From the NCBI RefSeq assembly GCF_020165855.1, contig NZ_JAIUFY010000007.1, positions 124,001 through 188,000 on the forward strand: a DNA stretch of 64,000 nt, written 5' to 3'. The notes below the pieces were generated by a model. That model was given only the letters and a program-made list of their open reading frames with translations, did not search any database and was not told the DNA's origin. Shown here in pieces: positions 1 to 64,000 of this stretch. A program made the translations under genes and the position numbers. This DNA comes from Celeribacter litoreus (GTDB lineage: Bacteria > Pseudomonadota > Alphaproteobacteria > Rhodobacterales > Rhodobacteraceae). Every line of letters starts with the position of its first letter. Positions within the stretch are counted from its first letter, which is position 1.

Positions 1-1
1 T

Positions 2-346
2 GTGCGTCATCCGGAGGGTGGCTTCGTCCACCATCAGTTCGTGACCAAATTGCTGAGCGACCGATACGGGGTGCAAGCGCGCGGCGGCTGCGCCTGTGCT
101 GGTCCTTATGTCCTGCGGCTGCTCGGTCTGAGCGATGTTGCTGCGGATTTGCGCGACGAAATCCTCGCAGGGCATGAGATGGAGAAGCCGGGCTTTGTGC
201 GGTTCAATCTCTCCGTGCTGATGAGCGACGCCGAAGTGGCGTTCATTCTGGAAAGCGTGCGCGCCATTTCAGAGGAGGCGCACCGCTTTTCCGACTCCTA
301 TTGCGTGGACCCCTCACGGGCGATTTTCACGGCGCAAGCGGCCTAA
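2..346 (+). CDS. Class V aminotransferase / cysteine desulfurase-like protein, C-terminal part only
   Basis: These 114 codons are the C-terminal end of a fold-type I PLP enzyme of the class V aminotransferase superfamily; the gene begins left of the window, so the first codon here is not its start. The best evidence is RGGCACAGPY (Cys30 and Cys32 of the visible part), a C-terminal motif of cysteine-desulfurase-like class V proteins, followed by a small domain ending in a typical helix (EVAFILESVRAI). The lysine that binds PLP lies outside the window, so activity (desulfurase, lyase or transaminase) cannot be decided. The gene converges on the Lrp-type regulator, with 47 bases between the stop codons. 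Confidence 0.75.
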   Translation: MRHPEGGFVHHQFVTKLLSDRYGVQARGGCACAGPYVLRLLGLSDVAADLRDEILAGHEMEKPGFVRFNLSVLMSDAEVAFILESVRAISEEAHRFSDSYCVDPSRAIFTAQAA

Positions 347-393
347 GACATCGGAACGAAGACACATGGCTGGTCCGCGACCGATCATGTGCT

Positions 394-855
394 TTAGGCG
401 TAGTCCAGCGGCAGTTCCGTGGAGGATCGGATGGTCTCCATCGCGAACATGGAGGACACGTCGTAAATGTCGACCTTATCAATGAGGCGCTGATACACCA
501 TGTCAAAGGTTGCAATGTCCGGCACGACGGCGCGGAGCATGTAGTCAACATCTCCGGCGAGCCGGAACACATCCACGATTTCGGGGATTTGGTTCACCGC
601 ATCCACAAAATCCTTTGCCCATTTTTTCGTGTGCTGATTGGTGCGCACCGCCATAAAGACAGAGACGCCGACGTTAAGCTTGGCTTCATCCAGAAGCGCG
701 ACGCGCTTTTTGATATACCCTTGCTCCTCGAGCTTTCGGATGCGGCGCCAACAGGGCGTCACGCTCAATCCGATCTCATCGGCGATTTCAGCGACCGATT
801 GCTCGGTACTTCTCTGCAAGAGCATCAAGATCTTTCGATCATAGCTATCAAGCAT
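394..855 (-). CDS. Lrp/AsnC-family transcriptional regulator
   Basis: A 153-residue protein of the usual Lrp/AsnC length. The N-terminal helix-turn-helix covers about residues 3-50 (LDSYDRKILMLL, then VAEIADEIGLSVTPCWRRI). The C-terminal RAM ligand-binding and oligomerisation domain covers about residues 65-145, with VVPDIATFDMVYQRLIDKV near its end. Such proteins sense amino acids and control their transport or metabolism, and commonly their own gene. Its promoter must lie in the 178-base gap to its right, which holds a small AT-rich dyad. The neighbouring aminotransferase is a plausible target but nothing in the sequence proves it. Family assignment is secure; the ligand is unknown. Confidence 0.93.
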   Translation of the reverse strand: MLDSYDRKILMLLQRSTEQSVAEIADEIGLSVTPCWRRIRKLEEQGYIKKRVALLDEAKLNVGVSVFMAVRTNQHTKKWAKDFVDAVNQIPEIVDVFRLAGDVDYMLRAVVPDIATFDMVYQRLIDKVDIYDVSSMFAMETIRSSTELPLDYA

Positions 856-926
856 AGGGGTCTCCTGACTGCCTTGTTCACACCTGACGTTTATGGATTA
901 TTTTACCCCGTTTATGCTTAAGCGTG

Positions 927-939
927 AGAAAAATTTTCT
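927..939. promoter_or_regulatory. Candidate Lrp-type binding site upstream of the Lrp/AsnC gene
   Basis: AGAAAAATTTTCT is an exact inverted repeat of two 6-base arms around a central A, in the AT-rich gap 856-1033, 72 bases before the start codon of the Lrp/AsnC gene. Lrp-family sites are typically short AT-rich dyads with flanking purine/pyrimidine pairs of this sort. The surrounding gap holds no gene. Function is inferred from position and symmetry only. Confidence 0.4.
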
Positions 940-1033
940 ATTATTTCGAAGTCTGGCGCATAACATGCCGCGCTCAACCCGTGTTGTCTAGGGCCGTGTG
1001 CGTCCGGCCAGACCTGTCTCAGGGCGCATCTGC

Positions 1034-1825
1034 TCAGGTGGCGACGGTCATCTTTTCGATCCCGTAGAGCCTGTCTGCCACGACGAGCGCGATCACAGCC
1101 AGAGCGAGTTGCAGGGTCGAAAGGGCTGCGATGGAGGGATCAAACTGATGCTCCATGTAGGCCAGCATCACGACCGGAAGCGTGTTGGTCTGCGCAGAGC
1201 CGAAGAAGTAGCTGACCGGCAGGTTGTCAAAGGAGGTCAGGAAGGAAAAGAGCGACCCCGCGGCGATACCTGGCCGGATGAGGGGGAGGGTCACCTCCTG
1301 AAATGTCCGAAAGCGCGACGCGCCGAGGATCATCGCAGCCTCTTCATAGGCAGGCGGCACGGCGCGGTAGACGGCGGCGACAGTGCGGATGACATAAGGC
1401 AGGCAGATCACCGTGTGCACGATGGCGAGTGCGAGGAACGAGATGCCGAAGCCCATCCATGATAGGAAGAAGAGCGAGGCGAACCCGATCACGATCATCG
1501 GCATCGACAGGGGCGAGAGCAGGAAGGTGGTGATTGTTGTCGCCCAGCCGGAGCGCGAGCGCGACAGATAGAGCGCCGCCGGAATGCCGAGGACGCAGGA
1601 GGCGACGGTGGCCACGACTGCGAGTTTGAGACTGACCCAAAGGCTGTCGATGAAGGGTTCGTATTCAAAGATGCGGGCGAACCACTTGAGCGACCAGCCG
1701 GGGATCGGGAAGGCCGCAAAGCCCGCCGAGGTGAAGGAGATCACCACGACAACCGCGATCGGCAGGATCATGAAGATAAAGAAGGCAACGGTGAACAGCC
1801 AGAGGGCCCAGTCAGTGAGACGCAT
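1034..1825 (-). CDS. ABC transporter permease, PotC/spermidine-putrescine type
   Basis: A 263-residue inner-membrane permease with about six hydrophobic segments and the cytoplasmic EAA loop (EEAAMILGASRFRTFQEV) that contacts the ATPase. It pairs with the upstream permease to form the channel of a spermidine/putrescine/iron-type importer. I place the start at MRLTDWALWL: its ATG lies one base after the stop of the upstream permease and has AAGGAG in front of it. A longer frame reaching 1849 would overlap that gene without a better ribosome site. It is the last gene of the operon read from 8967 leftward. The presence of the hydantoinase genes suggests a cyclic amide or related nitrogen compound as cargo, which is inference. 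Confidence 0.93.
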   Translation of the reverse strand: MRLTDWALWLFTVAFFIFMILPIAVVVVISFTSAGFAAFPIPGWSLKWFARIFEYEPFIDSLWVSLKLAVVATVASCVLGIPAALYLSRSRSGWATTITTFLLSPLSMPMIVIGFASLFFLSWMGFGISFLALAIVHTVICLPYVIRTVAAVYRAVPPAYEEAAMILGASRFRTFQEVTLPLIRPGIAAGSLFSFLTSFDNLPVSYFFGSAQTNTLPVVMLAYMEHQFDPSIAALSTLQLALAVIALVVADRLYGIEKMTVAT

Positions 1826-1826
1826 G

Positions 1827-2669
1827 TTACGCTCCTTGTCTGCGCACAAGGCGCAATTGCAGCCAGAGACAGGCCAATGCGATCACCAACAGGATCGTGC
1901 TCATCGTTGAGGCCAGTGCGAAGTCGCGCGTGGTGTTGAACTGCTGGTAGATCAGTAGCGGCAGCGTCTGGAACCCGCCGCCCAGAAGAACGAGTGTCAC
2001 GAAGGACCCGTTCGCGATCATGAATACCAGAATGGCGCCGGTCCCGATGCCGTCCAGCGTGAGGGGCAACGTGACCTCAAAGAACGTGCGGAACCGCGAC
2101 GCGCCGAGCACAAGTGCGCCTTCTTCCAGCCGCCGGTCAACGCCCTGAAGGACGGAGGCGATGGAGAGGACGGCGAAGGGGACGAGGACGTGAACAAGGG
2201 CGGCAATGGCCAAGCCCGGCGTGTTCAGCCAGCGCAGCGGCGTGTCGAGAAGTCCGAGATCGGTCACGAGCCACTGATTGATCAACCCGCGCCGCGCGAA
2301 CAGCACCTGCCACCCGAAGGTGCGCATGATGATCGAGGTCAGCAGCGGGGCGATCAGCAGGAAGATGATCAATCCGGAAAACCGACCGGCCTTGCGCACC
2401 AGCACGTAGGCAACGGGGTAGGCGATGACGACCGAAATCACCGTGACAGCGGCCGAGAGGACCACCGTTTCGAGGATGACGCCCAGATAGAAACTGTCGG
2501 TGAGGAAAGCCGTATAGCGGGCGAGGGTGAAACTGCCATCCTCACCAATGAAAGAGCGTGCCGAGTTGTCGACGAGTGGCATAACGAAGAACACCGCGAG
2601 GAAGATCAGCGCGGGGGCCAACAGGAGGGCGCGGCGCGTGCGCTCCGAGATTTGTGCGGTCTTCGACAT
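1827..2669 (-). CDS. ABC transporter permease, PotB/spermidine-putrescine type
   Basis: A 280-residue membrane protein with an N-terminal hydrophobic segment (about residues 13-33) and further spans to the end. The EAA loop is EEGALVLGASRFRTFFEVTLP. It is the first of two permeases in the operon and lies behind the solute-binding protein gene, separated by a 53-base gap that contains a perfect hairpin at 2691-2714. Length and motif order match PotB-like subunits. Substrate cannot be read from the permease itself. Confidence 0.93.
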   Translation of the reverse strand: MSKTAQISERTRRALLLAPALIFLAVFFVMPLVDNSARSFIGEDGSFTLARYTAFLTDSFYLGVILETVVLSAAVTVISVVIAYPVAYVLVRKAGRFSGLIIFLLIAPLLTSIIMRTFGWQVLFARRGLINQWLVTDLGLLDTPLRWLNTPGLAIAALVHVLVPFAVLSIASVLQGVDRRLEEGALVLGASRFRTFFEVTLPLTLDGIGTGAILVFMIANGSFVTLVLLGGGFQTLPLLIYQQFNTTRDFALASTMSTILLVIALACLWLQLRLVRRQGA

Positions 2670-2690
2670 GATCTACCTCATCATAGGGGT

Positions 2691-2714
2691 CTCCCGCCAG
2701 CGAACCGGCGGGAG
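2691..2714 (-). repeat. Intercistronic hairpin after the solute-binding protein gene
   Basis: CTCCCGCC and GGCGGGAG form a perfect 8-bp stem around an 8-base loop, beginning 8 bases after the stop codon of the binding-protein gene (3763-2723) and ending 21 bases before the permease start. No T-run follows on the minus strand, so it looks like an RNA-stabilising or partially terminating element, not a full terminator. Similar hairpins follow the other three ABC binding-protein genes in this window. Confidence 0.7.
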
Positions 2715-2722
2715 CACTGGCA

Positions 2723-3763
2723 TTACATGCCGATTTCGCGGTTCCAGCGGTCCACCCACTCGTTGCGGACCCGTGCGATATCCGCGTAGGGCGGCAGGTT
2801 CGCTTCGGAGAGCGGCGTCACGCGGCTCGCGAGTTTTTCGCTGTAGACGACTTCGGTGTTGGTCACGCCGTAGTTCAGAATCTCTGCGAACTTCGACTGG
2901 TTCTCGGGGGCGAGCACCTCGTTGAGGTAGTCCCATGCGAGATCAGAGGCGTTCTTCGGCTTCTGGATCGCGACGGCGGTCATCGCACCACCTTCTTCCG
3001 GGTTGATGAAGTCGATCCAGTCGATGCCCTGATCGACGTGGTTCCATGTGCGGCCGTCGAAGTAGATGCCGAGATCCGCTTCGCCGGAGGCCAGATGGTT
3101 GAAGAAGTCGTTCGGGCCAGCCCAGAACACGAGGTTGTCTTTCATCTTCGCCATAGCTTCGAAGAACGGATCCACGTTGTCGACGGTTCCGCCGAGCGCA
3201 TTGTTCAGAGCCCAGATAAAGAAGACAGGGGTGACGCCATACTGGATCGACGGCACGGAGGCGACGAACTCGCCCGAGGCGACACGATCCACGAAAGCGG
3301 CAAAGCTTTTCGGAGCGTCGGATACAACCTGTTTGTTGTAGGTGATGCCGCCGACGCCGTAGTCGAAATAGGTGCCTTTGCCGAGGCAGGCGTCGGTGAA
3401 CTCCTGCGGGATGTTGGCGAGGTTCGGCAGTTTCTCAACCGTGAAGTCGTCCATCAGATCGCCTTCGGCGGCGATCACGGCGAGGTCGGGCGTCATGATG
3501 AGGACGTCGAGCGGCGGGTTTTCGGGGTTGGCTTCGACTTGGGCCAGCCATTGAGCCGGTCCGCCGAGCGACACGGTCGCGGTTGCGCCGGTCTTGGCCT
3601 CGAAGGGAGCGACGAAGCAATCGCGGATTGCTTGTTCCCAGACGCCGCCATAGGCGGTGACATTGAGAGTATTCTGCTGTGCGCGCAGAGGCATGCCGTT
3701 CAGGCCGATCAGGCCTGCGGCGGCAGCGCCGGTGCCGAGGAATTTACGTCTGTTCAGTGTCAT
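2723..3763 (-). CDS. ABC transporter periplasmic solute-binding protein, PotD-like, Tat signal
   Basis: A 346-residue extracytoplasmic solute receptor of the spermidine/putrescine/iron type. The N-terminus LNRRKFLGTGAAAAGLIGL is a twin-arginine signal, so the protein is probably exported folded, with cleavage near residue 28. The mature part starts with LNVTAYGGVWEQAIRDCFVAPFE, the usual opening strand and helix of this receptor class. It lies between hyuB and the two permeases in one operon, so it presumably delivers the substrate that HyuA/HyuB act on. Ligand unknown. Confidence 0.92.
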   Translation of the reverse strand: MTLNRRKFLGTGAAAAGLIGLNGMPLRAQQNTLNVTAYGGVWEQAIRDCFVAPFEAKTGATATVSLGGPAQWLAQVEANPENPPLDVLIMTPDLAVIAAEGDLMDDFTVEKLPNLANIPQEFTDACLGKGTYFDYGVGGITYNKQVVSDAPKSFAAFVDRVASGEFVASVPSIQYGVTPVFFIWALNNALGGTVDNVDPFFEAMAKMKDNLVFWAGPNDFFNHLASGEADLGIYFDGRTWNHVDQGIDWIDFINPEEGGAMTAVAIQKPKNASDLAWDYLNEVLAPENQSKFAEILNYGVTNTEVVYSEKLASRVTPLSEANLPPYADIARVRNEWVDRWNREIGM

Positions 3764-3805
3764 TGTGGTCTCTCCATTGGGGTTGTGCCGTTTCCCGGTT
3801 CTTAC

Positions 3806-5797
3806 TCAGATGTTGCTCAGGGCGCGTTCGAGGCGACGGATGGCCGTCTCGCGCTGGGTGTCGTTGGCGGGGCTTCGGGGGAAACTCGACGGGAGATCCT
3901 CCAGCACCGTTTCAAAGATTTCCCGACGTTTGCTTTGGCGGTGCGACACGGGGACTGTGAGGAGCGCGGCGTTCAGGCGATCCATCAAGGCGGGGGCGAA
4001 GATGCTGTCCCATGTGTCGCGTTCGGGGCCAAAGACCGTCCCGACATTCTTGCCCGCCGCGGTGCGAAGCGCGGACGTAGCGTCATGATCGACGCGACCG
4101 TCACACAGGACGACACCGTAGGCGCGCCGCGCATGGTCTGCCGTGACAAAGCCCGCTTCGACATCCGCCAGAACGGCCTCAGGGTCACGGAGCATCGGAT
4201 CACCCCATCCACCTGCTCCCGGAGTGCGGAAGGTCACGATGTCACCTGCACGAACTTCGAGGACGTCGATCTTGCCGAGGCGGTGCTCACGCGGGTGGCC
4301 TTCGTTGATCACGAGAGAGCCCGGTTCGCCGGGTTGTCCGCCTGCCTGCCCCCACGGGCGGAACAGCAGACGTTCCATACCGCGTCCGAGAACATGGGAG
4401 CCATCGGTCAGCACGCGGAAGGACAGGACCATCCCACAGCCGCCGCGCCACTGGCCCGCACCGCCGGAGTCAGGGCGCAAACCGTAGTGCAGCACTTCAA
4501 CGCCCAGTTCGGCCTCAACCGTTTCGACAGGGTTGTTGGCGAGGTTGGAGATACCGCTGTCGCGTCCGTCCACGCCATCGTGTCCGCGTCGTGCGCCGGT
4601 GCCGCCGATGAGGGGTTCGATCACCTGAACCATACGCCCGCCGGTGGGGCTTGGTTCGCTCATCACGATCGGGATCACGGTGCCGGAGGCCGCAGCCGGA
4701 AGGACGTCGGGGAGGGCGAGGCCGAACGCGCCGTTCAGCACATCGTTCACGCGGATCGCAGCGGCGTGTCGCACACCGGTTGCGGCAGGTTCCTCAGGGT
4801 TCACCAAAGAGCCGAGCGGGGTGTTGATGCTCAACGGGCGGAGCAATCCGGCATTGAGCGGCGCAGAGTGGTCAATCGTCTGGACAAGGGCCAGCATCCG
4901 CAGCGTCAACCACGCGTGAGGGCGCCCGCAGGACGGGATGTTCATCGCGGTGGCAACCTGAGGGTCGGTGCCGGTGAAGTCGAGGTGAACGCGACCGTCC
5001 TTGATTTCCACCGTCACAGAGAGGCGGACGGGCAGGCGGCTCGCGGCATCGTCATCGAGGTAATCCGAGAAGCTGTATTTGCCCTCGGGCATCTGGCGCA
5101 GCACCGCTTCGGCCTTGCCTGCGGCGTAGCTCATCAGGGCTTCCTGCGCGCTGACCAGTTCGGCAGAGCCATGCTGACCCAACATCTGCGCCACGCGGCG
5201 GCGGCCGGTGGCCAGTGAGGCGAGCATCGCGCGAATGTCACCCATGTTGGCCTCGGGTGTCCGCGAGTTCGCATCGAGGAAAAGGCGCACTTCAGGGGAC
5301 ATCTCGCCTTTGCGCATCAGCTTGACGGGGGGGATGCGAAGGCCTTCCTGGAAGATCTCTGTATTCACAGGCGAGATCGACGAGGGAACGCGCCCGCCCA
5401 CGTCGGAGCAGTGCACAAAGCACCAGCCATAGGCGATGATTTCACCGTCATGGAAATACGGCTCGATCATGTGCAGGTCCGGCAGGTGCGTGGCCAGACC
5501 CGTCGAGCGGTAAGGATCGTTGGTCAGGATCACGTCGCCGGGTTCGAGCGCACCTTGGGTGGCGATGACAGATTCGATAGCGGGCAGACATTCCAAGCCG
5601 ACAAACCCCGAGACGCCGATGGAGCGCGGGTAGGCGAAAAAGCGACCGTCCAGTCCGGCAAGTGCGCAGGCGAAGTCCGCGGTTTCTTTCACATAGAGGG
5701 TGCGGCCCGTGCGTTGCAGCGTCAGGCACATCTCTTCGGTGACAGAGGCAAACTTGTTGCCGAGGATTTCCAGCAGGACGGGATCGAGGGTGCTCAT
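3806..5797 (-). CDS. hyuB: Hydantoinase B / 5-oxoprolinase-type subunit
   Basis: A 663-residue protein of the HyuB family, partner of HyuA in ATP-dependent opening of cyclic amides (N-methylhydantoinase, 5-oxoprolinase, acetophenone carboxylase relatives). It begins DPVLLEILGNKFASVTEEMC, the conserved start of the family, and holds NDPYRSTGLATHLPDLHMI and a glycine-rich region (GGTGARRGHDGVDGRDSGISN). The frame overlaps the hyuA stop by 4 bases (ATGA), indicating translational coupling. About the last 100 residues form a tail with basic residues that is present in many but not all family members. Exact substrate unknown. Confidence 0.93.
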   Translation of the reverse strand: MSTLDPVLLEILGNKFASVTEEMCLTLQRTGRTLYVKETADFACALAGLDGRFFAYPRSIGVSGFVGLECLPAIESVIATQGALEPGDVILTNDPYRSTGLATHLPDLHMIEPYFHDGEIIAYGWCFVHCSDVGGRVPSSISPVNTEIFQEGLRIPPVKLMRKGEMSPEVRLFLDANSRTPEANMGDIRAMLASLATGRRRVAQMLGQHGSAELVSAQEALMSYAAGKAEAVLRQMPEGKYSFSDYLDDDAASRLPVRLSVTVEIKDGRVHLDFTGTDPQVATAMNIPSCGRPHAWLTLRMLALVQTIDHSAPLNAGLLRPLSINTPLGSLVNPEEPAATGVRHAAAIRVNDVLNGAFGLALPDVLPAAASGTVIPIVMSEPSPTGGRMVQVIEPLIGGTGARRGHDGVDGRDSGISNLANNPVETVEAELGVEVLHYGLRPDSGGAGQWRGGCGMVLSFRVLTDGSHVLGRGMERLLFRPWGQAGGQPGEPGSLVINEGHPREHRLGKIDVLEVRAGDIVTFRTPGAGGWGDPMLRDPEAVLADVEAGFVTADHARRAYGVVLCDGRVDHDATSALRTAAGKNVGTVFGPERDTWDSIFAPALMDRLNAALLTVPVSHRQSKRREIFETVLEDLPSSFPRSPANDTQRETAIRRLERALSNI

Positions 5798-7860
5798 GCC
5801 GGGCTCCTTTCAATGATCAGGTTCCCGAGCTCGTCCACCGTGGCGGTCCAGTCGGGCAGAATGATGGTCGTCGTTTCGGCCTGTTCGACGACGGCAGGGC
5901 CGGACAGGATCGCATCCTTGCCGAGCGTGGTCCGGTCGTAGACGGCGGCTTCGTGCCATGCACCCTTGTGGAAGATGTTCCGGCGGGTGCGAACGGGGGC
6001 GCCGTCACCCGTGGCTTTGGAGGCAGACAGCGGTTGCCCGACGCCGATCATGGCGAGCCGGATGGTGCCGATTTCGACCAGTGCCTCGGCATCGCGGAAG
6101 CCGTAGATGCGCTCGTGCTCCTGGTGGAAGGCTTCGGCGTAGCTCGCGGCATCTGCGCCCGCGTCCAAGGTCACGCGCAGCTCGTAGGCTTGCCCAGTAT
6201 AGCGCATATCGGCGGACCGTTCGACTCGGCGGTCCGCAATGTCCGGCAATTCGTTGTCCAGCCAGGCATCGCCTTCGGCCTGAAGTGCCACAAAGGTGCT
6301 TTCGGCGGCGGCTGCACTTTCTTCTGTGAGTTCAACGCGGAGAGAACGGACGAAATCGCGGCGGAGGTCCGCGCCTGCGGCGCCCATTGCGCAATAGGCA
6401 CCGGCGGCTTGCGGGACGAGAATGCGGGCGATGCCGATCTCTTCGGCCAACAGGTTGGCATGGGTTGGTCCCGCGCCACCGAAGGGCAGGAGCACGAAGT
6501 CACGGGGATCAAGCCCGCGTTCGGCCATCGTGCGGAAGAGCGAGCCAGCCATTTCCGCAGAGGCCACGGCGAGCGCGCCTTCAGCCAAACGGACAGCGCG
6601 GTCGTCGCCCTCGATGCCGACTTGCGTGGCGACCGTATCGAGCGCGGCGCGCGCAGCGTCGCCGTCGAGCGGCATCGAGCCACCGCCAAAGTTGGCCGGA
6701 TCAATGAAGCCGCACGCGATGAAGCAATCCGTCACGGCAGGTTCCGTTCCGCCGCGCCCGTAGGAGACGGGGCCGGGGTGGGCGCCGGCGCTGTGGGGGC
6801 CGACCTTGAGCACACCTTGGGCGTCGCCCCAGATGATAGACCCGCCGCCCGCACCAATGGCGTTCACGTCAACCACCGGCAGGACGAGCGGCAGCCCGCC
6901 AATGTCGGTGCGTGTCGCGATCCCTGCGGTGCCGCCGGTCGCGACGGCCATGTCGGAGGAGGTGCCGCCCATGTCGAAGGTGATGATGTTTTCCATGCCC
7001 GACTGGCTCGCCTGACGCACAGCAGCCATCACGCCGGAGGCCGGTCCCGACAGGATCGTTTCGACCGGACGCGCAACAGCGGACCCGACGGATAGAGAGC
7101 CACCATTCGAGGCGGTCACCAAGAGCGGCGCGTGCACGCCGATCCGTTCCAGCCCCGTCAAAAGGCGTGCGAAGTAGGTGTCCATCAGCGGCTGGATATA
7201 CGCATTGAGGCAGGCCACCAGCGTGCGTTCATATTCGCGGATTTCCGGCCAGATTGTTGCCGCAGAGGAGATCGCGAAGGACTCGAGCCGTGCGGAGAGG
7301 GCGGCGGCGATCTCACCTTCTGCTTCCGGATTTGCGTAGCCGTTGATGAGCATGAGTGCAGCCGCATCAAGGTTCAGCGCGGCCAGCTCACGCGCCACGC
7401 GGTCCAGCTCTGCCTCATCCGGTTCGGAGGTCAGTTTTCCGTTGCGGTCAAAGCGCGCATCGATCTCGATCACGCAGGATCGGGGGACCAGAGGCACTTC
7501 TTTCTCTGCGTGCAAATCGAACGAGGACGGCATCCGGCACCGCGCGATTTCGAGAATGTCGCGGTATCCCTTCGTGACGATCAGGCCGATACGGGCGCCG
7601 CGGCGCTGGATGATCGCGTTGAGGCCAATGGTCGTGCCGTGCATCAACCCGCCAACATCCTGAGGGGCCATGCCTTCACGGGCCAGAAATTTGTCCAGCC
7701 CTTCGATCAGCGCGCGTGACGGGTCGTCAGGGGTGGATGGCTCTTTGTAGAGCGTGATCTTGCCGGTTTCGGCGTCGGCCATCACAAAGTCCGTAAACGT
7801 CCCGCCGACATCAATGCCGATACGCAGTCGTCCGGTGGAACCCTGGGTGAAATCTTTCAT
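5794..7860 (-). CDS. hyuA: Hydantoinase A / 5-oxoprolinase-type ATP-binding subunit
   Basis: A 688-residue HyuA-family protein. The N-terminus RIGIDVGGTFTDFVMADAET is the actin-like ATP-binding phosphate loop of hydantoinase/oxoprolinase A subunits, and ITFDMGGTSSDMAVATGG further in is the second phosphate motif. With HyuB it should hydrolyse or carboxylate a cyclic amide or ketone using ATP in the cytoplasm. It follows the ATPase gene by 18 bases and overlaps hyuB by 4. Being inside an importer operon under a LacI regulator suggests a dedicated catabolic system for one imported compound. Members of this family differ in chemistry, so the reaction is not assigned. Confidence 0.94.
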   Translation of the reverse strand: MKDFTQGSTGRLRIGIDVGGTFTDFVMADAETGKITLYKEPSTPDDPSRALIEGLDKFLAREGMAPQDVGGLMHGTTIGLNAIIQRRGARIGLIVTKGYRDILEIARCRMPSSFDLHAEKEVPLVPRSCVIEIDARFDRNGKLTSEPDEAELDRVARELAALNLDAAALMLINGYANPEAEGEIAAALSARLESFAISSAATIWPEIREYERTLVACLNAYIQPLMDTYFARLLTGLERIGVHAPLLVTASNGGSLSVGSAVARPVETILSGPASGVMAAVRQASQSGMENIITFDMGGTSSDMAVATGGTAGIATRTDIGGLPLVLPVVDVNAIGAGGGSIIWGDAQGVLKVGPHSAGAHPGPVSYGRGGTEPAVTDCFIACGFIDPANFGGGSMPLDGDAARAALDTVATQVGIEGDDRAVRLAEGALAVASAEMAGSLFRTMAERGLDPRDFVLLPFGGAGPTHANLLAEEIGIARILVPQAAGAYCAMGAAGADLRRDFVRSLRVELTEESAAAAESTFVALQAEGDAWLDNELPDIADRRVERSADMRYTGQAYELRVTLDAGADAASYAEAFHQEHERIYGFRDAEALVEIGTIRLAMIGVGQPLSASKATGDGAPVRTRRNIFHKGAWHEAAVYDRTTLGKDAILSGPAVVEQAETTTIILPDWTATVDELGNLIIERSPA

Positions 7861-7878
7861 GTCTGTCTCCTGACCCGA

Positions 7879-8967
7879 TCAGTTCCGGGTGTCCTGAGGT
7901 GCCACGACGACGCCGTGTTCGACGGGCCAGCCCACGGGGACCCTGTCGCCCAACACAAGACTCGTTTGTCCCAACGATGCGTCGGCCTGACGGTAGGCGG
8001 TGAGCTCCACGTCGGTGCCATCGAGCGCAATACGATAGGCGGCATAGGAGCCGCGGAACGACGCCGCGACGATGCGGCCCATGAGACCTTGGCTCAGCGG
8101 GCCTGCGGCCTCGCCCAAGACGATCCGTTCGGGGCGCACAGAGAGGGTCGCGCGTGTGCCGGGGGTGGCTTTCGTCGGAAGTGTCAGCGTGCCGGCCTCT
8201 GTCTTCAGCATCCCGTCCGGCGTGACATCTCCGTCAAACAGGTTCGATGTGCCAAGGAAGGTCGCAACAAATGCCGTTTCCGGATGGTCGTAGATGTGGT
8301 TCGGCGCACCAAGTTGAAGAATTTTCCCGCCCTGCATCACGGCGATCTGGTCCGACATGGACATCGCTTCTTCCTGATCGTGCGTGACGAGGAGCGTGGT
8401 GATTTCCAGCCGCTGCTGCATTTCACGGATCTCGAATTGCATCGACTCTCGGAGGGCTTTGTCGAGCGCACCGAGCGGTTCATCCAGGAGCAGCACGCGT
8501 GGATTGACGACGAGGGCACGTGCCAATGCCACGCGTTGCTGCTGGCCGCCAGAGAGTTGGGAGGGGAACATCTCCTCGCGGCCTTGCAGATGGACCATGT
8601 CGAGCATACGCCGCACTTCGTCCAACTGCGTTTGTTTCGAAGCACCGAGCATCCGCAGCCCGAAGGCCACGTTTTCCGCCACGGTGCGATGCGGGAACAG
8701 GGAATAGCTCTGGAACACCATGCCAAGCCCGCGCTTGTTGGGCGGCAGGTGGGTCACGTCATCGTTGCCGATCCGGATTTCCCCGCTGTCGGGCGTCTCA
8801 AAGCCCGCGACCATGCGCAATGTCGTGGTTTTCCCGCAACCGGAGGGCCCGAGAAGCGACACGAGAGAACCGGGTTCGACCTGCAAATCGAGGTTGTCCA
8901 CGGCCAAGAGGTCCCCGAACCGCTTGCGGATTGTCGTGAGACTCAAGTTGGAAGGGGTGTCGTTCAT
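7879..8967 (-). CDS. ABC transporter ATP-binding protein, PotA-like
   Basis: A 362-residue ATPase subunit: Walker [10 protein letters not shown] (about residues 39-47), Q-loop in [13 protein letters not shown], signature [15 protein letters not shown], Walker [13 protein letters not shown] and switch histidine in [11 protein letters not shown]. The last 100 or so residues are a TOBE-type domain ([14 protein letters not shown] onward), usual for spermidine/iron/sugar importers. It is the first gene of the operon that runs to 1034, with CGGAG 5 bases before the ATG. Transcription is probably controlled at the palindrome 26 bases upstream, shared with the divergent LacI gene. Confidence 0.95.
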
Positions 8968-8992
8968 GGCAACTCCGATCTGTTAAGACTAG

Positions 8993-9010
8993 AATTGTAG
9001 CGCTACAATT
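8993..9010. promoter_or_regulatory. LacI-family operator (perfect 18-bp palindrome)
   Basis: AATTGTAGCGCTACAATT is an exact palindrome with the central CG typical of LacI/GalR-family operators. It lies between the LacI-type regulator (start 9100) and the ABC/hydantoinase operon (start 8967). On the minus strand it contains TACAAT, a plausible -10 box for the operon, so a bound repressor would block RNA polymerase directly. Palindromy is seen; the pairing with the adjacent regulator is inferred from position. Confidence 0.85.
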
Positions 9011-9099
9011 ATTTGTAAAGAAGAAATTACATTTTATGGCGTGCCGCTTGCCAAACCTTAAAAAGCAGGCCATTTTTTTCGAGAGCCAAGAGAGCGATT

Positions 9100-10107
9100 A
9101 TGAGCGAACCGGACCGAATCTCCTCGAAGAACCTGACAATGCAGGACATTGCGAAGGCGGCCGGCGTGTCTCCGATGACGGTTTCGAATTGCTTTCGCTA
9201 TCCTGACCGTGTGCGCCCCAAAACCCGCGAAACAGTGATGAACGTCGCCGCACAGCTCGGGTATGTGCCGAACATGTCGGCCGGACTGCTTGCTGCCGGA
9301 TCGAGCCAGGTGATCGGTGCGGTGTTGCCCTCCATCCGGAACTCGGCGTTCTACCGATATGTCGCGGGCCTGCGACAGGCGGCGACTGAGCGCGGGCACG
9401 AACTCATCACCATGATCGCAGAAACGCCGGAAGAAGAGCTGTCCGCCGTGCAAACTCTGTTGGGCTTACGGGTCGCGGGGATTGCATTGGTCGCCGGCCC
9501 TCATGTCGCTGACCTGAGGCAGTTGCTCGCCCTCTCCGGCACCCCTGTTGTCGAAAGCTGGGGCGGAGAGGACGCGATAGGATGCGGTGTCGCCTACGAT
9601 GTCGGTGCCGCCAGCCGTGAGTTGACCCAACACCTGATCAAACAGGGCCGTAGGCGGATCGGTTTCGTTCAGGTTCTGGGCGGCGGGGAACAACGTTATA
9701 CAATGCGGTTTCCCGGTTTTCAGAAGGTGATGTTTGATGCGGGACTAGCCGACAATCTCGTTTTGACGGTCCGTGCCGCAGACGGGTTCGGGTCCGGCGC
9801 GCGGATTCTCAACGAGTTTCTGAGCTTGGAGCCGCGACTGGATGCGATCCTGTGCCCGACCGACGTTGTCGCGGCGGGGGCACTGTTTGAATGTCAGCGG
9901 CGTGGCTTGGACATCCCCGGTGACATCGCGATTGCGGGATGGGGGGACTATGATATCGGTCGCCAACTCAGCCCGACCCTGACAACTATCACGCCTTTCT
10001 CTTTCGACATTGGGGCGGGGGCCGTGAAGATGCTGCTCGAAGGTGGCGCTGAACGGCCCAATTCGCTACTCACACCCTATGCGTTGGAGGTGCGGGAGAG
10101 CACCTAA
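9100..10107 (+). CDS. LacI-family transcriptional regulator
   Basis: A 335-residue regulator. Residues about 11-60 form the LacI helix-turn-helix and hinge (MQDIAKAAGVSPMTVSNCFR, then VAAQLGYVPNMSAGLLAAG). The rest is a periplasmic-binding-protein-like effector domain, ending with the usual SFDIGAGAVKMLLE region. It is transcribed away from the ABC/hydantoinase operon, and the perfect palindrome between them is the obvious target. The inducer is likely the transported compound or a product of HyuA/HyuB. The gene ends 24 bases before the convergent LysR gene. Confidence 0.95.
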   Translation: MSEPDRISSKNLTMQDIAKAAGVSPMTVSNCFRYPDRVRPKTRETVMNVAAQLGYVPNMSAGLLAAGSSQVIGAVLPSIRNSAFYRYVAGLRQAATERGHELITMIAETPEEELSAVQTLLGLRVAGIALVAGPHVADLRQLLALSGTPVVESWGGEDAIGCGVAYDVGAASRELTQHLIKQGRRRIGFVQVLGGGEQRYTMRFPGFQKVMFDAGLADNLVLTVRAADGFGSGARILNEFLSLEPRLDAILCPTDVVAAGALFECQRRGLDIPGDIAIAGWGDYDIGRQLSPTLTTITPFSFDIGAGAVKMLLEGGAERPNSLLTPYALEVREST

Positions 10108-10131
10108 ACTTGCCTCCGAGGGTGGGCGCGA

Positions 10132-11085
10132 TCAGGCGTAAGTGCGCTGCTCGATGTCGACGGTTTTCACCATCTCGTCGAGTTGAGAGAGAAACGCGGC
10201 TTCCGCCTCGGACAGTTTTCGTTTCGGGTTGTTCAACAGATAGATGTTGATGAGCGGAAGCTCGTTGTACGGCGGCAGTTGCCGTAGGAGGCCGAGGCCC
10301 GTATCACGTTTGGCGACGTGAAGGGGCAGGGCGCCGATGCCGATATTCGTCACAATCATGCGCCGCAATTCCAACAGGTTCGACGACACGCCCCGCCAAT
10401 TGGTCGCCATCTTGGCGCGCAGGCGCAGCTTGGTCACGGGTTCAAGGGCGCCGCCTTCTGTCTCTGTCTGGAACGAGACGGAGGGTTCGCCCTCCAGTTC
10501 GGATAGAGACACCGAGTCGCGGTGGAACAGTCGGTGTTTCGGCCCGCAAAACAGGCCGAATTTTTCGCGATAGAGCACAGTTGCTTTCAGGTCTGACGGA
10601 ATTTTATGCAGAAGGCAGAGGCCCAAAGAGGCTCTATTCTGCGCAACGCGGGTGACAACGTCGTCACTTTCAGCAACAGCCACGGAAAAACTGACCTTCG
10701 GATGCGCCTCCGCGAAGGTGTTGAGAACGTCATCAAAATGCTCTGAAATCACGTGGGACGTGGTCACAATCGTGATGTGCCCGCGCAGTTCCGAGCCACC
10801 TTCTTCGAGCAGCGAAGGCAGTTGAGAGACCGCGCCGAAAATCGAGGAACACTCGGAATAGAGCCTCTGTCCGGCGCGGGTGACTTTGAATTCATTAGGT
10901 TTTCGTATAATCAACTGATGACCTGTCGTGTCCTCAAGGCGTTTGAGCGCTGAGGAAATGGTCGGCTGTTTCAGGCCGAGAAAACTCGCCGCACGGGAAA
11001 TGCCGCGCTGTTCGACGACGACCATGAAGGTGCGGAGCAGGTTCCAGTCGAGATTCCACGGGAACCGTTGTTCGTAAGGTTTCAT
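10132..11085 (-). CDS. LysR-family transcriptional regulator
   Basis: A 317-residue LysR-type regulator. The winged helix-turn-helix is in residues about 14-72 (FMVVVEQRGISRAASFLGLKQPTISSALKRLE); the effector domain begins near residue 102 (GHITIVTTSHVISEHFDD). It is divergent from the amino-acid ABC and aminotransferase operon starting at 11261 and is the likely regulator of that operon. A dyad ATAG-N7-CTAT lies two bases before its own start codon, suggesting self-control. Effector is probably the imported amino compound or its keto acid, by inference. Confidence 0.93.
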   Translation of the reverse strand: MKPYEQRFPWNLDWNLLRTFMVVVEQRGISRAASFLGLKQPTISSALKRLEDTTGHQLIIRKPNEFKVTRAGQRLYSECSSIFGAVSQLPSLLEEGGSELRGHITIVTTSHVISEHFDDVLNTFAEAHPKVSFSVAVAESDDVVTRVAQNRASLGLCLLHKIPSDLKATVLYREKFGLFCGPKHRLFHRDSVSLSELEGEPSVSFQTETEGGALEPVTKLRLRAKMATNWRGVSSNLLELRRMIVTNIGIGALPLHVAKRDTGLGLLRQLPPYNELPLINIYLLNNPKRKLSEAEAAFLSQLDEMVKTVDIEQRTYA

Positions 11086-11086
11086 T

Positions 11087-11101
11087 ATAGACCAAACCTA
11101 T
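11087..11101. promoter_or_regulatory. Candidate LysR box ATAG-N7-CTAT
   Basis: ATAG and CTAT are exact inverted repeats separated by 7 bases, the spacing of the classical T-N11-A LysR box. The dyad lies immediately upstream of the LysR gene (start 11085), in the 175-base gap to the amino-acid ABC operon (start 11261). A second dyad, TGCATG-GGTG-CATGCA, is at 11132-11147 in the same gap. Either could carry regulator binding; this rests on sequence symmetry and position only. Confidence 0.45.
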
Positions 11102-11260
11102 GATGGAAATTCTTATTATTTATTTGCGTGATGCATGGGTGCATGCAAGCCTTTTGTGAGAGGGGGATTTGAGCGCCAGTTTGCGAACGCCCGAACCACC
11201 CAAGAAAAATCAGAACATTTGCGCCGCCCGAGAGGAGGCGCGCCATCAGGAGAGAGACTT

Positions 11261-12049
11261 ATGACCGAACGCAGAAGCCTGCTTAAAATGTCCATCGCTG
11301 CCGCCAGCCTTGCCTTGACCGGCATGACGATTGCCGTGCCCGTGGCGGCAGAGGAACTTGATACGCTGAAGGAAAAGGGCGTGATGCGCATTGCCATGTC
11401 TGGCGCCTATCCTCCGTTCAACTTCGTGAACGACAAAAACGAGGTCGTGGGCTTTGACCCCGCCATCGGTGAGGAGATCGCAGAGCGTATGGGCCTTGAG
11501 GTCGAGATCATCACCACCGCATGGGACGGTATCATCGGCGGTCTGCTCGCCAACAAATACGACGCTATTGTCGGGTCGATGTCGATTACGGACGAGCGCA
11601 AGGAAGTCGTGGATTTCGTCGGGCCGTATTACCGCATGAGCCGCGGGATTTTCGTCACAGAGGACACGGAAATCACCTCTCTCGACGATCTGAAAGAGGC
11701 GACACTCGGTGTCACCCTCGGCGAAACGCATGAACAGTGGGCGCGCGACGAGGGCTACAAAGTCCGCACCTACAAAGGCCTGCCTGAACTCATGCTCGAA
11801 CTGGAAAACGGTCGTGTGGACGCTATCGTGAACGACGACATTCCGGTGCTTCTCGCGATTGGATCCAAAGATGTGCCGATCAAGCAGCTCGATGTTGATC
11901 TGCCTGGCGTCGCAGACGAGGCCGGTATCGCCATTCGCAAAGGCAACCCGGAGCTGATGGCCGCGATGCAAGAGGCGCTCGACGCTATGCAGGAAGACGG
12001 CACCTATCTCGAGATTGCCAAGGAGTGGGTCGGCGGCGACATCCGCTAA
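11261..12049 (+). CDS. Amino-acid ABC transporter solute-binding protein
   Basis: A 262-residue family 3 solute-binding protein (HisJ/FliY/GlnH type). The start chosen, MTERRSLLKMSIAAASL, has AGGAGAG 7 bases upstream and opens a signal peptide with cleavage near AAEELD. The frame is open further upstream but that part looks non-coding. The mature part shows GVMRIAMSGAYPPFNFVNDK, GFDPAIGEEIAERMG and DAIVGSMSITDERKEVVDF, all typical for binding of the amino acid carboxylate and amino groups. It is first in the operon and is followed by a hairpin at 12062-12092. The ligand should carry an amino-acid head group. Confidence 0.95.
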   Translation: MTERRSLLKMSIAAASLALTGMTIAVPVAAEELDTLKEKGVMRIAMSGAYPPFNFVNDKNEVVGFDPAIGEEIAERMGLEVEIITTAWDGIIGGLLANKYDAIVGSMSITDERKEVVDFVGPYYRMSRGIFVTEDTEITSLDDLKEATLGVTLGETHEQWARDEGYKVRTYKGLPELMLELENGRVDAIVNDDIPVLLAIGSKDVPIKQLDVDLPGVADEAGIAIRKGNPELMAAMQEALDAMQEDGTYLEIAKEWVGGDIR

Positions 12050-12061
12050 GACTTTCCCTGT

Positions 12062-12092
12062 CACCGGCTGCGGCATGAGGCGGCGGCCGGTG
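12062..12092 (+). repeat. Intercistronic hairpin after the amino-acid binding-protein gene
   Basis: CACCGGC (12062-12068) pairs with GCCGGTG (12086-12092); three further pairs, one a G-U, can extend the stem inward. It starts 12 bases after the stop codon of the binding-protein gene and 37 bases before the first permease. There is no strong T-run, so a role in keeping the binding-protein message abundant relative to the permeases is more likely than termination. Confidence 0.65.
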
Positions 12093-12129
12093 GATTGCTT
12101 TGCACGTTTTTAGAACGGGGCGTAACGCC

Positions 12130-12777
12130 ATGGACATAGATCTCATTCTGAGGGTCTATCCCTATTTTCTCGAAGCTGCCGTCGTGACGGTCGAACTGTC
12201 CGTTCTGACGATCCTGCTCGGGCTCATCTGCGGCGCTCTTGGCGCAGCGGCGCGCCTGTCACGCTTTTCTTTTGTTCGCTTTCTCGGGGCGGCCTATGTC
12301 AGTGTCTTTCGCGGCACGCCGGCCCTGATCCAGTTGTTCATTTTGTATTTTGGCGGGCCACAGATCGGCATCCAACTCGATGCTTTCGAAGCCGGTGTCA
12401 TTGGGTTGGGCGTCAACATCGGGGCCTATATGACCGAGACGATGCGCGGCGCGATTATATCCGTCGATCACGGGCAGGCCGAAGCGGCCCGCACTCTCGG
12501 ACTGTCGCGGGTGCAGGCCTTTCAGAAAGTCGTTCTGCCGCAGGCGATGCGCCTCATGATCCGTCCGCTCGGTGTGAACATCAACGCGCAGATCAAGGGC
12601 ACCGCCCTCGTCGCGGCGATCTCTGTGGTGGAGCTGACCTATACGGCGCAACGCTACATCGGATCGACCTACAAACCGTTCGAAATGTTCCTGCTCGCAG
12701 GGGTGCTCTACCTCATCATCATCACGATCACGGGCAAGTTCATCTCCTATCTCGACCGCCGGGTGCGTCTGCCATGA
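12130..12777 (+). CDS. Amino-acid ABC transporter permease (HisM/GlnP family)
   Basis: A 215-residue polar-amino-acid permease. The start MDIDLILRVYPYFLEAAVVT is chosen because it opens the family's first transmembrane helix; a frame open to 12100 adds a short basic stretch of no family likeness. The EAA loop is [28 protein letters not shown], followed by GVNINAQIKGTALVAAISVVEL. It forms a heterodimeric channel with the next gene product. Confidence 0.94.
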   Translation: MDIDLILRVYPYFLEAAVVTVELSVLTILLGLICGALGAAARLSRFSFVRFLGAAYVSVFRGTPALIQLFILYFGGPQIGIQLDAFEAGVIGLGVNIGAYMTETMRGAIISVDHGQAEAARTLGLSRVQAFQKVVLPQAMRLMIRPLGVNINAQIKGTALVAAISVVELTYTAQRYIGSTYKPFEMFLLAGVLYLIIITITGKFISYLDRRVRLP

Positions 12778-12819
12778 GCTGTTATCTGTCCGTTCTCCCG
12801 AACCTGAAAGGCGTGTGTC

Positions 12820-13476
12820 ATGGGTCTTGATTTCTCAGTTGTCCCCTCTTACGCCGACGCGCTTTTGCTGGGCGTGATCTGGACCATCGCGATCACCGTC
12901 GCCTCTGCTGTTCTGAGCTTTTTCGGCGGCATCCTTTTCGCGGTCATCGCGCTCTACGCGCCGCTCGTGCTGCGCCTGCCGTTCCGCTTTTTTGCTTGGC
13001 TGTTCATGGGCACGCCGCTGCTGTTGCAGCTGTTCCTTATCTATTTCGGGCTTGTCGAACTGGGCATCGATCTGCCGGCCTTCGTCGCGGGGGTGATCGG
13101 CCTCGGCCTGCACTTTGCGGTCTATAATTCGGAGCTCATCCAGACCGCGATCCTCGCTGTGGACAAGGGCCAGATGGAGGCCGCGCGCACGCTCGGTCTG
13201 TCACGGGGTCAGGCGCTCGTGCGTGTGGTCATTCCGCAGGCCGTGCGCGATGTGATCCCTCCCATCGGCAACAACATGATCGCCCTTCTCAAAGACTCCG
13301 CACTCGTGTCCGTCATCGGGGTCTCGGAACTGACCCTGTCCGCGCAGCTCGCGATCGGGCGCACCTATCGTCCGTTCGAATTCTACGCCGTCGCCGCTGT
13401 TCTCTACTACGTTATCAACCTCGGGATGGAAGCGGTCTTGCGTCGCATCGAACGCCGCACCCAGCTCTCCCGCTAA
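12820..13476 (+). CDS. Amino-acid ABC transporter permease (HisQ/GltK family)
   Basis: A 218-residue permease of the same family as the preceding gene. It has an EAA loop ([28 protein letters not shown]) and the family motif [21 protein letters not shown]. It lies 42 bases behind its partner and 17 bases before the ATPase gene. Two different permeases of this type plus one ATPase and one binding protein make a complete polar amino acid importer. Confidence 0.94.
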
Positions 13477-13493
13477 TCCGACAAGGATCTGAC

Positions 13494-14273
13494 ATGACCG
13501 ATACGCCATTCGTTCAAATCCGCCATGCCCAAAAGGCCTATGGTGAGCTTGAGGTTCTCAAGGACATTTCCCTGACCGTCGAGCGCGGCGAGATTGTCGC
13601 CATCATCGGCCCGTCGGGGTCCGGCAAATCCACTTTGCTCCGCGCGATCAACGATCTCGATCCGCTGACATCGGGGGAGGTGATCCTCGAGGGTGTTCAG
13701 GTCAACAAACAGTTGCCGCATCGCCAGTATGAAAAGCATATCAACGAAATGCGTCAGCAGATCGGCATGGTGTTCCAGCACTTCAACCTCTTCCCGCATC
13801 TGACCGTGCGTGAGAACGTCACCATGGCGCCGAAGCTGTTGAAGGGGTTGTCCTCCGCCGACGCAGACAAACTCGCCGAAGAGCAACTGGCCCACGTCGG
13901 CATGTCGGAGCGGATCGATTATTATCCCTCGCAGCTTTCGGGCGGCCAGAAACAGCGTGTCGCCATCGCCCGTGCTCTGGCGATGAAACCCAAGCTCATG
14001 CTCTTTGATGAGGCGACCTCCGCCCTCGATCCCGAACTGGTCGAAGAGGTGAACCTCGTGATGAAGAAGCTCGCCGAAGAGCACATGACGATGATCATCG
14101 TGACGCACGAAATGGACTTCGCGGCCTCCGTTTGTGACCGCGTGATCTTTATGGACGGCGGTGTGGTGGTCGAAGAAGGCCCGCCCTCCGTCGTGTTCCA
14201 GAATCCGACGCAGGAGCGGACACAGAATTTCCTGCGCAAACATCTCGCTCAATACGCTGAAGGTGCAAAATGA
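13494..14273 (+). CDS. Amino-acid ABC transporter ATP-binding protein (GlnQ-like)
   Basis: A 259-residue ATPase: Walker [10 protein letters not shown]-loop in [14 protein letters not shown], signature [16 protein letters not shown], Walker [15 protein letters not shown] and switch histidine in IVTHEMDFA. The [11 protein letters not shown] form is typical of amino-acid importers. The stop overlaps the start of the aminotransferase gene by 4 bases (ATGA), which ties transport and catabolism into one translational unit. Confidence 0.96.
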
Positions 14274-15631
14274 CGACCGGGCAGTCCCATCTGTTCTACC
14301 AATCCCGCCAACCCCGTCCGTTTCTGGAGCGTGGTGAAGGGATCTATCTCTATGATGAAAGCGGCAAGCGCTACATCGACGGCTCGTCCGGTGCGATGGT
14401 GTCCAATATCGGTCACTCCAATCCGACCGTTCTGGCCAAGATGAAAGCGCAGATGGACAAGGCCACCTTCGGCTACCGTCTGCATTTCAGCACGCATCCC
14501 TCCGAAGATCTCGCAGCGAAGCTCGCAGGGCTGATGCCCGAGGGGTTGGACCGGATCTTTTTTGTCTCCGGTGGATCGGAGGCGGTCGAAACCGCTGAAA
14601 AGCTCGCGCGTCAATATGCCATGACACAGGGGCAGGAGAGCCGTTGGAAAGTCATTTCCCGCACACCCGCCTATCACGGCGGGACGCTCGGGGCACTGGC
14701 GCTGACTGGCGGGAAACTCTTTGCCGGACCGTTTTCGCCGATGTTTCAAGAGATGCCGCATGTGAAAGCGCCGCAGACCTATCTCGACCGTGACAATCTC
14801 AGCGAAGAAGAGCGCGGGATCAAATACGCCGAAATGCTGCGCGAACGGATTGAGGCCGAGGGACCGGAGACGGTTTTGGCCTTTATCATGGAGCCTGTTG
14901 GCGGCGCGTCGACCGGGGCGCTGGTCGCGCCGGACAGCTACTACAAACGCATCCGCGAGATTTGCGACGAATACGGTGTTCTGTTGATCTTTGACGAGGT
15001 GATGACGGGCGCCGGACGCACCGGCACTTTCCTCGCCTGCGAGCACTGGGGCATCACGCCTGACATCATCGCCATGTCGAAAGGGCTCGGCGCGGGCTAT
15101 GCGCCCTTGGGTGCGGTTGCGGCGCGGTCCGATATGGTTGAGGCGCTGCTGGATGCCGGTGGGTTCCTGCATGGGTTTACCTACGCGGGCAATCCTCTGT
15201 CCTGCGCGGCGGGTCTCGCCGTGATTGAGGAAATGGAAGAACATGACATCATCGGCAACTGCGCCCGAATGGGTGAGGTTCTGATCGCGCGGCTCGAAGG
15301 GCTGATGGAGCGCTATCCCTTTGTCGGCCATGTCCGCGGCAAGGGGCTTTTGACTGCGTTCGAACTGGTCTCTGATCGCGAGACCATGGCGCCCCTGCCG
15401 AAAGAGATGAACGCCTTCTCGGAACTGGTCGAACTCGCCTATGAGCGCGGTTTGATCATCTATTCGCGGCGTACCCGTGGCGGGGTTGAGGGCGATCACT
15501 TCCTCGTCTGTCCGCCTCTGATCATCACAGAGGCACAGATCGATGAGATCATGGCCATCCTGACCGATGCGCTCGACACCTTCGCGGCCAATCACGATCT
15601 GCCCGTGTTTGAAAGCGCAGGTGTGGAATGA
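14270..15631 (+). CDS. Class III (omega/beta-amino acid) aminotransferase
   Basis: A 453-residue PLP-dependent class III aminotransferase. Visible active-site elements: [19 protein letters not shown] (phosphate cup), [15 protein letters not shown] with Asp242 against the pyridine nitrogen, and [12 protein letters not shown] with Lys271 as the Schiff-base lysine. This class transfers amino groups from omega- or beta-amino acids and amines to pyruvate or 2-oxoglutarate. It sits between an amino-acid importer and CoA-transferase/thiolase genes with 4-base overlaps on both sides. If the substrate is a beta-amino acid, the product is a 3-oxo acid, exactly what the next two enzymes need. Substrate not provable here. 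Confidence 0.93.
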
Positions 15632-16320
15632 GCCTGCCGGATAAAACCACACCAATGGAAGAGGCGGTCGCGGCCATCTCCGACGGGGCTGTTGTGATGG
15701 TCGGCGGCTTCGGTGTGCCGGGCACGCCCTTCACCCTCATTCATGAGTTGGTGCGGCAGGGCAAACGCGATCTCACTGTGATCAAGAACGACGCCAACGA
15801 AGCAGGCATGGGGATTGATCATCTGATCTCCGCGGGCCTCGTGCGCAAGCTCGTCGTCACCCATCTGGGCCTCAACGCGAATGCCATCTCCGCGATGAAC
15901 GAGGGCCGGATGGAGGTCGAATTCTGCGCGCAGGGTATCCTCGCCGAACGCATCCGCGCGGGTGGCGCAGGGCTTCAGGCGATCCTCACCGACATCGGTC
16001 TCGACACTGAACTGGCGGCGGGAAAGCAAGTCATCGAAATGGATGGCAAGCGCCTCTTGGTCGAGCCTGCGATCCGTGCCGATGTGGCGCTGATCCATGC
16101 GGATCAGGCCGATCCCTTTGGAAACCTGACCTATCTGGCGACAGCGCGGAATTTTAACCCGATCATGGCCATGGCGGCGGATCGCGTGATTGTCGAGCCC
16201 GAACAGATCGTGCCGCTGGGAGGCATCGACCCCAATGCGGTCGAAACGCCTGGCGTTTTTGTCGATCAGGTCTGTCCACTCGTGTCGATAGGGGAGGAGT
16301 ATGGCGTTGTTAGACGATAA
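15628..16320 (+). CDS. 3-oxoacid CoA-transferase subunit A
   Basis: A 230-residue alpha subunit of a two-chain CoA-transferase (ScoA/AtoD/PcaI family). GAVVMVGGFGVPGTPFTLI near residue 22 is the family's glycine-rich CoA-binding segment, and DVALIHADQADPFGNLTY is a late conserved stretch. With subunit B it moves CoA from succinyl- or acetyl-CoA to a 3-oxo acid. The stop lies 20 bases inside subunit B, so the two are translationally coupled. Confidence 0.94.
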   Translation: MSLPDKTTPMEEAVAAISDGAVVMVGGFGVPGTPFTLIHELVRQGKRDLTVIKNDANEAGMGIDHLISAGLVRKLVVTHLGLNANAISAMNEGRMEVEFCAQGILAERIRAGGAGLQAILTDIGLDTELAAGKQVIEMDGKRLLVEPAIRADVALIHADQADPFGNLTYLATARNFNPIMAMAADRVIVEPEQIVPLGGIDPNAVETPGVFVDQVCPLVSIGEEYGVVRR

Positions 16321-16987
16321 TTCCGGCGGTAAATCCCAAGACCCCCGCACCCGCATGGTGGCCCGTGCCGCCCAAGAGATCGCGCCCGGTATGGTGGTGA
16401 ATCTCGGCATCGGCCTGCCGACCAAGGTGATTGACCACTTGCCCGCCGGTTTTCCGGTCTGTCTGCACACAGAGAACGGCATGACCGGCATCGGGCCGAC
16501 GCTCCCGTTCGAGGACGCGGACCGCAATCTGATCGACGCGGGTGGCGCCTATGTGTCCCCGCTGCCCGGCACGGCGTATTTCGACAGTGCGGTGAGTTTT
16601 GCGCTTGTGCGGTCCGGTCGGCTCGATCTCACGATGCTCGGCGCATTCGAGGTGGCCGAGAACGGCGATCTCGCGAACTGGAAAATCCCCGGCAAGTTTT
16701 CCCCCGGCGCGGGCGGCGCGATCGAACTGGCGCAAAAGGCGCGGCGCGTTGTGGTGCTGACCACGCATACCGACCGCAAAGGCAATCCGAAACTCTTGCA
16801 GTCCTGCACTTTGCCGCTCACCGCGACGGGGCGCGTGGCGCGTATCTTCACCGACATGGCTGTCGTCGACGTGACACCGTGCGGGTTCGCGTTGGTCGAA
16901 CTGATCGACGGCGTCACGGTGAAAGAAGTGCAAGAGGCCACGGGGGCCACATTGCATCTGCCAGACCACGACATCCCCACGTTTTGA
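16301..16987 (+). CDS. 3-oxoacid CoA-transferase subunit B
   Basis: A 228-residue beta subunit. VVNLGIGLPTKVIDHLP is followed by HTENGMTGIGP, where Glu58 is the catalytic glutamate that forms the CoA thioester. FDSAVSFALVRSGRLDLTMLGAFEV is another conserved stretch. It acts with the preceding chain. ATP-independent activation of a 3-oxo acid directly upstream of a thiolase gene argues that the intermediate is a 3-oxoacyl-CoA such as acetoacetyl-CoA or 3-oxoadipyl-CoA. Confidence 0.94.
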   Translation: MALLDDNSGGKSQDPRTRMVARAAQEIAPGMVVNLGIGLPTKVIDHLPAGFPVCLHTENGMTGIGPTLPFEDADRNLIDAGGAYVSPLPGTAYFDSAVSFALVRSGRLDLTMLGAFEVAENGDLANWKIPGKFSPGAGGAIELAQKARRVVVLTTHTDRKGNPKLLQSCTLPLTATGRVARIFTDMAVVDVTPCGFALVELIDGVTVKEVQEATGATLHLPDHDIPTF

Positions 16988-16995
16988 GGCCCTCC

Positions 16996-18288
16996 ATGGA
17001 TCAAGAACTTTCCACCCGCATCCTGTCTGCGGTCGATGACCTGTTTGACCGCGAGATCGACTTTTTATCGGAGCTGACATCGCATCCCTCGACGCGGGGT
17101 CAGGAGCAAAGCGCGCAGGCCTTTATGGCGGGCGCCCTGTCGGAGCGCGGTTTGGAGGTCGATCAATGGCAGATCGACGTGGACGAGATCCGCAACCTGC
17201 CCGGCTTTTCTCCGGTCATCGGCGATTACGAAGACGCGCAGAATGTCGTCGGCACCCATCACCCACGCACGACCAAAGGTCGCTCCCTGATCCTGAACGG
17301 TCACATAGATGTGGTTCCTGCCGGTCCGCTCGACATGTGGGACGCGCCGCCGTTTGAGCCGCATGTGGCGGACGGCTGGCTCTATGGGCGCGGAGGCGGT
17401 GACATGAAGGCGGGCTTGGTGTCGAACCTTTTCGCCCTCGACGCGCTCCGCCACATTGGGTTGGCGCCTGCCGCGACGGTCCATTATCAATCCGTCGTCG
17501 AAGAGGAATGCACCGGCAACGGCGCGTTGGCCTGTCTTGCCCGCGGCTATAAGGCGGACGCTGCCCTAATCCCGGAGCCATTCGAGGAGAAACTCGTCAC
17601 CTCCCAGATCGGCGTGATCTGGTTTCAGGTGCATCTCAAGGGGCTACCTACCCATGTGGCCTATGCCGGACAGGGCGCAAATGCCATTGAGGCGGCGATC
17701 CCGCTCATTGCGGCGCTGCACGAGATGGAACACCGCTGGAACGCGCCGGAAAACCGACACACGGATTTCGCGCATCACGAGCACGCACTAAATCTCAATG
17801 TGGGCAAAATTCAGGGTGGCGACTGGACGAGTTCGGTGCCCGCGTGGTCCGTGCTCGATCTCCGCATGGCGATCTTTCCGGGGCAGGACATTGAGGCCGC
17901 GAAGGCGGAGATCGAACAGGTGATCTATGACGCCGCACGAGAGAACGCCTTCTTGAAGAATGCTCTGCCCGAGGTGGTCTATCACGGCTTTCTCGCCGAA
18001 GGATACGCGCTGTCAGAAGACTCCTCCGCGACCGCCAAAGCCGCCATTGGCGCCTTGGATCAAGCACATCTGGCGACGACAGGCGAGGCGCTCGACCGTA
18101 TGGCGATCACGGCGACGACCGACGCGCGGTTCTTCGGGCTGTATGCGGACACGCCCGCGCTCGTTTATGGGCCACGGGCCGAGGCAATTCACGGGTTCAA
18201 CGAACGTGTCGAGCTCGAAAGTGTCCGCCGCATCACCCAATCCACCGCCTTGTTCATCGCCGATTGGTGCGGTGTCGAAACTCTCTGA
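16996..18288 (+). CDS. M20-family metallo-deacylase (ArgE/DapE-like)
   Basis: A 430-residue M20 zinc amidohydrolase. The start MDQELSTRILSAVDDLFDRE lies 8 bases after the CoA-transferase stop; the frame is open further left but overlaps that gene. Metal and catalytic residues visible: His103 and Asp105 in LNGHIDVVPAG, Asp136 in GRGGGDMKAG, the acidic VVEEECTGNG at 168-177, and a dimerisation domain in the middle. ArgE/DapE relatives remove acetyl, succinyl or other acyl groups from amino acids. In this operon it may deacylate the imported compound before transamination. The acyl group is unknown. Confidence 0.9.
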   Translation: MDQELSTRILSAVDDLFDREIDFLSELTSHPSTRGQEQSAQAFMAGALSERGLEVDQWQIDVDEIRNLPGFSPVIGDYEDAQNVVGTHHPRTTKGRSLILNGHIDVVPAGPLDMWDAPPFEPHVADGWLYGRGGGDMKAGLVSNLFALDALRHIGLAPAATVHYQSVVEEECTGNGALACLARGYKADAALIPEPFEEKLVTSQIGVIWFQVHLKGLPTHVAYAGQGANAIEAAIPLIAALHEMEHRWNAPENRHTDFAHHEHALNLNVGKIQGGDWTSSVPAWSVLDLRMAIFPGQDIEAAKAEIEQVIYDAARENAFLKNALPEVVYHGFLAEGYALSEDSSATAKAAIGALDQAHLATTGEALDRMAITATTDARFFGLYADTPALVYGPRAEAIHGFNERVELESVRRITQSTALFIADWCGVETL

Positions 18289-18299
18289 GGACCATTCCT

Positions 18300-19475
18300 A
18301 TGCGTGACGCCGTTATCGTCTCCACCGCCCGCACGCCGATTGGCAAAGCCTATCGCGGTGCGTTCAACAATCTCGAAGGCCCCGCCTTGGCCGCCCATGC
18401 GGTGCGCGCCGCTGTGGCGCGTGCCGGTCTCGAAGGTGGAGAGATCGAAGAGGCCGTGTTCGGCTCTGCCCTGACCCAAGGGTCGACCGGCATCAATGTC
18501 GCCCGTCACATCGCCCTCGCATCGGGTTTGCCGAACTCGGTTGCAGGCGTGACGCTCGACCGGCAATGCGCCTCCGGCCTCAACGCCATCGCCTCCGCAG
18601 CGCATATGGTCATGGCGGAGGGCGTCGATGTGGCGTTGGCCGGTGGGTTGGACAGTATTTCCCTCGTCCAGAACACGCACTGGAACGGCTATCGTTACAA
18701 ATCACCCGGCGTGCCGGACGCATATTACATGTCGATGATCGAAACAGCCGAGGTGGTCGCCGAGCGCTACGGTGTCAGCCGCGCCGTGCAGGATGCCTAT
18801 GCACTTCAGAGCCAGCAGCGCACCGCCCGCGCGCAAGAGGCCGGACTGTTCGCGGATGAGATCGTTCCGGTTGATGCGGTGAAAACCGTCACCGACAAAG
18901 CGACGGGCGAGAGCCATGAAGAAGAGGTGCGCCTTGAGGCGGACGAATGCAATCGCCCCGCGACAACGCTCGAAGGTCTTTCAGGTCTCAAAGCTGTGCT
19001 CGGCCCCGACAAATGCGTCACGGCAGGCAACGCAAGCCAGCTTTCCGATGGAGCCTCCGCCTGTATCTTGATGTCTGCGGAAGAGGCGTCCCGAAGCGGT
19101 CTCACCCCGCTTGGCGCCTTCCGTGGTTTTGCTGTTGCGGGTGTCGCGCCCGAGGAAATGGGGATCGGTCCGGTATTTGCCATCCCGCGCCTGTTAGAGC
19201 GTGCGGGATTGACCATCGACGATATTGACCTCTGGGAAATCAACGAAGCCTTCGCCGCGCAGCTTTTGTATTGCCGCGACCGGCTCGGCATTCCGGAGGA
19301 CAAGCTCAACGTCAACGGCGGCGCCATCTCGATCGGCCATCCCTATGGCATGTCGGGCGCACGCATGGCGGGACACCTTCTCCTCGAAGGCAAACGCCGC
19401 GGCGCACGCTATGGCGTGGTGTCGATGTGTATCGGCGGCGGACAGGGGGCTGCGGGGCTGTTTGAAATTTTGTGA
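18300..19475 (+). CDS. Thiolase (acetyl-CoA C-acyltransferase family)
   Basis: A 391-residue thiolase. Catalytic residues are visible: Cys90 in LDRQCASGLNAIASA, His in GGAISIGHPYGMSGARM, and a C-terminal Cys in VSMCIGGGQGAAG. It can cleave a 3-oxoacyl-CoA with CoA to acetyl-CoA plus a shortened acyl-CoA. The start MRDAVIVSTARTPIGKAYRG matches the family N-terminus; a slightly longer frame exists upstream. It is the last gene of the operon and is followed at 20 bases by a strong hairpin. Chain length preference cannot be read. Confidence 0.94.
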   Translation: MRDAVIVSTARTPIGKAYRGAFNNLEGPALAAHAVRAAVARAGLEGGEIEEAVFGSALTQGSTGINVARHIALASGLPNSVAGVTLDRQCASGLNAIASAAHMVMAEGVDVALAGGLDSISLVQNTHWNGYRYKSPGVPDAYYMSMIETAEVVAERYGVSRAVQDAYALQSQQRTARAQEAGLFADEIVPVDAVKTVTDKATGESHEEEVRLEADECNRPATTLEGLSGLKAVLGPDKCVTAGNASQLSDGASACILMSAEEASRSGLTPLGAFRGFAVAGVAPEEMGIGPVFAIPRLLERAGLTIDDIDLWEINEAFAAQLLYCRDRLGIPEDKLNVNGGAISIGHPYGMSGARMAGHLLLEGKRRGARYGVVSMCIGGGQGAAGLFEIL

Positions 19476-19494
19476 CGGCGCGCCTCTTGATAAC

Positions 19495-19526
19495 CACGCT
19501 GGGGTCAATGGTCTGGCCCCAGCGTG
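19495..19526 (+). terminator. Hairpin terminator of the aminotransferase-thiolase operon
   Basis: CACGCTGGGG (19495-19504) and CCCCAGCGTG (19517-19526) form a perfect 10-bp stem with a 12-base loop, 19 bases past the thiolase stop. The following TTGCTCGG is only weakly T-rich, so efficiency is uncertain, but position at the end of a nine-gene run supports termination. Confidence 0.7.
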
Positions 19527-19871
19527 TTGCTCGGCTGTGCTGTTCAATTGCCTATAGGAGCCATACACGGCACGATTTCCGCTTAGACAACCGCCTAGAT
19601 TCTAATAGGAGTCGCAGTTCAAAGTAGCGCCCGCCGAGTTGTTCTATAATTCCGGTAATTATTATTATTTCTAACGCCACGAATGTTGCGCCAGACATTA
19701 GAGATGGGAAGACCAGCGGGGCATCTGCCGCATTAGATAATATATCGACTGCGCCATGTAGAATACTTTTCCGAATATCTTTTATTTGAATATAGTTAGC
19801 CAGAAATATCTACAAACTTCCCACTGGAACAGAGCAAAGAGTATAAAAGATAGAATTTGCGATCAATCTTG
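19527..19871. other. AT-rich non-coding stretch at the edge of a low-G+C island
   Basis: No credible gene is seen here on either strand. Base composition drops well below the neighbouring operon, with runs such as TAATTATTATTATTT near 19657. It separates the thiolase terminator from the end of the glycosyltransferase gene. I found no insertion-sequence ends or long repeats in it. It may be decayed sequence or an uncharacterised 3' region. Confidence 0.5.
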
Positions 19872-20672
19872 CTAGCCAAATTTTCTTTTCATTGCTCCAA
19901 TTAACGAATGCCGTCTGAATTCAGATTGTCCGGACTCGCGCATCGCCTTCCGCAACGGTCCACCATAAAGGTGAACGCCGACTACCTCTTCATCTAATTT
20001 CAAGGGGTGCTTCATTGGCCTCAACGTATTCGCTACGATCCGGCTGTGAGGAAACGGATAAAACGTATGGTTTCCCATTGTTTTCCCGAATTCCTCATGA
20101 ATGAGAGCAAAGTAGGTCAAAGCATGGGGTCCGATGGTTGCATAGGGGAGATCAATGATTTTCTGCGCAACCCCCGACATTGCCAAAAGCGCCGCCTGCC
20201 TCTGATCGGCACTCGCACCGCCCACCAGATGATAGCGCCAATTTGTAGGCAGAGTTATCTCGTCTTGATCTGTTAACTTGATCAAAGATAGCAACGTTTT
20301 GCTTTCCGGAGGCAAGTACAACACTGCATTACCTACCTTTTTCCTTGTTTCTCTCGCCCAAATCCATTCCGTTTGCGGTAGAGATTTGAGAAGAACGACA
20401 TCGGTGTCAAGCCATGCCAAACCAGTGCTTGCGATCATACGATATCGAAAAATGTCAGCCAATTGAGCGTATTTTTTTGCCTCAAGATAAACATTCGCTC
20501 TGACTACTGGCAAAATCTCGTTGGCATCTCGCCGTTCGATCCCGGCGGGTAATTCTGCGATACTCTCATAAGAATAAAGGACAACAGAGTGCCCCGCCGC
20601 CGTCATAGACTTAAGGCAGGTCATTTCCAATTTCCCCAATGATTCCCCGACCCAAAAAGTCCCAATATCCAT
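19872..20672 (-). CDS. DXD-motif glycosyltransferase (GT32 / alpha-1,4-glycosyltransferase-like)
   Basis: A 266-residue protein with the nucleotide-sugar and metal motif LADIFRYRMIASTGLAWLDT followed by DVVLL; Asp89 and Asp91 form the DXD. This block is characteristic of the GT32/Och1-like 'sugar-binding region containing DXD' family, which attaches sugars to capsule or lipopolysaccharide. No membrane segment or signal is evident. Its codons use more A and T than the neighbours, and it stands alone, which points to horizontal acquisition. Donor and acceptor sugars are unknown. Confidence 0.82.
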   Translation of the reverse strand: MDIGTFWVGESLGKLEMTCLKSMTAAGHSVVLYSYESIAELPAGIERRDANEILPVVRANVYLEAKKYAQLADIFRYRMIASTGLAWLDTDVVLLKSLPQTEWIWARETRKKVGNAVLYLPPESKTLLSLIKLTDQDEITLPTNWRYHLVGGASADQRQAALLAMSGVAQKIIDLPYATIGPHALTYFALIHEEFGKTMGNHTFYPFPHSRIVANTLRPMKHPLKLDEEVVGVHLYGGPLRKAMRESGQSEFRRHSLIGAMKRKFG

Positions 20673-20816
20673 CAGAAATTCCTTATCTCAATCATCGAAC
20701 TAATCAGCCAAATCTGGCATCGGTCACGTTGCATGTAATCAGCTATAGTGATCAGCCCCACCTAAGCGGTCGAGTTTGAATGTTAGTCCAATATTGGCCC
20801 GGGTTCCATCGATCAA

Positions 20817-20954
20817 TTAGTTTCGCTTCAATTCGCGGTAGAGCGTCGCTTTCGAACGCTTCAACACACGCGCCATCTCCCGAACCGGCACCTTTGCGTT
20901 CAACATGTCTTCGATCGCGCGTTTTTCACGCAAACTCAGTTCTGTGTGGGTCAT
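20817..20954 (-). CDS. 45-residue IS30-type helix-turn-helix protein (orphan or transposase remnant)
   Basis: A complete short frame starting ATG at 20954 with AAGGAGAACGGAC directly before it, encoding MTHTELSLREKRAIEDMLNA onward and ending REMARVLKRSKATLYRELKR-N-stop. This is the N-terminal helix-turn-helix of IS30-family transposases (pattern LSL.ER..IE.ML..G.S.REIAR.LGRS.STI.RE..RN), with nothing of the DDE catalytic domain after the stop. The good ribosome site and clean stop suggest either a stand-alone DNA-binding peptide or a neatly cut transposon relic. It lies in the low-G+C island beside the glycosyltransferase. No terminal repeats were found. Confidence 0.6.
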   Translation of the reverse strand: MTHTELSLREKRAIEDMLNAKVPVREMARVLKRSKATLYRELKRN

Positions 20955-21203
20955 GTCCGTTCTCCTTGCTTTTCAGCAAGATAGGGGATTTTTCGCAACC
21001 CGATTCAGAATATGCTCCAGCTACAGATATTCGACTGATAATTTGTCTTATGTTAATTATTTGCTTAATCGAACATTCGCATCGCATTTGATTTTCTGGC
21101 GTTAGTTTTCGGCCCAGAACCGACCTTAAGTAAGAAAGTAGATGCCGTAGTTACAGCAAGCCCAAATGTGGGTAATATCTGTCCATTCCAGCCGCATCAT
21201 CGG

Positions 21204-22136
21204 TCAAAGTCTACGCGCTCTCAGTCGGTCGAGCATCTCCCCCGATTGCGTTGCGAGATTGCCCGCGAGGATAGATGCAATTCTTGGCAGGCTCTGGCGC
21301 GCGTTGACGGCGAGCGCGATGGACTGTGCGGCGATATTAGTGCCGACCACAGGGATCGCCTGCATCTGTCCCGACAACAATTCCGGCGCGGCGTCCATTT
21401 CCGAGGTGAGCGCCACGTGATCGCCCGAGACAACGAGCTGTTTCAAAAGCTGGAGCGAGTTCGTGACCACCGGCGGCGGGCCGTTTTCGAACATCCAGGA
21501 ATGCCGTGCCTCCAACATCCGGCGGATGGCGAGCGCGCGGCTCTGCACCGCGATGGCATAGGGGCGCACGTCCTGCAATGTCACCTGACTTTGAACGGCG
21601 AGCGGATGATCGGGGGCGACGACACAATAGAGCGGGAGCTCGGCGCTCCACAAAACGTGCAGATCGCGGCCCGGTCGCAGGTTGAAACAGAGCGCCATGT
21701 CGCAATCGCCGCGCTCTAACATTTCGGCTGCTCCATCGGGTGTGGCGACATCCACATCCACGCGCACGCGGGGATAATCCTGCGCCACCGATTTGAGGAA
21801 CTGCGGCACCAAGCCGTTGACCAGACTGTCCATTGCGACCAGCCGGACGTGACCAAAATCGACGCCCTGCATCTGACGGACTTCGGACAAGAGCTGCGTC
21901 TCATCCTCCTGCCAACGCCGCGCCATCAGGACAAACATCTCGCCCGCGCTAGTGAGGGTCATGCCCGTCGTCTGACGGTCGAACAACTGCGTCCCGAGTC
22001 GCGCCTCGATCAGTTTGATTTGCCGGTCAATGGCCGATGCAGCGATCCGGATAGCCCGCGCGGCGGCCTGAATGGACCCGTGATCTGCGACCGCTTCGAC
22101 ATAAAGCAATGACTTTGGAACGAGATAGAGCGACAT
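21204..22136 (-). CDS. LysR-family transcriptional regulator
   Basis: A 310-residue LysR-type regulator. The helix-turn-helix covers about residues 8-66 (YVEAVADHGSIQAAARAIRIAASAIDRQIKLIE), and the effector domain starts around residue 95 (GHVRLVAMDSLVNGLVPQF). It is divergent from uraD and the TRAP genes, with a LysR box TTCTA-N5-TAGAA between them, so it very likely controls that ureide/hydantoin cluster. Effector unknown, perhaps a purine breakdown product. Confidence 0.93.
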   Translation of the reverse strand: MSLYLVPKSLLYVEAVADHGSIQAAARAIRIAASAIDRQIKLIEARLGTQLFDRQTTGMTLTSAGEMFVLMARRWQEDETQLLSEVRQMQGVDFGHVRLVAMDSLVNGLVPQFLKSVAQDYPRVRVDVDVATPDGAAEMLERGDCDMALCFNLRPGRDLHVLWSAELPLYCVVAPDHPLAVQSQVTLQDVRPYAIAVQSRALAIRRMLEARHSWMFENGPPPVVTNSLQLLKQLVVSGDHVALTSEMDAAPELLSGQMQAIPVVGTNIAAQSIALAVNARQSLPRIASILAGNLATQSGEMLDRLRARRL

Positions 22137-22155
22137 GGGGCCTCCGCAATTTCCA

Positions 22156-22170
22156 TTCTAATTTATAGAA
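22156..22170. promoter_or_regulatory. Candidate LysR box TTCTA-N5-TAGAA
   Basis: TTCTA and TAGAA are exact inverted repeats 5 bases apart, giving the T-N11-A pattern of LysR-type binding sites. The site is 20 bases upstream of the LysR start codon and about 90 bases upstream of uraD, the ordinary position for a divergent LysR pair. Confidence 0.55.
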
Positions 22171-22258
22171 CGAATGATTGCCTCTTATATCATGGATTGC
22201 AATGCCGAGTGAGTCGTATGGTCAGTTCAACAACCGAAACCGAACCACTGGACGCCTC

Positions 22259-22810
22259 ATGACCCACCCGCTCTACACCCTCAACCACGGCCGCCCCGAG
22301 ACGGCGCTCGCGCTGTTGGCGCCGTTGGTGGAACGCTCTGACTGGGTGGCCGAGGCCACCTTGGGTCGGCGTCCGTTCCATGATGACGAAGCCGTCGCAG
22401 GGGCTTTGGTCGAAACGATTTTGCAGGCAGGGCCCGACCGCCGCCTAACCCTGTTTCAGGCGCATCCGGAACTCGCCGGTCGCGAAGCCATTGCAGGCGA
22501 GATGACCGTTGAGTCTCAGGGCGAGCAAGGCCGCCTCGGTCTCATGGCGCTCGACCACGCCACGGCAACGCGTTTGCGCGAATTGAATGCGGCCTATCGC
22601 GCCCGCTTTTCCCATCCCTTCATTATTGCTCTGCATCGGGTGCCTGACCTTGACACCCTGTTCACGAGCTTCGAACGTCGTCTTACGGCGACGCCTCTTG
22701 AAGAACACATCTCGACCCTGGCCGAGATTGCCTCTGTGATCCGCGCCCGCGCGGCCACTGCCTTCGGAAAGTCTCTCTCATCCTCTTACTCTCAGGAGCA
22801 CGTCCTATGA
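22259..22810 (+). CDS. uraD: OHCU decarboxylase
   Basis: A 183-residue protein matching 2-oxo-4-hydroxy-4-carboxy-5-ureidoimidazoline decarboxylase, the last step of urate oxidation giving S-allantoin. Visible marks are FQAHPELAGREAIAGEMTVE with catalytic His69, SQGEQGRLGL, and LNAAYRARFSHPFIIALH. The start MTHPLYTLNHG is preferred to a frame open from 22178 because it fits the family length of 160-185 residues. The stop overlaps the TRAP binding-protein gene by 4 bases. Urate oxidase and hydroxyisourate hydrolase genes are not in this window. The assignment is firm; why it travels with a TRAP importer is open. Confidence 0.93.
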   Translation: MTHPLYTLNHGRPETALALLAPLVERSDWVAEATLGRRPFHDDEAVAGALVETILQAGPDRRLTLFQAHPELAGREAIAGEMTVESQGEQGRLGLMALDHATATRLRELNAAYRARFSHPFIIALHRVPDLDTLFTSFERRLTATPLEEHISTLAEIASVIRARAATAFGKSLSSSYSQEHVL

Positions 22811-23796
22811 ACACTGCAAAAACACTTCTCACCGCCTCCGCCTTCGCCCTGATCGCAGGCGTTGCCCACGCCGAAAAGATCCGCGTCGCGGGCAACTTTG
22901 CGTCCGAACACTCCTCGTCCCTCGCCATGGCGAAATTCGAAGAAGAACTCGAACGCCTCTCCGGTGGAGAAATCGACGTCGACATCTTCCCCGCGCAACA
23001 GCTCGGCGGCGCAGCCGAGAACGTCCAAGCCGTCAAAGTCGGTGCGATTGAACTGATGTGGGTCGGCACCGCCTATCTGACCCGCACCGTGCCGGAACTC
23101 GAAGTTGTCGGTCTGCCGTTCCAGTTCCCTGACCGCGAAACTGCATTCGAGATCGTGGACGGTCCGGTTGGTGTGGCTCTCGACGAGAAAATGGCCGACG
23201 CTGGCATGACTTCCATGGGTTATATGGAGCTCGGGTTCCGCCAACTCACGAACAACGCCCGCCCGATTGAAACGCTGGCCGATATCGAAGGTCTGAAAAT
23301 TCGCCTTCAGCCGAACGAAACCCACCTCGCCACCTTCCGCGCCCTTGGTGCGAACCCTGTCGCGATGGATGTGAAAGAACTCTACTCCGCGCTGGAACAG
23401 GGCGTGATCGACGGTCAGGAAAACCCCTTCGCGATCATCAATGTCGCTGGCTACGCCGAAGTGCAGAAATACGTGTCCAACACCGGCCACTTCTTTGACT
23501 TCATCTCCGTCGTTGGCAACAAAAAGTGGTTCGACGGTCTGGATGCCGACACGCAGGCAATGGTGGAAGAAGCCATGGCGACCGCCGTTGAGTATCAACG
23601 TGACCTCGCCGCAGAGCAGGACGCCGCAGGCCTCGCGCTGCTCGAAGAAAAGGGCATGACCTACACGCCGGTTTCTGCCGAGCTTGCCGCCGACCTGCGC
23701 GCCACGACCGCCGGCATCGCAGCCGAAACCAAGGCCCGTCTCGATCCGGAACTGGTAAAGCTTCTGGACGCTGAAAGCGCCAAGCTCGGAATGTAA
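22807..23796 (+). CDS. dctP: TRAP transporter solute-binding protein (DctP family)
   Basis: A 329-residue periplasmic receptor with a Sec signal (ALIAGVAHA, cleavage near residue 22). The mature part has IRVAGNFASEHSSSLAMAKF, the carboxylate-binding arginine in LKIRLQPNETHLATFRALG, and VKELYSALEQGVIDGQENP, all standard DctP signatures. It captures an organic acid with a free carboxylate for the membrane partners encoded next. Context (uraD, racemase homologue, LysR) suggests a ureido or hydantoin acid. No hairpin separates it from the next gene, only one base. Confidence 0.95.
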   Translation: MNTAKTLLTASAFALIAGVAHAEKIRVAGNFASEHSSSLAMAKFEEELERLSGGEIDVDIFPAQQLGGAAENVQAVKVGAIELMWVGTAYLTRTVPELEVVGLPFQFPDRETAFEIVDGPVGVALDEKMADAGMTSMGYMELGFRQLTNNARPIETLADIEGLKIRLQPNETHLATFRALGANPVAMDVKELYSALEQGVIDGQENPFAIINVAGYAEVQKYVSNTGHFFDFISVVGNKKWFDGLDADTQAMVEEAMATAVEYQRDLAAEQDAAGLALLEEKGMTYTPVSAELAADLRATTAGIAAETKARLDPELVKLLDAESAKLGM

Positions 23797-23797
23797 G

Positions 23798-24283
23798 ATG
23801 AGCTTGGATCGCATCATGACCGCTATCCTGACGCGTGCCGATACTGGCGCGCGTCTCTTCGTCATCACCGGCGCGGCGGCGATGGTTGTCATCGTCTCGG
23901 TTCAGGTCGTGATGCGGTACGTCTTTAACGGGTCCTTTGACTGGGCGGATGAGTTCAGCCGCATTGCCTTTGTCTGGACCATGTTTCTCGCCATTCCTCT
24001 GGGCATTCGCGACGGCACCCATGTCGGTATCGACCTATTGGTCACGCGCTTTCCCGCCTCCCTGCGCAGATTGCTCGCCCGTATCATGAGCGCGCTCGCC
24101 GCTCTGATGATGATCGTGGTGTTCGGGACGTCGATCTCGGTCGCGATCTCGACGTGGTCGGAGCGGTTGGGGTCGGTCGATCTCACGTCCTCCGTCTTTT
24201 TCATCCCCGTCATTATCGGCGCGCTGCACAGCGCCCTGCACCTCATCCATCTGGCCCTCGTGCCCGAGGAGATTTCCTCATGA
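23798..24283 (+). CDS. dctQ: TRAP transporter small permease (DctQ family)
   Basis: A 161-residue membrane protein with four hydrophobic segments. The family pattern is visible: VVMRYVFNGSFDWADEFSRIAFVWTMFLA, then GIRDGTHVGIDLLVTRFP. It couples the substrate receptor to the large permease. It begins 1 base after the dctP stop and overlaps dctM by 4. Confidence 0.94.
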   Translation: MSLDRIMTAILTRADTGARLFVITGAAAMVVIVSVQVVMRYVFNGSFDWADEFSRIAFVWTMFLAIPLGIRDGTHVGIDLLVTRFPASLRRLLARIMSALAALMMIVVFGTSISVAISTWSERLGSVDLTSSVFFIPVIIGALHSALHLIHLALVPEEISS

Positions 24284-25560
24284 GCCTGTTTGTCATCATA
24301 ACCTTCCTCGTGCTGGCCATTCTCGGGATGCCGCTCGCGTTTTCGCTCGGGGTGTCTGCGCTCTTCGGCCTTTGGTTCTCGGGGATTGATCTCCTGATGT
24401 TGCCGCCGCGACTGATGAACTCGGTCAACTCCTTCCCTCTGATGTCGATCCCGCTGTTCATGATTGCGGGGGAACTGATGCTCAAAGGCGGGATTATGGA
24501 GCGGCTGATTGATTTTGCGAACGCCTTCATCGGGCGGATGCGGGGCGGGTTGGCTCAGGTTGCGATCATCTCCGGCGCGGGGCTTGCCTCCGTCTCCGGC
24601 GCGGCTGTGGCCGATGCCTCGGCTCTGTCCTCGACCCTCGTGCCCTCGCTCAAAAAGCAATACGGCCTCGGCTTTTCCACCGGTGTCGTCGCGGCGGCGG
24701 CGAACCTCGGGCCGATCATCCCGCCGTCTGGCGCCATGATTGTCTATGCCTTCATGGCCGGATCGTCGGTGAGTGTCGGCGGCATGTTCATGTCCGGCGT
24801 CGTGCCGGGGCTGATCCTGTTCTCTGTCTTCATGGTGCTCTGCTGGTTCATCGCGTGGAAACGGGATTACCCGCTCGCCGGAAATCCGTTCTCGCTCGGC
24901 CTCGTCTGGCGCGAGTTGCGCCGGAGCTTTGTCGTCTTCCTGATGCCCGTCATCGTCATCGGCGGGATCGTCATCGGGGCCTTCACCCCAACCGAAGGCG
25001 CGGCCATCGGTGTCTGCTACGCGCTGTTTCTGGGCTTCTTTGTCACCCGCCAGCTCAAACTCTCCGACCTGCCCGACGTCTTGCTGACAGCGGCGAAGAC
25101 CTCTGCCCTCGTGGCCGCGATGATCGCCTTTGCCTCGACGGTGACCTTCCTCTTCACCATCGACATGCTGCCCTACAAACTCGCAGGTCTGCTGCAAGGG
25201 ATCACGGATAGCCCCTTTGTCTTTCTCTGCCTCGTCGCGGTGATGCTCCTCGTGGTCGGAATGTTTCTGGAGTCAAACGCCGCCTACATCATGCTCGTCC
25301 CGCTGTTTCACCCGATTGCGGTCAGCTACGGGATTGATCCGCTCCACTTCGGCTTTCTCTTCGTCCTGAACCTCGTGATCGGGATGCTGACGCCGCCCGT
25401 GGGTGTCGTGCTCTTCGTCGTCACAGGGATCACCGGCGTCAAAATGGGGGAGTTGGTGCGTGAAAGCTGGCCCTTTATTGCGGCGATGTATGCGGTGCTC
25501 ATCCTGTGCATGCTCGTCCCGGGCGTGGTGACGTGGCTCCCGAATATGCTGGGCTACTGA
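24280..25560 (+). CDS. dctM: TRAP transporter large permease (DctM family)
   Basis: A 426-residue polytopic membrane protein, the Na+-coupled transport subunit. It starts MSLFVIITFLVLAILGMPLA, the normal family N-terminus, with the start codon overlapping the dctQ stop. Conserved stretches include SGAAVADASALSSTLVPSL, AAANLGPIIPPSGAMIVYAF and LNLVIGMLTPPVGVVLFVV. The frame is open further upstream inside dctQ, which I treat as chance. The stop shares a base with the start of the racemase-like gene. Confidence 0.95.
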   Translation: MSLFVIITFLVLAILGMPLAFSLGVSALFGLWFSGIDLLMLPPRLMNSVNSFPLMSIPLFMIAGELMLKGGIMERLIDFANAFIGRMRGGLAQVAIISGAGLASVSGAAVADASALSSTLVPSLKKQYGLGFSTGVVAAAANLGPIIPPSGAMIVYAFMAGSSVSVGGMFMSGVVPGLILFSVFMVLCWFIAWKRDYPLAGNPFSLGLVWRELRRSFVVFLMPVIVIGGIVIGAFTPTEGAAIGVCYALFLGFFVTRQLKLSDLPDVLLTAAKTSALVAAMIAFASTVTFLFTIDMLPYKLAGLLQGITDSPFVFLCLVAVMLLVVGMFLESNAAYIMLVPLFHPIAVSYGIDPLHFGFLFVLNLVIGMLTPPVGVVLFVVTGITGVKMGELVRESWPFIAAMYAVLILCMLVPGVVTWLPNMLGY

Positions 25561-26315
25561 TGCGACTTCTGCTTTTGAACCCCAATACGAGCGAGGCGCT
25601 GACAGAGCGTCTCGCAACCTCGGCGAGAACCGTCCTTCCCGCGGGCGTCACCCTCCAGACCGTGACAGCCAAACGCGGGTTTCCGTATATTTCGAGCCGC
25701 TCAGAAGCGCAGGTCGCCGGTGCGATTGTCCTGGAAACTTTGGCCGACTGTGGCGACAGTTGGGACGGGGCCATCGTGGCAGCCTTCGGCGATCCCGGCC
25801 TCTTGGCGGCGCGCGAATTGTTTGATCGTCCCGTCGTCGGCATGTCCGAAGCCGCCATGATCACCGCCCTGTCCCTCGGCCAACGGTTTGCATTCGTGAC
25901 TTTCACGCCGCGCATGGTGCCGTGGTATGAAGAGCAAGTGCGCCTCGCCGGTCTGACCGGGCGCTTTGCCGGAACCTTCCTGCCCGATGCAGAGATGGGC
26001 GACGTCACCCGCGTTGCGGAGGATATGGCGACGCCCCTAACACTCACCTGTCAAAGAGCCGCGCAACACGCCGATGTCATCATCCTCGCGGGTGCGCCGA
26101 TCGCAGGTCTTGCTCCGGTCATTCAGGACGACGTTCCCGCCATCCTGCTCGACCCGATCCGCGCGGCACTTTTGCAATGTGTCACCAACGTAACGCTGTC
26201 ACCGTTCGGCGCGTGGGCTGGGTCCATGGCCACCCCACCCGGCAAAGACAGCACAGGGTTGCCGGAGGCACTCGCTTCGCAGTTTCTCAAAGGCGCACAG
26301 GGACTGGCTGACTGA
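25560..26315 (+). CDS. Asp/Glu/hydantoin racemase-family protein lacking both catalytic cysteines
   Basis: A 251-residue member of the hydantoin/allantoin racemase family, starting MRLLLLNPNTSEALTERLA, where NPNTS is the family signature. Normal members use a cysteine pair as acid and base, the first in a CFGDPGL motif and the second in LGCAGM. Here the first reads AAFGDPGL (Ala75) and the second ILAGAPIAG (Gly178 at the cysteine position); Cys64 and Cys164 lie elsewhere. It may therefore be a non-racemising hydrolase, binding protein or decayed enzyme. It is the last gene of the uraD-TRAP operon, which suggests action on allantoin or a similar ureide. Confidence 0.85.
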   Translation: MRLLLLNPNTSEALTERLATSARTVLPAGVTLQTVTAKRGFPYISSRSEAQVAGAIVLETLADCGDSWDGAIVAAFGDPGLLAARELFDRPVVGMSEAAMITALSLGQRFAFVTFTPRMVPWYEEQVRLAGLTGRFAGTFLPDAEMGDVTRVAEDMATPLTLTCQRAAQHADVIILAGAPIAGLAPVIQDDVPAILLDPIRAALLQCVTNVTLSPFGAWAGSMATPPGKDSTGLPEALASQFLKGAQGLAD

Positions 26316-26380
26316 TCATTCACCAGAGAATTCCCTTTCCCCGCCGCAAATCAGTTCCGCCAGATAGCGCCTGCCGCGGC

Positions 26381-27418
26381 CTAAGTCTCCGACCGGCCGT
26401 TGAACCGCAGGGAGGAGACAAAGGACAGCGCAATGATCGTGGCGCCGAGAAGACCGGTGACGACCTCCGAGATGTGAACTAGGCTCTGCGCGAACATGAT
26501 CACCGCGAGGGCAAGGATCGAATAGAACGCACCGTGTTCGAGAAAGCGGAACTGGTTCAGCGTTTCTTTCTCCACCAGCATGATCGTCATAGACCGCACA
26601 TACATCGCGCCGATCCCGAGCCCGATGGCGATGAGGAACAGGTTGTTGGTGAGAGCGAACGCACCAATGACGCCATCAAAGCTGAACGAGGCATCGAGGA
26701 CTTCGAGATAGAGGAACGCCCCAAGCCCCCCTGCCCGTGCAGCACTTTGAATTTCAGACTCCGCATCAAGGACATGGCTGAGCGTCTCGACGCACATGAA
26801 CACCACCAGCCCCATGATCGCGGCTTTGAAGAATGTCGCCTGATCTTCTGTGCCCAGAAACAGGCCGAAACCGAGCACCAGCAAAAGGACCGTGCCATAG
26901 GTCACGCCCTTGATGGTCCCCATGGAGCGCAGCTTGCGTTCAATCCGGTGAATCCAGTCAATCTCCTTGGCCTCGTCCATGAAGAAGGACAAAGCCACCA
27001 TCCCGAGGAAGGCCCCGCCGAACGCGGCGATGGAAAGGTGGCTCTCGGCCATAATGCGCGCGTATTCCTGCGGCTCGCTAACCGACAGACGCACGGCCTC
27101 GATCGGCCCGACCCGCGCGGCGATTGCCACGATGGCCAAAGGAAAGACAATCCGCATGCCGAAGACGGCGATCAGGATGCCCCAAGTCAGAAACCGCTGC
27201 CGCCAGACCGGTGTCATCGTTTTGAGCTTGTTGGCGTTGACGATTGCGTTGTCGAACGAAAGCGAAATTTCCAACACGGCCAGGACTGAGCCGATCAACA
27301 GAAACGATAGGGCTGCGCCGAGCGTCCCGTCGAACCGATAGCCGAGCCAAAAGGTCGCCACGAGGCCCAAGACGGTCACGAGGATCGCCCATTTGAAATA
27401 GTGAAGTAGCGTTTTCAT
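26381..27418 (-). CDS. DUF475 integral membrane protein (TerC superfamily)
   Basis: A 345-residue polytopic protein of the DUF475 family, related to TerC. Start at MKTLLHYFKWAILVTVLGLV, since the open frame upstream to 27592 is basic and not family-like. Hallmarks: VLEISLSFDNAIVNANKL and, later, LEVLDASFSFDGVIGAFAL, where the paired acidic residues in the membrane resemble the metal-coordinating FDN/D motifs of TerC proteins. A role in metal ion export or membrane-linked metal supply is proposed for the superfamily, not proven. It faces the uraD operon tail-to-tail and stands apart functionally. Confidence 0.88.
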   Translation of the reverse strand: MKTLLHYFKWAILVTVLGLVATFWLGYRFDGTLGAALSFLLIGSVLAVLEISLSFDNAIVNANKLKTMTPVWRQRFLTWGILIAVFGMRIVFPLAIVAIAARVGPIEAVRLSVSEPQEYARIMAESHLSIAAFGGAFLGMVALSFFMDEAKEIDWIHRIERKLRSMGTIKGVTYGTVLLLVLGFGLFLGTEDQATFFKAAIMGLVVFMCVETLSHVLDAESEIQSAARAGGLGAFLYLEVLDASFSFDGVIGAFALTNNLFLIAIGLGIGAMYVRSMTIMLVEKETLNQFRFLEHGAFYSILALAVIMFAQSLVHISEVVTGLLGATIIALSFVSSLRFNGRSET

Positions 27419-27440
27419 ATCGTCCTCTCGGATAGTCGTC

Positions 27441-29063
27441 TCAGGCGTCCGCAAGAGCCAGACGCGCGTGTCGGCGTTCGGCCTGAACATCGGGATCGGA
27501 ATCGAGACCCGCCGCCAGAAGGCGTTGCGTGTAGCCCTGTTTGGGGGCTTCGAAAATCTGGCGCACTGGTCCTTGTTCCACGATCTCGCCACGCTTCATG
27601 ACGAGCACACGGTCGGCAAAGTCGCGGACCACGGGCAGGTCGTGGGCAATAAAGATGAACGCAATGCCGAGACGATCCCGAAGCTCTCCCAGAAGCGCGA
27701 TGACTTGCGCCTGAATGGACACGTCGAGCGCAGAGACTGCCTCGTCACAGATGATCAGATCGGGTTCGAGCGCCAGCGCCCGCGCAATCGCGATCCTCTG
27801 ACGTTGACCGCCCGAGAACTGGTGCGGATAGCGCAGCGCGTGCTCTGGCTGAAGCCCGACCTGCTCGAGCAGTTCTTCCACGCGCGCCCGCCATTTCGCT
27901 TTCGGCAGGATATCGGGGTGGATCACCCACGCCTCGGAGATGATGTCATAGACCGACATATGCGGATTGAGCGACTGGGTCGGATCCTGGAACACCATCT
28001 GCAACTGGCGGCGCAGTTTGCCCATCTCTTTCGGCGATTTCGTGAGGATATCCTCACCCTTCCACGCGACGGTGCCGCCGGAGGCCTCTTCCAGACGGAG
28101 CATCAGTCGCGCGATCGTGGACTTGCCGGAGCCAGACTCGCCCACCACCGCGAGCGTTTCACCCGCATGCAGGTCGAAATTCGCGCCTTTGAGAGCATCG
28201 AATACGCCGTAGCTCTTTTTGAGATCCCGAACCTCGAGAATGGGGGCGGACGTTTGAGCCCCCTCCCGCATCTCACCCTTGCCGGGCGCTGCCGCGAGGA
28301 GTTTGCGCGTATAGGGATGCTGTGCGTTGTGGTAGAGATCGCGCGGTGTGCCGCTCTCAACAATCCGCCCGCCTTCCATAACCACGGCGCGGTCGGCGGC
28401 TTCGGCAACAACCCCGAGATCGTGGGTGATGAGCAAAAGGCCCATGCCTGTCTCTTCCTGCAATTCCTCCAGCAAGGACAGAACTTCGGCCTGAACCGTC
28501 ACATCGAGCGCCGTCGTGGGCTCATCCGCGATCAGGATATCGGGCTTGAGCACCAGAGCCATGGCAATCATCAGGCGTTGCCGCTGACCGCCCGAAAACT
28601 CATGCGGGTATTTCCCCATCGACGCCTTGGCGTCGGGGATCCCCACCCGTTCCATCAACTGCAACGCGCGCTCATAGGCCTCAGTCTTGGAACGCCCATG
28701 CGCCATCGCGGTTTCGGCGATTTGCCAGCCGACCGGATAGACCGGATTGAGATGGCCCAACGGGTCTTGGAAAATCATCGATATGCGTTTTCCGTTCAGG
28801 CGACGTCGGTCCTCCTCGGAGGCTTTCAGCAGGTCCTGACCGTCGAACAGGATTTCTCCGCTGGTGATCTCGCCGGGTGGCATGTCGATCAGGTTCATGA
28901 TTGCCGAGGCCGAAACCGATTTGCCCGATCCGCTTTCGCCCAGAATGGCGAGCGTTTCGCCCCGATCAAGGTGCCACGAGATACCGTTCACCGCATTGAC
29001 CATGCCGTTGACGGTGTGAAAGCGGACAGAAAGGTCACGGACTTCGAGAAGATGATCAGCCAT
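27441..29063 (-). CDS. Dipeptide-type ABC transporter, fused double ATP-binding protein
   Basis: A 540-residue protein with two complete ABC ATPase domains in one chain, corresponding to DppD plus DppF. The first has Walker A GESGSGKSVSA and signature FSGGQRQRLMIAMAL; the second has GESGSGKSTIA and FSGGQRQRIAIARAL. Each has a Walker B (DILIADEPTTALD and DLIICDEAVSALD). Fused forms like this are common for peptide/glutathione-type importers. The start MADHLLEVRDLSVRFH overlaps the end of the upstream permease by 8 bases. It is last in the operon read from 32488. Confidence 0.95.
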   Translation of the reverse strand: MADHLLEVRDLSVRFHTVNGMVNAVNGISWHLDRGETLAILGESGSGKSVSASAIMNLIDMPPGEITSGEILFDGQDLLKASEEDRRRLNGKRISMIFQDPLGHLNPVYPVGWQIAETAMAHGRSKTEAYERALQLMERVGIPDAKASMGKYPHEFSGGQRQRLMIAMALVLKPDILIADEPTTALDVTVQAEVLSLLEELQEETGMGLLLITHDLGVVAEAADRAVVMEGGRIVESGTPRDLYHNAQHPYTRKLLAAAPGKGEMREGAQTSAPILEVRDLKKSYGVFDALKGANFDLHAGETLAVVGESGSGKSTIARLMLRLEEASGGTVAWKGEDILTKSPKEMGKLRRQLQMVFQDPTQSLNPHMSVYDIISEAWVIHPDILPKAKWRARVEELLEQVGLQPEHALRYPHQFSGGQRQRIAIARALALEPDLIICDEAVSALDVSIQAQVIALLGELRDRLGIAFIFIAHDLPVVRDFADRVLVMKRGEIVEQGPVRQIFEAPKQGYTQRLLAAGLDSDPDVQAERRHARLALADA

Positions 29064-29997
29064 TCTTTTTCCCTCCGATTTCGAGGCGCCAGCGTTGGGT
29101 CGGATTGAGCGCAACGCGCATCCAGCTCGACAGCAGGTTCAGGGACATAGTGGTCAGGATAATCGCCAGACCCGGCCAGAACGCGAGCCACCATGCGTTT
29201 GTGAGGTATTGGCGACCTTGGCTCACCATGAGACCCCATGTGATCTCCGGTGCCTGAATGCCGATCCCGAGGAAGGACAGCGCGGATTCAGCCAGCATGA
29301 CAAAGGCAAAATCGAGCGTCGCGATGGTCAGAAGCGTGGGCAGGATCACCGGCAGGATATGTTTGAACACGATCCGGCGGTTCGACGCCCCCATGACTTT
29401 TGCCGCCTGCACGAACATCCGCTCCCGGACTTCGAGCACTTCGGCACGGGTCGTCCGCAGATAGATCGGGATGCGCGTGATCGCGAGCACGAGCACGAGG
29501 TTCCCTATGGAAGGCTCTAGCATATAGAGCACGATCACGGCCAAAAGGAGCGACGGGAAAGACATGATCACATCGGCAAGACGCATGATCACCTCTCCGG
29601 TCCAGCGCCCAGCATAGCCCGCAATCAGCCCGAGGGTCGATCCGACAACGAGAGAGCCGAGAACAGCCCCCGCCGCAATCACCATGGTGTTTTGCGAGGC
29701 AACGATGATCCGCGCGAGCAGCGGACGCCCGAGGGCATCTCCACCGAGGATGTAGAAAAAGCCGCGCGTCAGCTCAAAAGGCGGCGCATTGCGTGCCCGC
29801 AGATTGGTTTTTGCAGCCATATCTTCGAGAAACATCGGCCCGACGACAGCGGACAGGAGCACGACCAGCAAAAACAGGATCGCGACAAAGGCCAGCTTGT
29901 CGGCCCAGAGCATTCTGAACAGGCGGCGTAGGCCGGACGCGCCTTTTGGCGCGGTGCCGGGCGTTGCGACGGTGGTATCGGTGGTGGTCCCGCTCAT
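29056..29997 (-). CDS. Dipeptide-type ABC transporter permease (DppC-like)
   Basis: A 313-residue permease. The start MSGTTTDTTVATPGTAPKG is followed by a cytoplasmic leader and the first membrane helix (LAFVAILFLLVVLLSAVVGP). The permease loop is VRERMFVQAAKVMGASNRRIVFKHILPVIL and PEITWGLMVSQGRQYL follows, as in DppC/OppC. A frame extending to 30045 overlaps the dppB-like gene and is not preferred. It is 10 bases behind its partner permease. Confidence 0.94.
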   Translation of the reverse strand: MSGTTTDTTVATPGTAPKGASGLRRLFRMLWADKLAFVAILFLLVVLLSAVVGPMFLEDMAAKTNLRARNAPPFELTRGFFYILGGDALGRPLLARIIVASQNTMVIAAGAVLGSLVVGSTLGLIAGYAGRWTGEVIMRLADVIMSFPSLLLAVIVLYMLEPSIGNLVLVLAITRIPIYLRTTRAEVLEVRERMFVQAAKVMGASNRRIVFKHILPVILPTLLTIATLDFAFVMLAESALSFLGIGIQAPEITWGLMVSQGRQYLTNAWWLAFWPGLAIILTTMSLNLLSSWMRVALNPTQRWRLEIGGKKNG

Positions 29998-30007
29998 GAG
30001 TCCCTCC

Positions 30008-30922
30008 TCAGGCCCGGATACGCGGATCGAGCAGCGCGTAGGCAATGTCGATCAGGATGTTCATGATGAAGATCGCGATAGCCGTCACCATGATGGCGGC
30101 AAGGATCACGTTGAAGTCACGCTGGAGGATCGAGTCGATCATCAGTTTGCCCACACCCGGGAACCCGAAGATCGTTTCAACCACGACAGCACCGTTCAAG
30201 AGAGCCGCAGCTTGGTCGCCGATGACCGTGATGACCGGCAACATCGCGTTGCGAAGGGTGTGCACGAAGATCACAGGGCGGTTTTTCACGCCTTTGGCGC
30301 GTGCGGTTTTGACATAGGGTGATCCAAGCGCATTGATCATGGAGCCGCGCACGATCTGGAGGATCAAACCGAACGGGCGGATGAACAGCACGCAGATCGG
30401 CAGGATCCAGTGCCATACCGTTCCGGTGCCAGAGGTTGGCAACCACCCGAAGTTCACAGAGAACAGAACGATGCCGACAATCGCGATCCAGAAATCGGGC
30501 GCAGAGGCCCCGATCAGGGACAGCACGGAGGCAAAGCGGTCAAAGGGACGTCCCACATTGAAAGCAGCAATGGAGCCGACAATGATGGCCGCAACAGTCA
30601 CCAGCGCCATGGTGATCAGAGCGAGCTGAAGCGTCCAGACAAACGACTCGAGAACCACGTCGATGGCAGGCCGTGCCTTACGCAGACTGTCGCCGAAGTC
30701 GAGTTGGACGAGATCGGAGAGATAGCGACCGAATTGAACAAGAACCGGGTCGTTGAGCCCGTGGATTTCTCGGAAATTCTCCCGCATCGCTTCAGAGGCA
30801 TCCACCGGCAGATAGAGTGCGGCAGGATCACCGGTCAGGCGCGAGAGGAAGAACACGAGGACGATCAGGACCATCAGCGAGACGAAGCTCGACACAGCCC
30901 GTTTTCCCAGCATCTTTTTCAT
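30008..30922 (-). CDS. Dipeptide-type ABC transporter permease (DppB-like)
   Basis: A 304-residue permease: N-terminal membrane anchor (SFVSLMVLIVLVFFLSRLTG), the DppB pattern DPVLVQFGRYLSDLVQLDFG, and loop YVKTARAKGVKNRPVIFVHTLRNAMLPVI. It heterodimerises with the next gene product. It lies 69 bases after the binding-protein gene with a perfect hairpin in between. Confidence 0.94.
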   Translation of the reverse strand: MKKMLGKRAVSSFVSLMVLIVLVFFLSRLTGDPAALYLPVDASEAMRENFREIHGLNDPVLVQFGRYLSDLVQLDFGDSLRKARPAIDVVLESFVWTLQLALITMALVTVAAIIVGSIAAFNVGRPFDRFASVLSLIGASAPDFWIAIVGIVLFSVNFGWLPTSGTGTVWHWILPICVLFIRPFGLILQIVRGSMINALGSPYVKTARAKGVKNRPVIFVHTLRNAMLPVITVIGDQAAALLNGAVVVETIFGFPGVGKLMIDSILQRDFNVILAAIMVTAIAIFIMNILIDIAYALLDPRIRA

Positions 30923-30945
30923 GGAACTCTCCGTCAGAGGTTCGA

Positions 30946-30977
30946 AACACGCACGAGCGACATGGCCCGTGCGTGTT
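30946..30977 (-). repeat. Intercistronic hairpin after the dipeptide-type binding-protein gene
   Basis: AACACGCACG (30946-30955) and CGTGCGTGTT (30968-30977) form a perfect 10-bp stem with a 12-base loop, starting 14 bases after the stop of the binding-protein gene and ahead of the DppB-like gene. It matches in position the hairpins at 2691, 12062 and 53049. Confidence 0.7.
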
Positions 30978-30991
30978 CCGGGAGGTAGGAC

Positions 30992-32488
30992 TTACTTCAG
31001 ACCGATCTCAGACAGCTGAAGCTGGCTGTTGGTCGCGATGGTCGGGGTGAAGTCGACATTTTCACCCACGCGGGCATGGCCCACCATGTGGAACAAAAGC
31101 ACATCCGCGACGAGATCGTCATGCAGGTAGCCGAACAGTTCGGACCAGAGCGCAACACGCTCGTCACCGGTCGCAGCCGTTGCGCGTTCGATCAGATCGT
31201 CGGCTTTGGCATCTGCGATACCCGCCTGACGGCCATCGGAGTGGTACTTGAAGTACATCGAGAAGACCGGATCGCCGCGCGAGTTGTCATGCTGGGCACC
31301 GACGAGAATCGGTTGGTCCTGCACGTAGGGTTTGGAGTAGTACTGTTCGTGCTCGGCCACTTCGACCATTTGCAGACGGACATTGAACCCAACCTCGGAG
31401 AGCATGGACTGGATCGCCTCATAGGTCTCTGTCGCGCCGGGGAAGTTCGCGGTGCGACCAACGAGAAGGATCTCGGTGTCAACCGGCACGCCATCTGCTT
31501 TGGCCTCTTCCAACAGCGCCTTTGCGCGGTCCGGATCATAAGCCCGGGCTTCGGTGTCCGGATTCCAACCCAGTGTCGTCGGGACGTTGATTGCCGTTGC
31601 GATCTGGGTGCCATCGGCGAGGATCGTGCCAACGAATGCCTCACGGTCGATCCCGAGGTTCAGAGCCTCACGCACCCGCTTGTCGTCGAGCGGTGCTACG
31701 CTGTGGTCGATCCGGAGATAGGTGGTCTCCGAGTTCGGATAGGAGCGGTCCATATCGGTCGTTGCATCAATCGCGGAGATCGAAGGCGCAATGTCTGCTT
31801 CGCCGGTTTGCACCATTGCCGCGCGCACGGACGGATCAGAACGGAACGCATACGTGGCCGAGGCCACTGCAGGCTGCGCGCCCCAGTAATCGTCACGCCG
31901 CTCAAGCGTGATGCTCTGGCCCGGTTCCCAGCTGGACAGGACATAAGGACCCGTGCCCACAGGCTCACGGGTGAATTCGATCGGCGTCTCGGATGGCACG
32001 ATTGTCAGCAGCGACATGAGAAGCGGCAGGATCGGCTGGGCCGGATCGGTCTTGAAGTCGATGGTCAGATCATCAACCACGCTCGGCGTGATCGAGATGC
32101 CTTCGTAATAGCGTGAGATTTCACAGGTGATCTGGTCGCTACCGGCGCGCTCGAAAGAATGCTTCACATCGGCCGCGTCAAACGCAGTGCCGTCGGAGAA
32201 GGTCACACCCTCACGCAAATGGAAGCGCCAGGTGGTGTCATCCACGAGCTCCCAGCTCTCAGCCAGGCGCGGTTTGAGGCCCTCGTCGCCGCGCACATCA
32301 AGCTCGGTCAGGGTTTCGCTGATGTTGCCAAGGACGATGCGACCAATGTTGGAGCGCGTCGCCATACAGGGCTCGACGAGATCAGGCTCTTCGCCAAGCA
32401 CAATGGTCACGCCGGAATCCTGCGCAAAAGCCGGACTCAAAGCTGAGGTCGCGAGCAGCACCCCCGCAAGAAGTGTGGTCTGTTTCAT
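30992..32488 (-). CDS. ABC transporter family 5 (peptide/nickel-type) solute-binding protein
   Basis: A 498-residue extracytoplasmic receptor. Start at MKQTTLLAGVLLATSALSPA, a clean Sec signal with cleavage near AFAQDSG; the longer frame to 32638 adds 50 residues with no signal character. Family 5 marks are VVDDTTWRFHLREGVTFSDG and FDAADVKHSFERA. It is the first gene of the dipeptide-type operon. Family 5 receptors carry peptides, opines, glycosides or metal complexes; the neighbouring acid-sugar cluster across the divergent promoter leaves a sugar-acid derivative possible. Confidence 0.93.
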   Translation of the reverse strand: MKQTTLLAGVLLATSALSPAFAQDSGVTIVLGEEPDLVEPCMATRSNIGRIVLGNISETLTELDVRGDEGLKPRLAESWELVDDTTWRFHLREGVTFSDGTAFDAADVKHSFERAGSDQITCEISRYYEGISITPSVVDDLTIDFKTDPAQPILPLLMSLLTIVPSETPIEFTREPVGTGPYVLSSWEPGQSITLERRDDYWGAQPAVASATYAFRSDPSVRAAMVQTGEADIAPSISAIDATTDMDRSYPNSETTYLRIDHSVAPLDDKRVREALNLGIDREAFVGTILADGTQIATAINVPTTLGWNPDTEARAYDPDRAKALLEEAKADGVPVDTEILLVGRTANFPGATETYEAIQSMLSEVGFNVRLQMVEVAEHEQYYSKPYVQDQPILVGAQHDNSRGDPVFSMYFKYHSDGRQAGIADAKADDLIERATAATGDERVALWSELFGYLHDDLVADVLLFHMVGHARVGENVDFTPTIATNSQLQLSEIGLK

Positions 32489-32812
32489 ATTTCCTCCCTG
32501 AAAGCTGATTGCTTTCCAAAACTGCAGAGCGCTCCCACGCTCGTTCACTTGTGGGCGCTTTTCGCGCCTCGTTGCGTCATCGCCTCCCAGCATGATGGAC
32601 GCATCCCTAATATTGGTAAAGTTGGAAACTAAAGTCAAACACTCAATTTTTCAGATTCGGTAAATTCGATTTAGTATTTGTTTTTTATAGTTTTATTTTC
32701 ATAAAATCAAAACCCGCAAATCCAATATTGATACCGATATCCTTTCTAAACTTGACAAGTTGTATACTAATCTGATCACTTGTCAGTCAGACCATCAGGG
32801 GAGGAGACCCGT
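32489..32812. promoter_or_regulatory. Divergent AT-rich promoter region with CTTGACAAG and TTGTATACTA dyads
   Basis: This 324-base gap holds no gene and separates the peptide-type ABC operon from the sialidase-like gene. Its middle (32636-32770) is very AT-rich. Close to the sialidase-like start it contains palindrome CTTGACAAG at 32751-32759, TTGTATACTA at 32760-32769 (one base from a full TTGTATACAA palindrome) and ACTTGTC at 32778-32784, which is inverted to GACAAGT at 32754. FCD-type GntR regulators commonly bind TTGTATACAA-like sites, so the GntR encoded at 35198-35932 is a candidate binder. Confidence 0.45.
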
Positions 32813-33988
32813 ATGACGCCGGATGAAATCGCTGAAAACATGGATGGAATGCTATCGCCACGACCGGATGGCGCGTGGGCGATTCTCCCTGCGGATACGA
32901 TCCAGAACCATGCTGCCTTTTTGGCGCGCCTGCCCGACGGGGCGCTGGCCTGCGCTTGGTTTGGCGGCACGCTTGAGGGCAAGTCCGATATCTCCATCTA
33001 TGCGACAATTCTGGACGAAGGCACCTCCCAATGGGGCCCTGTTGCACGCCTGACAGATGACCCTGATCGCTCGGAGCAAAACCCCGTCCTCTTTACCGCA
33101 CCCGATGGCAACATCTGGCTCTTCAACACGGCGCAACCCGCAGGAAACCAAGATGAATCGCGTGTGTTCATTCGCCCTGTGACGCGCGCGGGAGATCGCC
33201 TCACCTCCGGCGAAAAACGCGACATCGGCCTGCCCAACGGCACATTCATCCGCGCCCGTCCGTTTGTTCGCGAGGATGGTGCCTGGGTTCTCCCCCTCTT
33301 CTGCTGCAACCCGCGCGATGGAATCCGATGGACCGGCGCCTTTGACACTGCCGCCGTCGCAGTCAGCACGGATAACGGCAACAGCTGGACAGTGACAGAT
33401 GTCCCCGATTCTCCAGGGGCCGTGCACATGACACCCGTATCGCTTGGCGGTGACGAGATGGCTGCCTTCTATCGCCGTCGCCAATCGGACTTTGTGCATC
33501 GCTCTGAAAGCCGTGACGGCGGGCGGAGCTGGAGCGCACCCGCCCCGACGGATGTCCCGAACAACAACAGCTCCATCGGGGTCGCCCCCCTGACCGACAC
33601 AGTTCTTGGCATGGTCTGCAACCCGATTTCGGCGGCAGAATCCTCATCCCGTCGTGCGTCTCTCTATGACGAACTCGAAGAGACCGACGACCGGCCGGAG
33701 GGCGAGGGCTGTCATCCCATCTGGGGCGTCGAGCGCGCACCACTCGCGCTGTGCCTCTCTGCAGACGGCGGGAAGTCCTTTCCCGTCCGCTACACCGTCG
33801 AGACGAGCGCAGGCACATGCCTGTCGAACAACTCCATCGACGGACACAACAAGGAACTCTCCTACCCCGTCCTGCTACCACGTGAAGATGGCGGGCTGGA
33901 CATTGCCTACACGCTCTATCGCCGCGCCATCCGGCACGTGCGCCTGAGCGCCGACACCGTGGCCGACCTCGTCGCCAAAACCGTTTGA
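32813..33988 (+). CDS. BNR/Asp-box sialidase-like glycosidase-fold protein
   Basis: A 391-residue cytoplasmic protein (no signal peptide) with a six-bladed propeller of the BNR_2/sialidase superfamily. Three Asp-boxes are readable: STDNGNSW (185-192), SRDGGRSW (232-239) and SADGGKSF (315-322). The start ATG has GGAGGAGACCC ahead of it; a slightly longer frame to 32780 has no ribosome site. Proteins of this type near DHDPS-like aldolases are often labelled exo-alpha-sialidase, but cytosolic location and acid-sugar neighbours make a lactonase, lyase or hydrolase on a short sugar acid just as likely. It is followed by an iron alcohol dehydrogenase 12 bases on. Confidence 0.75.
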   Translation: MTPDEIAENMDGMLSPRPDGAWAILPADTIQNHAAFLARLPDGALACAWFGGTLEGKSDISIYATILDEGTSQWGPVARLTDDPDRSEQNPVLFTAPDGNIWLFNTAQPAGNQDESRVFIRPVTRAGDRLTSGEKRDIGLPNGTFIRARPFVREDGAWVLPLFCCNPRDGIRWTGAFDTAAVAVSTDNGNSWTVTDVPDSPGAVHMTPVSLGGDEMAAFYRRRQSDFVHRSESRDGGRSWSAPAPTDVPNNNSSIGVAPLTDTVLGMVCNPISAAESSSRRASLYDELEETDDRPEGEGCHPIWGVERAPLALCLSADGGKSFPVRYTVETSAGTCLSNNSIDGHNKELSYPVLLPREDGGLDIAYTLYRRAIRHVRLSADTVADLVAKTV

Positions 33989-34000
33989 AAGGAGCGCCTC

Positions 34001-35125
34001 ATGTCTACTATGGATCGCCTCATCACCATTCATCAGCCCAAGCGCCTCGAAATCGGCGTTGGAGCCGCCGCGAAGGTCGGGAACTGGGCTGTCTTCGCCA
34101 AGAGACCGCTCGTCATCGCCTCCGGTCCAACCGCACAATATGTGGAAAAACTTGGCCTCTCGGGTGACATCGCTGTCATTGCAGATGTGCCGCCCGAACC
34201 GAACCTCCCCGCCTTCGAAGAGGTGCTCGCGCAGGCCCGCGCCCACGAGCCCGACCTCATTGTCGGCCTTGGCGGTGGATCGGTTCTCGACATCGCAAAA
34301 CTGGTCGCTGCGCTCTGGAACGGGGATCAAACGCTCCCTGAGGTAGTCGGCCCAAATAAGGTCGCTGGACGCACGACCCCTCTCGTTCAGGTCGCAACGA
34401 CCGCCGGAACCGGATCAGAGGCAGGAATTCGCGCCCTCGTGACCGACCCGGAGACGAAATCAAAACTTGCCGTCGAGAGCCCGCATCTGATCGCTGATCT
34501 CGCCGTGCTCGATCCAGAGCTCACCTACTCCGTCCCGTCCGCAGTGACCGCTGCGACCGGCGTGGATGCGATGGCGCATTGCGTCGAGGCCTTTACCAAC
34601 ATCAAGGCCCACGATCTGATCGACGGCTATGCCCGCATGGGCTTTGGCCTCGTCGGGAAATACCTCAAGCGTGCGGTCGAGGATGGTTCCGACAGCGAGG
34701 CGCGCGCAGGCATGATGCTGGCGTCCTACTACGGCGGCATCTGTCTTGGACCGGTCAACACGGCGGCGGGTCACGCCCTCGCCTATCCGCTCGGCACGCG
34801 GCTGTCGCTCCCGCACGGGCTGGCCAACGCGATCATCTTTCCGCATGTTCTGGCCTTCAACCAACCCGTCGCGCCGGAAAAATCCGCCGAAGTGGCAAAC
34901 GCGCTCGGCCTCAAGAATGCGGGTAGCCAGGATGCGCTCAAAGCAGCGGCGTTTGAATTCTGTCGCGATCTCGGGATCGAGATGCATCTCAAAGCGCATG
35001 GGGCAAACGAGGCCGACCTTGGTGCCTGGGCCGAGGAAGCGCATGCAATTCGTCGCCTGATGGACAACAATCCACGCGAGATGAGTGTCGATCAGGTCCA
35101 CGCCATCTACCGCGACGCCTTCTGA
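34001..35125 (+). CDS. Iron-containing (group III) alcohol dehydrogenase
   Basis: A 374-residue group III dehydrogenase. The NAD-binding part has PDLIVGLGGGSVLDIAKLVA and TTAGTGSEAGIRALVT. Metal ligands lie in DAMAHCVEAFTN and in AAGHALAYPLGTRLSLPHGLANAI. It oxidises an alcohol or reduces an aldehyde in the cytoplasm. The ribosome site is AAAGGAGCG. It is co-transcribed with the Asp-box protein and ends at a bidirectional terminator. In a four-carbon acid-sugar pathway it could act on a hydroxy acid or tartronate-semialdehyde-like intermediate; that is inference. Confidence 0.92.
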   Translation: MSTMDRLITIHQPKRLEIGVGAAAKVGNWAVFAKRPLVIASGPTAQYVEKLGLSGDIAVIADVPPEPNLPAFEEVLAQARAHEPDLIVGLGGGSVLDIAKLVAALWNGDQTLPEVVGPNKVAGRTTPLVQVATTAGTGSEAGIRALVTDPETKSKLAVESPHLIADLAVLDPELTYSVPSAVTAATGVDAMAHCVEAFTNIKAHDLIDGYARMGFGLVGKYLKRAVEDGSDSEARAGMMLASYYGGICLGPVNTAAGHALAYPLGTRLSLPHGLANAIIFPHVLAFNQPVAPEKSAEVANALGLKNAGSQDALKAAAFEFCRDLGIEMHLKAHGANEADLGAWAEEAHAIRRLMDNNPREMSVDQVHAIYRDAF

Positions 35126-35142
35126 ACGCGGCACACGACACG

Positions 35143-35177
35143 AAAAAGGCGCGCCCCACTCAGGAGCGCGCCTTTTT
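35143..35177. terminator. Bidirectional rho-independent terminator
   Basis: AAAAAGGCGCGC (35143-35154) and GCGCGCCTTTTT (35166-35177) pair perfectly over 12 bp around an 11-base loop. Read either way it gives a G+C stem followed by a run of five T, so it ends both the iron alcohol dehydrogenase transcript and the convergent kinase-GntR transcript. Confidence 0.93.
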
Positions 35178-35197
35178 CATGCAAACATTTCTGTCGC

Positions 35198-35932
35198 TTA
35201 CATCGACAAATCGAGCATCCCACCGCCAAACAACCGTTCGCGTGAATGGATGATATGGGTGCGCATGACCTCACGGGCGCGCTCCGCATCGCGGTCTCGG
35301 ATCGCCTCGTAAATTCCACGGTGCTCGCCCAGAACATGTTCAAGCGCCGCCGCCCCGTCAGACATGAGCGCATCCCCGTGCATTTTCATGCCGACATAAA
35401 CGTGGTCGCGCAACGCCTTGAGTGTTTCGGCGTAATATTGGTTGTTTGAGGCCCGTGCGATCGCGAGGTGAAAGGTAAAATCCGCGTCCTCACGGTGCAA
35501 ACGCGAGCCCGTCGCATCGGACAACAGATCCAACGCGCGCACCATCTCGTTCAGGCTCTCGTCATTGCGCCGTTGCGCAGCGAGTCCGGCGGCATCGACC
35601 TCAACCGTCAGGCGGAATTCATAACAGCGCTGGATATCCGCGATGGTTTCGACCGGCGTATACCCGAGCGCCGGCTCCCGTTTGACGCGCACGAAGTTTC
35701 CGGCACCTTGGCGGGAGACAATCAACCCTTCCTCACGCAACTGCTCTAACGCAACGCGCAGCACGGGGCGCGAGACGCCAAACTGACCGGAGAGATCCTT
35801 TTCCGCAGGGAGCTTTTCATTCGCGCCGTAATCGCCACGGGTGATGCGATTTTTCAGGGCCGTGTAGACCTTTTCCGAGAGGGGCGGACGAGAACTCCGA
35901 GAGGAAGTATTGTCTGGGTTTTGTTGGTCCAT
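35198..35932 (-). CDS. GntR-family regulator, FCD (FadR) subfamily
   Basis: A 244-residue regulator. The start MDQQNPDNTSSRSSRPPLSE has GAGGGCGA before it; a frame to 35995 runs into the kinase gene. The winged helix is in residues about 20-85 (KVYTALKNRITRGDYGANEKLPAEKDLSGQFGVSRPVLRVALEQL), the FCD effector domain after it. Such proteins respond to short hydroxy or keto acids. It follows the DUF1537 kinase gene by 7 bases on the same transcript, and sits in the centre of the acid-sugar cluster whose other two operons it may also control. Confidence 0.93.
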   Translation of the reverse strand: MDQQNPDNTSSRSSRPPLSEKVYTALKNRITRGDYGANEKLPAEKDLSGQFGVSRPVLRVALEQLREEGLIVSRQGAGNFVRVKREPALGYTPVETIADIQRCYEFRLTVEVDAAGLAAQRRNDESLNEMVRALDLLSDATGSRLHREDADFTFHLAIARASNNQYYAETLKALRDHVYVGMKMHGDALMSDGAAALEHVLGEHRGIYEAIRDRDAERAREVMRTHIIHSRERLFGGGMLDLSM

Positions 35933-35939
35933 TTCGCCC

Positions 35940-36974
35940 TCACCGGCAGTTATTCGTTTCCGCGACAAGCCCGGCCAAAAGATCCGGCACACCAAAACCG
36001 CCCGACTTCGTGACGATCTGCATTTTGCCCCAACTCACCTGCACCTCACAAAGGGGCAAGCCCGGTCGCAACTCGGCAGTCACTTGTAAACTGTTTACAT
36101 CCAACCGGTCCAGTATTGCTTGTGCCGATTCACCGCCGCAGACGAGCAACGCGGCCGGCTTCTTCCGTTCCGCATATCGCACGACACTCTCGGCAAAGCG
36201 GCGCGCTGCCTCCTGCCCCGTCACAGCCTCTCCGCCATCAGAGATCGAGAGAACAAACGGACCTTCAGGAATATCAGCGTCCGGCGCGTGCCCATCGGGA
36301 GCCTCCAGAACAGCAATATCAGATGGCAGAGCAGCAATCTGTGCACGCGTAACAGGGTCCCGAGATCCGTTGGCGATCATCAAAGGCGCCCGAAGACTTG
36401 CCTGCCCTGGGGCTTTAACGCCCGCACGTCGCGCCAGCGCAAAGGAAAGCCCCCGCGCACCGATCCAGAGCACCGGCTCATCAGTTCCTCCGATAAGCCG
36501 GTCGAGATCGACATCCGCTTTACAATCAGGCACCTCAACCGGCCCGTCAAAACAGGCCGCCACAGGGATCGGCGTCGCAACGCCTTCTCCGACCAGCGCC
36601 CCCGCCTCAACCCGCCGTCCCATCTCAGGAATTGCAGGACACGCGATCGCGCGGGGCGACCCGCACCAAGCCGCCATCGCAGCTGTCTCAGCGGCGACGT
36701 TGCCCTTCAGCCGGGAATCGACCTTTTTCATCATTGTTTTGAAAGCTTTGGGCGTCATCGCCTCCAGCGCTGCGGAGACGCGCGCCGCCGCGTCCGCCGG
36801 AGCGATTTCGCGGCTGGCGGTATTCACGGCCAGGACATCTGGTGCCATTGCGAGCGCTTCTGACACCGCCTCAGGGCTTCGCGCCACGACAACCTTGTGT
36901 CGCGCATCCGAAAATCCGACCGCCGAGTCGAGAGCGCCAGTCAAATCATCCGCCAAGATTAGCGCTTCCGTCAT
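35940..36974 (-). CDS. DUF1537 four-carbon acid sugar kinase
   Basis: A 344-residue kinase of the DUF1537 (OtnK/DtnK/DenK) family, which phosphorylates threonate, erythronate or related acids. N-terminal substrate domain: LILADDLTGALDSAVGF (residues 5-21) and KVDSRLKGN; C-terminal nucleotide domain: LLVCGGESAQAIL and IVTKSGGFGVPDLL. It is shorter than the usual 400-430 residues, the middle being compact, yet all core motifs are present. No Shine-Dalgarno sequence precedes the ATG; instead TAAAAT lies 4 bases upstream. Beside PdxA2, the expected pathway is phosphorylation, then oxidation and decarboxylation to dihydroxyacetone phosphate. Confidence 0.9.
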   Translation of the reverse strand: MTEALILADDLTGALDSAVGFSDARHKVVVARSPEAVSEALAMAPDVLAVNTASREIAPADAAARVSAALEAMTPKAFKTMMKKVDSRLKGNVAAETAAMAAWCGSPRAIACPAIPEMGRRVEAGALVGEGVATPIPVAACFDGPVEVPDCKADVDLDRLIGGTDEPVLWIGARGLSFALARRAGVKAPGQASLRAPLMIANGSRDPVTRAQIAALPSDIAVLEAPDGHAPDADIPEGPFVLSISDGGEAVTGQEAARRFAESVVRYAERKKPAALLVCGGESAQAILDRLDVNSLQVTAELRPGLPLCEVQVSWGKMQIVTKSGGFGVPDLLAGLVAETNNCR

Positions 36975-37152
36975 GATATTTTACCAATTTTACACATCTT
37001 ACAAAGCAGCATACACGAAAATATGAAGGATTATCTACTTATAATTTAGATGGTTAAGCTAAAAATAAATTGAGGAGCCGCCAAGTCATTGAAACATATT
37101 TACCTATAGGTTATTTGTTGTCACAAGATCGCCATCCTGAGGAGGACCGAAA
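36975..37152. promoter_or_regulatory. Divergent promoter region, kinase-GntR versus pdxA2-aldolase
   Basis: An AT-rich 178-base gap without a gene. On the minus strand two copies of GTAAAATT/GTAAAATA sit immediately before the kinase ATG. On the plus side TTGTTGTCACAA (37115-37126) has inverted TTGT/ACAA arms and lies 27 bases ahead of the pdxA2-like start, resembling an operator half-pair for the cluster's GntR protein. TATAAT occurs at 37040-37045 but without a convincing -35 at the right distance. Confidence 0.35.
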
Positions 37153-38127
37153 ATGAGCGAACCAGTTGTCATCACCATGGGAGACCCCTCCGGCGTCGGA
37201 GCGGAGGTGACGGTCAAAGCCCTCGCCGATCGCGATGCAAACATGCGCGCTCAAACCATCGTCATTGGCGATCGCGACACGATGGAACGCGCCGCGAAAG
37301 TTTGTGGCGTGTCGCTTCCGATCCTGTCGCCTGACGACAACGGGGATGGCATTCGTGTGGAGCATGTCGCCGTCGAGGGGCTTCCCGGCGAGTTCGGCGT
37401 CCTGTCGCCCGCCTGTGGCGAAGCCTCGTTTCGCTACATCGAACGGGCCGTCGAGATGACCATGGGCGGACAGGCCGCGTGCATCGTAACGGCGCCCATC
37501 AACAAAGAGGCGCTGAACGCGGCGGGGCATCATTACGATGGACACACGGGCATGCTCGCGCATCTCACGGGATCGAAATCCTCTTGGATGCTTCTGGCGT
37601 CTGAACGACTGAACGTCGTCCACGTTTCAACTCACGTGTCGCTCAAAGACGCGATCACCCGTGCGACGACAGAGCGGGTTCTGGAAACGATCCGCACGGG
37701 TCACAAACACCTCAAACGCATGGGGCTTGAGGCTCCGCGCATTGCCGTTGCTGGGATCAACCCGCATTGCGGTGAGAACGGGTTGTTCGGTAACGAGGAT
37801 GACGTGAGCATCGCGCCCGCCGTTGAGGCCGCCCGCGCCGAAGGGATCGACGTTCAAGGCCCGATTTCCGCGGACACCGTCTATCACCGTGCGTATCAGG
37901 GTGCCTTTGATCTGGTCATCGCGCAGTATCATGATCAGGGTCACATCCCGATCAAACTCGTCGCCTTTGATACGGCGGTGAATGTGTCGCTCGGCTTGCC
38001 GATTGACCGTTGCTCTGTCGATCACGGGACCGCTTTCGACATCGCAGGCACCGGCATTGCAAAGCATGACAATATGCTCTGCGCCCTCGACTACGCGGCC
38101 AAAATGGCCGCCGCCAAAAGGACCTGA
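37153..38127 (+). CDS. pdxA2: PdxA2-type 4-phospho-D-threonate/erythronate 3-dehydrogenase
   Basis: A 324-residue PdxA-fold dehydrogenase. Family marks: [20 protein letters not shown] at the start, metal histidines in [19 protein letters not shown] and [13 protein letters not shown], and [12 protein letters not shown]. True vitamin B6 PdxA and PdxA2 cannot be separated by length, but neighbourhood with a DUF1537 kinase is the accepted sign of the PdxA2 role: NAD-dependent oxidation of a 4-phospho acid sugar with decarboxylation to dihydroxyacetone phosphate. AGGAGGAC precedes the ATG. Followed after 3 bases by the aldolase-family gene. Confidence 0.9.
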
Positions 38128-38130
38128 GCC

Positions 38131-39015
38131 ATGAGTGACCAAAAAGAAGCCTTCGTCGCGCTTGTGACCTGTTTCAACGATGACGAGACCATCAATTTTG
38201 AGGCCACCCGCGCACAGGTCCGCCGCCAGATCGAGGCGGGCAACAACATCATGTGTGCAGGCACGAATGGTGATTTCTCTGCATTGACCTATGACGAGAA
38301 AGTCCGCCTGTGCGGCGAAGTCGTGGACGAGGTTGGCGGCAAAGCCAAGGTGATCGTCAACGCGGGCATGCCCGCCACGTTTGAGACTATCCTCCTCGCC
38401 CGCGAATTCGACCGGATTGGCGTCGACGGGATTGCCGTCATCACGCCGTTCTTCATCGCCTGCACACAGGACGGCCTGATCCGCCACTTCACCTCCGTCG
38501 CGGATGCGGTCGACACGCCCATCTACCTCTATGACATTCCGGCACGGACCCAGAACCACATCGAACCGGAGACCGCGCGCACGCTGGCAAGCCACGGAAA
38601 TATCGCGGGGATCAAGGATTCCGGCGGCGCGCAGGACACATTGGAAGCCTACATGGCTGTCGGGCGCGAGATTGACGGCTTTGACGTCTACTCCGGACCG
38701 GACCAGTTGGTGCATTGGTCTCTGACCAACGGGGCAAAAGGATGTATTTCGGGGCTTGGGAACGTGCTGCCGGATGTGCTTGCTCAGATCGTCTCTTGTG
38801 TGAATGCCGGGGATGAAGCGGGCGCCGCAGCAGCGCAGGACATCTACACGGCCTTCCGCACTGATCTGTACAAACTCGGCTTCCCGCCCGCTTTGGTCAA
38901 ACGCGCGCTCTATCTGCGCGACCCCTCCGTCGGCGCCTCGCGCCAGCCCGCACTCTTGCCCGACCCCGCGCAGGATGCGGAGATCGATGCGATCCTGAAA
39001 AAATACGGTCGATAA
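38131..39015 (+). CDS. DHDPS/N-acetylneuraminate lyase-family aldolase
   Basis: A 294-residue TIM-barrel class I aldolase/dehydratase. The substrate carboxylate motif is AGTNGDF (GTTGE in classic DHDPS), the catalytic tyrosine is in YLYDIPARTQN and the Schiff-base lysine in IAGIKDSGG. It releases or adds pyruvate, or dehydrates a sugar acid, depending on subfamily. Being coupled to pdxA2 it probably handles another 2-keto-3-deoxy or hydroxy acid that feeds the same pathway. True lysine-pathway DapA is unlikely given context. Confidence 0.88.
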   Translation: MSDQKEAFVALVTCFNDDETINFEATRAQVRRQIEAGNNIMCAGTNGDFSALTYDEKVRLCGEVVDEVGGKAKVIVNAGMPATFETILLAREFDRIGVDGIAVITPFFIACTQDGLIRHFTSVADAVDTPIYLYDIPARTQNHIEPETARTLASHGNIAGIKDSGGAQDTLEAYMAVGREIDGFDVYSGPDQLVHWSLTNGAKGCISGLGNVLPDVLAQIVSCVNAGDEAGAAAAQDIYTAFRTDLYKLGFPPALVKRALYLRDPSVGASRQPALLPDPAQDAEIDAILKKYGR

Positions 39016-39049
39016 AGCCAGAGAAATGGCAAACGCCAAACGCACTCAT

Positions 39050-39081
39050 TCCGGCCGCCGTTTGAAAAATGGGCGGCCGGA
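39050..39081. terminator. Bidirectional terminator between aldolase and zinc alcohol dehydrogenase
   Basis: CCGGCCGCC (39051-39059) pairs with GGCGGCCGG (39072-39080), with one more T-A pair outside, around a 12-base loop. On the plus strand it runs into ATTTATTTC. It sits in the 84-base gap between two convergent genes. Confidence 0.85.
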
Positions 39082-39099
39082 TTTATTTCAAATGTGATG

Positions 39100-40152
39100 T
39101 TAGTTCGGAGCCTCGACGAGAATCTTCACATGGGACTTCTCTGCGACAAGCGCTTCAAACCCTTCGGCAACAATGTCATCCAGAGCGATCCGCTTTGTCA
39201 CCAACTGCTCCGCACTGAAATATCCCTGACTCATCAGGGCCATGACGGCGGGATAGACATTGCGATAGGCGATCGTGCCCTGCAACTGACGCTCTTTGAG
39301 CACGACTGTGTTCGGCTGGAAAGACGCTTCTTTTTCCCAGATCGAGACGACGAGCACCTGCCCCTCATGGCGGGTGGCATCGATGCACTGCGGCAGAACC
39401 TGCGGCACGCCGGTCACTTCGAAAGCCACATGAACCCCGTCAGACGCCGCGCGGATCTCTTCGACAGCATCCGTGGCGGTCGGGTCGATCACTGTGGTCG
39501 CCCCCAGATCCAGTGCTTTCTGCCGCCGCACCTCGGAGGGTTCAACGACGTAGATTTCGGACGCGCCCGCGACACGCAGCGCTTCTACAACCAATAGCCC
39601 GATCGGACCCGCGCCGAAGACGGCAGCCTTGTCGCCAGCCTTGATTTTGGACAGACGCACCGCGTGCAGGGCGACGGCCGCCGGTTCGACCAAGGCGCCC
39701 TGTTCCATCGACAGACCGTCAGGCATCTTGTGAACCATGCGCGCAGGGACAACACTGTGCGTCGCAAAGCCCCCATGCCCGCCGGATAGCCCGACGAACC
39801 CGAGAGAGTCGCAGAGGTTGTATTTACCCTCAAGACAGGCGGCACATTCTCCGCAGGCAAAGATCGGCTCGATCGCGACACGATCGCCGACGCTTAGGCC
39901 AGTCACGCCCTCACCGAGTTCTTCGACGACACCACAATATTCGTGCCCCATCGTGATCGGGGCCTTGTCTTGGCTCAGAGGGTGCTCTTCGTCCACGGGC
40001 ACGAAAATCGGCCCGGCGAGATATTCGTGCAGGTCGCTGCCGCAAATCCCGGTCCAGGCCACCTTGACCTTCACCTCGCCCGCGGAGGGAGAAGGCTCGG
40101 GAATGTCCTCGACGCGGATATCTTTGACGCCATGCCAGCGTGCTGCTTTCAT
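39100..40152 (-). CDS. Zinc-dependent alcohol dehydrogenase (2,3-butanediol/threonine dehydrogenase-like)
   Basis: A 350-residue medium-chain dehydrogenase. Catalytic zinc: Cys in TGICGSDLHEYLAGP and His in TMGHEYCGVVEEL. Structural zinc: four cysteines in CGECAACLEGKYNLC. Rossmann motif: AAVFGAGPIGLLVVEAL. The start MKAARWHGVKDIRVEDIPEP has AAGGAG 7 bases ahead; a second ATG six bases earlier is too close to that site. It follows the flavin monooxygenase gene by 67 bases on the same strand, so both may answer to the AcoR-like activator. A paralogue is encoded at 55203-56240. Confidence 0.93.
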   Translation of the reverse strand: MKAARWHGVKDIRVEDIPEPSPSAGEVKVKVAWTGICGSDLHEYLAGPIFVPVDEEHPLSQDKAPITMGHEYCGVVEELGEGVTGLSVGDRVAIEPIFACGECAACLEGKYNLCDSLGFVGLSGGHGGFATHSVVPARMVHKMPDGLSMEQGALVEPAAVALHAVRLSKIKAGDKAAVFGAGPIGLLVVEALRVAGASEIYVVEPSEVRRQKALDLGATTVIDPTATDAVEEIRAASDGVHVAFEVTGVPQVLPQCIDATRHEGQVLVVSIWEKEASFQPNTVVLKERQLQGTIAYRNVYPAVMALMSQGYFSAEQLVTKRIALDDIVAEGFEALVAEKSHVKILVEAPN

Positions 40153-40219
40153 TATCATTCTCCTTGGTTCGTAAAGTTTGCGTCCGGGCCGGGAAGAAAG
40201 CCCGGACGCGCCATGTGCA

Positions 40220-42019
40220 TCACGACAGGTGATGCACCTCCTGAAGGCCGTAGACAGGGGTTTCGATCCCCTCCAAACGGGCTTTCAATTGCAGGGCGAG
40301 ATAGAGCGAGTAGTGCCGCGACTGGTGCAGGTTGCCGCCGTGGAACCAGAGGTTGTCCTGCTGGGTCGGCTTCCACATGTTGCGCTGTTCGCCCTCCCAC
40401 GGGCCGGGGTCTTTGGTCGTATCGGACCCGAGGCCCCAGACCTTGCCAACCTTGTCCGCGACTTCCTGATTGATCAGGTCCGCAGCCCAGCCGTTCATGG
40501 AACCATAGCCCGTCGCCATAACCACGAGATCGGCATCGAGATGCGTGCCGTCGCTCAGGACCACGCCCGTCTCGTCGAAGCGGTCGACCTGACCTTTCAC
40601 CAACTTCACCTCGCCATCAATGATGAGCTGGCTCGCGCCGACGTCGATGTAGTAACCGGAGCCGCGGCGCAGGTATTTCATAAACAGGCCAGATCCGTCG
40701 TCACCCCAGTCGAGCTCAAACCCCGCTTTTTCGAGACCGGCATAGAATTCGGCGTCACGCTCCTTCATCTGGTCGTAGAGCGGGATCTGGAACTCGTGCA
40801 TGATCCGGTAGGGGAGCGAGGCAAAGACCATATCGGCCTTTTCCGTGGTCATGCCACTCGCGACGGCCTCTTCGGAGTAAAGCGCGCCGAGACCGATATC
40901 CATCAAGGTGTCCGAACGCACGATATGGGTGGACGACCGCTGGACCATTGTCACATCGGCATCCGCTTCCCAAAGTGCGGCACAGATGTCGTGGGCGGAA
41001 TTGTTCGACCCCACCACGACCACCTTTTTGCCAGTCCAGGCATCCGGACCTTCGTGTTGCGAACTGTGCTGAATGGTCCCTTTGAAGATGTCCATTCCCG
41101 GGAACTTGGGAACGTTCGGTTTCCCCGACATCCCCGTGGCCAGCACCAACTGCGTCGGTCTTAGCGTGACCTTTTCGCCGTCGCGGTTCACCTTCACCGT
41201 CCAGGTTCCGGTGTCCTCGTCGTATTGGGCGCTCTCGACCTCGGAACGGGACCAGTAGTTGATCTCCATGACCTTGGTATACATCTCGAGCCAGTCGCCC
41301 ACCTTGTCCTTCGGGGTGAAGACCGGCCAGTTGTCCGGGAACTTGATATAGGGCAGGTGGTCGTACCAGATCGGATCGTGCAGGCAGAGCGACTTGTACC
41401 GCGACCGCCACTGGTCGCCGGGTCGGTCGTGTTTGTCCAGAACGATGGTCGGCACGCCAAGCTGGCGCAGACGCGCGCCAAGGGCGATACCGCCCTGCCC
41501 GCCGCCGATGATCACAGTGTAGGGCTGGGTGGTGTAGCCGAGTTCGACCGCCTCTTCCTCTCGCTTTTCCTTCCATGATTTGCGGTTCTTGGCGGCACCG
41601 TGTTCGGCGCCCATCGGGCGACGCTTGCCACGGTTCTCCTCGAACCCCTTCAGTTCCTGAAGCGCAGTCAGCAATGTCCAGATGCGCCCGTCTTTCAGCC
41701 GCATCAAGCCCCATCCACGACCCACGGCCGTCTCGAACGTGACCCATGCCGTGATGACGCCGCCGTCCTCGACGGGAATTTCACCGGCCTGAATGGCGAA
41801 GCCCTGCGGCTTCGTATGTTTGAGCTGCGCGTTGAGCATGTCCTGAACGGCTGCAGACCCCTCCACGGTCTTCAGGTTCCAGGTCACTGCGACCAGATCG
41901 CGCCAATAGCTGTCGGTGGCAAAGAGTGCGCTCGCGGCCTGTGCATTGCCCTCCTCCAGGGCTGTGTTCAGGCTATCGAGCGTTTCCTGCACCTCGGCGG
42001 CAACAGTTGAGTCAAGCAT
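40220..42019 (-). CDS. Flavin-containing monooxygenase with N-terminal NTF2/SnoaL-like domain
   Basis: A 599-residue protein in two parts. Residues about 1-140 (AEVQETLDSLNTALEEGNAQ, then VGRGWGLMRLKDGRIWTLL) look like an NTF2/SnoaL-fold domain. From residue 165 there is a flavin monooxygenase: FAD motif VIIGGGQGGIALGARLRQLG, monooxygenase signature FKGTIQHSSQH and NADPH motif KVVVVGSNNSAHDICAAL. It resembles YUCCA-type or small-ketone monooxygenases. GAGGAGG lies 7 bases before the ATG. It stands directly behind the AcoR-like activator, with a strong dyad 111-140 bases upstream. Substrate unknown. Confidence 0.9.
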   Translation of the reverse strand: MLDSTVAAEVQETLDSLNTALEEGNAQAASALFATDSYWRDLVAVTWNLKTVEGSAAVQDMLNAQLKHTKPQGFAIQAGEIPVEDGGVITAWVTFETAVGRGWGLMRLKDGRIWTLLTALQELKGFEENRGKRRPMGAEHGAAKNRKSWKEKREEEAVELGYTTQPYTVIIGGGQGGIALGARLRQLGVPTIVLDKHDRPGDQWRSRYKSLCLHDPIWYDHLPYIKFPDNWPVFTPKDKVGDWLEMYTKVMEINYWSRSEVESAQYDEDTGTWTVKVNRDGEKVTLRPTQLVLATGMSGKPNVPKFPGMDIFKGTIQHSSQHEGPDAWTGKKVVVVGSNNSAHDICAALWEADADVTMVQRSSTHIVRSDTLMDIGLGALYSEEAVASGMTTEKADMVFASLPYRIMHEFQIPLYDQMKERDAEFYAGLEKAGFELDWGDDGSGLFMKYLRRGSGYYIDVGASQLIIDGEVKLVKGQVDRFDETGVVLSDGTHLDADLVVMATGYGSMNGWAADLINQEVADKVGKVWGLGSDTTKDPGPWEGEQRNMWKPTQQDNLWFHGGNLHQSRHYSLYLALQLKARLEGIETPVYGLQEVHHLS

Positions 42020-42129
42020 TGCATTTCCTCCTCATGGGCAATGTGATGAGGAGAGTGTGACGAAGAGATTGGCCTCCGAGACACAGGAAACTGGCGAATA
42101 TGATCGTCTTTCTGGTTGCGGCGACGCAG

Positions 42130-42159
42130 CATGTTGCACACGCAACGCCGCGCAACATG
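42130..42159. promoter_or_regulatory. Upstream activator dyad CATGTTGC-N14-GCAACATG
   Basis: CATGTTGC (42130-42137) and GCAACATG (42152-42159) are perfect 8-base inverted arms 14 bases apart, with a further GCAAC at 42142-42146. The site lies 111-140 bases upstream of the flavin monooxygenase start, adjoining the stop codon of the AcoR-like gene. This is the usual position and shape for AcoR-type activator binding. I see no GG-N10-GC sigma-54 promoter in the 110 bases below it. Confidence 0.75.
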
Positions 42160-43908
42160 TCAGTCGGGGACACGCAACCCCGCTTTGCGAACGCGGCGCA
42201 AAACCGTCGACCGGTTAACCCCCAAACGCCGTGCAGCGCGGGCCATGTTCCAGTTGCATGCGTCGAGAACGGCTTCGAGGTCGAGATTTTCTCTGGTCTC
42301 TTCTGGCGCGGCGGGAAGATCAGGCAGATCAATCACGGTCGTCTCCGCCAGGGCGCAGGCGACGTCCAACACATTGCCGAGCTCGCGCAAGTTCCCCGGC
42401 CAGTCGCGCGCCAGCAACTCGGCCCGCGCCGAGGGGGTCAGGCGCATCTCTCCCCCGCTGCCGCGCCGGAGCAAACGGTCGATCAACCAGCCCAGATCCT
42501 GCCTTTCGCGCAGCGGCGGCAGTTCGAGGACAGCGCCCGCGAGTCTGAAGTAGAGGGCAGAGGGGATGTTCTCCTGCGCCATCAGATCAGTCCGCGCGAG
42601 GCCGGAGGTCGATATCGGGCGCAGGTCAGGATGCAGATCGAGATAGCCCGCCAGACTGCGGGCAACGTCGGGATGAAGGTCTTCAATCCGGCGCAGGAGG
42701 AGCGTGCCCTGTCCCGACTGACTGGAGAGCGCGTCACGCAAATCCCCGTCTCCAAGTCCTGCGCAGTCAAGGGCAAGGAAACCTCCGCGCCGCGATGCCA
42801 TGTGAATGGCGCGGGCGAGTTTGGTCTTTCCGCATCCGCTCTCACCGCAGATCATCAGGGGGACTTGCGTTTGGGCAAGCCGCTCCGCCTGCGTCAACAC
42901 GCGAGACAGGGCCGGGTCCCCACCAGTCAGAGTTGCGAGAACCCCGCCATATGCGTTCTTTCTTGTGCGGGTGGCACCGGCGTGCGCCCGACGAGGGGCC
43001 TGTGGCGCGATCGCATGACCAAACAAGGCGCCACCATCCTCCAGAGCAACAACCCGCTCTTCCGTAGGGCGATCGCGCATCAGGTCCGGTAGATCGTCAA
43101 CACTCAACCCGAGCAGGCTATCAATCTGGGTTCCGATCAGGCTCTCGCCCGCTGACAACATTCGCATGGCGGCGCGCGTCGCACCGATGACCCTGCCCGA
43201 TCCATCGAGCGAGATTGCCGCCTCAGGGTCCACATCGAGAAACTCAGGACTGGATGAGAGCCGCAGCACCCATTCGCGACGGCTGGTGGCCATGAGGTTC
43301 GCCATCTCGACCCGCCGCGCCGATGCCGTCGCCAAAGACATGGCAAGGTTCTGACTACTTTTGGGGCCCGGAGAGCGGAGCAGCGAAATGTCGAGGACGG
43401 CTGCAAGCTGTCCAAGACTGTCGTAGATCGGCGCAGATGTGCAGGACAGCGCCGTATGCGCGTTCCCGAAGTGGTCGTCCTGATGCACGGTGACAGGCTC
43501 ACCCGTCACAATGCAAGCTCCGACTCCGCAGGTTCCGGCAATATCTTCGGACCAGTTGGAGCCGAGATACAGTCCCGCCCCGCGCAATTCATCGACGAAC
43601 AACTCGTCACCGAAAAAGTCCACGCAAACCCCTTTGGCGTCCGTCAGCAAGAGAACGTAATTCTGTCCCGCAACCTGACGGAACAGGCTCTGCAGGCTTG
43701 AGCGCGCCGCGCCGATCATCCAGTCGGCTTGCTCTCGGTGGGCGCGGAATTCGCTCTCGGTGACGATGTGAGCGGGCTCATTCCGAGTTGGGTCCATGCC
43801 ATAGAGTTCAACACATCTCCGCCAAGACGCATCTACGTAACTGTCCCGACCGGTCGCGCGTCCCTCCAGAACCCGCGCGATTTCCTCGACGTGATGAATT
43901 TCCGCCAT
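42160..43908 (-). CDS. AcoR-like activator (GAF-AAA+-Fis) lacking GAFTGA and Walker B acids
   Basis: A 582-residue regulator of AcoR architecture: GAF sensor (about residues 65-180), AAA+ domain (330-515), Fis-type helix-turn-helix (546-575, NMARAARRLGVNRSTVLRRV). Walker A is intact (GESGCGKT, 355-362) and WPGNLREL is present at 503-510. But only about 39 residues separate Walker A from the Walker B position, against about 60 in NtrC; the GAFTGA loop is absent, and Walker B reads GTLLLRRIEDL instead of GTLFLDEIGDL. It should not remodel sigma-54 polymerase, and probably acts as a sigma-70 activator or repressor. Ribosome site GGGAGGATTTT. Likely target: the adjacent monooxygenase gene. Confidence 0.88.
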   Translation of the reverse strand: MAEIHHVEEIARVLEGRATGRDSYVDASWRRCVELYGMDPTRNEPAHIVTESEFRAHREQADWMIGAARSSLQSLFRQVAGQNYVLLLTDAKGVCVDFFGDELFVDELRGAGLYLGSNWSEDIAGTCGVGACIVTGEPVTVHQDDHFGNAHTALSCTSAPIYDSLGQLAAVLDISLLRSPGPKSSQNLAMSLATASARRVEMANLMATSRREWVLRLSSSPEFLDVDPEAAISLDGSGRVIGATRAAMRMLSAGESLIGTQIDSLLGLSVDDLPDLMRDRPTEERVVALEDGGALFGHAIAPQAPRRAHAGATRTRKNAYGGVLATLTGGDPALSRVLTQAERLAQTQVPLMICGESGCGKTKLARAIHMASRRGGFLALDCAGLGDGDLRDALSSQSGQGTLLLRRIEDLHPDVARSLAGYLDLHPDLRPISTSGLARTDLMAQENIPSALYFRLAGAVLELPPLRERQDLGWLIDRLLRRGSGGEMRLTPSARAELLARDWPGNLRELGNVLDVACALAETTVIDLPDLPAAPEETRENLDLEAVLDACNWNMARAARRLGVNRSTVLRRVRKAGLRVPD

Positions 43909-43996
43909 GACAAAATCCTCCCGACCATGATGTTACATCGAAGGTCAGTGCTCGCGGCTTTCGACTTTAGTCGCAAGTTGAAAACCCAAGTTTTCC

Positions 43997-44245
43997 CTAC
44001 TCTAGCAGATCGGCCATCCACACGCGTTCGAACTTCGCGCCGGCTTCCCGCTGAACATTCCGAACAGACTCGGAGTCCCGTGCTTCGTATTCGCAGATCA
44101 TGCGCTTTCGGTCCTCGCTCCAATAGCTTCGCAGCCATGTGACATCGTATAGATCGAGACAGGGCGCCATCCGCTCTTCGGTTGCGGACAGGTCTTCCTG
44201 ACTGAGTGGCGGCTCGAAATTCCGCTCGACAATGAACTTGGGCAT
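43997..44245 (-). CDS. DUF4242 small protein (SCO4226-like)
   Basis: An 82-residue cytoplasmic ferredoxin-like-fold protein beginning MPKFIVERNFEPPLSQEDL, the usual start of DUF4242 proteins. A streptomycete member (SCO4226) binds nickel; here Cys29 and the SYWSEDRKRMICEYEARD strand are conserved features, but no metal role is shown. The gene follows the large BTAD/ATPase regulator by 23 bases on the same strand, suggesting a functional link with it. Good ribosome site AAAGGA upstream. Confidence 0.8.
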   Translation of the reverse strand: MPKFIVERNFEPPLSQEDLSATEERMAPCLDLYDVTWLRSYWSEDRKRMICEYEARDSESVRNVQREAGAKFERVWMADLLE

Positions 44246-44268
44246 GACGTGGTCCTTTCCGTTGGTTG

Positions 44269-47250
44269 CTAACTGTCGTGTCGTGCAGCGCGGGACAGGA
44301 TATGTCGGACCCGTGCCGTAAAGGCTGGAGAAGAAGCGTCACTGGGCCATTCCAGAACGGCTTTCGGGTCGCCCACTGTCTCGCCGAGCAAATGCGCCTG
44401 CGCTTGGGCGAGCGCGCGTTCGTTGCTGTTGTCGATTGCATCGGCAACTGCATAGGCCCGTGTCGCCAATTCGACCGCGCGGCTCCTGTTCCCCTGACGG
44501 GCCTCTTTCTCCGCTGCGAGGTTGAGGGCGTAGGCGAGGTGGAACTTGTCATCGGCGCGTTCCAGAGAAATCAACGCAACATCAAGCGCCTCTGAATCGT
44601 CATGCGCCAATGCGAGGAATGTCTCTGCGAGCGGCGCCATCGCCCCTTCACCGATCTTGTCGGCGAGGGTCCGAAGATCCTCGGCAAACGCAATCGCGGA
44701 CGGCGGCAGATCCCGCTCCAGAGCGATCATCGCGGCCCATGTCAGGCATTTGCATTCCCGCCAGCGATCTTCGTTGTCCCGAGCGAGGGCGAGGGCCGTG
44801 TCGAGCTTGTCCGCCGCCTTGGCGAGATCGCCCTGCCAATAGGCGAGCAGGCCCTGACTCCAGATGACTTCCACATCGGCAATCCCCTCTTCCTCGGCGA
44901 AGGCCCGCGCATCGCGGCAGAGTTCCTCGGCTTTCGGGACGTCCCGTCCAAGCTCGAGGAGACAGCGCGCGGAATTGGCCAGTTGTCGAACCCTCTTTTG
45001 AGCCTTCATCCGGCTGGCGGCGGAGGCCGCGCGCGCGGTGGCCCGGCTCGCCGCCTCCAGATCGCCAAGCTCCTGATAGAGAACGGACAGCAGATATTCT
45101 CCCTCCGCCACCTCGGGCGCCATGGCATGCTGGCTCGCCAACGATATCTGCGTCTCTAGTTCGGCCACCAGCTTTGGGAATTTTTCGGTCGAAGACCCTG
45201 ACAACGCCAAAACCCGGCATCTGTAGAGCTGGATGAGGAGCGATATTCGCGCAGGTCCGGGGCCGAGTTTGCCCGCGTGAAAGAGCCCTTTGAGAGCGAT
45301 TTCGGCAGCTTCCGCATTGGCGAGGGCGCGCAACGCGTGATCGCCCGCCAGCACGGCGGCCCGCGCGGCGAGTTCGTGACGATCGGACATCGCGGCGTGA
45401 TGCATCACCTGCACGCTCTGATCTGGGGCCGTCTCCATGTCGCGGGCGAGCAGGTCGGCAATCCGGCCATGCATGAGCCTGCGCCTCGAGTGAGACAGCC
45501 GCTCATAGGTTGCATCGCGGATGAGATCGTGGGTGAACTCACAGGTTCCCCCGTCGAGCGACCGCGTGATCTCGTGGCGCTCCAACTCCTCGATCAGATC
45601 GAGCGCGGTTGAGACCTCAAGCCCTGATGCCTCGACCGCCTGTTCCATGGGAATACTGCGCCCGAAGACCGATGCCCAAGAGGCCAAATTGATGGCCGGT
45701 TGCGACAGGCGTTCGATACGGTTGGACAAGGCCTCATCCAGTGACGCCGATGTTGTCAAAACCGCATCCCGTTGCGACAGGACCCTGAGATAGAGGGGAT
45801 TCCCCTGCGCTCTGCGCACGCATTCCTCAACCTCGCCCGTCATTTGCAAGCTACGCGCGAGCGTCAGAGCGTCATCCATCGAAAGCCCCGTCAGAGACAG
45901 GCGTCGAATACGATCCCCGAGGCCTGACAGGAGCGACTGCACGGCGTCGTTGTCATCAATCTCCCCCGCTCTGGCAGAGAGGCAGAACCGCACCGGCGCG
46001 GTTTTCAGGTTTCGAATGAGATAACTCAGCAACGCGCAAGACGACGGCTCCATCCATTGCAGGTCGTCCAGTGTGACCAAGACAGGACCGGTTGCGGCGA
46101 GTGCAGACAAGAACGCGCGGAATGGCTCGAAATGCTGTTCTTCGCTCCGGACCGTAGCCGTTTCGACGCGGTTCGCGAGCAGGTCTCGCAAGGCGTCTCT
46201 CAGGGTCGGGTCAATGTCATCCATCGACAGCGCGCGCAGGGCATCGCGCCAGAGGCCAAGTGGACGCAGACGCTCGACCTCGACCGCCCGCGCAGAGAGC
46301 CGCAGCGCTCCGGACTGCCGCCCGACTTCGGACAAAAGGGCCGATTTTCCGATCCCCGGCGCCCCGACGATCAAAACGATCTCCGCTGGCTCTCTTTCCA
46401 GAGCGTCCCTGATGAGCGCGAGTTCTTCCTGCCGCCCGACGAAACCGGTCGGCGCAGCGCGCTTTGACGGCGCAGCGCTGACCTCCCGCCCCTTTGGCGT
46501 CGCGGGGCGAATTGTGACTGGCGCGCGACACGCCTGATCCAGCGCCGAGGACGGTTCAATGCCCAACTCTGTGCGAAAAATTTTGCGACATTGCGCGGCC
46601 TGCGCAGCCGCATCCGCCGCGCGCCCGAGCGCCAATTGCAACTCGATCACACGAATATGGGCCGCCTCGTCGAAAGGGTTCAAACCGACCAGCTTGTGCG
46701 CGAACTCGAGCGCTTGTTGCGGGTCGTGGCGCGTTCGGGACAGGAGCGTTGTCAGGAGTTGCTCGTGGAGCCGCCCCAAACGCGAGCGCTCGGCCTGACA
46801 CCATTCATGGAAGCCGTAGCATTGGGGCAGGTCGAGCCCGTTGAGAAACTCGCCCCGCAAGAGCGCCTGTGTTCGCATCAGCTCATCTGTCGGGGCGCTG
46901 TCGAATTGGTTCGAGACCGCTTCGACCATCGCGACGTCGGTCGCGATCATATCCCGTCGCAATGCCACGGTATTGCGATCCGCGACCAACCGCTCCGGTC
47001 CGAGTGCCGTGCGTATCTTGCTCAGGCTCCAGCGCAACGCGGCGCGCGGGTCCTCTGCATCTTCCCACAAAAGATCGCATAACTCGCTGCGCGACTGCGC
47101 CCGCTCGCTCGACAGCAGATAGCCCAAGAGGCCGCGCGTCTTTTTCGACGCGGGAAGCGCGATGTCCCGACCGTCATCCGAAACGCGCAGGTGACCAAAC
47201 AACTCTGCCCGAAGCACGACCGTTTGAACGTTTTCCCCCGCAATCGGCAA
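44269..47250 (-). CDS. Large BTAD-ATPase-TPR transcriptional regulator (SARP/AfsR-like)
   Basis: A 993-residue protein with an OmpR-type winged helix at residues about 10-100 (LFGHLRVSDDGRDIALPASK, RALRWSLSKIRTALG-like), a BTAD helical domain (about 100-245), a linker and an AAA_16/NB-ARC-type ATPase (FVGRQEELALIRDALE near 275; Walker A GAPGIGKSALL; Walker B VLVTLDDLQWME), then a long helical TPR region to the end. Such proteins are large ATP-switched regulators, well known in actinobacteria and also found in proteobacteria. It lacks a C-terminal LuxR domain. Divergent from a methyltransferase-nitrilase-GFA operon, which it probably controls. Confidence 0.85.
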   Translation of the reverse strand: MPIAGENVQTVVLRAELFGHLRVSDDGRDIALPASKKTRGLLGYLLSSERAQSRSELCDLLWEDAEDPRAALRWSLSKIRTALGPERLVADRNTVALRRDMIATDVAMVEAVSNQFDSAPTDELMRTQALLRGEFLNGLDLPQCYGFHEWCQAERSRLGRLHEQLLTTLLSRTRHDPQQALEFAHKLVGLNPFDEAAHIRVIELQLALGRAADAAAQAAQCRKIFRTELGIEPSSALDQACRAPVTIRPATPKGREVSAAPSKRAAPTGFVGRQEELALIRDALEREPAEIVLIVGAPGIGKSALLSEVGRQSGALRLSARAVEVERLRPLGLWRDALRALSMDDIDPTLRDALRDLLANRVETATVRSEEQHFEPFRAFLSALAATGPVLVTLDDLQWMEPSSCALLSYLIRNLKTAPVRFCLSARAGEIDDNDAVQSLLSGLGDRIRRLSLTGLSMDDALTLARSLQMTGEVEECVRRAQGNPLYLRVLSQRDAVLTTSASLDEALSNRIERLSQPAINLASWASVFGRSIPMEQAVEASGLEVSTALDLIEELERHEITRSLDGGTCEFTHDLIRDATYERLSHSRRRLMHGRIADLLARDMETAPDQSVQVMHHAAMSDRHELAARAAVLAGDHALRALANAEAAEIALKGLFHAGKLGPGPARISLLIQLYRCRVLALSGSSTEKFPKLVAELETQISLASQHAMAPEVAEGEYLLSVLYQELGDLEAASRATARAASAASRMKAQKRVRQLANSARCLLELGRDVPKAEELCRDARAFAEEEGIADVEVIWSQGLLAYWQGDLAKAADKLDTALALARDNEDRWRECKCLTWAAMIALERDLPPSAIAFAEDLRTLADKIGEGAMAPLAETFLALAHDDSEALDVALISLERADDKFHLAYALNLAAEKEARQGNRSRAVELATRAYAVADAIDNSNERALAQAQAHLLGETVGDPKAVLEWPSDASSPAFTARVRHILSRAARHDS

Positions 47251-47351
47251 ATTCCCCGTCCTTTCAAACGCTGGTTCAAACGATCCGCTGAGATGGTGAA
47301 TGCGTCAACAACGAAGTCGTTTGGCCTCTGGCCTCAACAAGGAGACCCACT

Positions 47352-48209
47352 ATGACCATAACCCAATTCGACCCCGTCGCCTACAAACGCGCAACCACCC
47401 GCCAGTGGCAGAACGCTGCCAAAGCGTGGAGCGGCTGGGGCGAAACGCTCCGCGAATGGCTTGGCCCCGCGACTGAAATCATGATCGACAGCGCCGAAAT
47501 TCGCGAAGGTGCGAGCGTGTTGGACGTGGCTGCCGGTGCGGGCGATCAGTCCATGCAAGTGGCCGACCGGGTCGGCGCGGACGGCTACGTTCTGGCCACC
47601 GATATTTCCTCCAACATCCTCGATCACGCCGCCGCCAATGCCCGTGCAAACGGCTACGGCCAGATCGATTTTCAGGTGATGGACGGCGAAGAGCTCATGA
47701 CGGCTCCGGAGCGTTTCGACGCCGTCGTCTCGCGGGTCGGCTTGATCTACTTCCCCGACCAGATGAAGGCGCTCGCCGGTATCCACAGGGCGCTGAAGCC
47801 GGGCGGATGGTTCTCCGCCATCGTCTATTCGACGCCGGAACGGAACGGGTTCTTCTCGATCCCCGTCGGCATCATCCGCAAGGCCGCAGACCTGCCGACG
47901 CCCGCCAAAGGGCAGCCCGGCCCGTTCAGCCTCGGCCAGCCCGGCGTTCTGGCCGCACTGCTGGCGCAGGCAGGGTTCACCAACATTCGTGAACGGACAA
48001 TCGACGCCCCGCTGAATCTGCCGCGCGCGTCCGATTGCGTGCGTTTTGAACGGGAAAGCTTCGGTGCGCTGCATGAGATGCTGAAGGGCCTCGGCGCGGA
48101 AGAGCAAGCCAACGTCTGGGCGGAGATCGAAACCGCGCTTCAGACCTTTGAAAACGGGACCGGCTTTTCCGGCCCCTGCGAATTGATCGTCGTCGCCGGT
48201 CAGAAGTGA
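47352..48209 (+). CDS. Class I SAM-dependent methyltransferase
   Basis: A 285-residue methyltransferase of the UbiE/COQ5-like methyltransf_11/25 group. Motif I is SVLDVAAGAGDQS (residues 55-67), followed by VLATDISSNILDHAAANARA (motif II region) and DAVVSRVGLIYFPD with ALKPGGWFSAIVYS (motif III). It is the first of three plus-strand genes facing away from the BTAD regulator, with AAGGAGACCC before the ATG. Substrate unknown; a C-, N- or O-methyl transfer linked to the downstream nitrilase is possible. Confidence 0.9.
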   Translation: MTITQFDPVAYKRATTRQWQNAAKAWSGWGETLREWLGPATEIMIDSAEIREGASVLDVAAGAGDQSMQVADRVGADGYVLATDISSNILDHAAANARANGYGQIDFQVMDGEELMTAPERFDAVVSRVGLIYFPDQMKALAGIHRALKPGGWFSAIVYSTPERNGFFSIPVGIIRKAADLPTPAKGQPGPFSLGQPGVLAALLAQAGFTNIRERTIDAPLNLPRASDCVRFERESFGALHEMLKGLGAEEQANVWAEIETALQTFENGTGFSGPCELIVVAGQK

Positions 48210-48244
48210 CCCGTCAAAACAACGTCCCACTCAGGAGAAAAACA

Positions 48245-49183
48245 ATGTCGAACAAGATTGCCGTCATCCAGACCCCGCCCGTCCTTTTGAATCTCGAAAA
48301 ATCCATGGAACGTGCCGTCGCCAGCATCGAAGAGGTCGCTGCAAACGGTGCCGAGTTGGCCGTCTTCCCCGAGGCCTTCCTGCCCGGATATCCAACCTGG
48401 ATCTGGCGCCTGCGCCCGGGGGGCGACATGGGGCTCTCCAGCACGATCCACCGTCGGCTGCGTGAAAATGCCGTCGATATCGGCAAGGGAGATCTCGCGC
48501 CGCTTTGCGACGTTGCCGCGAAACACAACATCACCGTGGTCATGGGAATGAGCGAGGTGGACGGCGAATTCAGCGGCAGCACGCTCTACAACACTGTCGT
48601 CGTCATCGGACCGGATGGCACCCTGCTCAATCGCCACCGCAAACTGCTCGCGACGAACCCGGAACGTATGGTCTGGGGGCATGGCGATGCGAGCGGGCTG
48701 CGGGTCATCGACACACCCGTAGGTCGGATCGGCACGCTTCTTTGTTGGGAAAACTACATGCCGCTTTCGCGTTTTGCGCTCTACGCGCAGAACCTCGACA
48801 TCCTTATCGCGCCTACTTGGGATTGCGGTGAGGGCTGGTTGGCCTCGATGCGCCATATCGCCCGCGAGGGTGGCTGCTGGGTCGTGTCTCTGGCCACCGC
48901 GCTCAACGAACGCGACATCCCCGAAGACTTCCCAAGCCGCGATGAGCTGTTCGGCGAGGACAGCTGGGTCTGCGATGGCGATGCCGTTGTCATGGAGCCC
49001 TTCGGAGGCCCGATCGCGGGTCCGCTCCACCGCAAGCAGGAAGTTCTCTACGCCGAAATCGATGCGTCTCAGGCGGCTTCGGCCCGCCGGTCGCTCGATG
49101 TGGCCGGTCACTATGGACGTCCCGATATCTTCAACCTCTCGGTCAACCGCGCGCCCATGCAGCCGGTGTCCTTCACCGATTAA
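48245..49183 (+). CDS. Nitrilase (aliphatic/arylaceto-nitrilase family)
   Basis: A 312-residue nitrilase with the complete Glu-Lys-Cys triad: Glu43 in AVFPEAFLPGYP, Lys133 in LNRHRKLLAT and Cys167 in GTLLCWENYMPL. The CWEN form is typical of true nitrilases (R-CN to R-COOH plus ammonia), whereas amidases differ after the cysteine. Start at MSNKIAVIQTPP has AGGAGAAAAACA ahead; a 13-codon longer frame overlaps the methyltransferase stop. Natural nitrile substrate unknown. Confidence 0.93.
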   Translation: MSNKIAVIQTPPVLLNLEKSMERAVASIEEVAANGAELAVFPEAFLPGYPTWIWRLRPGGDMGLSSTIHRRLRENAVDIGKGDLAPLCDVAAKHNITVVMGMSEVDGEFSGSTLYNTVVVIGPDGTLLNRHRKLLATNPERMVWGHGDASGLRVIDTPVGRIGTLLCWENYMPLSRFALYAQNLDILIAPTWDCGEGWLASMRHIAREGGCWVVSLATALNERDIPEDFPSRDELFGEDSWVCDGDAVVMEPFGGPIAGPLHRKQEVLYAEIDASQAASARRSLDVAGHYGRPDIFNLSVNRAPMQPVSFTD

Positions 49184-49210
49184 CCCCGCAGTCAGAAAAG
49201 GAGACATGTC

Positions 49211-49642
49211 ATGACCCATGCAACCCACAAAGGACAGTGCTTTTGCGGCAGTGTGAAATTCGAAGTCACCGGAGCGCCCGAAGGTATGGGCTATTGCCAC
49301 TGCGAAAGCTGCCGGAGCTGGTCAGCCTCACCGGTCAACGGCTTTACATTGTGGAAGCCGGAAAGCCTCACGATCACGGAAGGTGCGGAATATGTGGGCG
49401 AGTACCACAAGACGGACAACAGCCACCGGAAGTTCTGCACCAAATGCGGCGGCCACCTGATGACCGACCATCCGAGTATGGGGCTCGTGGACATCTACTC
49501 GGCCATGTTGCCCGATCTTGATTTCGAGCCGGGGCTGCACATCAACTACAGCGAAAAAGTGCTGGCCATTCCGGACGGTTTGCCAAAATTCGCGGACCTG
49601 CCCGGTGACTTCGGCGGATCGGACCAGCAACTTCCGGAATAG
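49211..49642 (+). CDS. GFA/CENP-V-type zinc protein
   Basis: A 143-residue protein of the glutathione-dependent formaldehyde-activating (GFA) family. Zinc cysteines are visible: Cys10 and Cys12 (GQCFCGSVKF), Cys29, Cys31, Cys34 (YCHCESCRS) and Cys76, Cys79 (FCTKCGGHL). True formaldehyde activation is documented for a few members only. It ends the methyltransferase-nitrilase operon; if the methyltransferase pathway releases formaldehyde or the nitrile comes from cyanohydrin chemistry, a formaldehyde or glutathione-adduct role is possible. Confidence 0.9.
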   Translation: MTHATHKGQCFCGSVKFEVTGAPEGMGYCHCESCRSWSASPVNGFTLWKPESLTITEGAEYVGEYHKTDNSHRKFCTKCGGHLMTDHPSMGLVDIYSAMLPDLDFEPGLHINYSEKVLAIPDGLPKFADLPGDFGGSDQQLPE

Positions 49643-49685
49643 GACGGCGATCGCGTTGAAAGGCAAAGCCCCACCGAAAAGCAAA

Positions 49686-49715
49686 GGGCGACCGCGGTTT
49701 CACCCACGGTCGCCC
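49686..49715. terminator. Hairpin between convergent nitrilase-GFA and Liv operons
   Basis: GGGCGACCG (49686-49694) and CGGTCGCCC (49707-49715) form a perfect 9-bp stem with a 12-base loop in the 94-base gap between convergent genes. Flanking T-runs are weak on both sides, so it may be a mild bidirectional terminator. Confidence 0.7.
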
Positions 49716-49736
49716 ATACTTACAGGAGGCCACGCC

Positions 49737-50711
49737 CTACCCCGCCAATTCCTGTTGCTTTGCCTTCCGGAATTTCCATCGCTGTACCAGCACTGCGATA
49801 CCCCCGGGCTCGTAGAGCATCATGCCGATGGCTGCGGCGCCGAGGATGATCATGTAGATCGGTCCGTATCCCGAGAGGTTTTCCCGCAGCAGCACGAAGA
49901 GAACGGCCCCGATGATCGGCCCGATGATCCGGCCCATACCACCGATCACGACCATGAAGATGATGAACACCGTCCAGTCCGTGAGGCTGAAAGAACCGCT
50001 CGGATTCACCCGCAGTTTTTGCAGCGTGTTCACGGCCCCGAGGAGCGACAGAAACGCGCCGGAGACAACAAAGAGCATCGCCTTCACCGCGTTCGGGTTG
50101 ACGCCGAGTGCCATGGCCGCCGTTTCATTGTCCCGCATCGCACGGAGCGAGTAGCCACGGCGCGAATGCATCACGAGGATGATGAGGAAGATCACGAGCA
50201 CCAGAATGGCGAAGCTCAGCCAGTAGATGTTCTCGACCCGCGTCGAGGTGCTCGCACCGAAGGCTTTCACAATCTGGGGGCGTAAACTGATGCCCGAGCC
50301 GCCGCCAAAGCCCGGCAGTTTGCCGGCCACCAGCATAAAGACTTCGGCCAACACCCAACTGCCGATCGCAAAGTAGGCGACGCGCATACGGCTCAGGATG
50401 GCAAAGACCGGAAGCGACAGCAACGCGCCGAAGGGCAGCGTCAAAGCCATGCTCAGAAACGGGTTCAGACCCAGATGCGTCGTGAGACCGAAGAAGGCAT
50501 AGCCCCCCGCCCCGACGAAGGCGTGCTGCCCGATGGAGACAACGCCGCCGAAACCCGCCAGCAGGTTCCACAACTGGGCGACGGCCATGATGATAAACAG
50601 GTCGGTCAGATAGCGCATGGTGCCGTTGTCCACAAAGAACGGGAGCGGAACCATGACGGCGACAGAAAGACCAAGGACTGCGAGAGGAAGTTTTTGGGAT
50701 CCAGAAGTCAT
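49737..50711 (-). CDS. livM: Branched-chain-type ABC transporter permease (LivM family)
   Basis: A 324-residue LivM-type permease. Start MTSGSQKLPLAVLGLSVAVM; the open frame to 50744 overlaps the preceding permease and is not favoured. Family stretches: LWNLLAGFGGVVSIGQHAFVG, SRRGYSLRAMRDNETAAMAL and GGMGRIIGPIIGAVLFVLLR. It works with LivH, LivF, LivG and the binding protein encoded upstream. The Liv name gives the family only: these importers carry leucine, urea, amides, aromatic acids or other compounds. Confidence 0.93.
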   Translation of the reverse strand: MTSGSQKLPLAVLGLSVAVMVPLPFFVDNGTMRYLTDLFIIMAVAQLWNLLAGFGGVVSIGQHAFVGAGGYAFFGLTTHLGLNPFLSMALTLPFGALLSLPVFAILSRMRVAYFAIGSWVLAEVFMLVAGKLPGFGGGSGISLRPQIVKAFGASTSTRVENIYWLSFAILVLVIFLIILVMHSRRGYSLRAMRDNETAAMALGVNPNAVKAMLFVVSGAFLSLLGAVNTLQKLRVNPSGSFSLTDWTVFIIFMVVIGGMGRIIGPIIGAVLFVLLRENLSGYGPIYMIILGAAAIGMMLYEPGGIAVLVQRWKFRKAKQQELAG

Positions 50712-50715
50712 GATT

Positions 50716-51582
50716 TCACCCGTCATTCTTTGGGAACAGGCCACGCGGGCGGACGATGAGCAGGATCAGAAAGACCAGATGGCCGGACAGCACCTGCCAT
50801 GAGGCATCAATCTGAGCGCCCACCATTTGCGCGATGCCGATGATGATACCGCCAACCAAAGTGCCCCACATGGACCCGAGGCCGCCGATGACAATCGCCT
50901 CGAAAGCCGTCAGCAGTCGGGTCGGACCGCTCGCAGGATCAAAGTTGCCGCGCACGGCCATGAGCATCGCCGCAATCGCAACGGTCAGCATCACGATCAC
51001 AAACGCCTTGCGGAAGACCGCACGTGTATCGAGACCGAGCATGGCGGCGTTCGCTTCGTTATCCGAAACAGCCCGCAGGGCGCGACCGAAAGAGGTGCGA
51101 TAGATCATCAACTGCAACCCTCCGATCAGGGCCACCGCGACACCGAAAATCAAAAGCGAGAAGACGCCGACATGCAGGTTGGGCAGGATTTGGACACTCG
51201 CTTGCTCCAGCTTACCAATGCTGAGTTTCTGAGGGTCCGCGCCGAACCCCAAGAGCATCAGGTTCTGCAGGATAATCGACAGGCCGAAGGCCACGAGAAG
51301 CGGGATCAACGGATCGTGCCGCGGGACGAACTCAAACAGTCCACGCTGGAGCAACCAGCCCATTCCCCCGGCCAAGAGCAGCACCAACGGGGCCGCCACG
51401 ATGATCGAAATCCCGAAAAACTCGGTCACTGTCAGTCCGACATAGGCAAGCACGACGATCAGATCGCCATGCGCAATGTTCACGATCCGCATGACGCCGA
51501 ACACGAGACTAAGGCCGAGCGCGTAGAGGGCGAAAAGGCCACCCAACAGCGTGCCCTGCACAAGAGTATTAACCAGTTCCAC
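50716..51582 (-). CDS. livH: Branched-chain-type ABC transporter permease (LivH family)
   Basis: A 288-residue LivH-type permease starting MELVNTLVQGTLLGGLFALY. Conserved: MRIVNIAHGDLIVVLAYVGL, SFGRALRAVSDNEANAAMLG and VIGGLGSMWGTLVGGIIIGI. Separated from LivF by 2 bases and from LivM by 4, so the transporter genes are one tight unit. Confidence 0.94.
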   Translation of the reverse strand: MELVNTLVQGTLLGGLFALYALGLSLVFGVMRIVNIAHGDLIVVLAYVGLTVTEFFGISIIVAAPLVLLLAGGMGWLLQRGLFEFVPRHDPLIPLLVAFGLSIILQNLMLLGFGADPQKLSIGKLEQASVQILPNLHVGVFSLLIFGVAVALIGGLQLMIYRTSFGRALRAVSDNEANAAMLGLDTRAVFRKAFVIVMLTVAIAAMLMAVRGNFDPASGPTRLLTAFEAIVIGGLGSMWGTLVGGIIIGIAQMVGAQIDASWQVLSGHLVFLILLIVRPRGLFPKNDG

Positions 51583-51584
51583 GT

Positions 51585-52295
51585 CTACCTCCCAAAATAC
51601 GCTTGTGCGACTTGATGTTCGTCTGCTTCGCTGGACGCGCCAGACAAAGACACATGCCCCTCAAGGAGGCAGTAGTACCGGTCGGAAATCTCCAACGCTT
51701 TGCGCATGGCCTGCTCGACCACGAGGATCGCGAGACCTTCGGACGCGAGCTTGATAAGCTGTTCGTAGAGGCGACCGATGATGGTCGGGGCGAGGCCGAG
51801 GCTAATTTCATCGCACAAGAGCACACGCGGATTGGTCATCAGCGCCCGCGCAATCGCGATCATCTGCTGCTGGCCACCCGACAGCATCGTTCCCGAGATA
51901 TGGCGCTTGGGCACCAGATCCGGAAAGAGGTCGTAAATCCGGTCGAGCGTCCACGGATCACCGCCGTGCACCTGTCCGAGTTGCCCCCCCAAGAGAATGT
52001 TTTCTTCCACGCTCAGGGATGGGAAAATGCGCCGTCCTTCCGGCACGAGACCAATCCCCGCGCGGGTAATCTCCGGCGGGTTCAAACCCAATAGCTCACG
52101 CCCGTCTAGCGTAATGCTGCCGCGCCCCTCGCCTTCGGTGCCGCAAATGCCACGAATGAGCGAGCTTTTCCCGGCCCCGTTAGCACCGATGACGGCGACG
52201 ATTTCACCGGCGTCGATTTCGATGTCCATGCCGTGCAAGGCGGCGAACTGGCCGTAATTCAGGTGCAGGTCCCGAATGCTTAACAGTGAACTCAT
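51585..52295 (-). CDS. livF: Branched-chain-type ABC transporter ATP-binding protein (LivF family)
   Basis: A 236-residue ATPase: Walker A GANGAGKSSLIRGI, Q-loop in IGLVPEGRRIFPSLSV, signature LSGGQQQMIAIARALM and Walker B VLLCDEISLGLAPTI. The VPEGRRIFPSLSVEENL stretch is characteristic of LivF. Its start codon overlaps the LivG stop by 4 bases. Confidence 0.95.
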   Translation of the reverse strand: MSSLLSIRDLHLNYGQFAALHGMDIEIDAGEIVAVIGANGAGKSSLIRGICGTEGEGRGSITLDGRELLGLNPPEITRAGIGLVPEGRRIFPSLSVEENILLGGQLGQVHGGDPWTLDRIYDLFPDLVPKRHISGTMLSGGQQQMIAIARALMTNPRVLLCDEISLGLAPTIIGRLYEQLIKLASEGLAILVVEQAMRKALEISDRYYCLLEGHVSLSGASSEADEHQVAQAYFGR

Positions 52296-53032
52296 GCCTC
52301 TGCCTCCGCGCCGAAATAGAGACGGCGCACTTCGGAATTCTCCAAAACGTCGTCGATCTGGCCGCGCACGATAATGTGCTTGTCCGCGAGGACGGCGACT
52401 TCATCGACAAAGCGCGTGAGCGCATGCACGACATGTTCGATCCAGATGACGGCAGTCTCGCGCCCCACGACCTTTTGCAGAATGTCCAAGAGCGTTATGC
52501 ATTCCGCCTCGGTCAAGCCGCCTGCAATCTCGTCGAGCAGCAGAAGCTTGGGCTTCATCGCAGCCGCTTTCGCCAGTTCCAGACGCTTGAGGTCCAGCAG
52601 CGCCAAGGACTTGGCCAATTTGTCCCGATGCTCGCCGAGTCCGGTCATGTCGAGAATTTCATGCGCTCGTTCGCGCGCATCATGTAGCCCAAGACCCGCG
52701 CCGCTCGTGCATCCGACGATGACGTTTTCGGCAACGGTCATGTCGCCAAAGGGCTGCGGGATTTGAAAGGTGCGCCCGATGCCGAACCGGCAGGCATCCC
52801 ACGGCTTCATCTGAACAAGGTTGCGCCCCTGATAGATCATCTCGCCGCCGGACGGGCGATGCAGTCCGGAGATCAGGTTGAACATCGTGCTTTTGCCCGC
52901 GCCGTTCGGACCGAGAATGCCCAGACGGGCCCCCGGTTCGAGCGTGAGGCTGACATCCTTGAAGACCTCGATGCCGCCAAAGGCTTTCGAGACCCCTCGA
53001 AGTTCGAGAAGTGGTTCCAAGATTATCTCCAT
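52292..53032 (-). CDS. livG: Branched-chain-type ABC transporter ATP-binding protein (LivG family)
   Basis: A 246-residue ATPase: Walker A GPNGAGKSTMFNLISG, GIGRTFQIPQPFGDMTV (LivG-type Q-loop), signature region SLALLDLKRLELAKAAAMKP, where the LSGG(E/Q)Q motif is replaced, and Walker B LLLLDEIAGGLTEAE. The ATG at 53032 lacks a good ribosome site, but the TTG at 53020 (5th codon) has GGAG 6 bases before it, so the true start may be TTG. The degenerate signature motif is notable but seen in some LivG relatives of similar operons. It follows the binding-protein gene and a 12-bp hairpin. Confidence 0.9.
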   Translation of the reverse strand: MEIILEPLLELRGVSKAFGGIEVFKDVSLTLEPGARLGILGPNGAGKSTMFNLISGLHRPSGGEMIYQGRNLVQMKPWDACRFGIGRTFQIPQPFGDMTVAENVIVGCTSGAGLGLHDARERAHEILDMTGLGEHRDKLAKSLALLDLKRLELAKAAAMKPKLLLLDEIAGGLTEAECITLLDILQKVVGRETAVIWIEHVVHALTRFVDEVAVLADKHIIVRGQIDDVLENSEVRRLYFGAEAEA

Positions 53033-53048
53033 CGAGTTGGAAAGAGGC

Positions 53049-53076
53049 CCCTCAACCCGCCGATGCGGGTTGAGGG
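53049..53076 (-). repeat. Intercistronic 12-bp hairpin between livK-like and livG-like genes
   Basis: CCCTCAACCCGC (53049-53060) and GCGGGTTGAGGG (53065-53076) pair perfectly over 12 bp with a CGAT tetraloop. It starts 6 bases after the binding-protein stop on the minus strand and is followed by CCTCTTTCC, so it could stabilise the upstream message and partly terminate before livG. It is the strongest of the four similar elements. Confidence 0.85.
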
Positions 53077-53082
53077 AGAGAC

Positions 53083-54363
53083 TCAATACGTCAGAGGCTG
53101 AACTTCGCCCTGGACGGGAACCTCTGGCGCAAACTCGTTGTCGCAGATGACGAGGCTCAGAGGGTACTTGTCCCCCTTGACCCATTGGCCACCTGCCGTC
53201 GGCGTCATGCAGGTGTTCGGGAGCGGACCGGTCTGGAAGTTGATCGGACCCACGACAGAAACCATGTCGGTCTCGTTGAATGCGGCCTGAATCGACTCCG
53301 GATCATCAAGATCCTGCACGCGCTTGAGACCATCGAAGATCACCTCGAAGAGCGAGTGACGATAGGCGAGCGGCATGGACCACTGACGACCGGAGGCAGC
53401 CTCATACTCGTCAGCAAGTTCCTGAGAACTTTGACCCGTCATGGTGGAGGCATACGGATAGCTTGGCGCCCACCACACTTCGGTGATCAGACCTTCTGCG
53501 CGCGCGCCGAAGGGTTCGATCGCGGCCGGGAATTGAACGGTTTTGCCCGCATAGACCAGCTTGGGCTGGAACTGCTGCTGCGCGGCCTCGTTCCAGAAGG
53601 TCGTGAATTCCGGCGGCGGAATAACACCGTAGATCAGGTCAACGCCGTCAGCTTTGAACTGCGATACGGCAGCCGCATAAGAACTCAGCGGCATATCGAA
53701 ACGGCCCGGATCAGACAGACCGTATCCAAGACTATCGAAAAGGGCCGGATAGCTTTGGGCGAAGGCATTGCCGTCACCATCGTTCGGCCACAGCGCCCCG
53801 ACCATCTTGTCGGACGCAATCTGACCGAACATGTTGAGGTTCGTGCCCGCCGACTGGGTCCCGGAGAAGAAGAAGTGGTTCGTCCACTCAAAGCCGACGT
53901 CGGGGTCACCACCGCGCGCCTGGAAATAGGGTTCGAGCGGCGTGTCGTTGGTCACGCAGGGCACGCCGTTGAGTTCACACATGTCGGACACCGGCACGGT
54001 CGTTTCCGGAGTGGCCGCTGCGATCATGAGATCAACGCCTTCGTCGAGGATCAGCTCGGCTGCCACTTCAGACGCGCGGTTCGGGTTCGACTGACTATCA
54101 CGCAAAAGAATTTCAAAAGGAATTTGGCGCCCGTCGATGTCGAGCTTGCCGCCAGTTGCCTTTTGCACCTGACCAAGCACGAAATCCACGTGCTCAGAGA
54201 AGAATGCCAAAGGGCCGGTCTGCGGCATGACCATCCCGATCTTGATGGTCCGCCCCGCGGCAAATGCAGGGCTGTAAAGACCGACCGCCGCCGCAGAGGC
54301 CGCCCCAGCCTTTAGAAACCCCCTGCGATTCAGGTGGGTTAAGTTGTGCGTTTTCTTAGTCAT
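53083..54363 (-). CDS. livK: Branched-chain-type ABC transporter solute-binding protein, Tat signal
   Basis: A 426-residue receptor of the LivK/family 4 type. The N-terminus HLNRRGFLKAGAASAAAVGL is a Tat signal with cleavage near FAAGR. The mature part begins IKIGMVMPQTGPLAFFSEHV and contains ELILDEGVDLMIAAATPETT. The start MTKKTHNLTHLNRRG follows GAGGAGAAAACT; the frame is open far upstream across the SDR gene, which is chance. It lies between the catabolic dehydrogenase genes and the permeases in one transcript. The receptor group with aromatic or short-chain carboxylate ligands is likely given the neighbours. Confidence 0.93.
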   Translation of the reverse strand: MTKKTHNLTHLNRRGFLKAGAASAAAVGLYSPAFAAGRTIKIGMVMPQTGPLAFFSEHVDFVLGQVQKATGGKLDIDGRQIPFEILLRDSQSNPNRASEVAAELILDEGVDLMIAAATPETTVPVSDMCELNGVPCVTNDTPLEPYFQARGGDPDVGFEWTNHFFFSGTQSAGTNLNMFGQIASDKMVGALWPNDGDGNAFAQSYPALFDSLGYGLSDPGRFDMPLSSYAAAVSQFKADGVDLIYGVIPPPEFTTFWNEAAQQQFQPKLVYAGKTVQFPAAIEPFGARAEGLITEVWWAPSYPYASTMTGQSSQELADEYEAASGRQWSMPLAYRHSLFEVIFDGLKRVQDLDDPESIQAAFNETDMVSVVGPINFQTGPLPNTCMTPTAGGQWVKGDKYPLSLVICDNEFAPEVPVQGEVQPLTY

Positions 54364-54416
54364 AGTTTTCTCCTCTGGTGGTTTCCCGGTCTCCTCCGCC
54401 GGGAATTCCTTTTCAA

Positions 54417-55184
54417 TCAGGCGACCGAGTACCCGCCGTCCACGGGGATGCTGACGCCTGTGATGAAATTGGATGCGGCGGACGCCAAAAAGATTGCGAC
54501 CCCCGCCAGATCTTCGGGCTCGCCCCAACGGGCGGCTGGTGTGCGTGCCAGCACCCGTTCGTTCAGGCCTTCCATCTCGCGACGCCCTTGGGCGCCGAGG
54601 CCCGTGTTGATCCAACCGGGCAGGATCGCGTTGACTTGAATACCTTGTTCGGCCCAGGCCACGGCGAGGCTCTTGGTCAGCTGCACCACGCCCCCCTTGC
54701 TGGCGGCATAGGCGGGCACTTCGCCCGCGCCGAAAATCGAATACATGGACCCGATGTTGATGATCTTCCCTCCACCGTCGCGCAGGTGCTCGTAGGCGAG
54801 TTTCGACAGATGGAAGACGCTGCGAAGATTGACCGAGACGTTGAGGTCCCATTGCTCCATCGTCATCTCTTCGGGCCGACAGTGAATGCCAATGCCTGCG
54901 TTGTTCACGAGGATGTCGAGACGTCCGAAGCGCTCCAGCGTCTTGGTGATCAGCCCTTCGGCCTGCTCCGTCGAGGTCACATCAATGGCGAGCGCCATCG
55001 TTTCTGCAGACGTGTCTGCGGCCAGTTTCTCTGCGACAGCTTGCGCTGCGTCGCCGTTCAGGTCCGCGATGACAACATTCGCACCTGCGGTGGCCAGAGC
55101 CGTCGCGATCCCGAGACCGATGCCAGATGCACCGCCGGTGACGACAGCAACGCGTCCCGACACATCAAAAAGTGTGCTTTCCAT
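54417..55184 (-). CDS. Short-chain dehydrogenase/reductase (SDR)
   Basis: A 255-residue classical SDR. Cofactor motif TGGASGIGLGIATALA (residues about 17-32) with Asp in VVIADLNGDAAQ pointing to NAD(H); NNAGIGIH; catalytic Ser in IINIGSMYSIFG and the YAASKGG catalytic Tyr and Lys. It oxidises or reduces a secondary alcohol or keto group. It lies between the zinc dehydrogenase and the binding-protein gene on the same strand, with 18 and 53 bases on the two sides. Confidence 0.94.
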   Translation of the reverse strand: MESTLFDVSGRVAVVTGGASGIGLGIATALATAGANVVIADLNGDAAQAVAEKLAADTSAETMALAIDVTSTEQAEGLITKTLERFGRLDILVNNAGIGIHCRPEEMTMEQWDLNVSVNLRSVFHLSKLAYEHLRDGGGKIINIGSMYSIFGAGEVPAYAASKGGVVQLTKSLAVAWAEQGIQVNAILPGWINTGLGAQGRREMEGLNERVLARTPAARWGEPEDLAGVAIFLASAASNFITGVSIPVDGGYSVA

Positions 55185-55202
55185 ATTTCCTCCAATTCGG
55201 TT

Positions 55203-56240
55203 TCAGCCGTTCGGCTGTACCAAAATCTTTATTTCTTCCGGTCTGCCCAAAAGCGCCTCGAAGCCGTCCTTCACAGCTTTGTCCAAGGGCACCTTTCGGG
55301 TGACGATTTGCGAGGGCTCGAACCGGCCCGACGCGATGTGTTCGATGAGGTCCGGGTAGCAGTCACGATACCCGAGCGTCGTCAACAGGCTCACTTCCCG
55401 ATTGACCATGTCGAAGAGGTTCATCTGGGCCGTCTCAACGAAGAGGCCCGCGAGAATAACTTTGCCGCCTTTCCGCGTCGCTTTGAGCGCAGCATCGAGG
55501 GCCGCTTGCACGCCGACCGCCTCGAACACCACGTCGAAGTGATCAGGCGCGAGCGCCTCGTCACGCGGTGAGAACGCCGTGTCCGCCCCCAATGCCAATG
55601 CTTTGGCACAACGGGCCTCGGACATATCGGTCGCAACAATCTCGGACGCGCCGAACAGCTTCAGAAGCTGGACCAGCAGCAGACCAATTGGTCCTGCCCC
55701 AACCACAGCACAGCGTGCACCGTAGACTTCCCCTGCACGGTTGATCGCGTGGCGCGCGACCGCCGCAGGTTCAAGAAGCGCGGCATCATCGAATGACACC
55801 CCGTCCGGTAGTGTGTGCAGCATATACGCGGGAACGACGGCCTCTTGTGCCATGCCGCCATGCCCCATCAATCCGGCAAAGCCCCAATCGTCGCACAGAT
55901 GGTAATCCCCGCGAACGCAGGCTGTGCATTCGCCACAACGATACTCGGGCTCGACCGCGACACGATCACCGACCGCCACAGATCGCACGTCAGACCCGAC
56001 CTCAATGACGGTTCCGCAAAACTCGTGTCCGATCACGAGCGGAGCCTTCACACCGGAGAGCCGATGGGGCATTTCTGTCGGGATTGCCTGTGGCCCCTGC
56101 GCGTATTCATGAAGGTCACTTCCGCAAATCCCGCAGTAAGCAACAGCCAAACGCACCTCGTCCGGTGAAAGCGGAGGACGCTCACGCGCCTCCACCCTCA
56201 AATCACGTTGCCCATGCCACTGGACGGCGAGATGGTTCAC
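55203..56240 (-). CDS. Zinc-dependent alcohol dehydrogenase (threonine/2,3-butanediol dehydrogenase-like)
   Basis: A 345-residue medium-chain dehydrogenase. Zinc residues: CGICGSDLHEYAQGP, VIGHEFCGTVIEVG, and four cysteines in CGECTACVRGDYHLC. Rossmann motif CAVVGAGPIGLLLVQLLK. It is a paralogue of the enzyme at 39100-40152: both share the SDLHEY, GHE(Y/F)CG and CGEC layout. The start overlaps the cupin stop by 4 bases. In this operon it probably oxidises a vicinal diol or hydroxyketone before or after the cupin and SDR steps. Confidence 0.93.
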   Translation of the reverse strand: MNHLAVQWHGQRDLRVEARERPPLSPDEVRLAVAYCGICGSDLHEYAQGPQAIPTEMPHRLSGVKAPLVIGHEFCGTVIEVGSDVRSVAVGDRVAVEPEYRCGECTACVRGDYHLCDDWGFAGLMGHGGMAQEAVVPAYMLHTLPDGVSFDDAALLEPAAVARHAINRAGEVYGARCAVVGAGPIGLLLVQLLKLFGASEIVATDMSEARCAKALALGADTAFSPRDEALAPDHFDVVFEAVGVQAALDAALKATRKGGKVILAGLFVETAQMNLFDMVNREVSLLTTLGYRDCYPDLIEHIASGRFEPSQIVTRKVPLDKAVKDGFEALLGRPEEIKILVQPNG

Positions 56241-56770
56241 CGGAGCAGACCATCGATGTAATCTGCACCGAGCCCGACTTTTTCGTAATGCTCACGGCAC
56301 ATTTTCAGGTAGTCGTGGACATCCATGTAGCCGTCGACTTCGCCGTCTTCGTCGAGCCAGAGCAACGGGCCCTTCACAATGAAGAACGCGCGCATCGGAT
56401 CCGGATGGTCATAGGCGACAAGTGTGTGACCCTCGCCCGGGGATTCATAGATGAAGTCACCTGCGGTCGCGGTCCAGTCATGCTCCAGATAGCCCCACTT
56501 GCCGCTGATCGTGTAGGCGAACACTTCGTGCGGGTGATAGTGACGGTTCACGAGACCCGCCTCTTTCGCCATCAGGATATCGCACCATTTGTTCTGGCTC
56601 GGCGAAATCCAGAGCGGGCGCGAGGAAACGGTGTCGGTGAAAGGAACAAAATATTTTTCGTCTGCGTCGGCAACATTGCTCGTGTAGACATCGCGACCGG
56701 CGTCCGGTTTGAACACCTCTGCGATGGGTTTAATATCTTTCCAAAACTCGTTTACAGCAGCTTCGGGCAT
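56237..56770 (-). CDS. ChrR-type cupin, 2,4'-dihydroxyacetophenone dioxygenase-like
   Basis: A 177-residue single-domain cupin. Candidate iron ligands are His77 and His79 in NRHYHPHEVFAYTISGKWG, Glu96 in GYLEHDW and His115 in SPGEGHTLVA. Length and spacing of these residues agree with what I recall for the bacterial 2,4'-dihydroxyacetophenone dioxygenase, also 177 residues, which cleaves an aryl hydroxymethyl ketone with O2. Placement with two alcohol dehydrogenases and an importer supports cleavage of a hydroxyketone formed from a diol. Other ChrR cupins do different things, so the reaction is a proposal. Confidence 0.8.
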   Translation of the reverse strand: MPEAAVNEFWKDIKPIAEVFKPDAGRDVYTSNVADADEKYFVPFTDTVSSRPLWISPSQNKWCDILMAKEAGLVNRHYHPHEVFAYTISGKWGYLEHDWTATAGDFIYESPGEGHTLVAYDHPDPMRAFFIVKGPLLWLDEDGEVDGYMDVHDYLKMCREHYEKVGLGADYIDGLLR

Positions 56771-56786
56771 TTTTCCTCCAATGGTA

Positions 56787-57530
56787 TTATGCGGCGACCA
56801 CGGATATTCCGAGGCCCCCTATGAACTTGTGAAACGGCATCTGGCGGTATTCGGGCCCCAGCCCGAGCACCTCCTTGACGTGTTCGATGCCACGCAGCGC
56901 TTTTTGACTGTGCGTGCGCATGAGTAATTCCGCGGCCATCGCATCTCCCGTGAGGAGCGCCGTCAGCACGTTCTGGTGCTCGGCCATTCCGGATTGCACG
57001 GTCTCGGTTGCAAACTTGCGATCAGACGCAAAGACCACGCGGTTGATCTGGACTGGCATGTAGGCAAGCGTCTCGATCGAGCGCAGAAGGCTCTGATTTT
57101 CCGTCTCGGCAACGATTGTGTCATGAAAGGTCCGGTTCGCTGCGGAGTGAGCCTCAAGAAAGCCGTCCGACAGTTCCACGTGACGCGCGAGCTGGCTATA
57201 GTCCTCGACACTGCGCTCAAGCGTTTCGCGCACGGCCTCATCGATACCGTTCCGCGCCAACATGCCTGCGGCAGCCCCCTCCAGAACCGAGCGCACCACA
57301 TTCGCGCCCCACACGTCATCGACAGTGATGCCGCGCACGGTGTAGCCGCGGTTGCTCTGGCCGATGACCAGGTTTTGGGCGGCAAGCTGCAAAAAGGCAG
57401 CCCGCACTGGCGTCCGCGACACACCTAGTGTGTCGCAAACCATTTTTTCCGTCAGCCTCTCTCCGGCGTCGAAATCGCCGTTAAGGATCATGCTGCGCAA
57501 CTTGCTATATACGGTTTGCTCTTGGCTCAT
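56787..57530 (-). CDS. GntR-family regulator, FCD subfamily
   Basis: A 247-residue regulator. The winged helix spans about residues 5-70 (VYSKLRSMILNGDFDAGERLTEKMVCDTLGVSRTPVRAAFLQL) and the FCD effector domain the rest. I chose the ATG at 57530 (MSQEQTVYSK); a TTG-started frame to 57611 would add 27 residues and read through a TGTATACA operator-like site. It leads the operon that runs through the cupin, dehydrogenases and Liv transporter, so it is autoregulated with them. Two TGTATACA palindromes flank its leader. Confidence 0.92.
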   Translation of the reverse strand: MSQEQTVYSKLRSMILNGDFDAGERLTEKMVCDTLGVSRTPVRAAFLQLAAQNLVIGQSNRGYTVRGITVDDVWGANVVRSVLEGAAAGMLARNGIDEAVRETLERSVEDYSQLARHVELSDGFLEAHSAANRTFHDTIVAETENQSLLRSIETLAYMPVQINRVVFASDRKFATETVQSGMAEHQNVLTALLTGDAMAAELLMRTHSQKALRGIEHVKEVLGLGPEYRQMPFHKFIGGLGISVVAA

Positions 57531-57825
57531 ATGTATACAATGTTGCGATTCCTGAAATCGATCAATACCTTTTTTTGAAATAAATGTATTTATAATCGGT
57601 ATATCCGGCAATTTTCCGGATTATAGCCAAAATAATGTATACACTTTTGGGCGGCGCCAGAACATGACTCGACCGGCCCAGCCCACATTTGCGGTGGGAT
57701 GGAGCGCGAGATCTGGCAATTAAGTGAGGGAATCTAAAGGGGCGGCCTACAGGTTGTAGGCGTTAGAGGCTGCGTCGGGAAATGGCCGGCTCCGATCCTA
57801 GCCGGCCCTCTTCGCACATGGCCTC
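57531..57825. promoter_or_regulatory. Promoter region of the GntR-cupin-Liv operon with two TGTATACA operators
   Basis: No gene is seen in this 295-base gap. TGTATACA, a perfect 8-base palindrome, occurs at 57532-57539 (touching the GntR start codon) and at 57636-57643, exactly 104 bases apart. A minus-strand -10-like TATAAT lies at 57625-57620, between the two and just downstream of the far one. FCD GntR proteins commonly bind TNGTATACNA sites, so looping autorepression is plausible. Further right is a small dyad GCCTACA-GGT-TGTAGGC (57745-57761) of unknown role. Confidence 0.65.
57784..57807 (-). terminator. Terminator hairpin of the nqr-apbE-nqrM-CBS operon
   Basis: GGCCGGCT (57784-57791) and AGCCGGCC (57800-57807) form a perfect 8-bp stem with an 8-base loop, 18 bases after the stop of the CBS-domain gene, followed on the minus strand by ATTTCCCG. 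It is the likely 3' end of the NQR transcript. Confidence 0.75.
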
Positions 57826-58221
57826 TTAGCTCAGCCCGACGAGCACGCGCAGCAGGTCGGATCGCCGAAGCATCCCGACGAACTGTTCACCATCGAGAAC
57901 CGGAAACACACGATGAGGATGGTTGAGAAAGGCTTCTGCGGCGGTGGTGATGTCTGCATTTGCCGAGAGCGTCATCACGTCCGACGTCATGAAATCCGCA
58001 ACTGTGCCTTTCCACTCCTGATAGTAACTCGCGTTCAGAGCCGGACGGAAACAGTCCTTCTGGCTCAGGATGCCTTGCAGCACGCCGCTCTCGTCCAGGA
58101 CGGCCCCCGCAGCGCCGCGTTCCTCAATGAGTACCGCCACGGCACGACGAATGGGCATGTCGGGTGTGAATACCGGCAGATCATCCCGCACGATATCTCT
58201 GAGTGTCTGAACAGGGCTCAT
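57826..58221 (-). CDS. Two-CBS-domain protein
   Basis: A 131-residue protein made of a CBS pair: first copy around DDLPVFTPDMPIRRAVAVLIEERGAAGAVLDESG, second around VMTLSANADITTAAEAFLNHPHRVFPVLDG. CBS pairs bind adenine nucleotides or NAD and tune partner proteins. The start MSPVQTLRDIVRDD overlaps the nqrM stop by 4 bases and has GGAGGAAAG in front, which is inside nqrM. Coupling to nqrM and apbE suggests a sensor of energy or redox state for the Na+-NQR system; this is inference. Confidence 0.9.
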   Translation of the reverse strand: MSPVQTLRDIVRDDLPVFTPDMPIRRAVAVLIEERGAAGAVLDESGVLQGILSQKDCFRPALNASYYQEWKGTVADFMTSDVMTLSANADITTAAEAFLNHPHRVFPVLDGEQFVGMLRRSDLLRVLVGLS

Positions 58222-58385
58222 CGGCTTTCCTCCCCGAGTTTGTGAGGACACCCTTCACAGGCGATATCTTTGAGACAGGCCATGCCGCCACAAGAGCCTT
58301 TCACCGGACCGCGCCCGAACAAAGACCCGAGGGCGAGCCCTCCGACGGCGAGGAGAATGATGACGAGGCCGAGGACAAGTTCCAT
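58218..58385 (-). CDS. nqrM: NqrM, Na+-NQR maturation (iron-delivery) protein
   Basis: A 55-residue protein. It opens MELVLGLVIILLAVGGLALG, one N-terminal membrane helix, and continues with a cysteine-rich tail GSCGGMACLKDIACEGCPH having Cys32, Cys37, Cys43 and Cys46. This is the NqrM (formerly DUF539) layout; the protein is needed to load the iron centre held by NqrD and NqrE. It lies 10 bases after apbE and overlaps the CBS gene by 4 bases, so it is translated within the NQR operon. Confidence 0.93.
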   Translation of the reverse strand: MELVLGLVIILLAVGGLALGSLFGRGPVKGSCGGMACLKDIACEGCPHKLGEESR

Positions 58386-58395
58386 ATCCGCGCCC

Positions 58396-59367
58396 TCAAA
58401 CCATATGGCGATCGAAATCGCCTGTCGTGGTCGCGGACAGCCCTGTGTCCGACGGATACAGGAACAGCGCCGACAGCCCGTTCTGACGCGCGAGTTCCGG
58501 CCCTTGCTCTCCGGCGGCCATCAATGCCGTGGCCCAACCGTCCGCGATCATGGCCTCCGGCGCGAGCACGGAAACCGAGATTGCCCCGCCCTCGACAGGC
58601 GTTGCGCGGCGCGGGTCGATGATGTGGCTGTAGACGTGGTCCCCAAGCGTATAGCTCTGCGCCCGAAGACCGGATGTGGCGACCGAAAAACCGGACGGGA
58701 GCCGTAGTCCTGCGGCGGGGCTGAGGGCTCCGACCCGCGGGTCCTCGACAGCCACTTGCCATGCACGACCCGACGGATGCTGCCCGCGGCTTTTCAACTC
58801 GCCACCCAAATCAATCAGGACATCCGAAAGTCCGGCCTGCATAAGATAGCTGTCCAAGAGATCGAGCGCGCGTCCCTTCGCGATGCCGCACAGATCAAGG
58901 GTCAGCCCCGAGATCTCCTTGCGCAATTGATCGCCTTCTGTTGCGATGCCAGCCCACGTTCCGGACGTGCCGCCCGTGATCCGGCCAAACCCCCATTGCG
59001 CGACCAAGGGGCCAACCGTGGGATCAAACCGGCCACCGCTGTCGCGCGCGATCTCCAATGCTGCGCGGGTCACAAGGGCCGTCTCATCAGACACACGGCA
59101 GGTATCGGTGCTTCGGTTGAAACGGGACACATCGCTGTCCTCGCGCCATGGCGACATCTGGGCGTCCACCTCGGCCAAGAGACGGTCGATGGCGGCGCGA
59201 TGCGGCTCAAGCGGCACATCAGAGGGCGCGGTCACGCGCCAATGGCTCGCGAAAGCGCGGCCCTCCATGCTGTGCGTCGGAGAAAGACTGCCTGCCTGTG
59301 CCATGCCAGCGCAAAGCGTGGCGCCGCTGAGGGCAATCATCTGACGGCGGGTAAAATCATGGCGCAT
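58396..59367 (-). CDS. apbE: FAD:protein FMN transferase
   Basis: A 323-residue ApbE. The N-terminus HDFTRRQMIALSGATLCAG carries a twin-arginine motif and hydrophobic core, so it is exported. The mature part shows MSPWREDSDVSRFNRS, GRFDPTVGPLVAQWGFG, DLGGELKSRG and IIDPRRATPVEGG with ADGWATALMAAG, covering the FAD and Mg2+ site. It attaches FMN through phosphoester bonds to threonines in S/T-GAT motifs, here NqrC (Thr235). It follows nqrF by 3 bases. NqrB in this cluster has no such motif, so NqrC is its only visible target here. Confidence 0.94.
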   Translation of the reverse strand: MRHDFTRRQMIALSGATLCAGMAQAGSLSPTHSMEGRAFASHWRVTAPSDVPLEPHRAAIDRLLAEVDAQMSPWREDSDVSRFNRSTDTCRVSDETALVTRAALEIARDSGGRFDPTVGPLVAQWGFGRITGGTSGTWAGIATEGDQLRKEISGLTLDLCGIAKGRALDLLDSYLMQAGLSDVLIDLGGELKSRGQHPSGRAWQVAVEDPRVGALSPAAGLRLPSGFSVATSGLRAQSYTLGDHVYSHIIDPRRATPVEGGAISVSVLAPEAMIADGWATALMAAGEQGPELARQNGLSALFLYPSDTGLSATTTGDFDRHMV

Positions 59368-59370
59368 GGG

Positions 59371-60591
59371 TCAGCCTCCGAAGTCATCATTGTAGATGGA
59401 ATCTGGTTCCACGCCCAGCTTGGCGAGCGTGTTGAGGACCGCCGAGATCATGACCGGCGGACCACAGAGATAATATTCGCAATTCTCGGGTGCGGGATGT
59501 TTAGACATCGCGGCACGCACGGTGTCGTGGATAAATCCGGTTTCGCCGCGCCACCTGTCCCCCGGTGCAGGGTCGGACAGGGCGGGGGTCCATGCAAAGT
59601 TGGGGTGCTCTTTGGCGATGGCTTCGAATTCCTCGACGTAGAAAAGGTCCGCCGCCGAGCGCGCGCCGTAGAAATAACGCATGCTGCGCGTCGTACCCTT
59701 GCCGATCTGTTCGTGGATCATGGCCCGCAGAGGCGCCATCCCAACGCCGCCACCGATAAAGACCATGTCGCGTTCTGTGGGCTGGACATGGAACTCTCCG
59801 AACGGCCCCGACGCGGCCACTTCGTCGCCCGGTTTCAGGGAAAAGAGCCACGACGACACCGCTCCCGGCGCGATGTCATGCTCTTTGCCTGCGGGCGGCA
59901 CGGCGAGGCGGATGTTGAACACCGCCTGTCCGACATTGGCGGGGGTGTTGGCGATGGAATAGGCGCGTGTAACCGGCTGATCGGAAGAGGCCGTCATCGT
60001 CGGCCAATCGGCGAGGTCCCATGTCTGGGCAAAGGCCGGATCTACGTCGATATCTGCGAAGTCGAGCCGGTAGGCCGGCGCGGTCAACTGCATGAAGCCA
60101 CCAGCACGGAAGGAAAACGGCTGCTCTGCCGGCAGTTCGAGAACCAGTTCCCTGATGAGAGGGGCAAGCTGTCTGTTGGACACAACGCGGCATGTAAATC
60201 CGGTCGCTCCGAGGAACTCTTGTGGCACCGTCACTTGGCATGGGCCGCGCAGGGTTGTCTGGCAGGCCAGTCTGACATGGGCCTTGCGCTCTGCCGCAGA
60301 AAGAATCCCTTTCTCCGTCGCGATCGCGGTGCCCGCGCCCTCCCCGTTCACAACGACACGGCACAGCCCGCAGGTGCCCGATCCGCCACAGGCCGCCGGA
60401 ATACCGATGCCGGAGCGGTGCAGAACGCCCAAGAGCTTTTCGCCGCGCTGCACATCGAGCTTTTCGGTGTCGTTCACCGTGATCTGAAGTGCTTCAGCAG
60501 GCACAAGCTTTTGCCGCGTCAAAAGCAGGACAACGGTCAGCGCAATGACCAGCCCGATGATGATGATGGCTCCGAGAACAATCTCCGTCAT
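59371..60591 (-). CDS. nqrF: Na+-translocating NADH:quinone reductase subunit F
   Basis: A 406-residue NADH-oxidising subunit: N-terminal membrane helix (residues about 5-25), a ferredoxin domain with 2Fe-2S cysteines Cys68, Cys74, Cys77 ([14 protein letters not shown]) and Cys110 (LACQTT), then FAD domain ([14 protein letters not shown]) and NADH domain ([15 protein letters not shown]) ending YNDDFGG. It passes electrons from NADH to the rest of the complex. Overlaps nqrE by 4 bases. Confidence 0.97.
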
Positions 60592-61199
60592 GACGCCACC
60601 ATCTGTGCAAAGGCGGAAAAGCCGAGGGACATCATTCCGGCGAGGATGAAGGTGATGCCCAACCCACGCAGCCCTTCAGGGATGTGCGCATAGGCGAGGC
60701 GCGCGCGGATCGCGCCGAGCATGATGACAGAGACAGCAAAACCTGTGCCCGCCCCGAGACCGAAAACGGTGGACTCGGCCAGCGTATAGCTGCGCTCGAC
60801 CATAAAGAGGCTGCCTGCGAGGATGGCGCATTGCACGGTCAGAAGCGGCAGAAAGACCCCGAAAGAGGCGTAGATAGCAGGGAAAAAGCGATCCAGAACC
60901 ATTTCGAGCAACTGAACCGTGGCCGCGATGACGCCGATAAAGGCAATCAGTTTGAGATAGGACAGATCCGTCTCCGGCAGGCCCGCCCATGCCCACGCGC
61001 CGGGCGCGAGGAGCGCGGTGTAGATCAGATGATTGAGCGGCACGGTAACCCCCATGACCGCAACCACGGCGATCCCGAGGCCCGCGGCAGAGCCGGTTTT
61101 TCGCGACAGCGCGATGAAAGTGCAGAGGCCCAAAAACAGGGTGAGCGGCATGTTCTCCACAAAGGCCGCGCTCAGGAACAGAGAGACAAGATCATTCAT
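60588..61199 (-). CDS. nqrE: Na+-translocating NADH:quinone reductase subunit E
   Basis: A 203-residue membrane subunit with six helices. Cys26 ([11 protein letters not shown]) and Cys124 ([11 protein letters not shown]) occupy the positions that hold the intramembrane iron centre shared with NqrD. It overlaps nqrD and nqrF by 4 bases on each side. Confidence 0.97.
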
Positions 61200-61861
61200 G
61201 ACAGGTCCTCCGGTTTGTCCGGCGACAACAGATCAATGGTTTCCGCCTGTGCGGGTAGGAGGGTGCGAATGGCCCAGACCAATCCGCCCAGCAGAAAGAA
61301 CGCAGACGGCGCCAAGAGCATCAGGTTAAGGGGCGTATACCACCCGCCCTGATCGACCGTTTGAAAGACCTGAACCCCGAGCAGCGATCCGGCCCCGAAG
61401 AGTTCCCGAACCGATCCGATCACGACCAGAACGACGGAATACCCAAGCCCGTTGCCCAAAGCGTCCACCATCGACCGCCCCGGCGGGTTGTGGCGGGAAA
61501 AGGACTCCGTGCGTCCGAGCACGAGACAGTTCGTGGTGATCAGGCTGACAAAGACCGACAATTTTTGGCTGATCTCGAACAGATAGGCCTGAAGGATCTG
61601 GTCGATCACGATCACAAGCGAGGCCACGATCACGATCTGGACGATCAGGCGGATCGAGCCGGGAATGTGGTTGCGGATCAGGCTGATGAGACCGGCGGAC
61701 ATCACGAGGACCGCCGTGAGTGCGGCCGACATGGTGAGAGCCGTCGCGACAGAGGTCGTCACCGCCAATGCGGAACAAATCCCGAGAATTTGCAGGGTCA
61801 CGGGATTCTGGTGGACCAACGGGTCTGTCAGGGTGTTCCAGAGACTTGCGCGGGCGGGCAT
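61196..61861 (-). CDS. nqrD: Na+-translocating NADH:quinone reductase subunit D
   Basis: A 221-residue membrane subunit, inverted-topology partner of NqrE. Cys29 ([10 protein letters not shown]) and Cys112 ([11 protein letters not shown]) match the iron ligands of characterised NqrD. Other family stretches are [20 protein letters not shown] and [15 protein letters not shown]. Three bases separate it from nqrC. Confidence 0.97.
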
Positions 61862-61864
61862 GGG

Positions 61865-62665
61865 TCAGAACTCCCCACGCTGGATGGCGTCGATCAGAGG
61901 GCCGTATCCATCGGGGCCGAGCCAGAAACGCATGATCCGCGTCACGGCGCTTGAGGTGCGCGTCGCCCCTGTGATCCCGTCAACCTCGAACTCGCTGCTC
62001 GCGCGTCCTTTGGCGACGGCAAAACGCACAGCGCCGCTTGCGTCCGCGATCTCTTTCCCGCGCCATTGCGAAAGCCACGCAGGTTCCTCGATGCGTCCGC
62101 CCAGACCGGGGGTCTCGGCTTGGGCCAAGACGGCCAGACCCGCGATGGTGTTCATGTCCGCCCTGAGCGCGAGAATGGCATCAATCGGGGCGACATAGCC
62201 TGCCCCGCTGATCGGCAGCAGCGCGAGTGAAATTTCGCCGTCCGCCCCGCGCAGGAAGTAGATCTGCGCGTAGTTCGGGCGCTGCCCGAGACCGGCGAGG
62301 TCCTGCCCTTCGGAGAGACCCGTCCAGTTCGCATTGTCCTCCAGCGCAGCGGAGAGAGTGGCGGGCGTGACGTCAGTCGCGGCTCTTCCTTCGGTCAGAT
62401 CGACAACGACGGTGGAGAGAGAGCCGCCCTCCGCGGCCATCAGTTCAGACATGCCTGGGATGCCCGCGATCAGCCCCTCAAGACGCGCCTGTTGTTCGGC
62501 GGCACGGTTGGCGGCTTGGATCGGGCGCAGGATCACGGTCGCCCCGCTGACCCCGAGGGCACAGATGGCCGAGACCAGAAACGCCATGACCAAGGTCTTG
62601 GTCCGGCTTTCGTTCGGCAGAGCGAGGAGTTTCCGCCACGCGGTGATCGGGTTCATGTCAGCCAT
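61865..62665 (-). CDS. nqrC: Na+-translocating NADH:quinone reductase subunit C
   Basis: A 266-residue periplasm-facing subunit with one N-terminal helix (about residues 24-45). The covalent FMN site is present: DGITGATRTSSAVTRI, with Thr235 as acceptor. AETPGLGGRIEE (about 183-194) is the second conserved FMN-domain motif. Length is close to the norm. It overlaps nqrB by 8 bases. Confidence 0.96.
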   Translation of the reverse strand: MADMNPITAWRKLLALPNESRTKTLVMAFLVSAICALGVSGATVILRPIQAANRAAEQQARLEGLIAGIPGMSELMAAEGGSLSTVVVDLTEGRAATDVTPATLSAALEDNANWTGLSEGQDLAGLGQRPNYAQIYFLRGADGEISLALLPISGAGYVAPIDAILALRADMNTIAGLAVLAQAETPGLGGRIEEPAWLSQWRGKEIADASGAVRFAVAKGRASSEFEVDGITGATRTSSAVTRIMRFWLGPDGYGPLIDAIQRGEF

Positions 62666-63437
62666 GACGTTTTCTCCTTTGCCTTACCCAGAGAGCGAGC
62701 GCGGCCTCGTCGAAGAGTGGCGCGAACAAAGATGCGAGGAATGCGGCCGAGACAGTCATTTGCACCGGTGCGGCCCCCTGCCATTCATGAGCGAAGAGGA
62801 CTACAAATCCCCCATAGACCGCCCCGTAAAGCCAACGGCCGAGGGAGGTCGAGGCGCCCGCGACCGGATCGGTGACGAGGAGCGCCAACACCAAAACAGC
62901 GGCGGGCAAGATTGCTGAAATCGCAGGATCGCCGCCGGAATACGCGATCCCGAGGACCGCAAAGGCCGCGATAATGACGCGCATAGACAGAATGCCGAAC
63001 AGTGCGCCAATCGCCAACGCAGGCAGCGCCGCCCAAAAGACGGGTGCAACGAAATCAGGCCACGGTGCCGCCGGAAAACCAAAGCCCAGAAAGGCAATCG
63101 TAACAGTGGCCGGATTGAGTACATTGCGCCCCCAGCCTCCAAACACCAATTCGGCCATGACCGTGCCGAAACTGACGCCGAGGGCCAACCGGATCAGACC
63201 CAAATCTTCGGGCGCGATCATGGCGACTGCGATTGCGGACAGCACACCGGCCAGAGAAGGCGATTGTGCCCGCGCCAGCATAAAGACCATGTGCCAGACG
63301 CCGGATATGATCAGAGTGAGGCTGAGTCGCCCAATCGCATCAAGGCCCCCGAACCAGAGCCACGTCAGCACCATCGGCATAAGCGCCAAGAGCAAGAGTG
63401 CTGCGACCATCTCGCGATCCCACATCCCGCGCCTCAT
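62658..63437 (-). CDS. nqrB: Short NqrB-type subunit lacking the covalent-FMN segment
   Basis: A 259-residue NqrB/RnfD-family membrane protein, against about 410 residues for well-known NqrB. The core is recognisable: LALGVSFGTVMAELVFGGWG, RNVLNPATVTIAFLGFGFP (104-122), LVTDPVAGASTSLGRWLYGA and a C-terminal LFAPLFDEAAL. The soluble N-terminal part of NqrB is missing, and the DG.SGAT.L segment that should follow the NPA helix, holding the FMN-bearing threonine, is absent: residues 120-150 read straight into the next helix. The start is fixed by a 4-base overlap with nqrA (ATGA), so it is not a broken frame. Confidence 0.88.
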   Translation of the reverse strand: MRRGMWDREMVAALLLLALMPMVLTWLWFGGLDAIGRLSLTLIISGVWHMVFMLARAQSPSLAGVLSAIAVAMIAPEDLGLIRLALGVSFGTVMAELVFGGWGRNVLNPATVTIAFLGFGFPAAPWPDFVAPVFWAALPALAIGALFGILSMRVIIAAFAVLGIAYSGGDPAISAILPAAVLVLALLVTDPVAGASTSLGRWLYGAVYGGFVVLFAHEWQGAAPVQMTVSAAFLASLFAPLFDEAALALWVRQRRKRHG

Positions 63438-64000
63438 GCGACACCTTCCTCTTCTTCAATGCGGTCCAGAAGCGCCCGCAGTTGGGTCATGAGACGCGGC
63501 GATGCGCCCGTCGCATAATCCGCCAGCGCGACATCCTCTTCCAACAGAGACAGACCGCCTAGACGGGTGAAGCCCTCAACATCGCCGGACGCCAAGATAC
63601 GGATCAGCGCAGCGGAGGGGAGCGCGCGCCCGAACGCGAGATCGAGCGCGGCTGTTGGAATGATCGGCGCGCGTCGCGACACATGATCGAGCGCCTCGTT
63701 GAACCAGTGACGGTTCTTCGTGGACGTGTCGCGCGTGAGCACCGTGACTTGCCGATCCCTGTGCGACAACCAATGCGCGGGCCGCCCGTCCAGAAACGAG
63801 CCGGACAAGACCGCATGCGGTCCGGGGCGCAGAAGCGACTGGCTCAACCCGCGCAGGTCCGCGCCCGGCTGGCACTGAACCAGTTTCGCCTCTCTGAGCG
63901 CATCGCCCGAAATAGAGACCACACGCGTCGCGGGCACATAGCCCGTCTCCAGAAAGGAACCGATATCCGCGACATCTTTCGCATGGATATCCCAGACAGG
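63434..64000 (-). CDS. nqrA: Na+-translocating NADH:quinone reductase subunit A, C-terminal part
   Basis: The final 188 codons of nqrA; the start lies right of the window. The visible frame runs from the window edge with PVWDIHAKDVADIGSFLETG, matching the NqrA pattern VW.I..QDV.AIG..F.TG, then VVSISGDALREAKLV, LSHRDRQVTVL and a C-terminal EGFTRLGGLSLLEEDVALADYA. NqrA is a cytoplasmic subunit contacting quinone. It is the first gene of the operon, overlapping nqrB by 4 bases. Confidence 0.95.
   Translation of the reverse strand, partial: PVWDIHAKDVADIGSFLETGYVPATRVVSISGDALREAKLVQCQPGADLRGLSQSLLRPGPHAVLSGSFLDGRPAHWLSHRDRQVTVLTRDTSTKNRHWFNEALDHVSRRAPIIPTAALDLAFGRALPSAALIRILASGDVEGFTRLGGLSLLEEDVALADYATGASPRLMTQLRALLDRIEEEEGVA

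Follow-up and report, generated by a model that had tools for sequence, protein, structure and literature searches.

A short NqrB without the covalent-FMN loop in a conserved six-subunit NQR encoded head to head with a pentaheme cytochrome

In the Na+-NQR of Vibrio the FMN of NqrC lies 5.7 Å from that of NqrB (PMC10643135), which in turn is ~8 Å from the riboflavin (PMC12174285). Two models describe the path of sodium, one leading through NqrB, opened by reduced FMN and gated by Phe338 and Phe342 (PMC10643135), the other through the RnfA/E (NqrE/D) pair with RnfD serving only as an electron carrier (PMC11889175). In Methanosarcina acetivorans it has been proposed that the covalent flavin of RnfG passes its electrons to MmcA, a co-encoded multiheme cytochrome, and RnfD is reported to carry a potential flavin motif, SGTF (PMC4023990, PMC11024163). 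Two-subunit Nqr/Rnf-like complexes possess an NqrB-like domain without a flavinylation site, and outward electron transfer has been proposed for them (PMC11334425). Methanosarcina Rnf-MmcA and the two-subunit complexes are the closest precedents of the short NQR described here.

The short NQR has the same six subunits as the Na+-NQR of Vibrio cholerae, and the NqrD/E cysteines, the flavin threonine of NqrC and the NqrF motifs are common to both. It differs in lacking the FMN site of NqrB and the N-terminal quinone helices, in its changed quinone contacts, and in the addition of a CBS gene and a head-to-head multiheme cytochrome. With the Methanosarcina system it shares a redox-driven ion-pump core and a co-encoded multiheme cytochrome, although that system is an archaeal Rnf fed by ferredoxin, and its heptaheme MmcA is compared with the pentaheme protein as an analogue. 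The two-subunit complexes carry a fused NAD domain, whereas here NqrB is unfused and all six subunits are present. Nor were the RNF subunits RnfC and RnfB recognised, the NqrA of the window genome having two cysteines and, by eye, no cluster motif, and NqrF taking the place of RnfB. No six-subunit NQR with a short NqrB or with a pentaheme cytochrome was found among titles and abstract openings of the open-access literature, and one of the short-NqrB kind is not described in the accessible parts of PMC4014512, PMC8238504, PMC11334425, PMC12174285 and PMC11889175. To judge from these titles and abstracts, the association of an NQR with a multiheme cytochrome would be new.

The window, the whole stretch of 64,000 nucleotides analysed, contains the gene set nqrA to nqrF in an operon with the order nqrA-B-C-D-E-F-apbE-nqrM-CBS, which occupies positions 57826 to 64000 and is transcribed from the minus strand. 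The 3' part of nqrA (63434..64000) is cut by the window end, the whole gene of 427 aa lying at 7435-8718 of the contig stretch L003. It is followed by nqrB (62658..63437), nqrC (61865..62665), which bears the flavinylation motif DGITGAT with Thr235, nqrD (61196..61861; Cys29, Cys112), nqrE (60588..61199; Cys26, Cys124) and nqrF (59371..60591), with its 2Fe-2S, FAD and NAD-binding motifs. The NCBIfam equivalog cut-offs were passed by nqrD, nqrE and nqrF and not by nqrB, nqrC or the nqrA fragment. Downstream lie apbE for the FAD:protein FMN transferase (58396..59367) and nqrM for the NQR maturation protein (58218..58385; 55 aa), the latter matching PF04400 with 23.2 bits at a cut-off of 22, so that both accessory genes named in the sequence-only reading of this DNA are present. 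A CBS-pair protein (57826..58251) is the conserved last gene of the short-NQR operon. Just outside the window, at 8841-10025 of L003 (188840-190024 of contig C14, which would be 64840-66024 in window numbering), a gene encodes a cytochrome with five CxxCH motifs. We interpret the whole as a six-subunit NQR of a distinct kind, whose usual U-shaped electron path would have lost its NqrB leg, with electrons leaving at NqrC to the pentaheme cytochrome, a reading to which we give a probability of about 0.62.

The sequence-only reading had described NqrB as a protein of 259 residues without the DG.SGAT.L stretch of the FMN threonine and without its N-terminal region, and had suggested an alignment with NqrB and RnfD. 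The ORF is indeed complete, and the description is borne out. The protein matches the nqrB model in two pieces with 83 bits, compared with an equivalog cut-off of 350. Numbered by the NqrB of Vibrio campbellii (Vc), with the FMN threonine set to 236, an alignment with full-length NqrB and RnfD leaves Vc 1-46, 78-126, 218-265 and 312-321 absent from the window protein. On our reading of the helices in the alignment, the 78-126 gap falls between TM1 and TM2 and the 218-265 gap, which includes Thr236, between TM5 and TM6. Relatives were drawn from a related-locus search (32 loci) and from 36 short-form genomes in a sweep across the family (295 genomes), giving 63 short loci after removal of five duplicates; G202, in which the loop region is cut, was counted as a short form from its operon. 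The columns of Vc 218-265 hold 6 letters in 62 of the 63 unique short NqrBs, 48 letters in all 31 full-length alphaproteobacterial NqrBs and 73-80 in five RnfD sequences. The 63rd locus, L115, ends at a contig end before this region, and the SGAT loop is therefore absent from 62/62 short NqrBs that cover it.

The window frame opens only 6 codons upstream of the start and measures 265 codons from stop to stop; judged by this frame, the N-terminus is certainly missing. Three annotated plasmid copies of 258-259 codons agree with the window N-terminus, while the starts of the other relatives were trimmed by hand in the alignment. A frameshift, an assembly gap or a wrong start, the first of which the sequence-only reading had named as a possible refutation together with a missing segment, can be ruled out: the short frame is seen at 63 loci, and that of the window spans no more than the 265 codons between its stops. 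An AlphaFold2 model built with 31 sequences has ten helices at a mean pLDDT of 89.2, and Foldseek placed Vibrio NqrB first (E 2e-8, TM 0.79 by query), followed by RnfD. From the model and this ranking the membrane core of NqrB looks whole, the lost pieces being mainly loops and the N-terminus.

A search for an S/T-GAT acceptor elsewhere in NqrB, which would also have contradicted the earlier description, returned nothing but a stray TGAT in one of the 63 proteins (L122). The claim of one covalent flavin site fewer is supported. The same type of motif occurs in NqrC in 62/63 loci, in NqrA in 3/61, in ApbE in 8/55 and in the cytochrome in 3/23, and in none of the NqrD (0/63), NqrE (0/61) or CBS (0/59) proteins. 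It is also found in 32/62 NqrFs, in 28 of these as DRWTGAT. This was set aside as a replacement FMN acceptor because the NqrF domain that bears it is cytosolic and ApbE works outside.

The window and almost all of its relatives keep the cofactor residues of NqrC, NqrD, NqrE and NqrF, as the sequence-only reading had noted for the window itself. The four 2Fe-2S cysteines of NqrF are present in 62/62 short-NQR loci, and the FAD and NADH motifs are also kept; Cys29 of NqrD is found in 62/63 and Cys112 in 63/63, and Cys26 and Cys124 of NqrE are both kept in 61/61. The acceptor of the covalent FMN in NqrC is threonine in 62 of 63 short loci and serine in one. Also retained are Asp133 of NqrD (62/62 letters) and Glu99 of NqrE (61/61), by motif the counterpart of Vc Glu95, D133 and E95 being the Vibrio numbers. 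That the enzyme is otherwise a standard NQR holds for nqrA-F and for the cofactor residues of NqrC, NqrD, NqrE and NqrF; it does not hold for the added CBS and pentaheme genes or for the N-terminal helices and most of the quinone contacts, which are gone.

For residue counts in NqrB the 63 loci were split by hand into group A (n = 45, including the window) and group B (n = 18). The riboflavin ligands are named as T162, N200, N203 and D346 (PMC9325719). N200 is conserved in 44/44 group-A letters, N203 in 37/44 and D346 in 43/45; the corresponding figures for group B are 3/18, 7/18 and 17/18. The ligands are thus retained in the majority of loci, the window among them, and eroded at N200 and N203 in group B. 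The D346 position is glutamate in 31/31 full-length alphaproteobacterial NqrBs (L009-L017, L063-L088) and aspartate in 60 of the 63 short forms. Contacts of NqrB to the quinone, among them G141 and F159, are given in PMC10643135. At F159 glycine or alanine is seen in 54 of 61 letters, the change occurring in both groups, and E157 is kept in none of the 44 group-A letters; G141 is retained in 35 group-A loci, including the window, and in a single group-B locus. The helices AH-I and AH-II of the ubiquinone site are absent from the window protein, and the quinone contacts are mostly lost. Vc D397 is kept in 63/63 short loci. At the gate positions F338 and F342 most group-A loci have Leu, Ile or Val, and most of group B has Phe.

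These residues bear on whether a quinone is still reduced, NqrC docking deeper so that its FMN feeds the riboflavin of NqrB and the quinone reacts at a rearranged site. This explanation, which is close to the sequence-only reading, would account for the riboflavin ligands of group A, for D397 and for the ten helices retained in the model, and two-subunit complexes without the threonine have been modelled with an NqrC-like flavin beside a non-covalent one (PMC11334425). It is harder to reconcile with the missing N-terminal helices of the window protein, with the quinone contacts changed across the set and with the eroded riboflavin ligands of group B, and it leaves the conserved cytochrome unexplained; overall we regard it as unlikely.

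In a tree with full-length alphaproteobacterial NqrB and RnfD the short NqrBs, of which 60 were included and three (L092, L115 and L123) left out, form one clade; the view of a natural slimmed NqrB is supported. Group A falls in one branch and group B is a grade, with L110 and L118 on the group-A side; the earliest branches are L097, L106 and L091. In a separate alignment the window protein is 53-89% identical to 30 relatives, with 48 invariant columns listed. This identity and the intact cofactor residues of the other subunits argue strongly against the idea that NqrB is decaying and that the complex is a leftover no longer serving respiration, which seems very improbable even though one operon of the sample is visibly broken (G032, locus L092). 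There the nqrA, nqrC and nqrF frames are interrupted, and a cytochrome fragment with two CxxCH motifs is seen.

The mean NqrC tree distance of the short forms is 2.88 to alphaproteobacterial full-length forms and 2.97 to other full-length forms, these two being 1.59 apart (up to 12 rows per group). The split of the short rows was recovered in trees of NqrB (0.80), NqrC (1.0), NqrD (0.91) and NqrF (1.0) and not in those of NqrA and NqrE. Taken together, the NqrC distances and these four trees weakly disfavour a recent loss within the alphaproteobacterial NQR.

In the family sweep 83 of 295 genomes match PF03116. One contiguous match was found in 45 of them, four being RnfD loci (L059-L062), and the short form in 36, with G142 and G168 belonging to both sets; in G023, G036, G097 and G237 the match is to something else, with no nqr gene around. 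The short NQR is therefore not rare in the family. Relatives G004, G016, G142 and G168 carry both short and full-length NqrB, while in the window genome the short NqrB is the sole PF03116 protein found and no second, full-length NqrB was detected. The same genome also has a Complex1_49kDa match of 395 bits and may therefore possess a further NADH dehydrogenase besides the short NQR. In wider samples, strong single hits spanning most of the short profile, judged from coverage and E-value, came only from the same family, in 2/385 genomes of a class sample and, among the matches listed, in 5/398 of a phylum sample. Copies with 98-100% coverage of the query are present in four plasmid records, and short-NQR loci were also found in Nitratireductor, Shinella and a Mesorhizobium MAG, which points to spread by transfer.

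Clustering of the flanking ORFs brought out, next to nqrA, a cytochrome whose N-terminus is signal-like and which carries five CxxCH motifs. Its gene lies head to head with nqrA, ~120 bases away in the window genome, and a five-CxxCH ORF is so arranged at 58 of the 63 short loci (57 within the fetched stretch; in G202 the ORF is on the contig bearing the 5' part of nqrA). The five exceptions are L092; L123, which is cut by its contig and whose genome (G288) gave no cytochrome match; and three early-branching loci. At L091 (1-1522) a 117-aa tetraheme cytochrome is found instead, with fragments of an FAD_binding_2 flavoprotein, their frames interrupted, beyond it, L106 (1367-2788) faces an EB_dh heme protein, and L097 has no cytochrome-like neighbour, its genome (G079) also lacking the pentaheme protein. 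At full-length NQR loci (13 sweep genomes with G004 and G016) apbE occupies this place in 15/15 fetched, and within the ~0.5-1.3 kb covered upstream of nqrA none of the 15 shows an ORF that bears more than one CxxCH motif. Likewise, no strong CBS match was obtained at these 15 loci; L179 gave a weak one and L166 is cut early.

A cytochrome profile built from the short-NQR loci matched 46 of the 295 genomes, 32/36 with a short NQR compared with 14/259 without (Fisher p 1.6e-27, related genomes being counted as independent). The short-NQR genomes without it are G079, G031, G151 and G288, and two of the 14 cytochrome-only genomes have a full-length NQR. In the window genome the cytochrome matches Cytochrome_C7 in Pfam and, partially and above the cut-off, NrfA-type cytochromes; for the L029 copy this second match falls below the cut-off. 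The structure model is weak (pLDDT 69) and gave no significant fold match, OcwA and NrfHA being the best, so a kinship to NrfA/OTR rests on the partial Pfam match.

Outside the short NQR the cytochrome was found at 15 loci, from the 14 genomes and a second copy in G090. At 11 of these it stands head to head with an ORF matching the NqrF profile (L185, L186, L187, L188, L190, L192, L193, L194, L195, L197, L199). All four partners scanned (L185, L186, L188, L194) combine Ferric_reduct, FAD_binding_8 and NAD_binding_1, the make-up of ferric-reductase-like NAD(P)H oxidoreductases, which as a rule pass electrons outward. They differ from the short NQR in having an unrelated membrane domain, Ferric_reduct, within a single protein, and in that no ion-pump subunits are seen beside them. 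At L198 the cytochrome is accompanied by a nonaheme protein and b561, and no partner was seen in L189, L191 and L196. We take this swap of partners as the strongest hint as to function, with the same cytochrome served by two unrelated membrane devices that both oxidise NAD(P)H inside. It also speaks against reverse running, in which a periplasmic donor would pass electrons through the cytochrome into the complex and the Na+ gradient would push them onto NAD+. The same genes and linkage would be expected for this direction, RNF can run in reverse (PMC12174285, PMC11889175), and the partial NrfA-type match would fit; the nature of the alternative partner nevertheless makes it distinctly improbable.

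In the forward reading that we prefer, NqrF would oxidise NADH in the cytosol. The membrane 2Fe-2S cluster lying between NqrD and NqrE would receive the electrons next, and after it the covalent FMN of NqrC, on the periplasmic side. From NqrC they would leave to the secreted pentaheme c-type cytochrome, in place of the usual route through the FMN of NqrB and riboflavin to ubiquinone. NqrB would be kept as a ten-helix scaffold whose shorter loops may leave space for NqrC and the cytochrome. With the middle flavin removed, a gap would remain that needs a large movement to close unless electrons leave earlier, and the partner swap, the changed quinone site and the Rnf-MmcA and two-subunit analogues all fit a hand-over from NqrC to the cytochrome. 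Beyond what the sequences and the linkage show, we infer here the direction of flow and point of exit, a docking of the cytochrome to NqrC, the export of Na+ and the eventual electron acceptor. The sequence-only reading had proposed one flavin fewer or a rearranged path. A change of path is indeed favoured, but the lost N-terminal helices and quinone contacts, the different operon and the facing cytochrome make exit to the periplasm more likely than a shortcut to the quinone. The main fact against exit to the cytochrome is the retention of the group-A riboflavin ligands, which suggests that NqrB still holds a working flavin. The kept G141, the four short-NQR genomes without cytochrome, the 14 genomes with cytochrome and no short NQR, and the 4/15 such loci where no NqrF-like partner was seen also count against it.

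Should sodium be pumped as the alternating NqrD/E model has it, the enzyme could still export Na+. The more specific proposal of a Na+-exporting, quinone-independent NADH:periplasmic-cytochrome oxidoreductase, made from NQR by removal of the NqrB flavin leg, is tentative, and we hold it at slightly less than even odds. If it is true and Na+ is pumped, pumping would need only the NqrD/E-NqrC half. In this lineage the FMN site of NqrB has been deleted naturally and the D/E/C half is intact, and Na+ pumping by it would bear on both models and on the dispute between NqrB and NqrD/E as the sodium path. An ORF cluster of Na+/H+-exchanger type, one copy of which was identified by Pfam, occurs in the flanks of 16/63 loci and would fit a sodium cycle, though only as a weak hint.

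The five plasmid copies with the best coverage (H1-H5) are annotated as 'RnfABCDGE type electron transport complex subunit D', a label that hides the short NQR. On plasmid pAMI8 of Paracoccus aminophilus (L203) an nqrABC fragment with a 259-codon NqrB is followed by a recombinase and a Tn3 transposase, and a truncated hemoglobin, a VIT1-type transporter and a P-type ATPase lie upstream. In a plasmid of Nitratireductor sp. OM-1 the short-NQR apbE is annotated as two adjacent pieces (L202, 13062-14038). Orphan NqrB/RnfD-like proteins of ~300 aa, if the frame is complete, are encoded in L090 (640-1539), L093 (6524-7444), L101 (6504-7592) and L119 (3-395, cut by the contig), with no other nqr gene found around them. 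In L090 and L119 the orphan is followed by a secreted-looking protein, which presumably resembles DUF2330.
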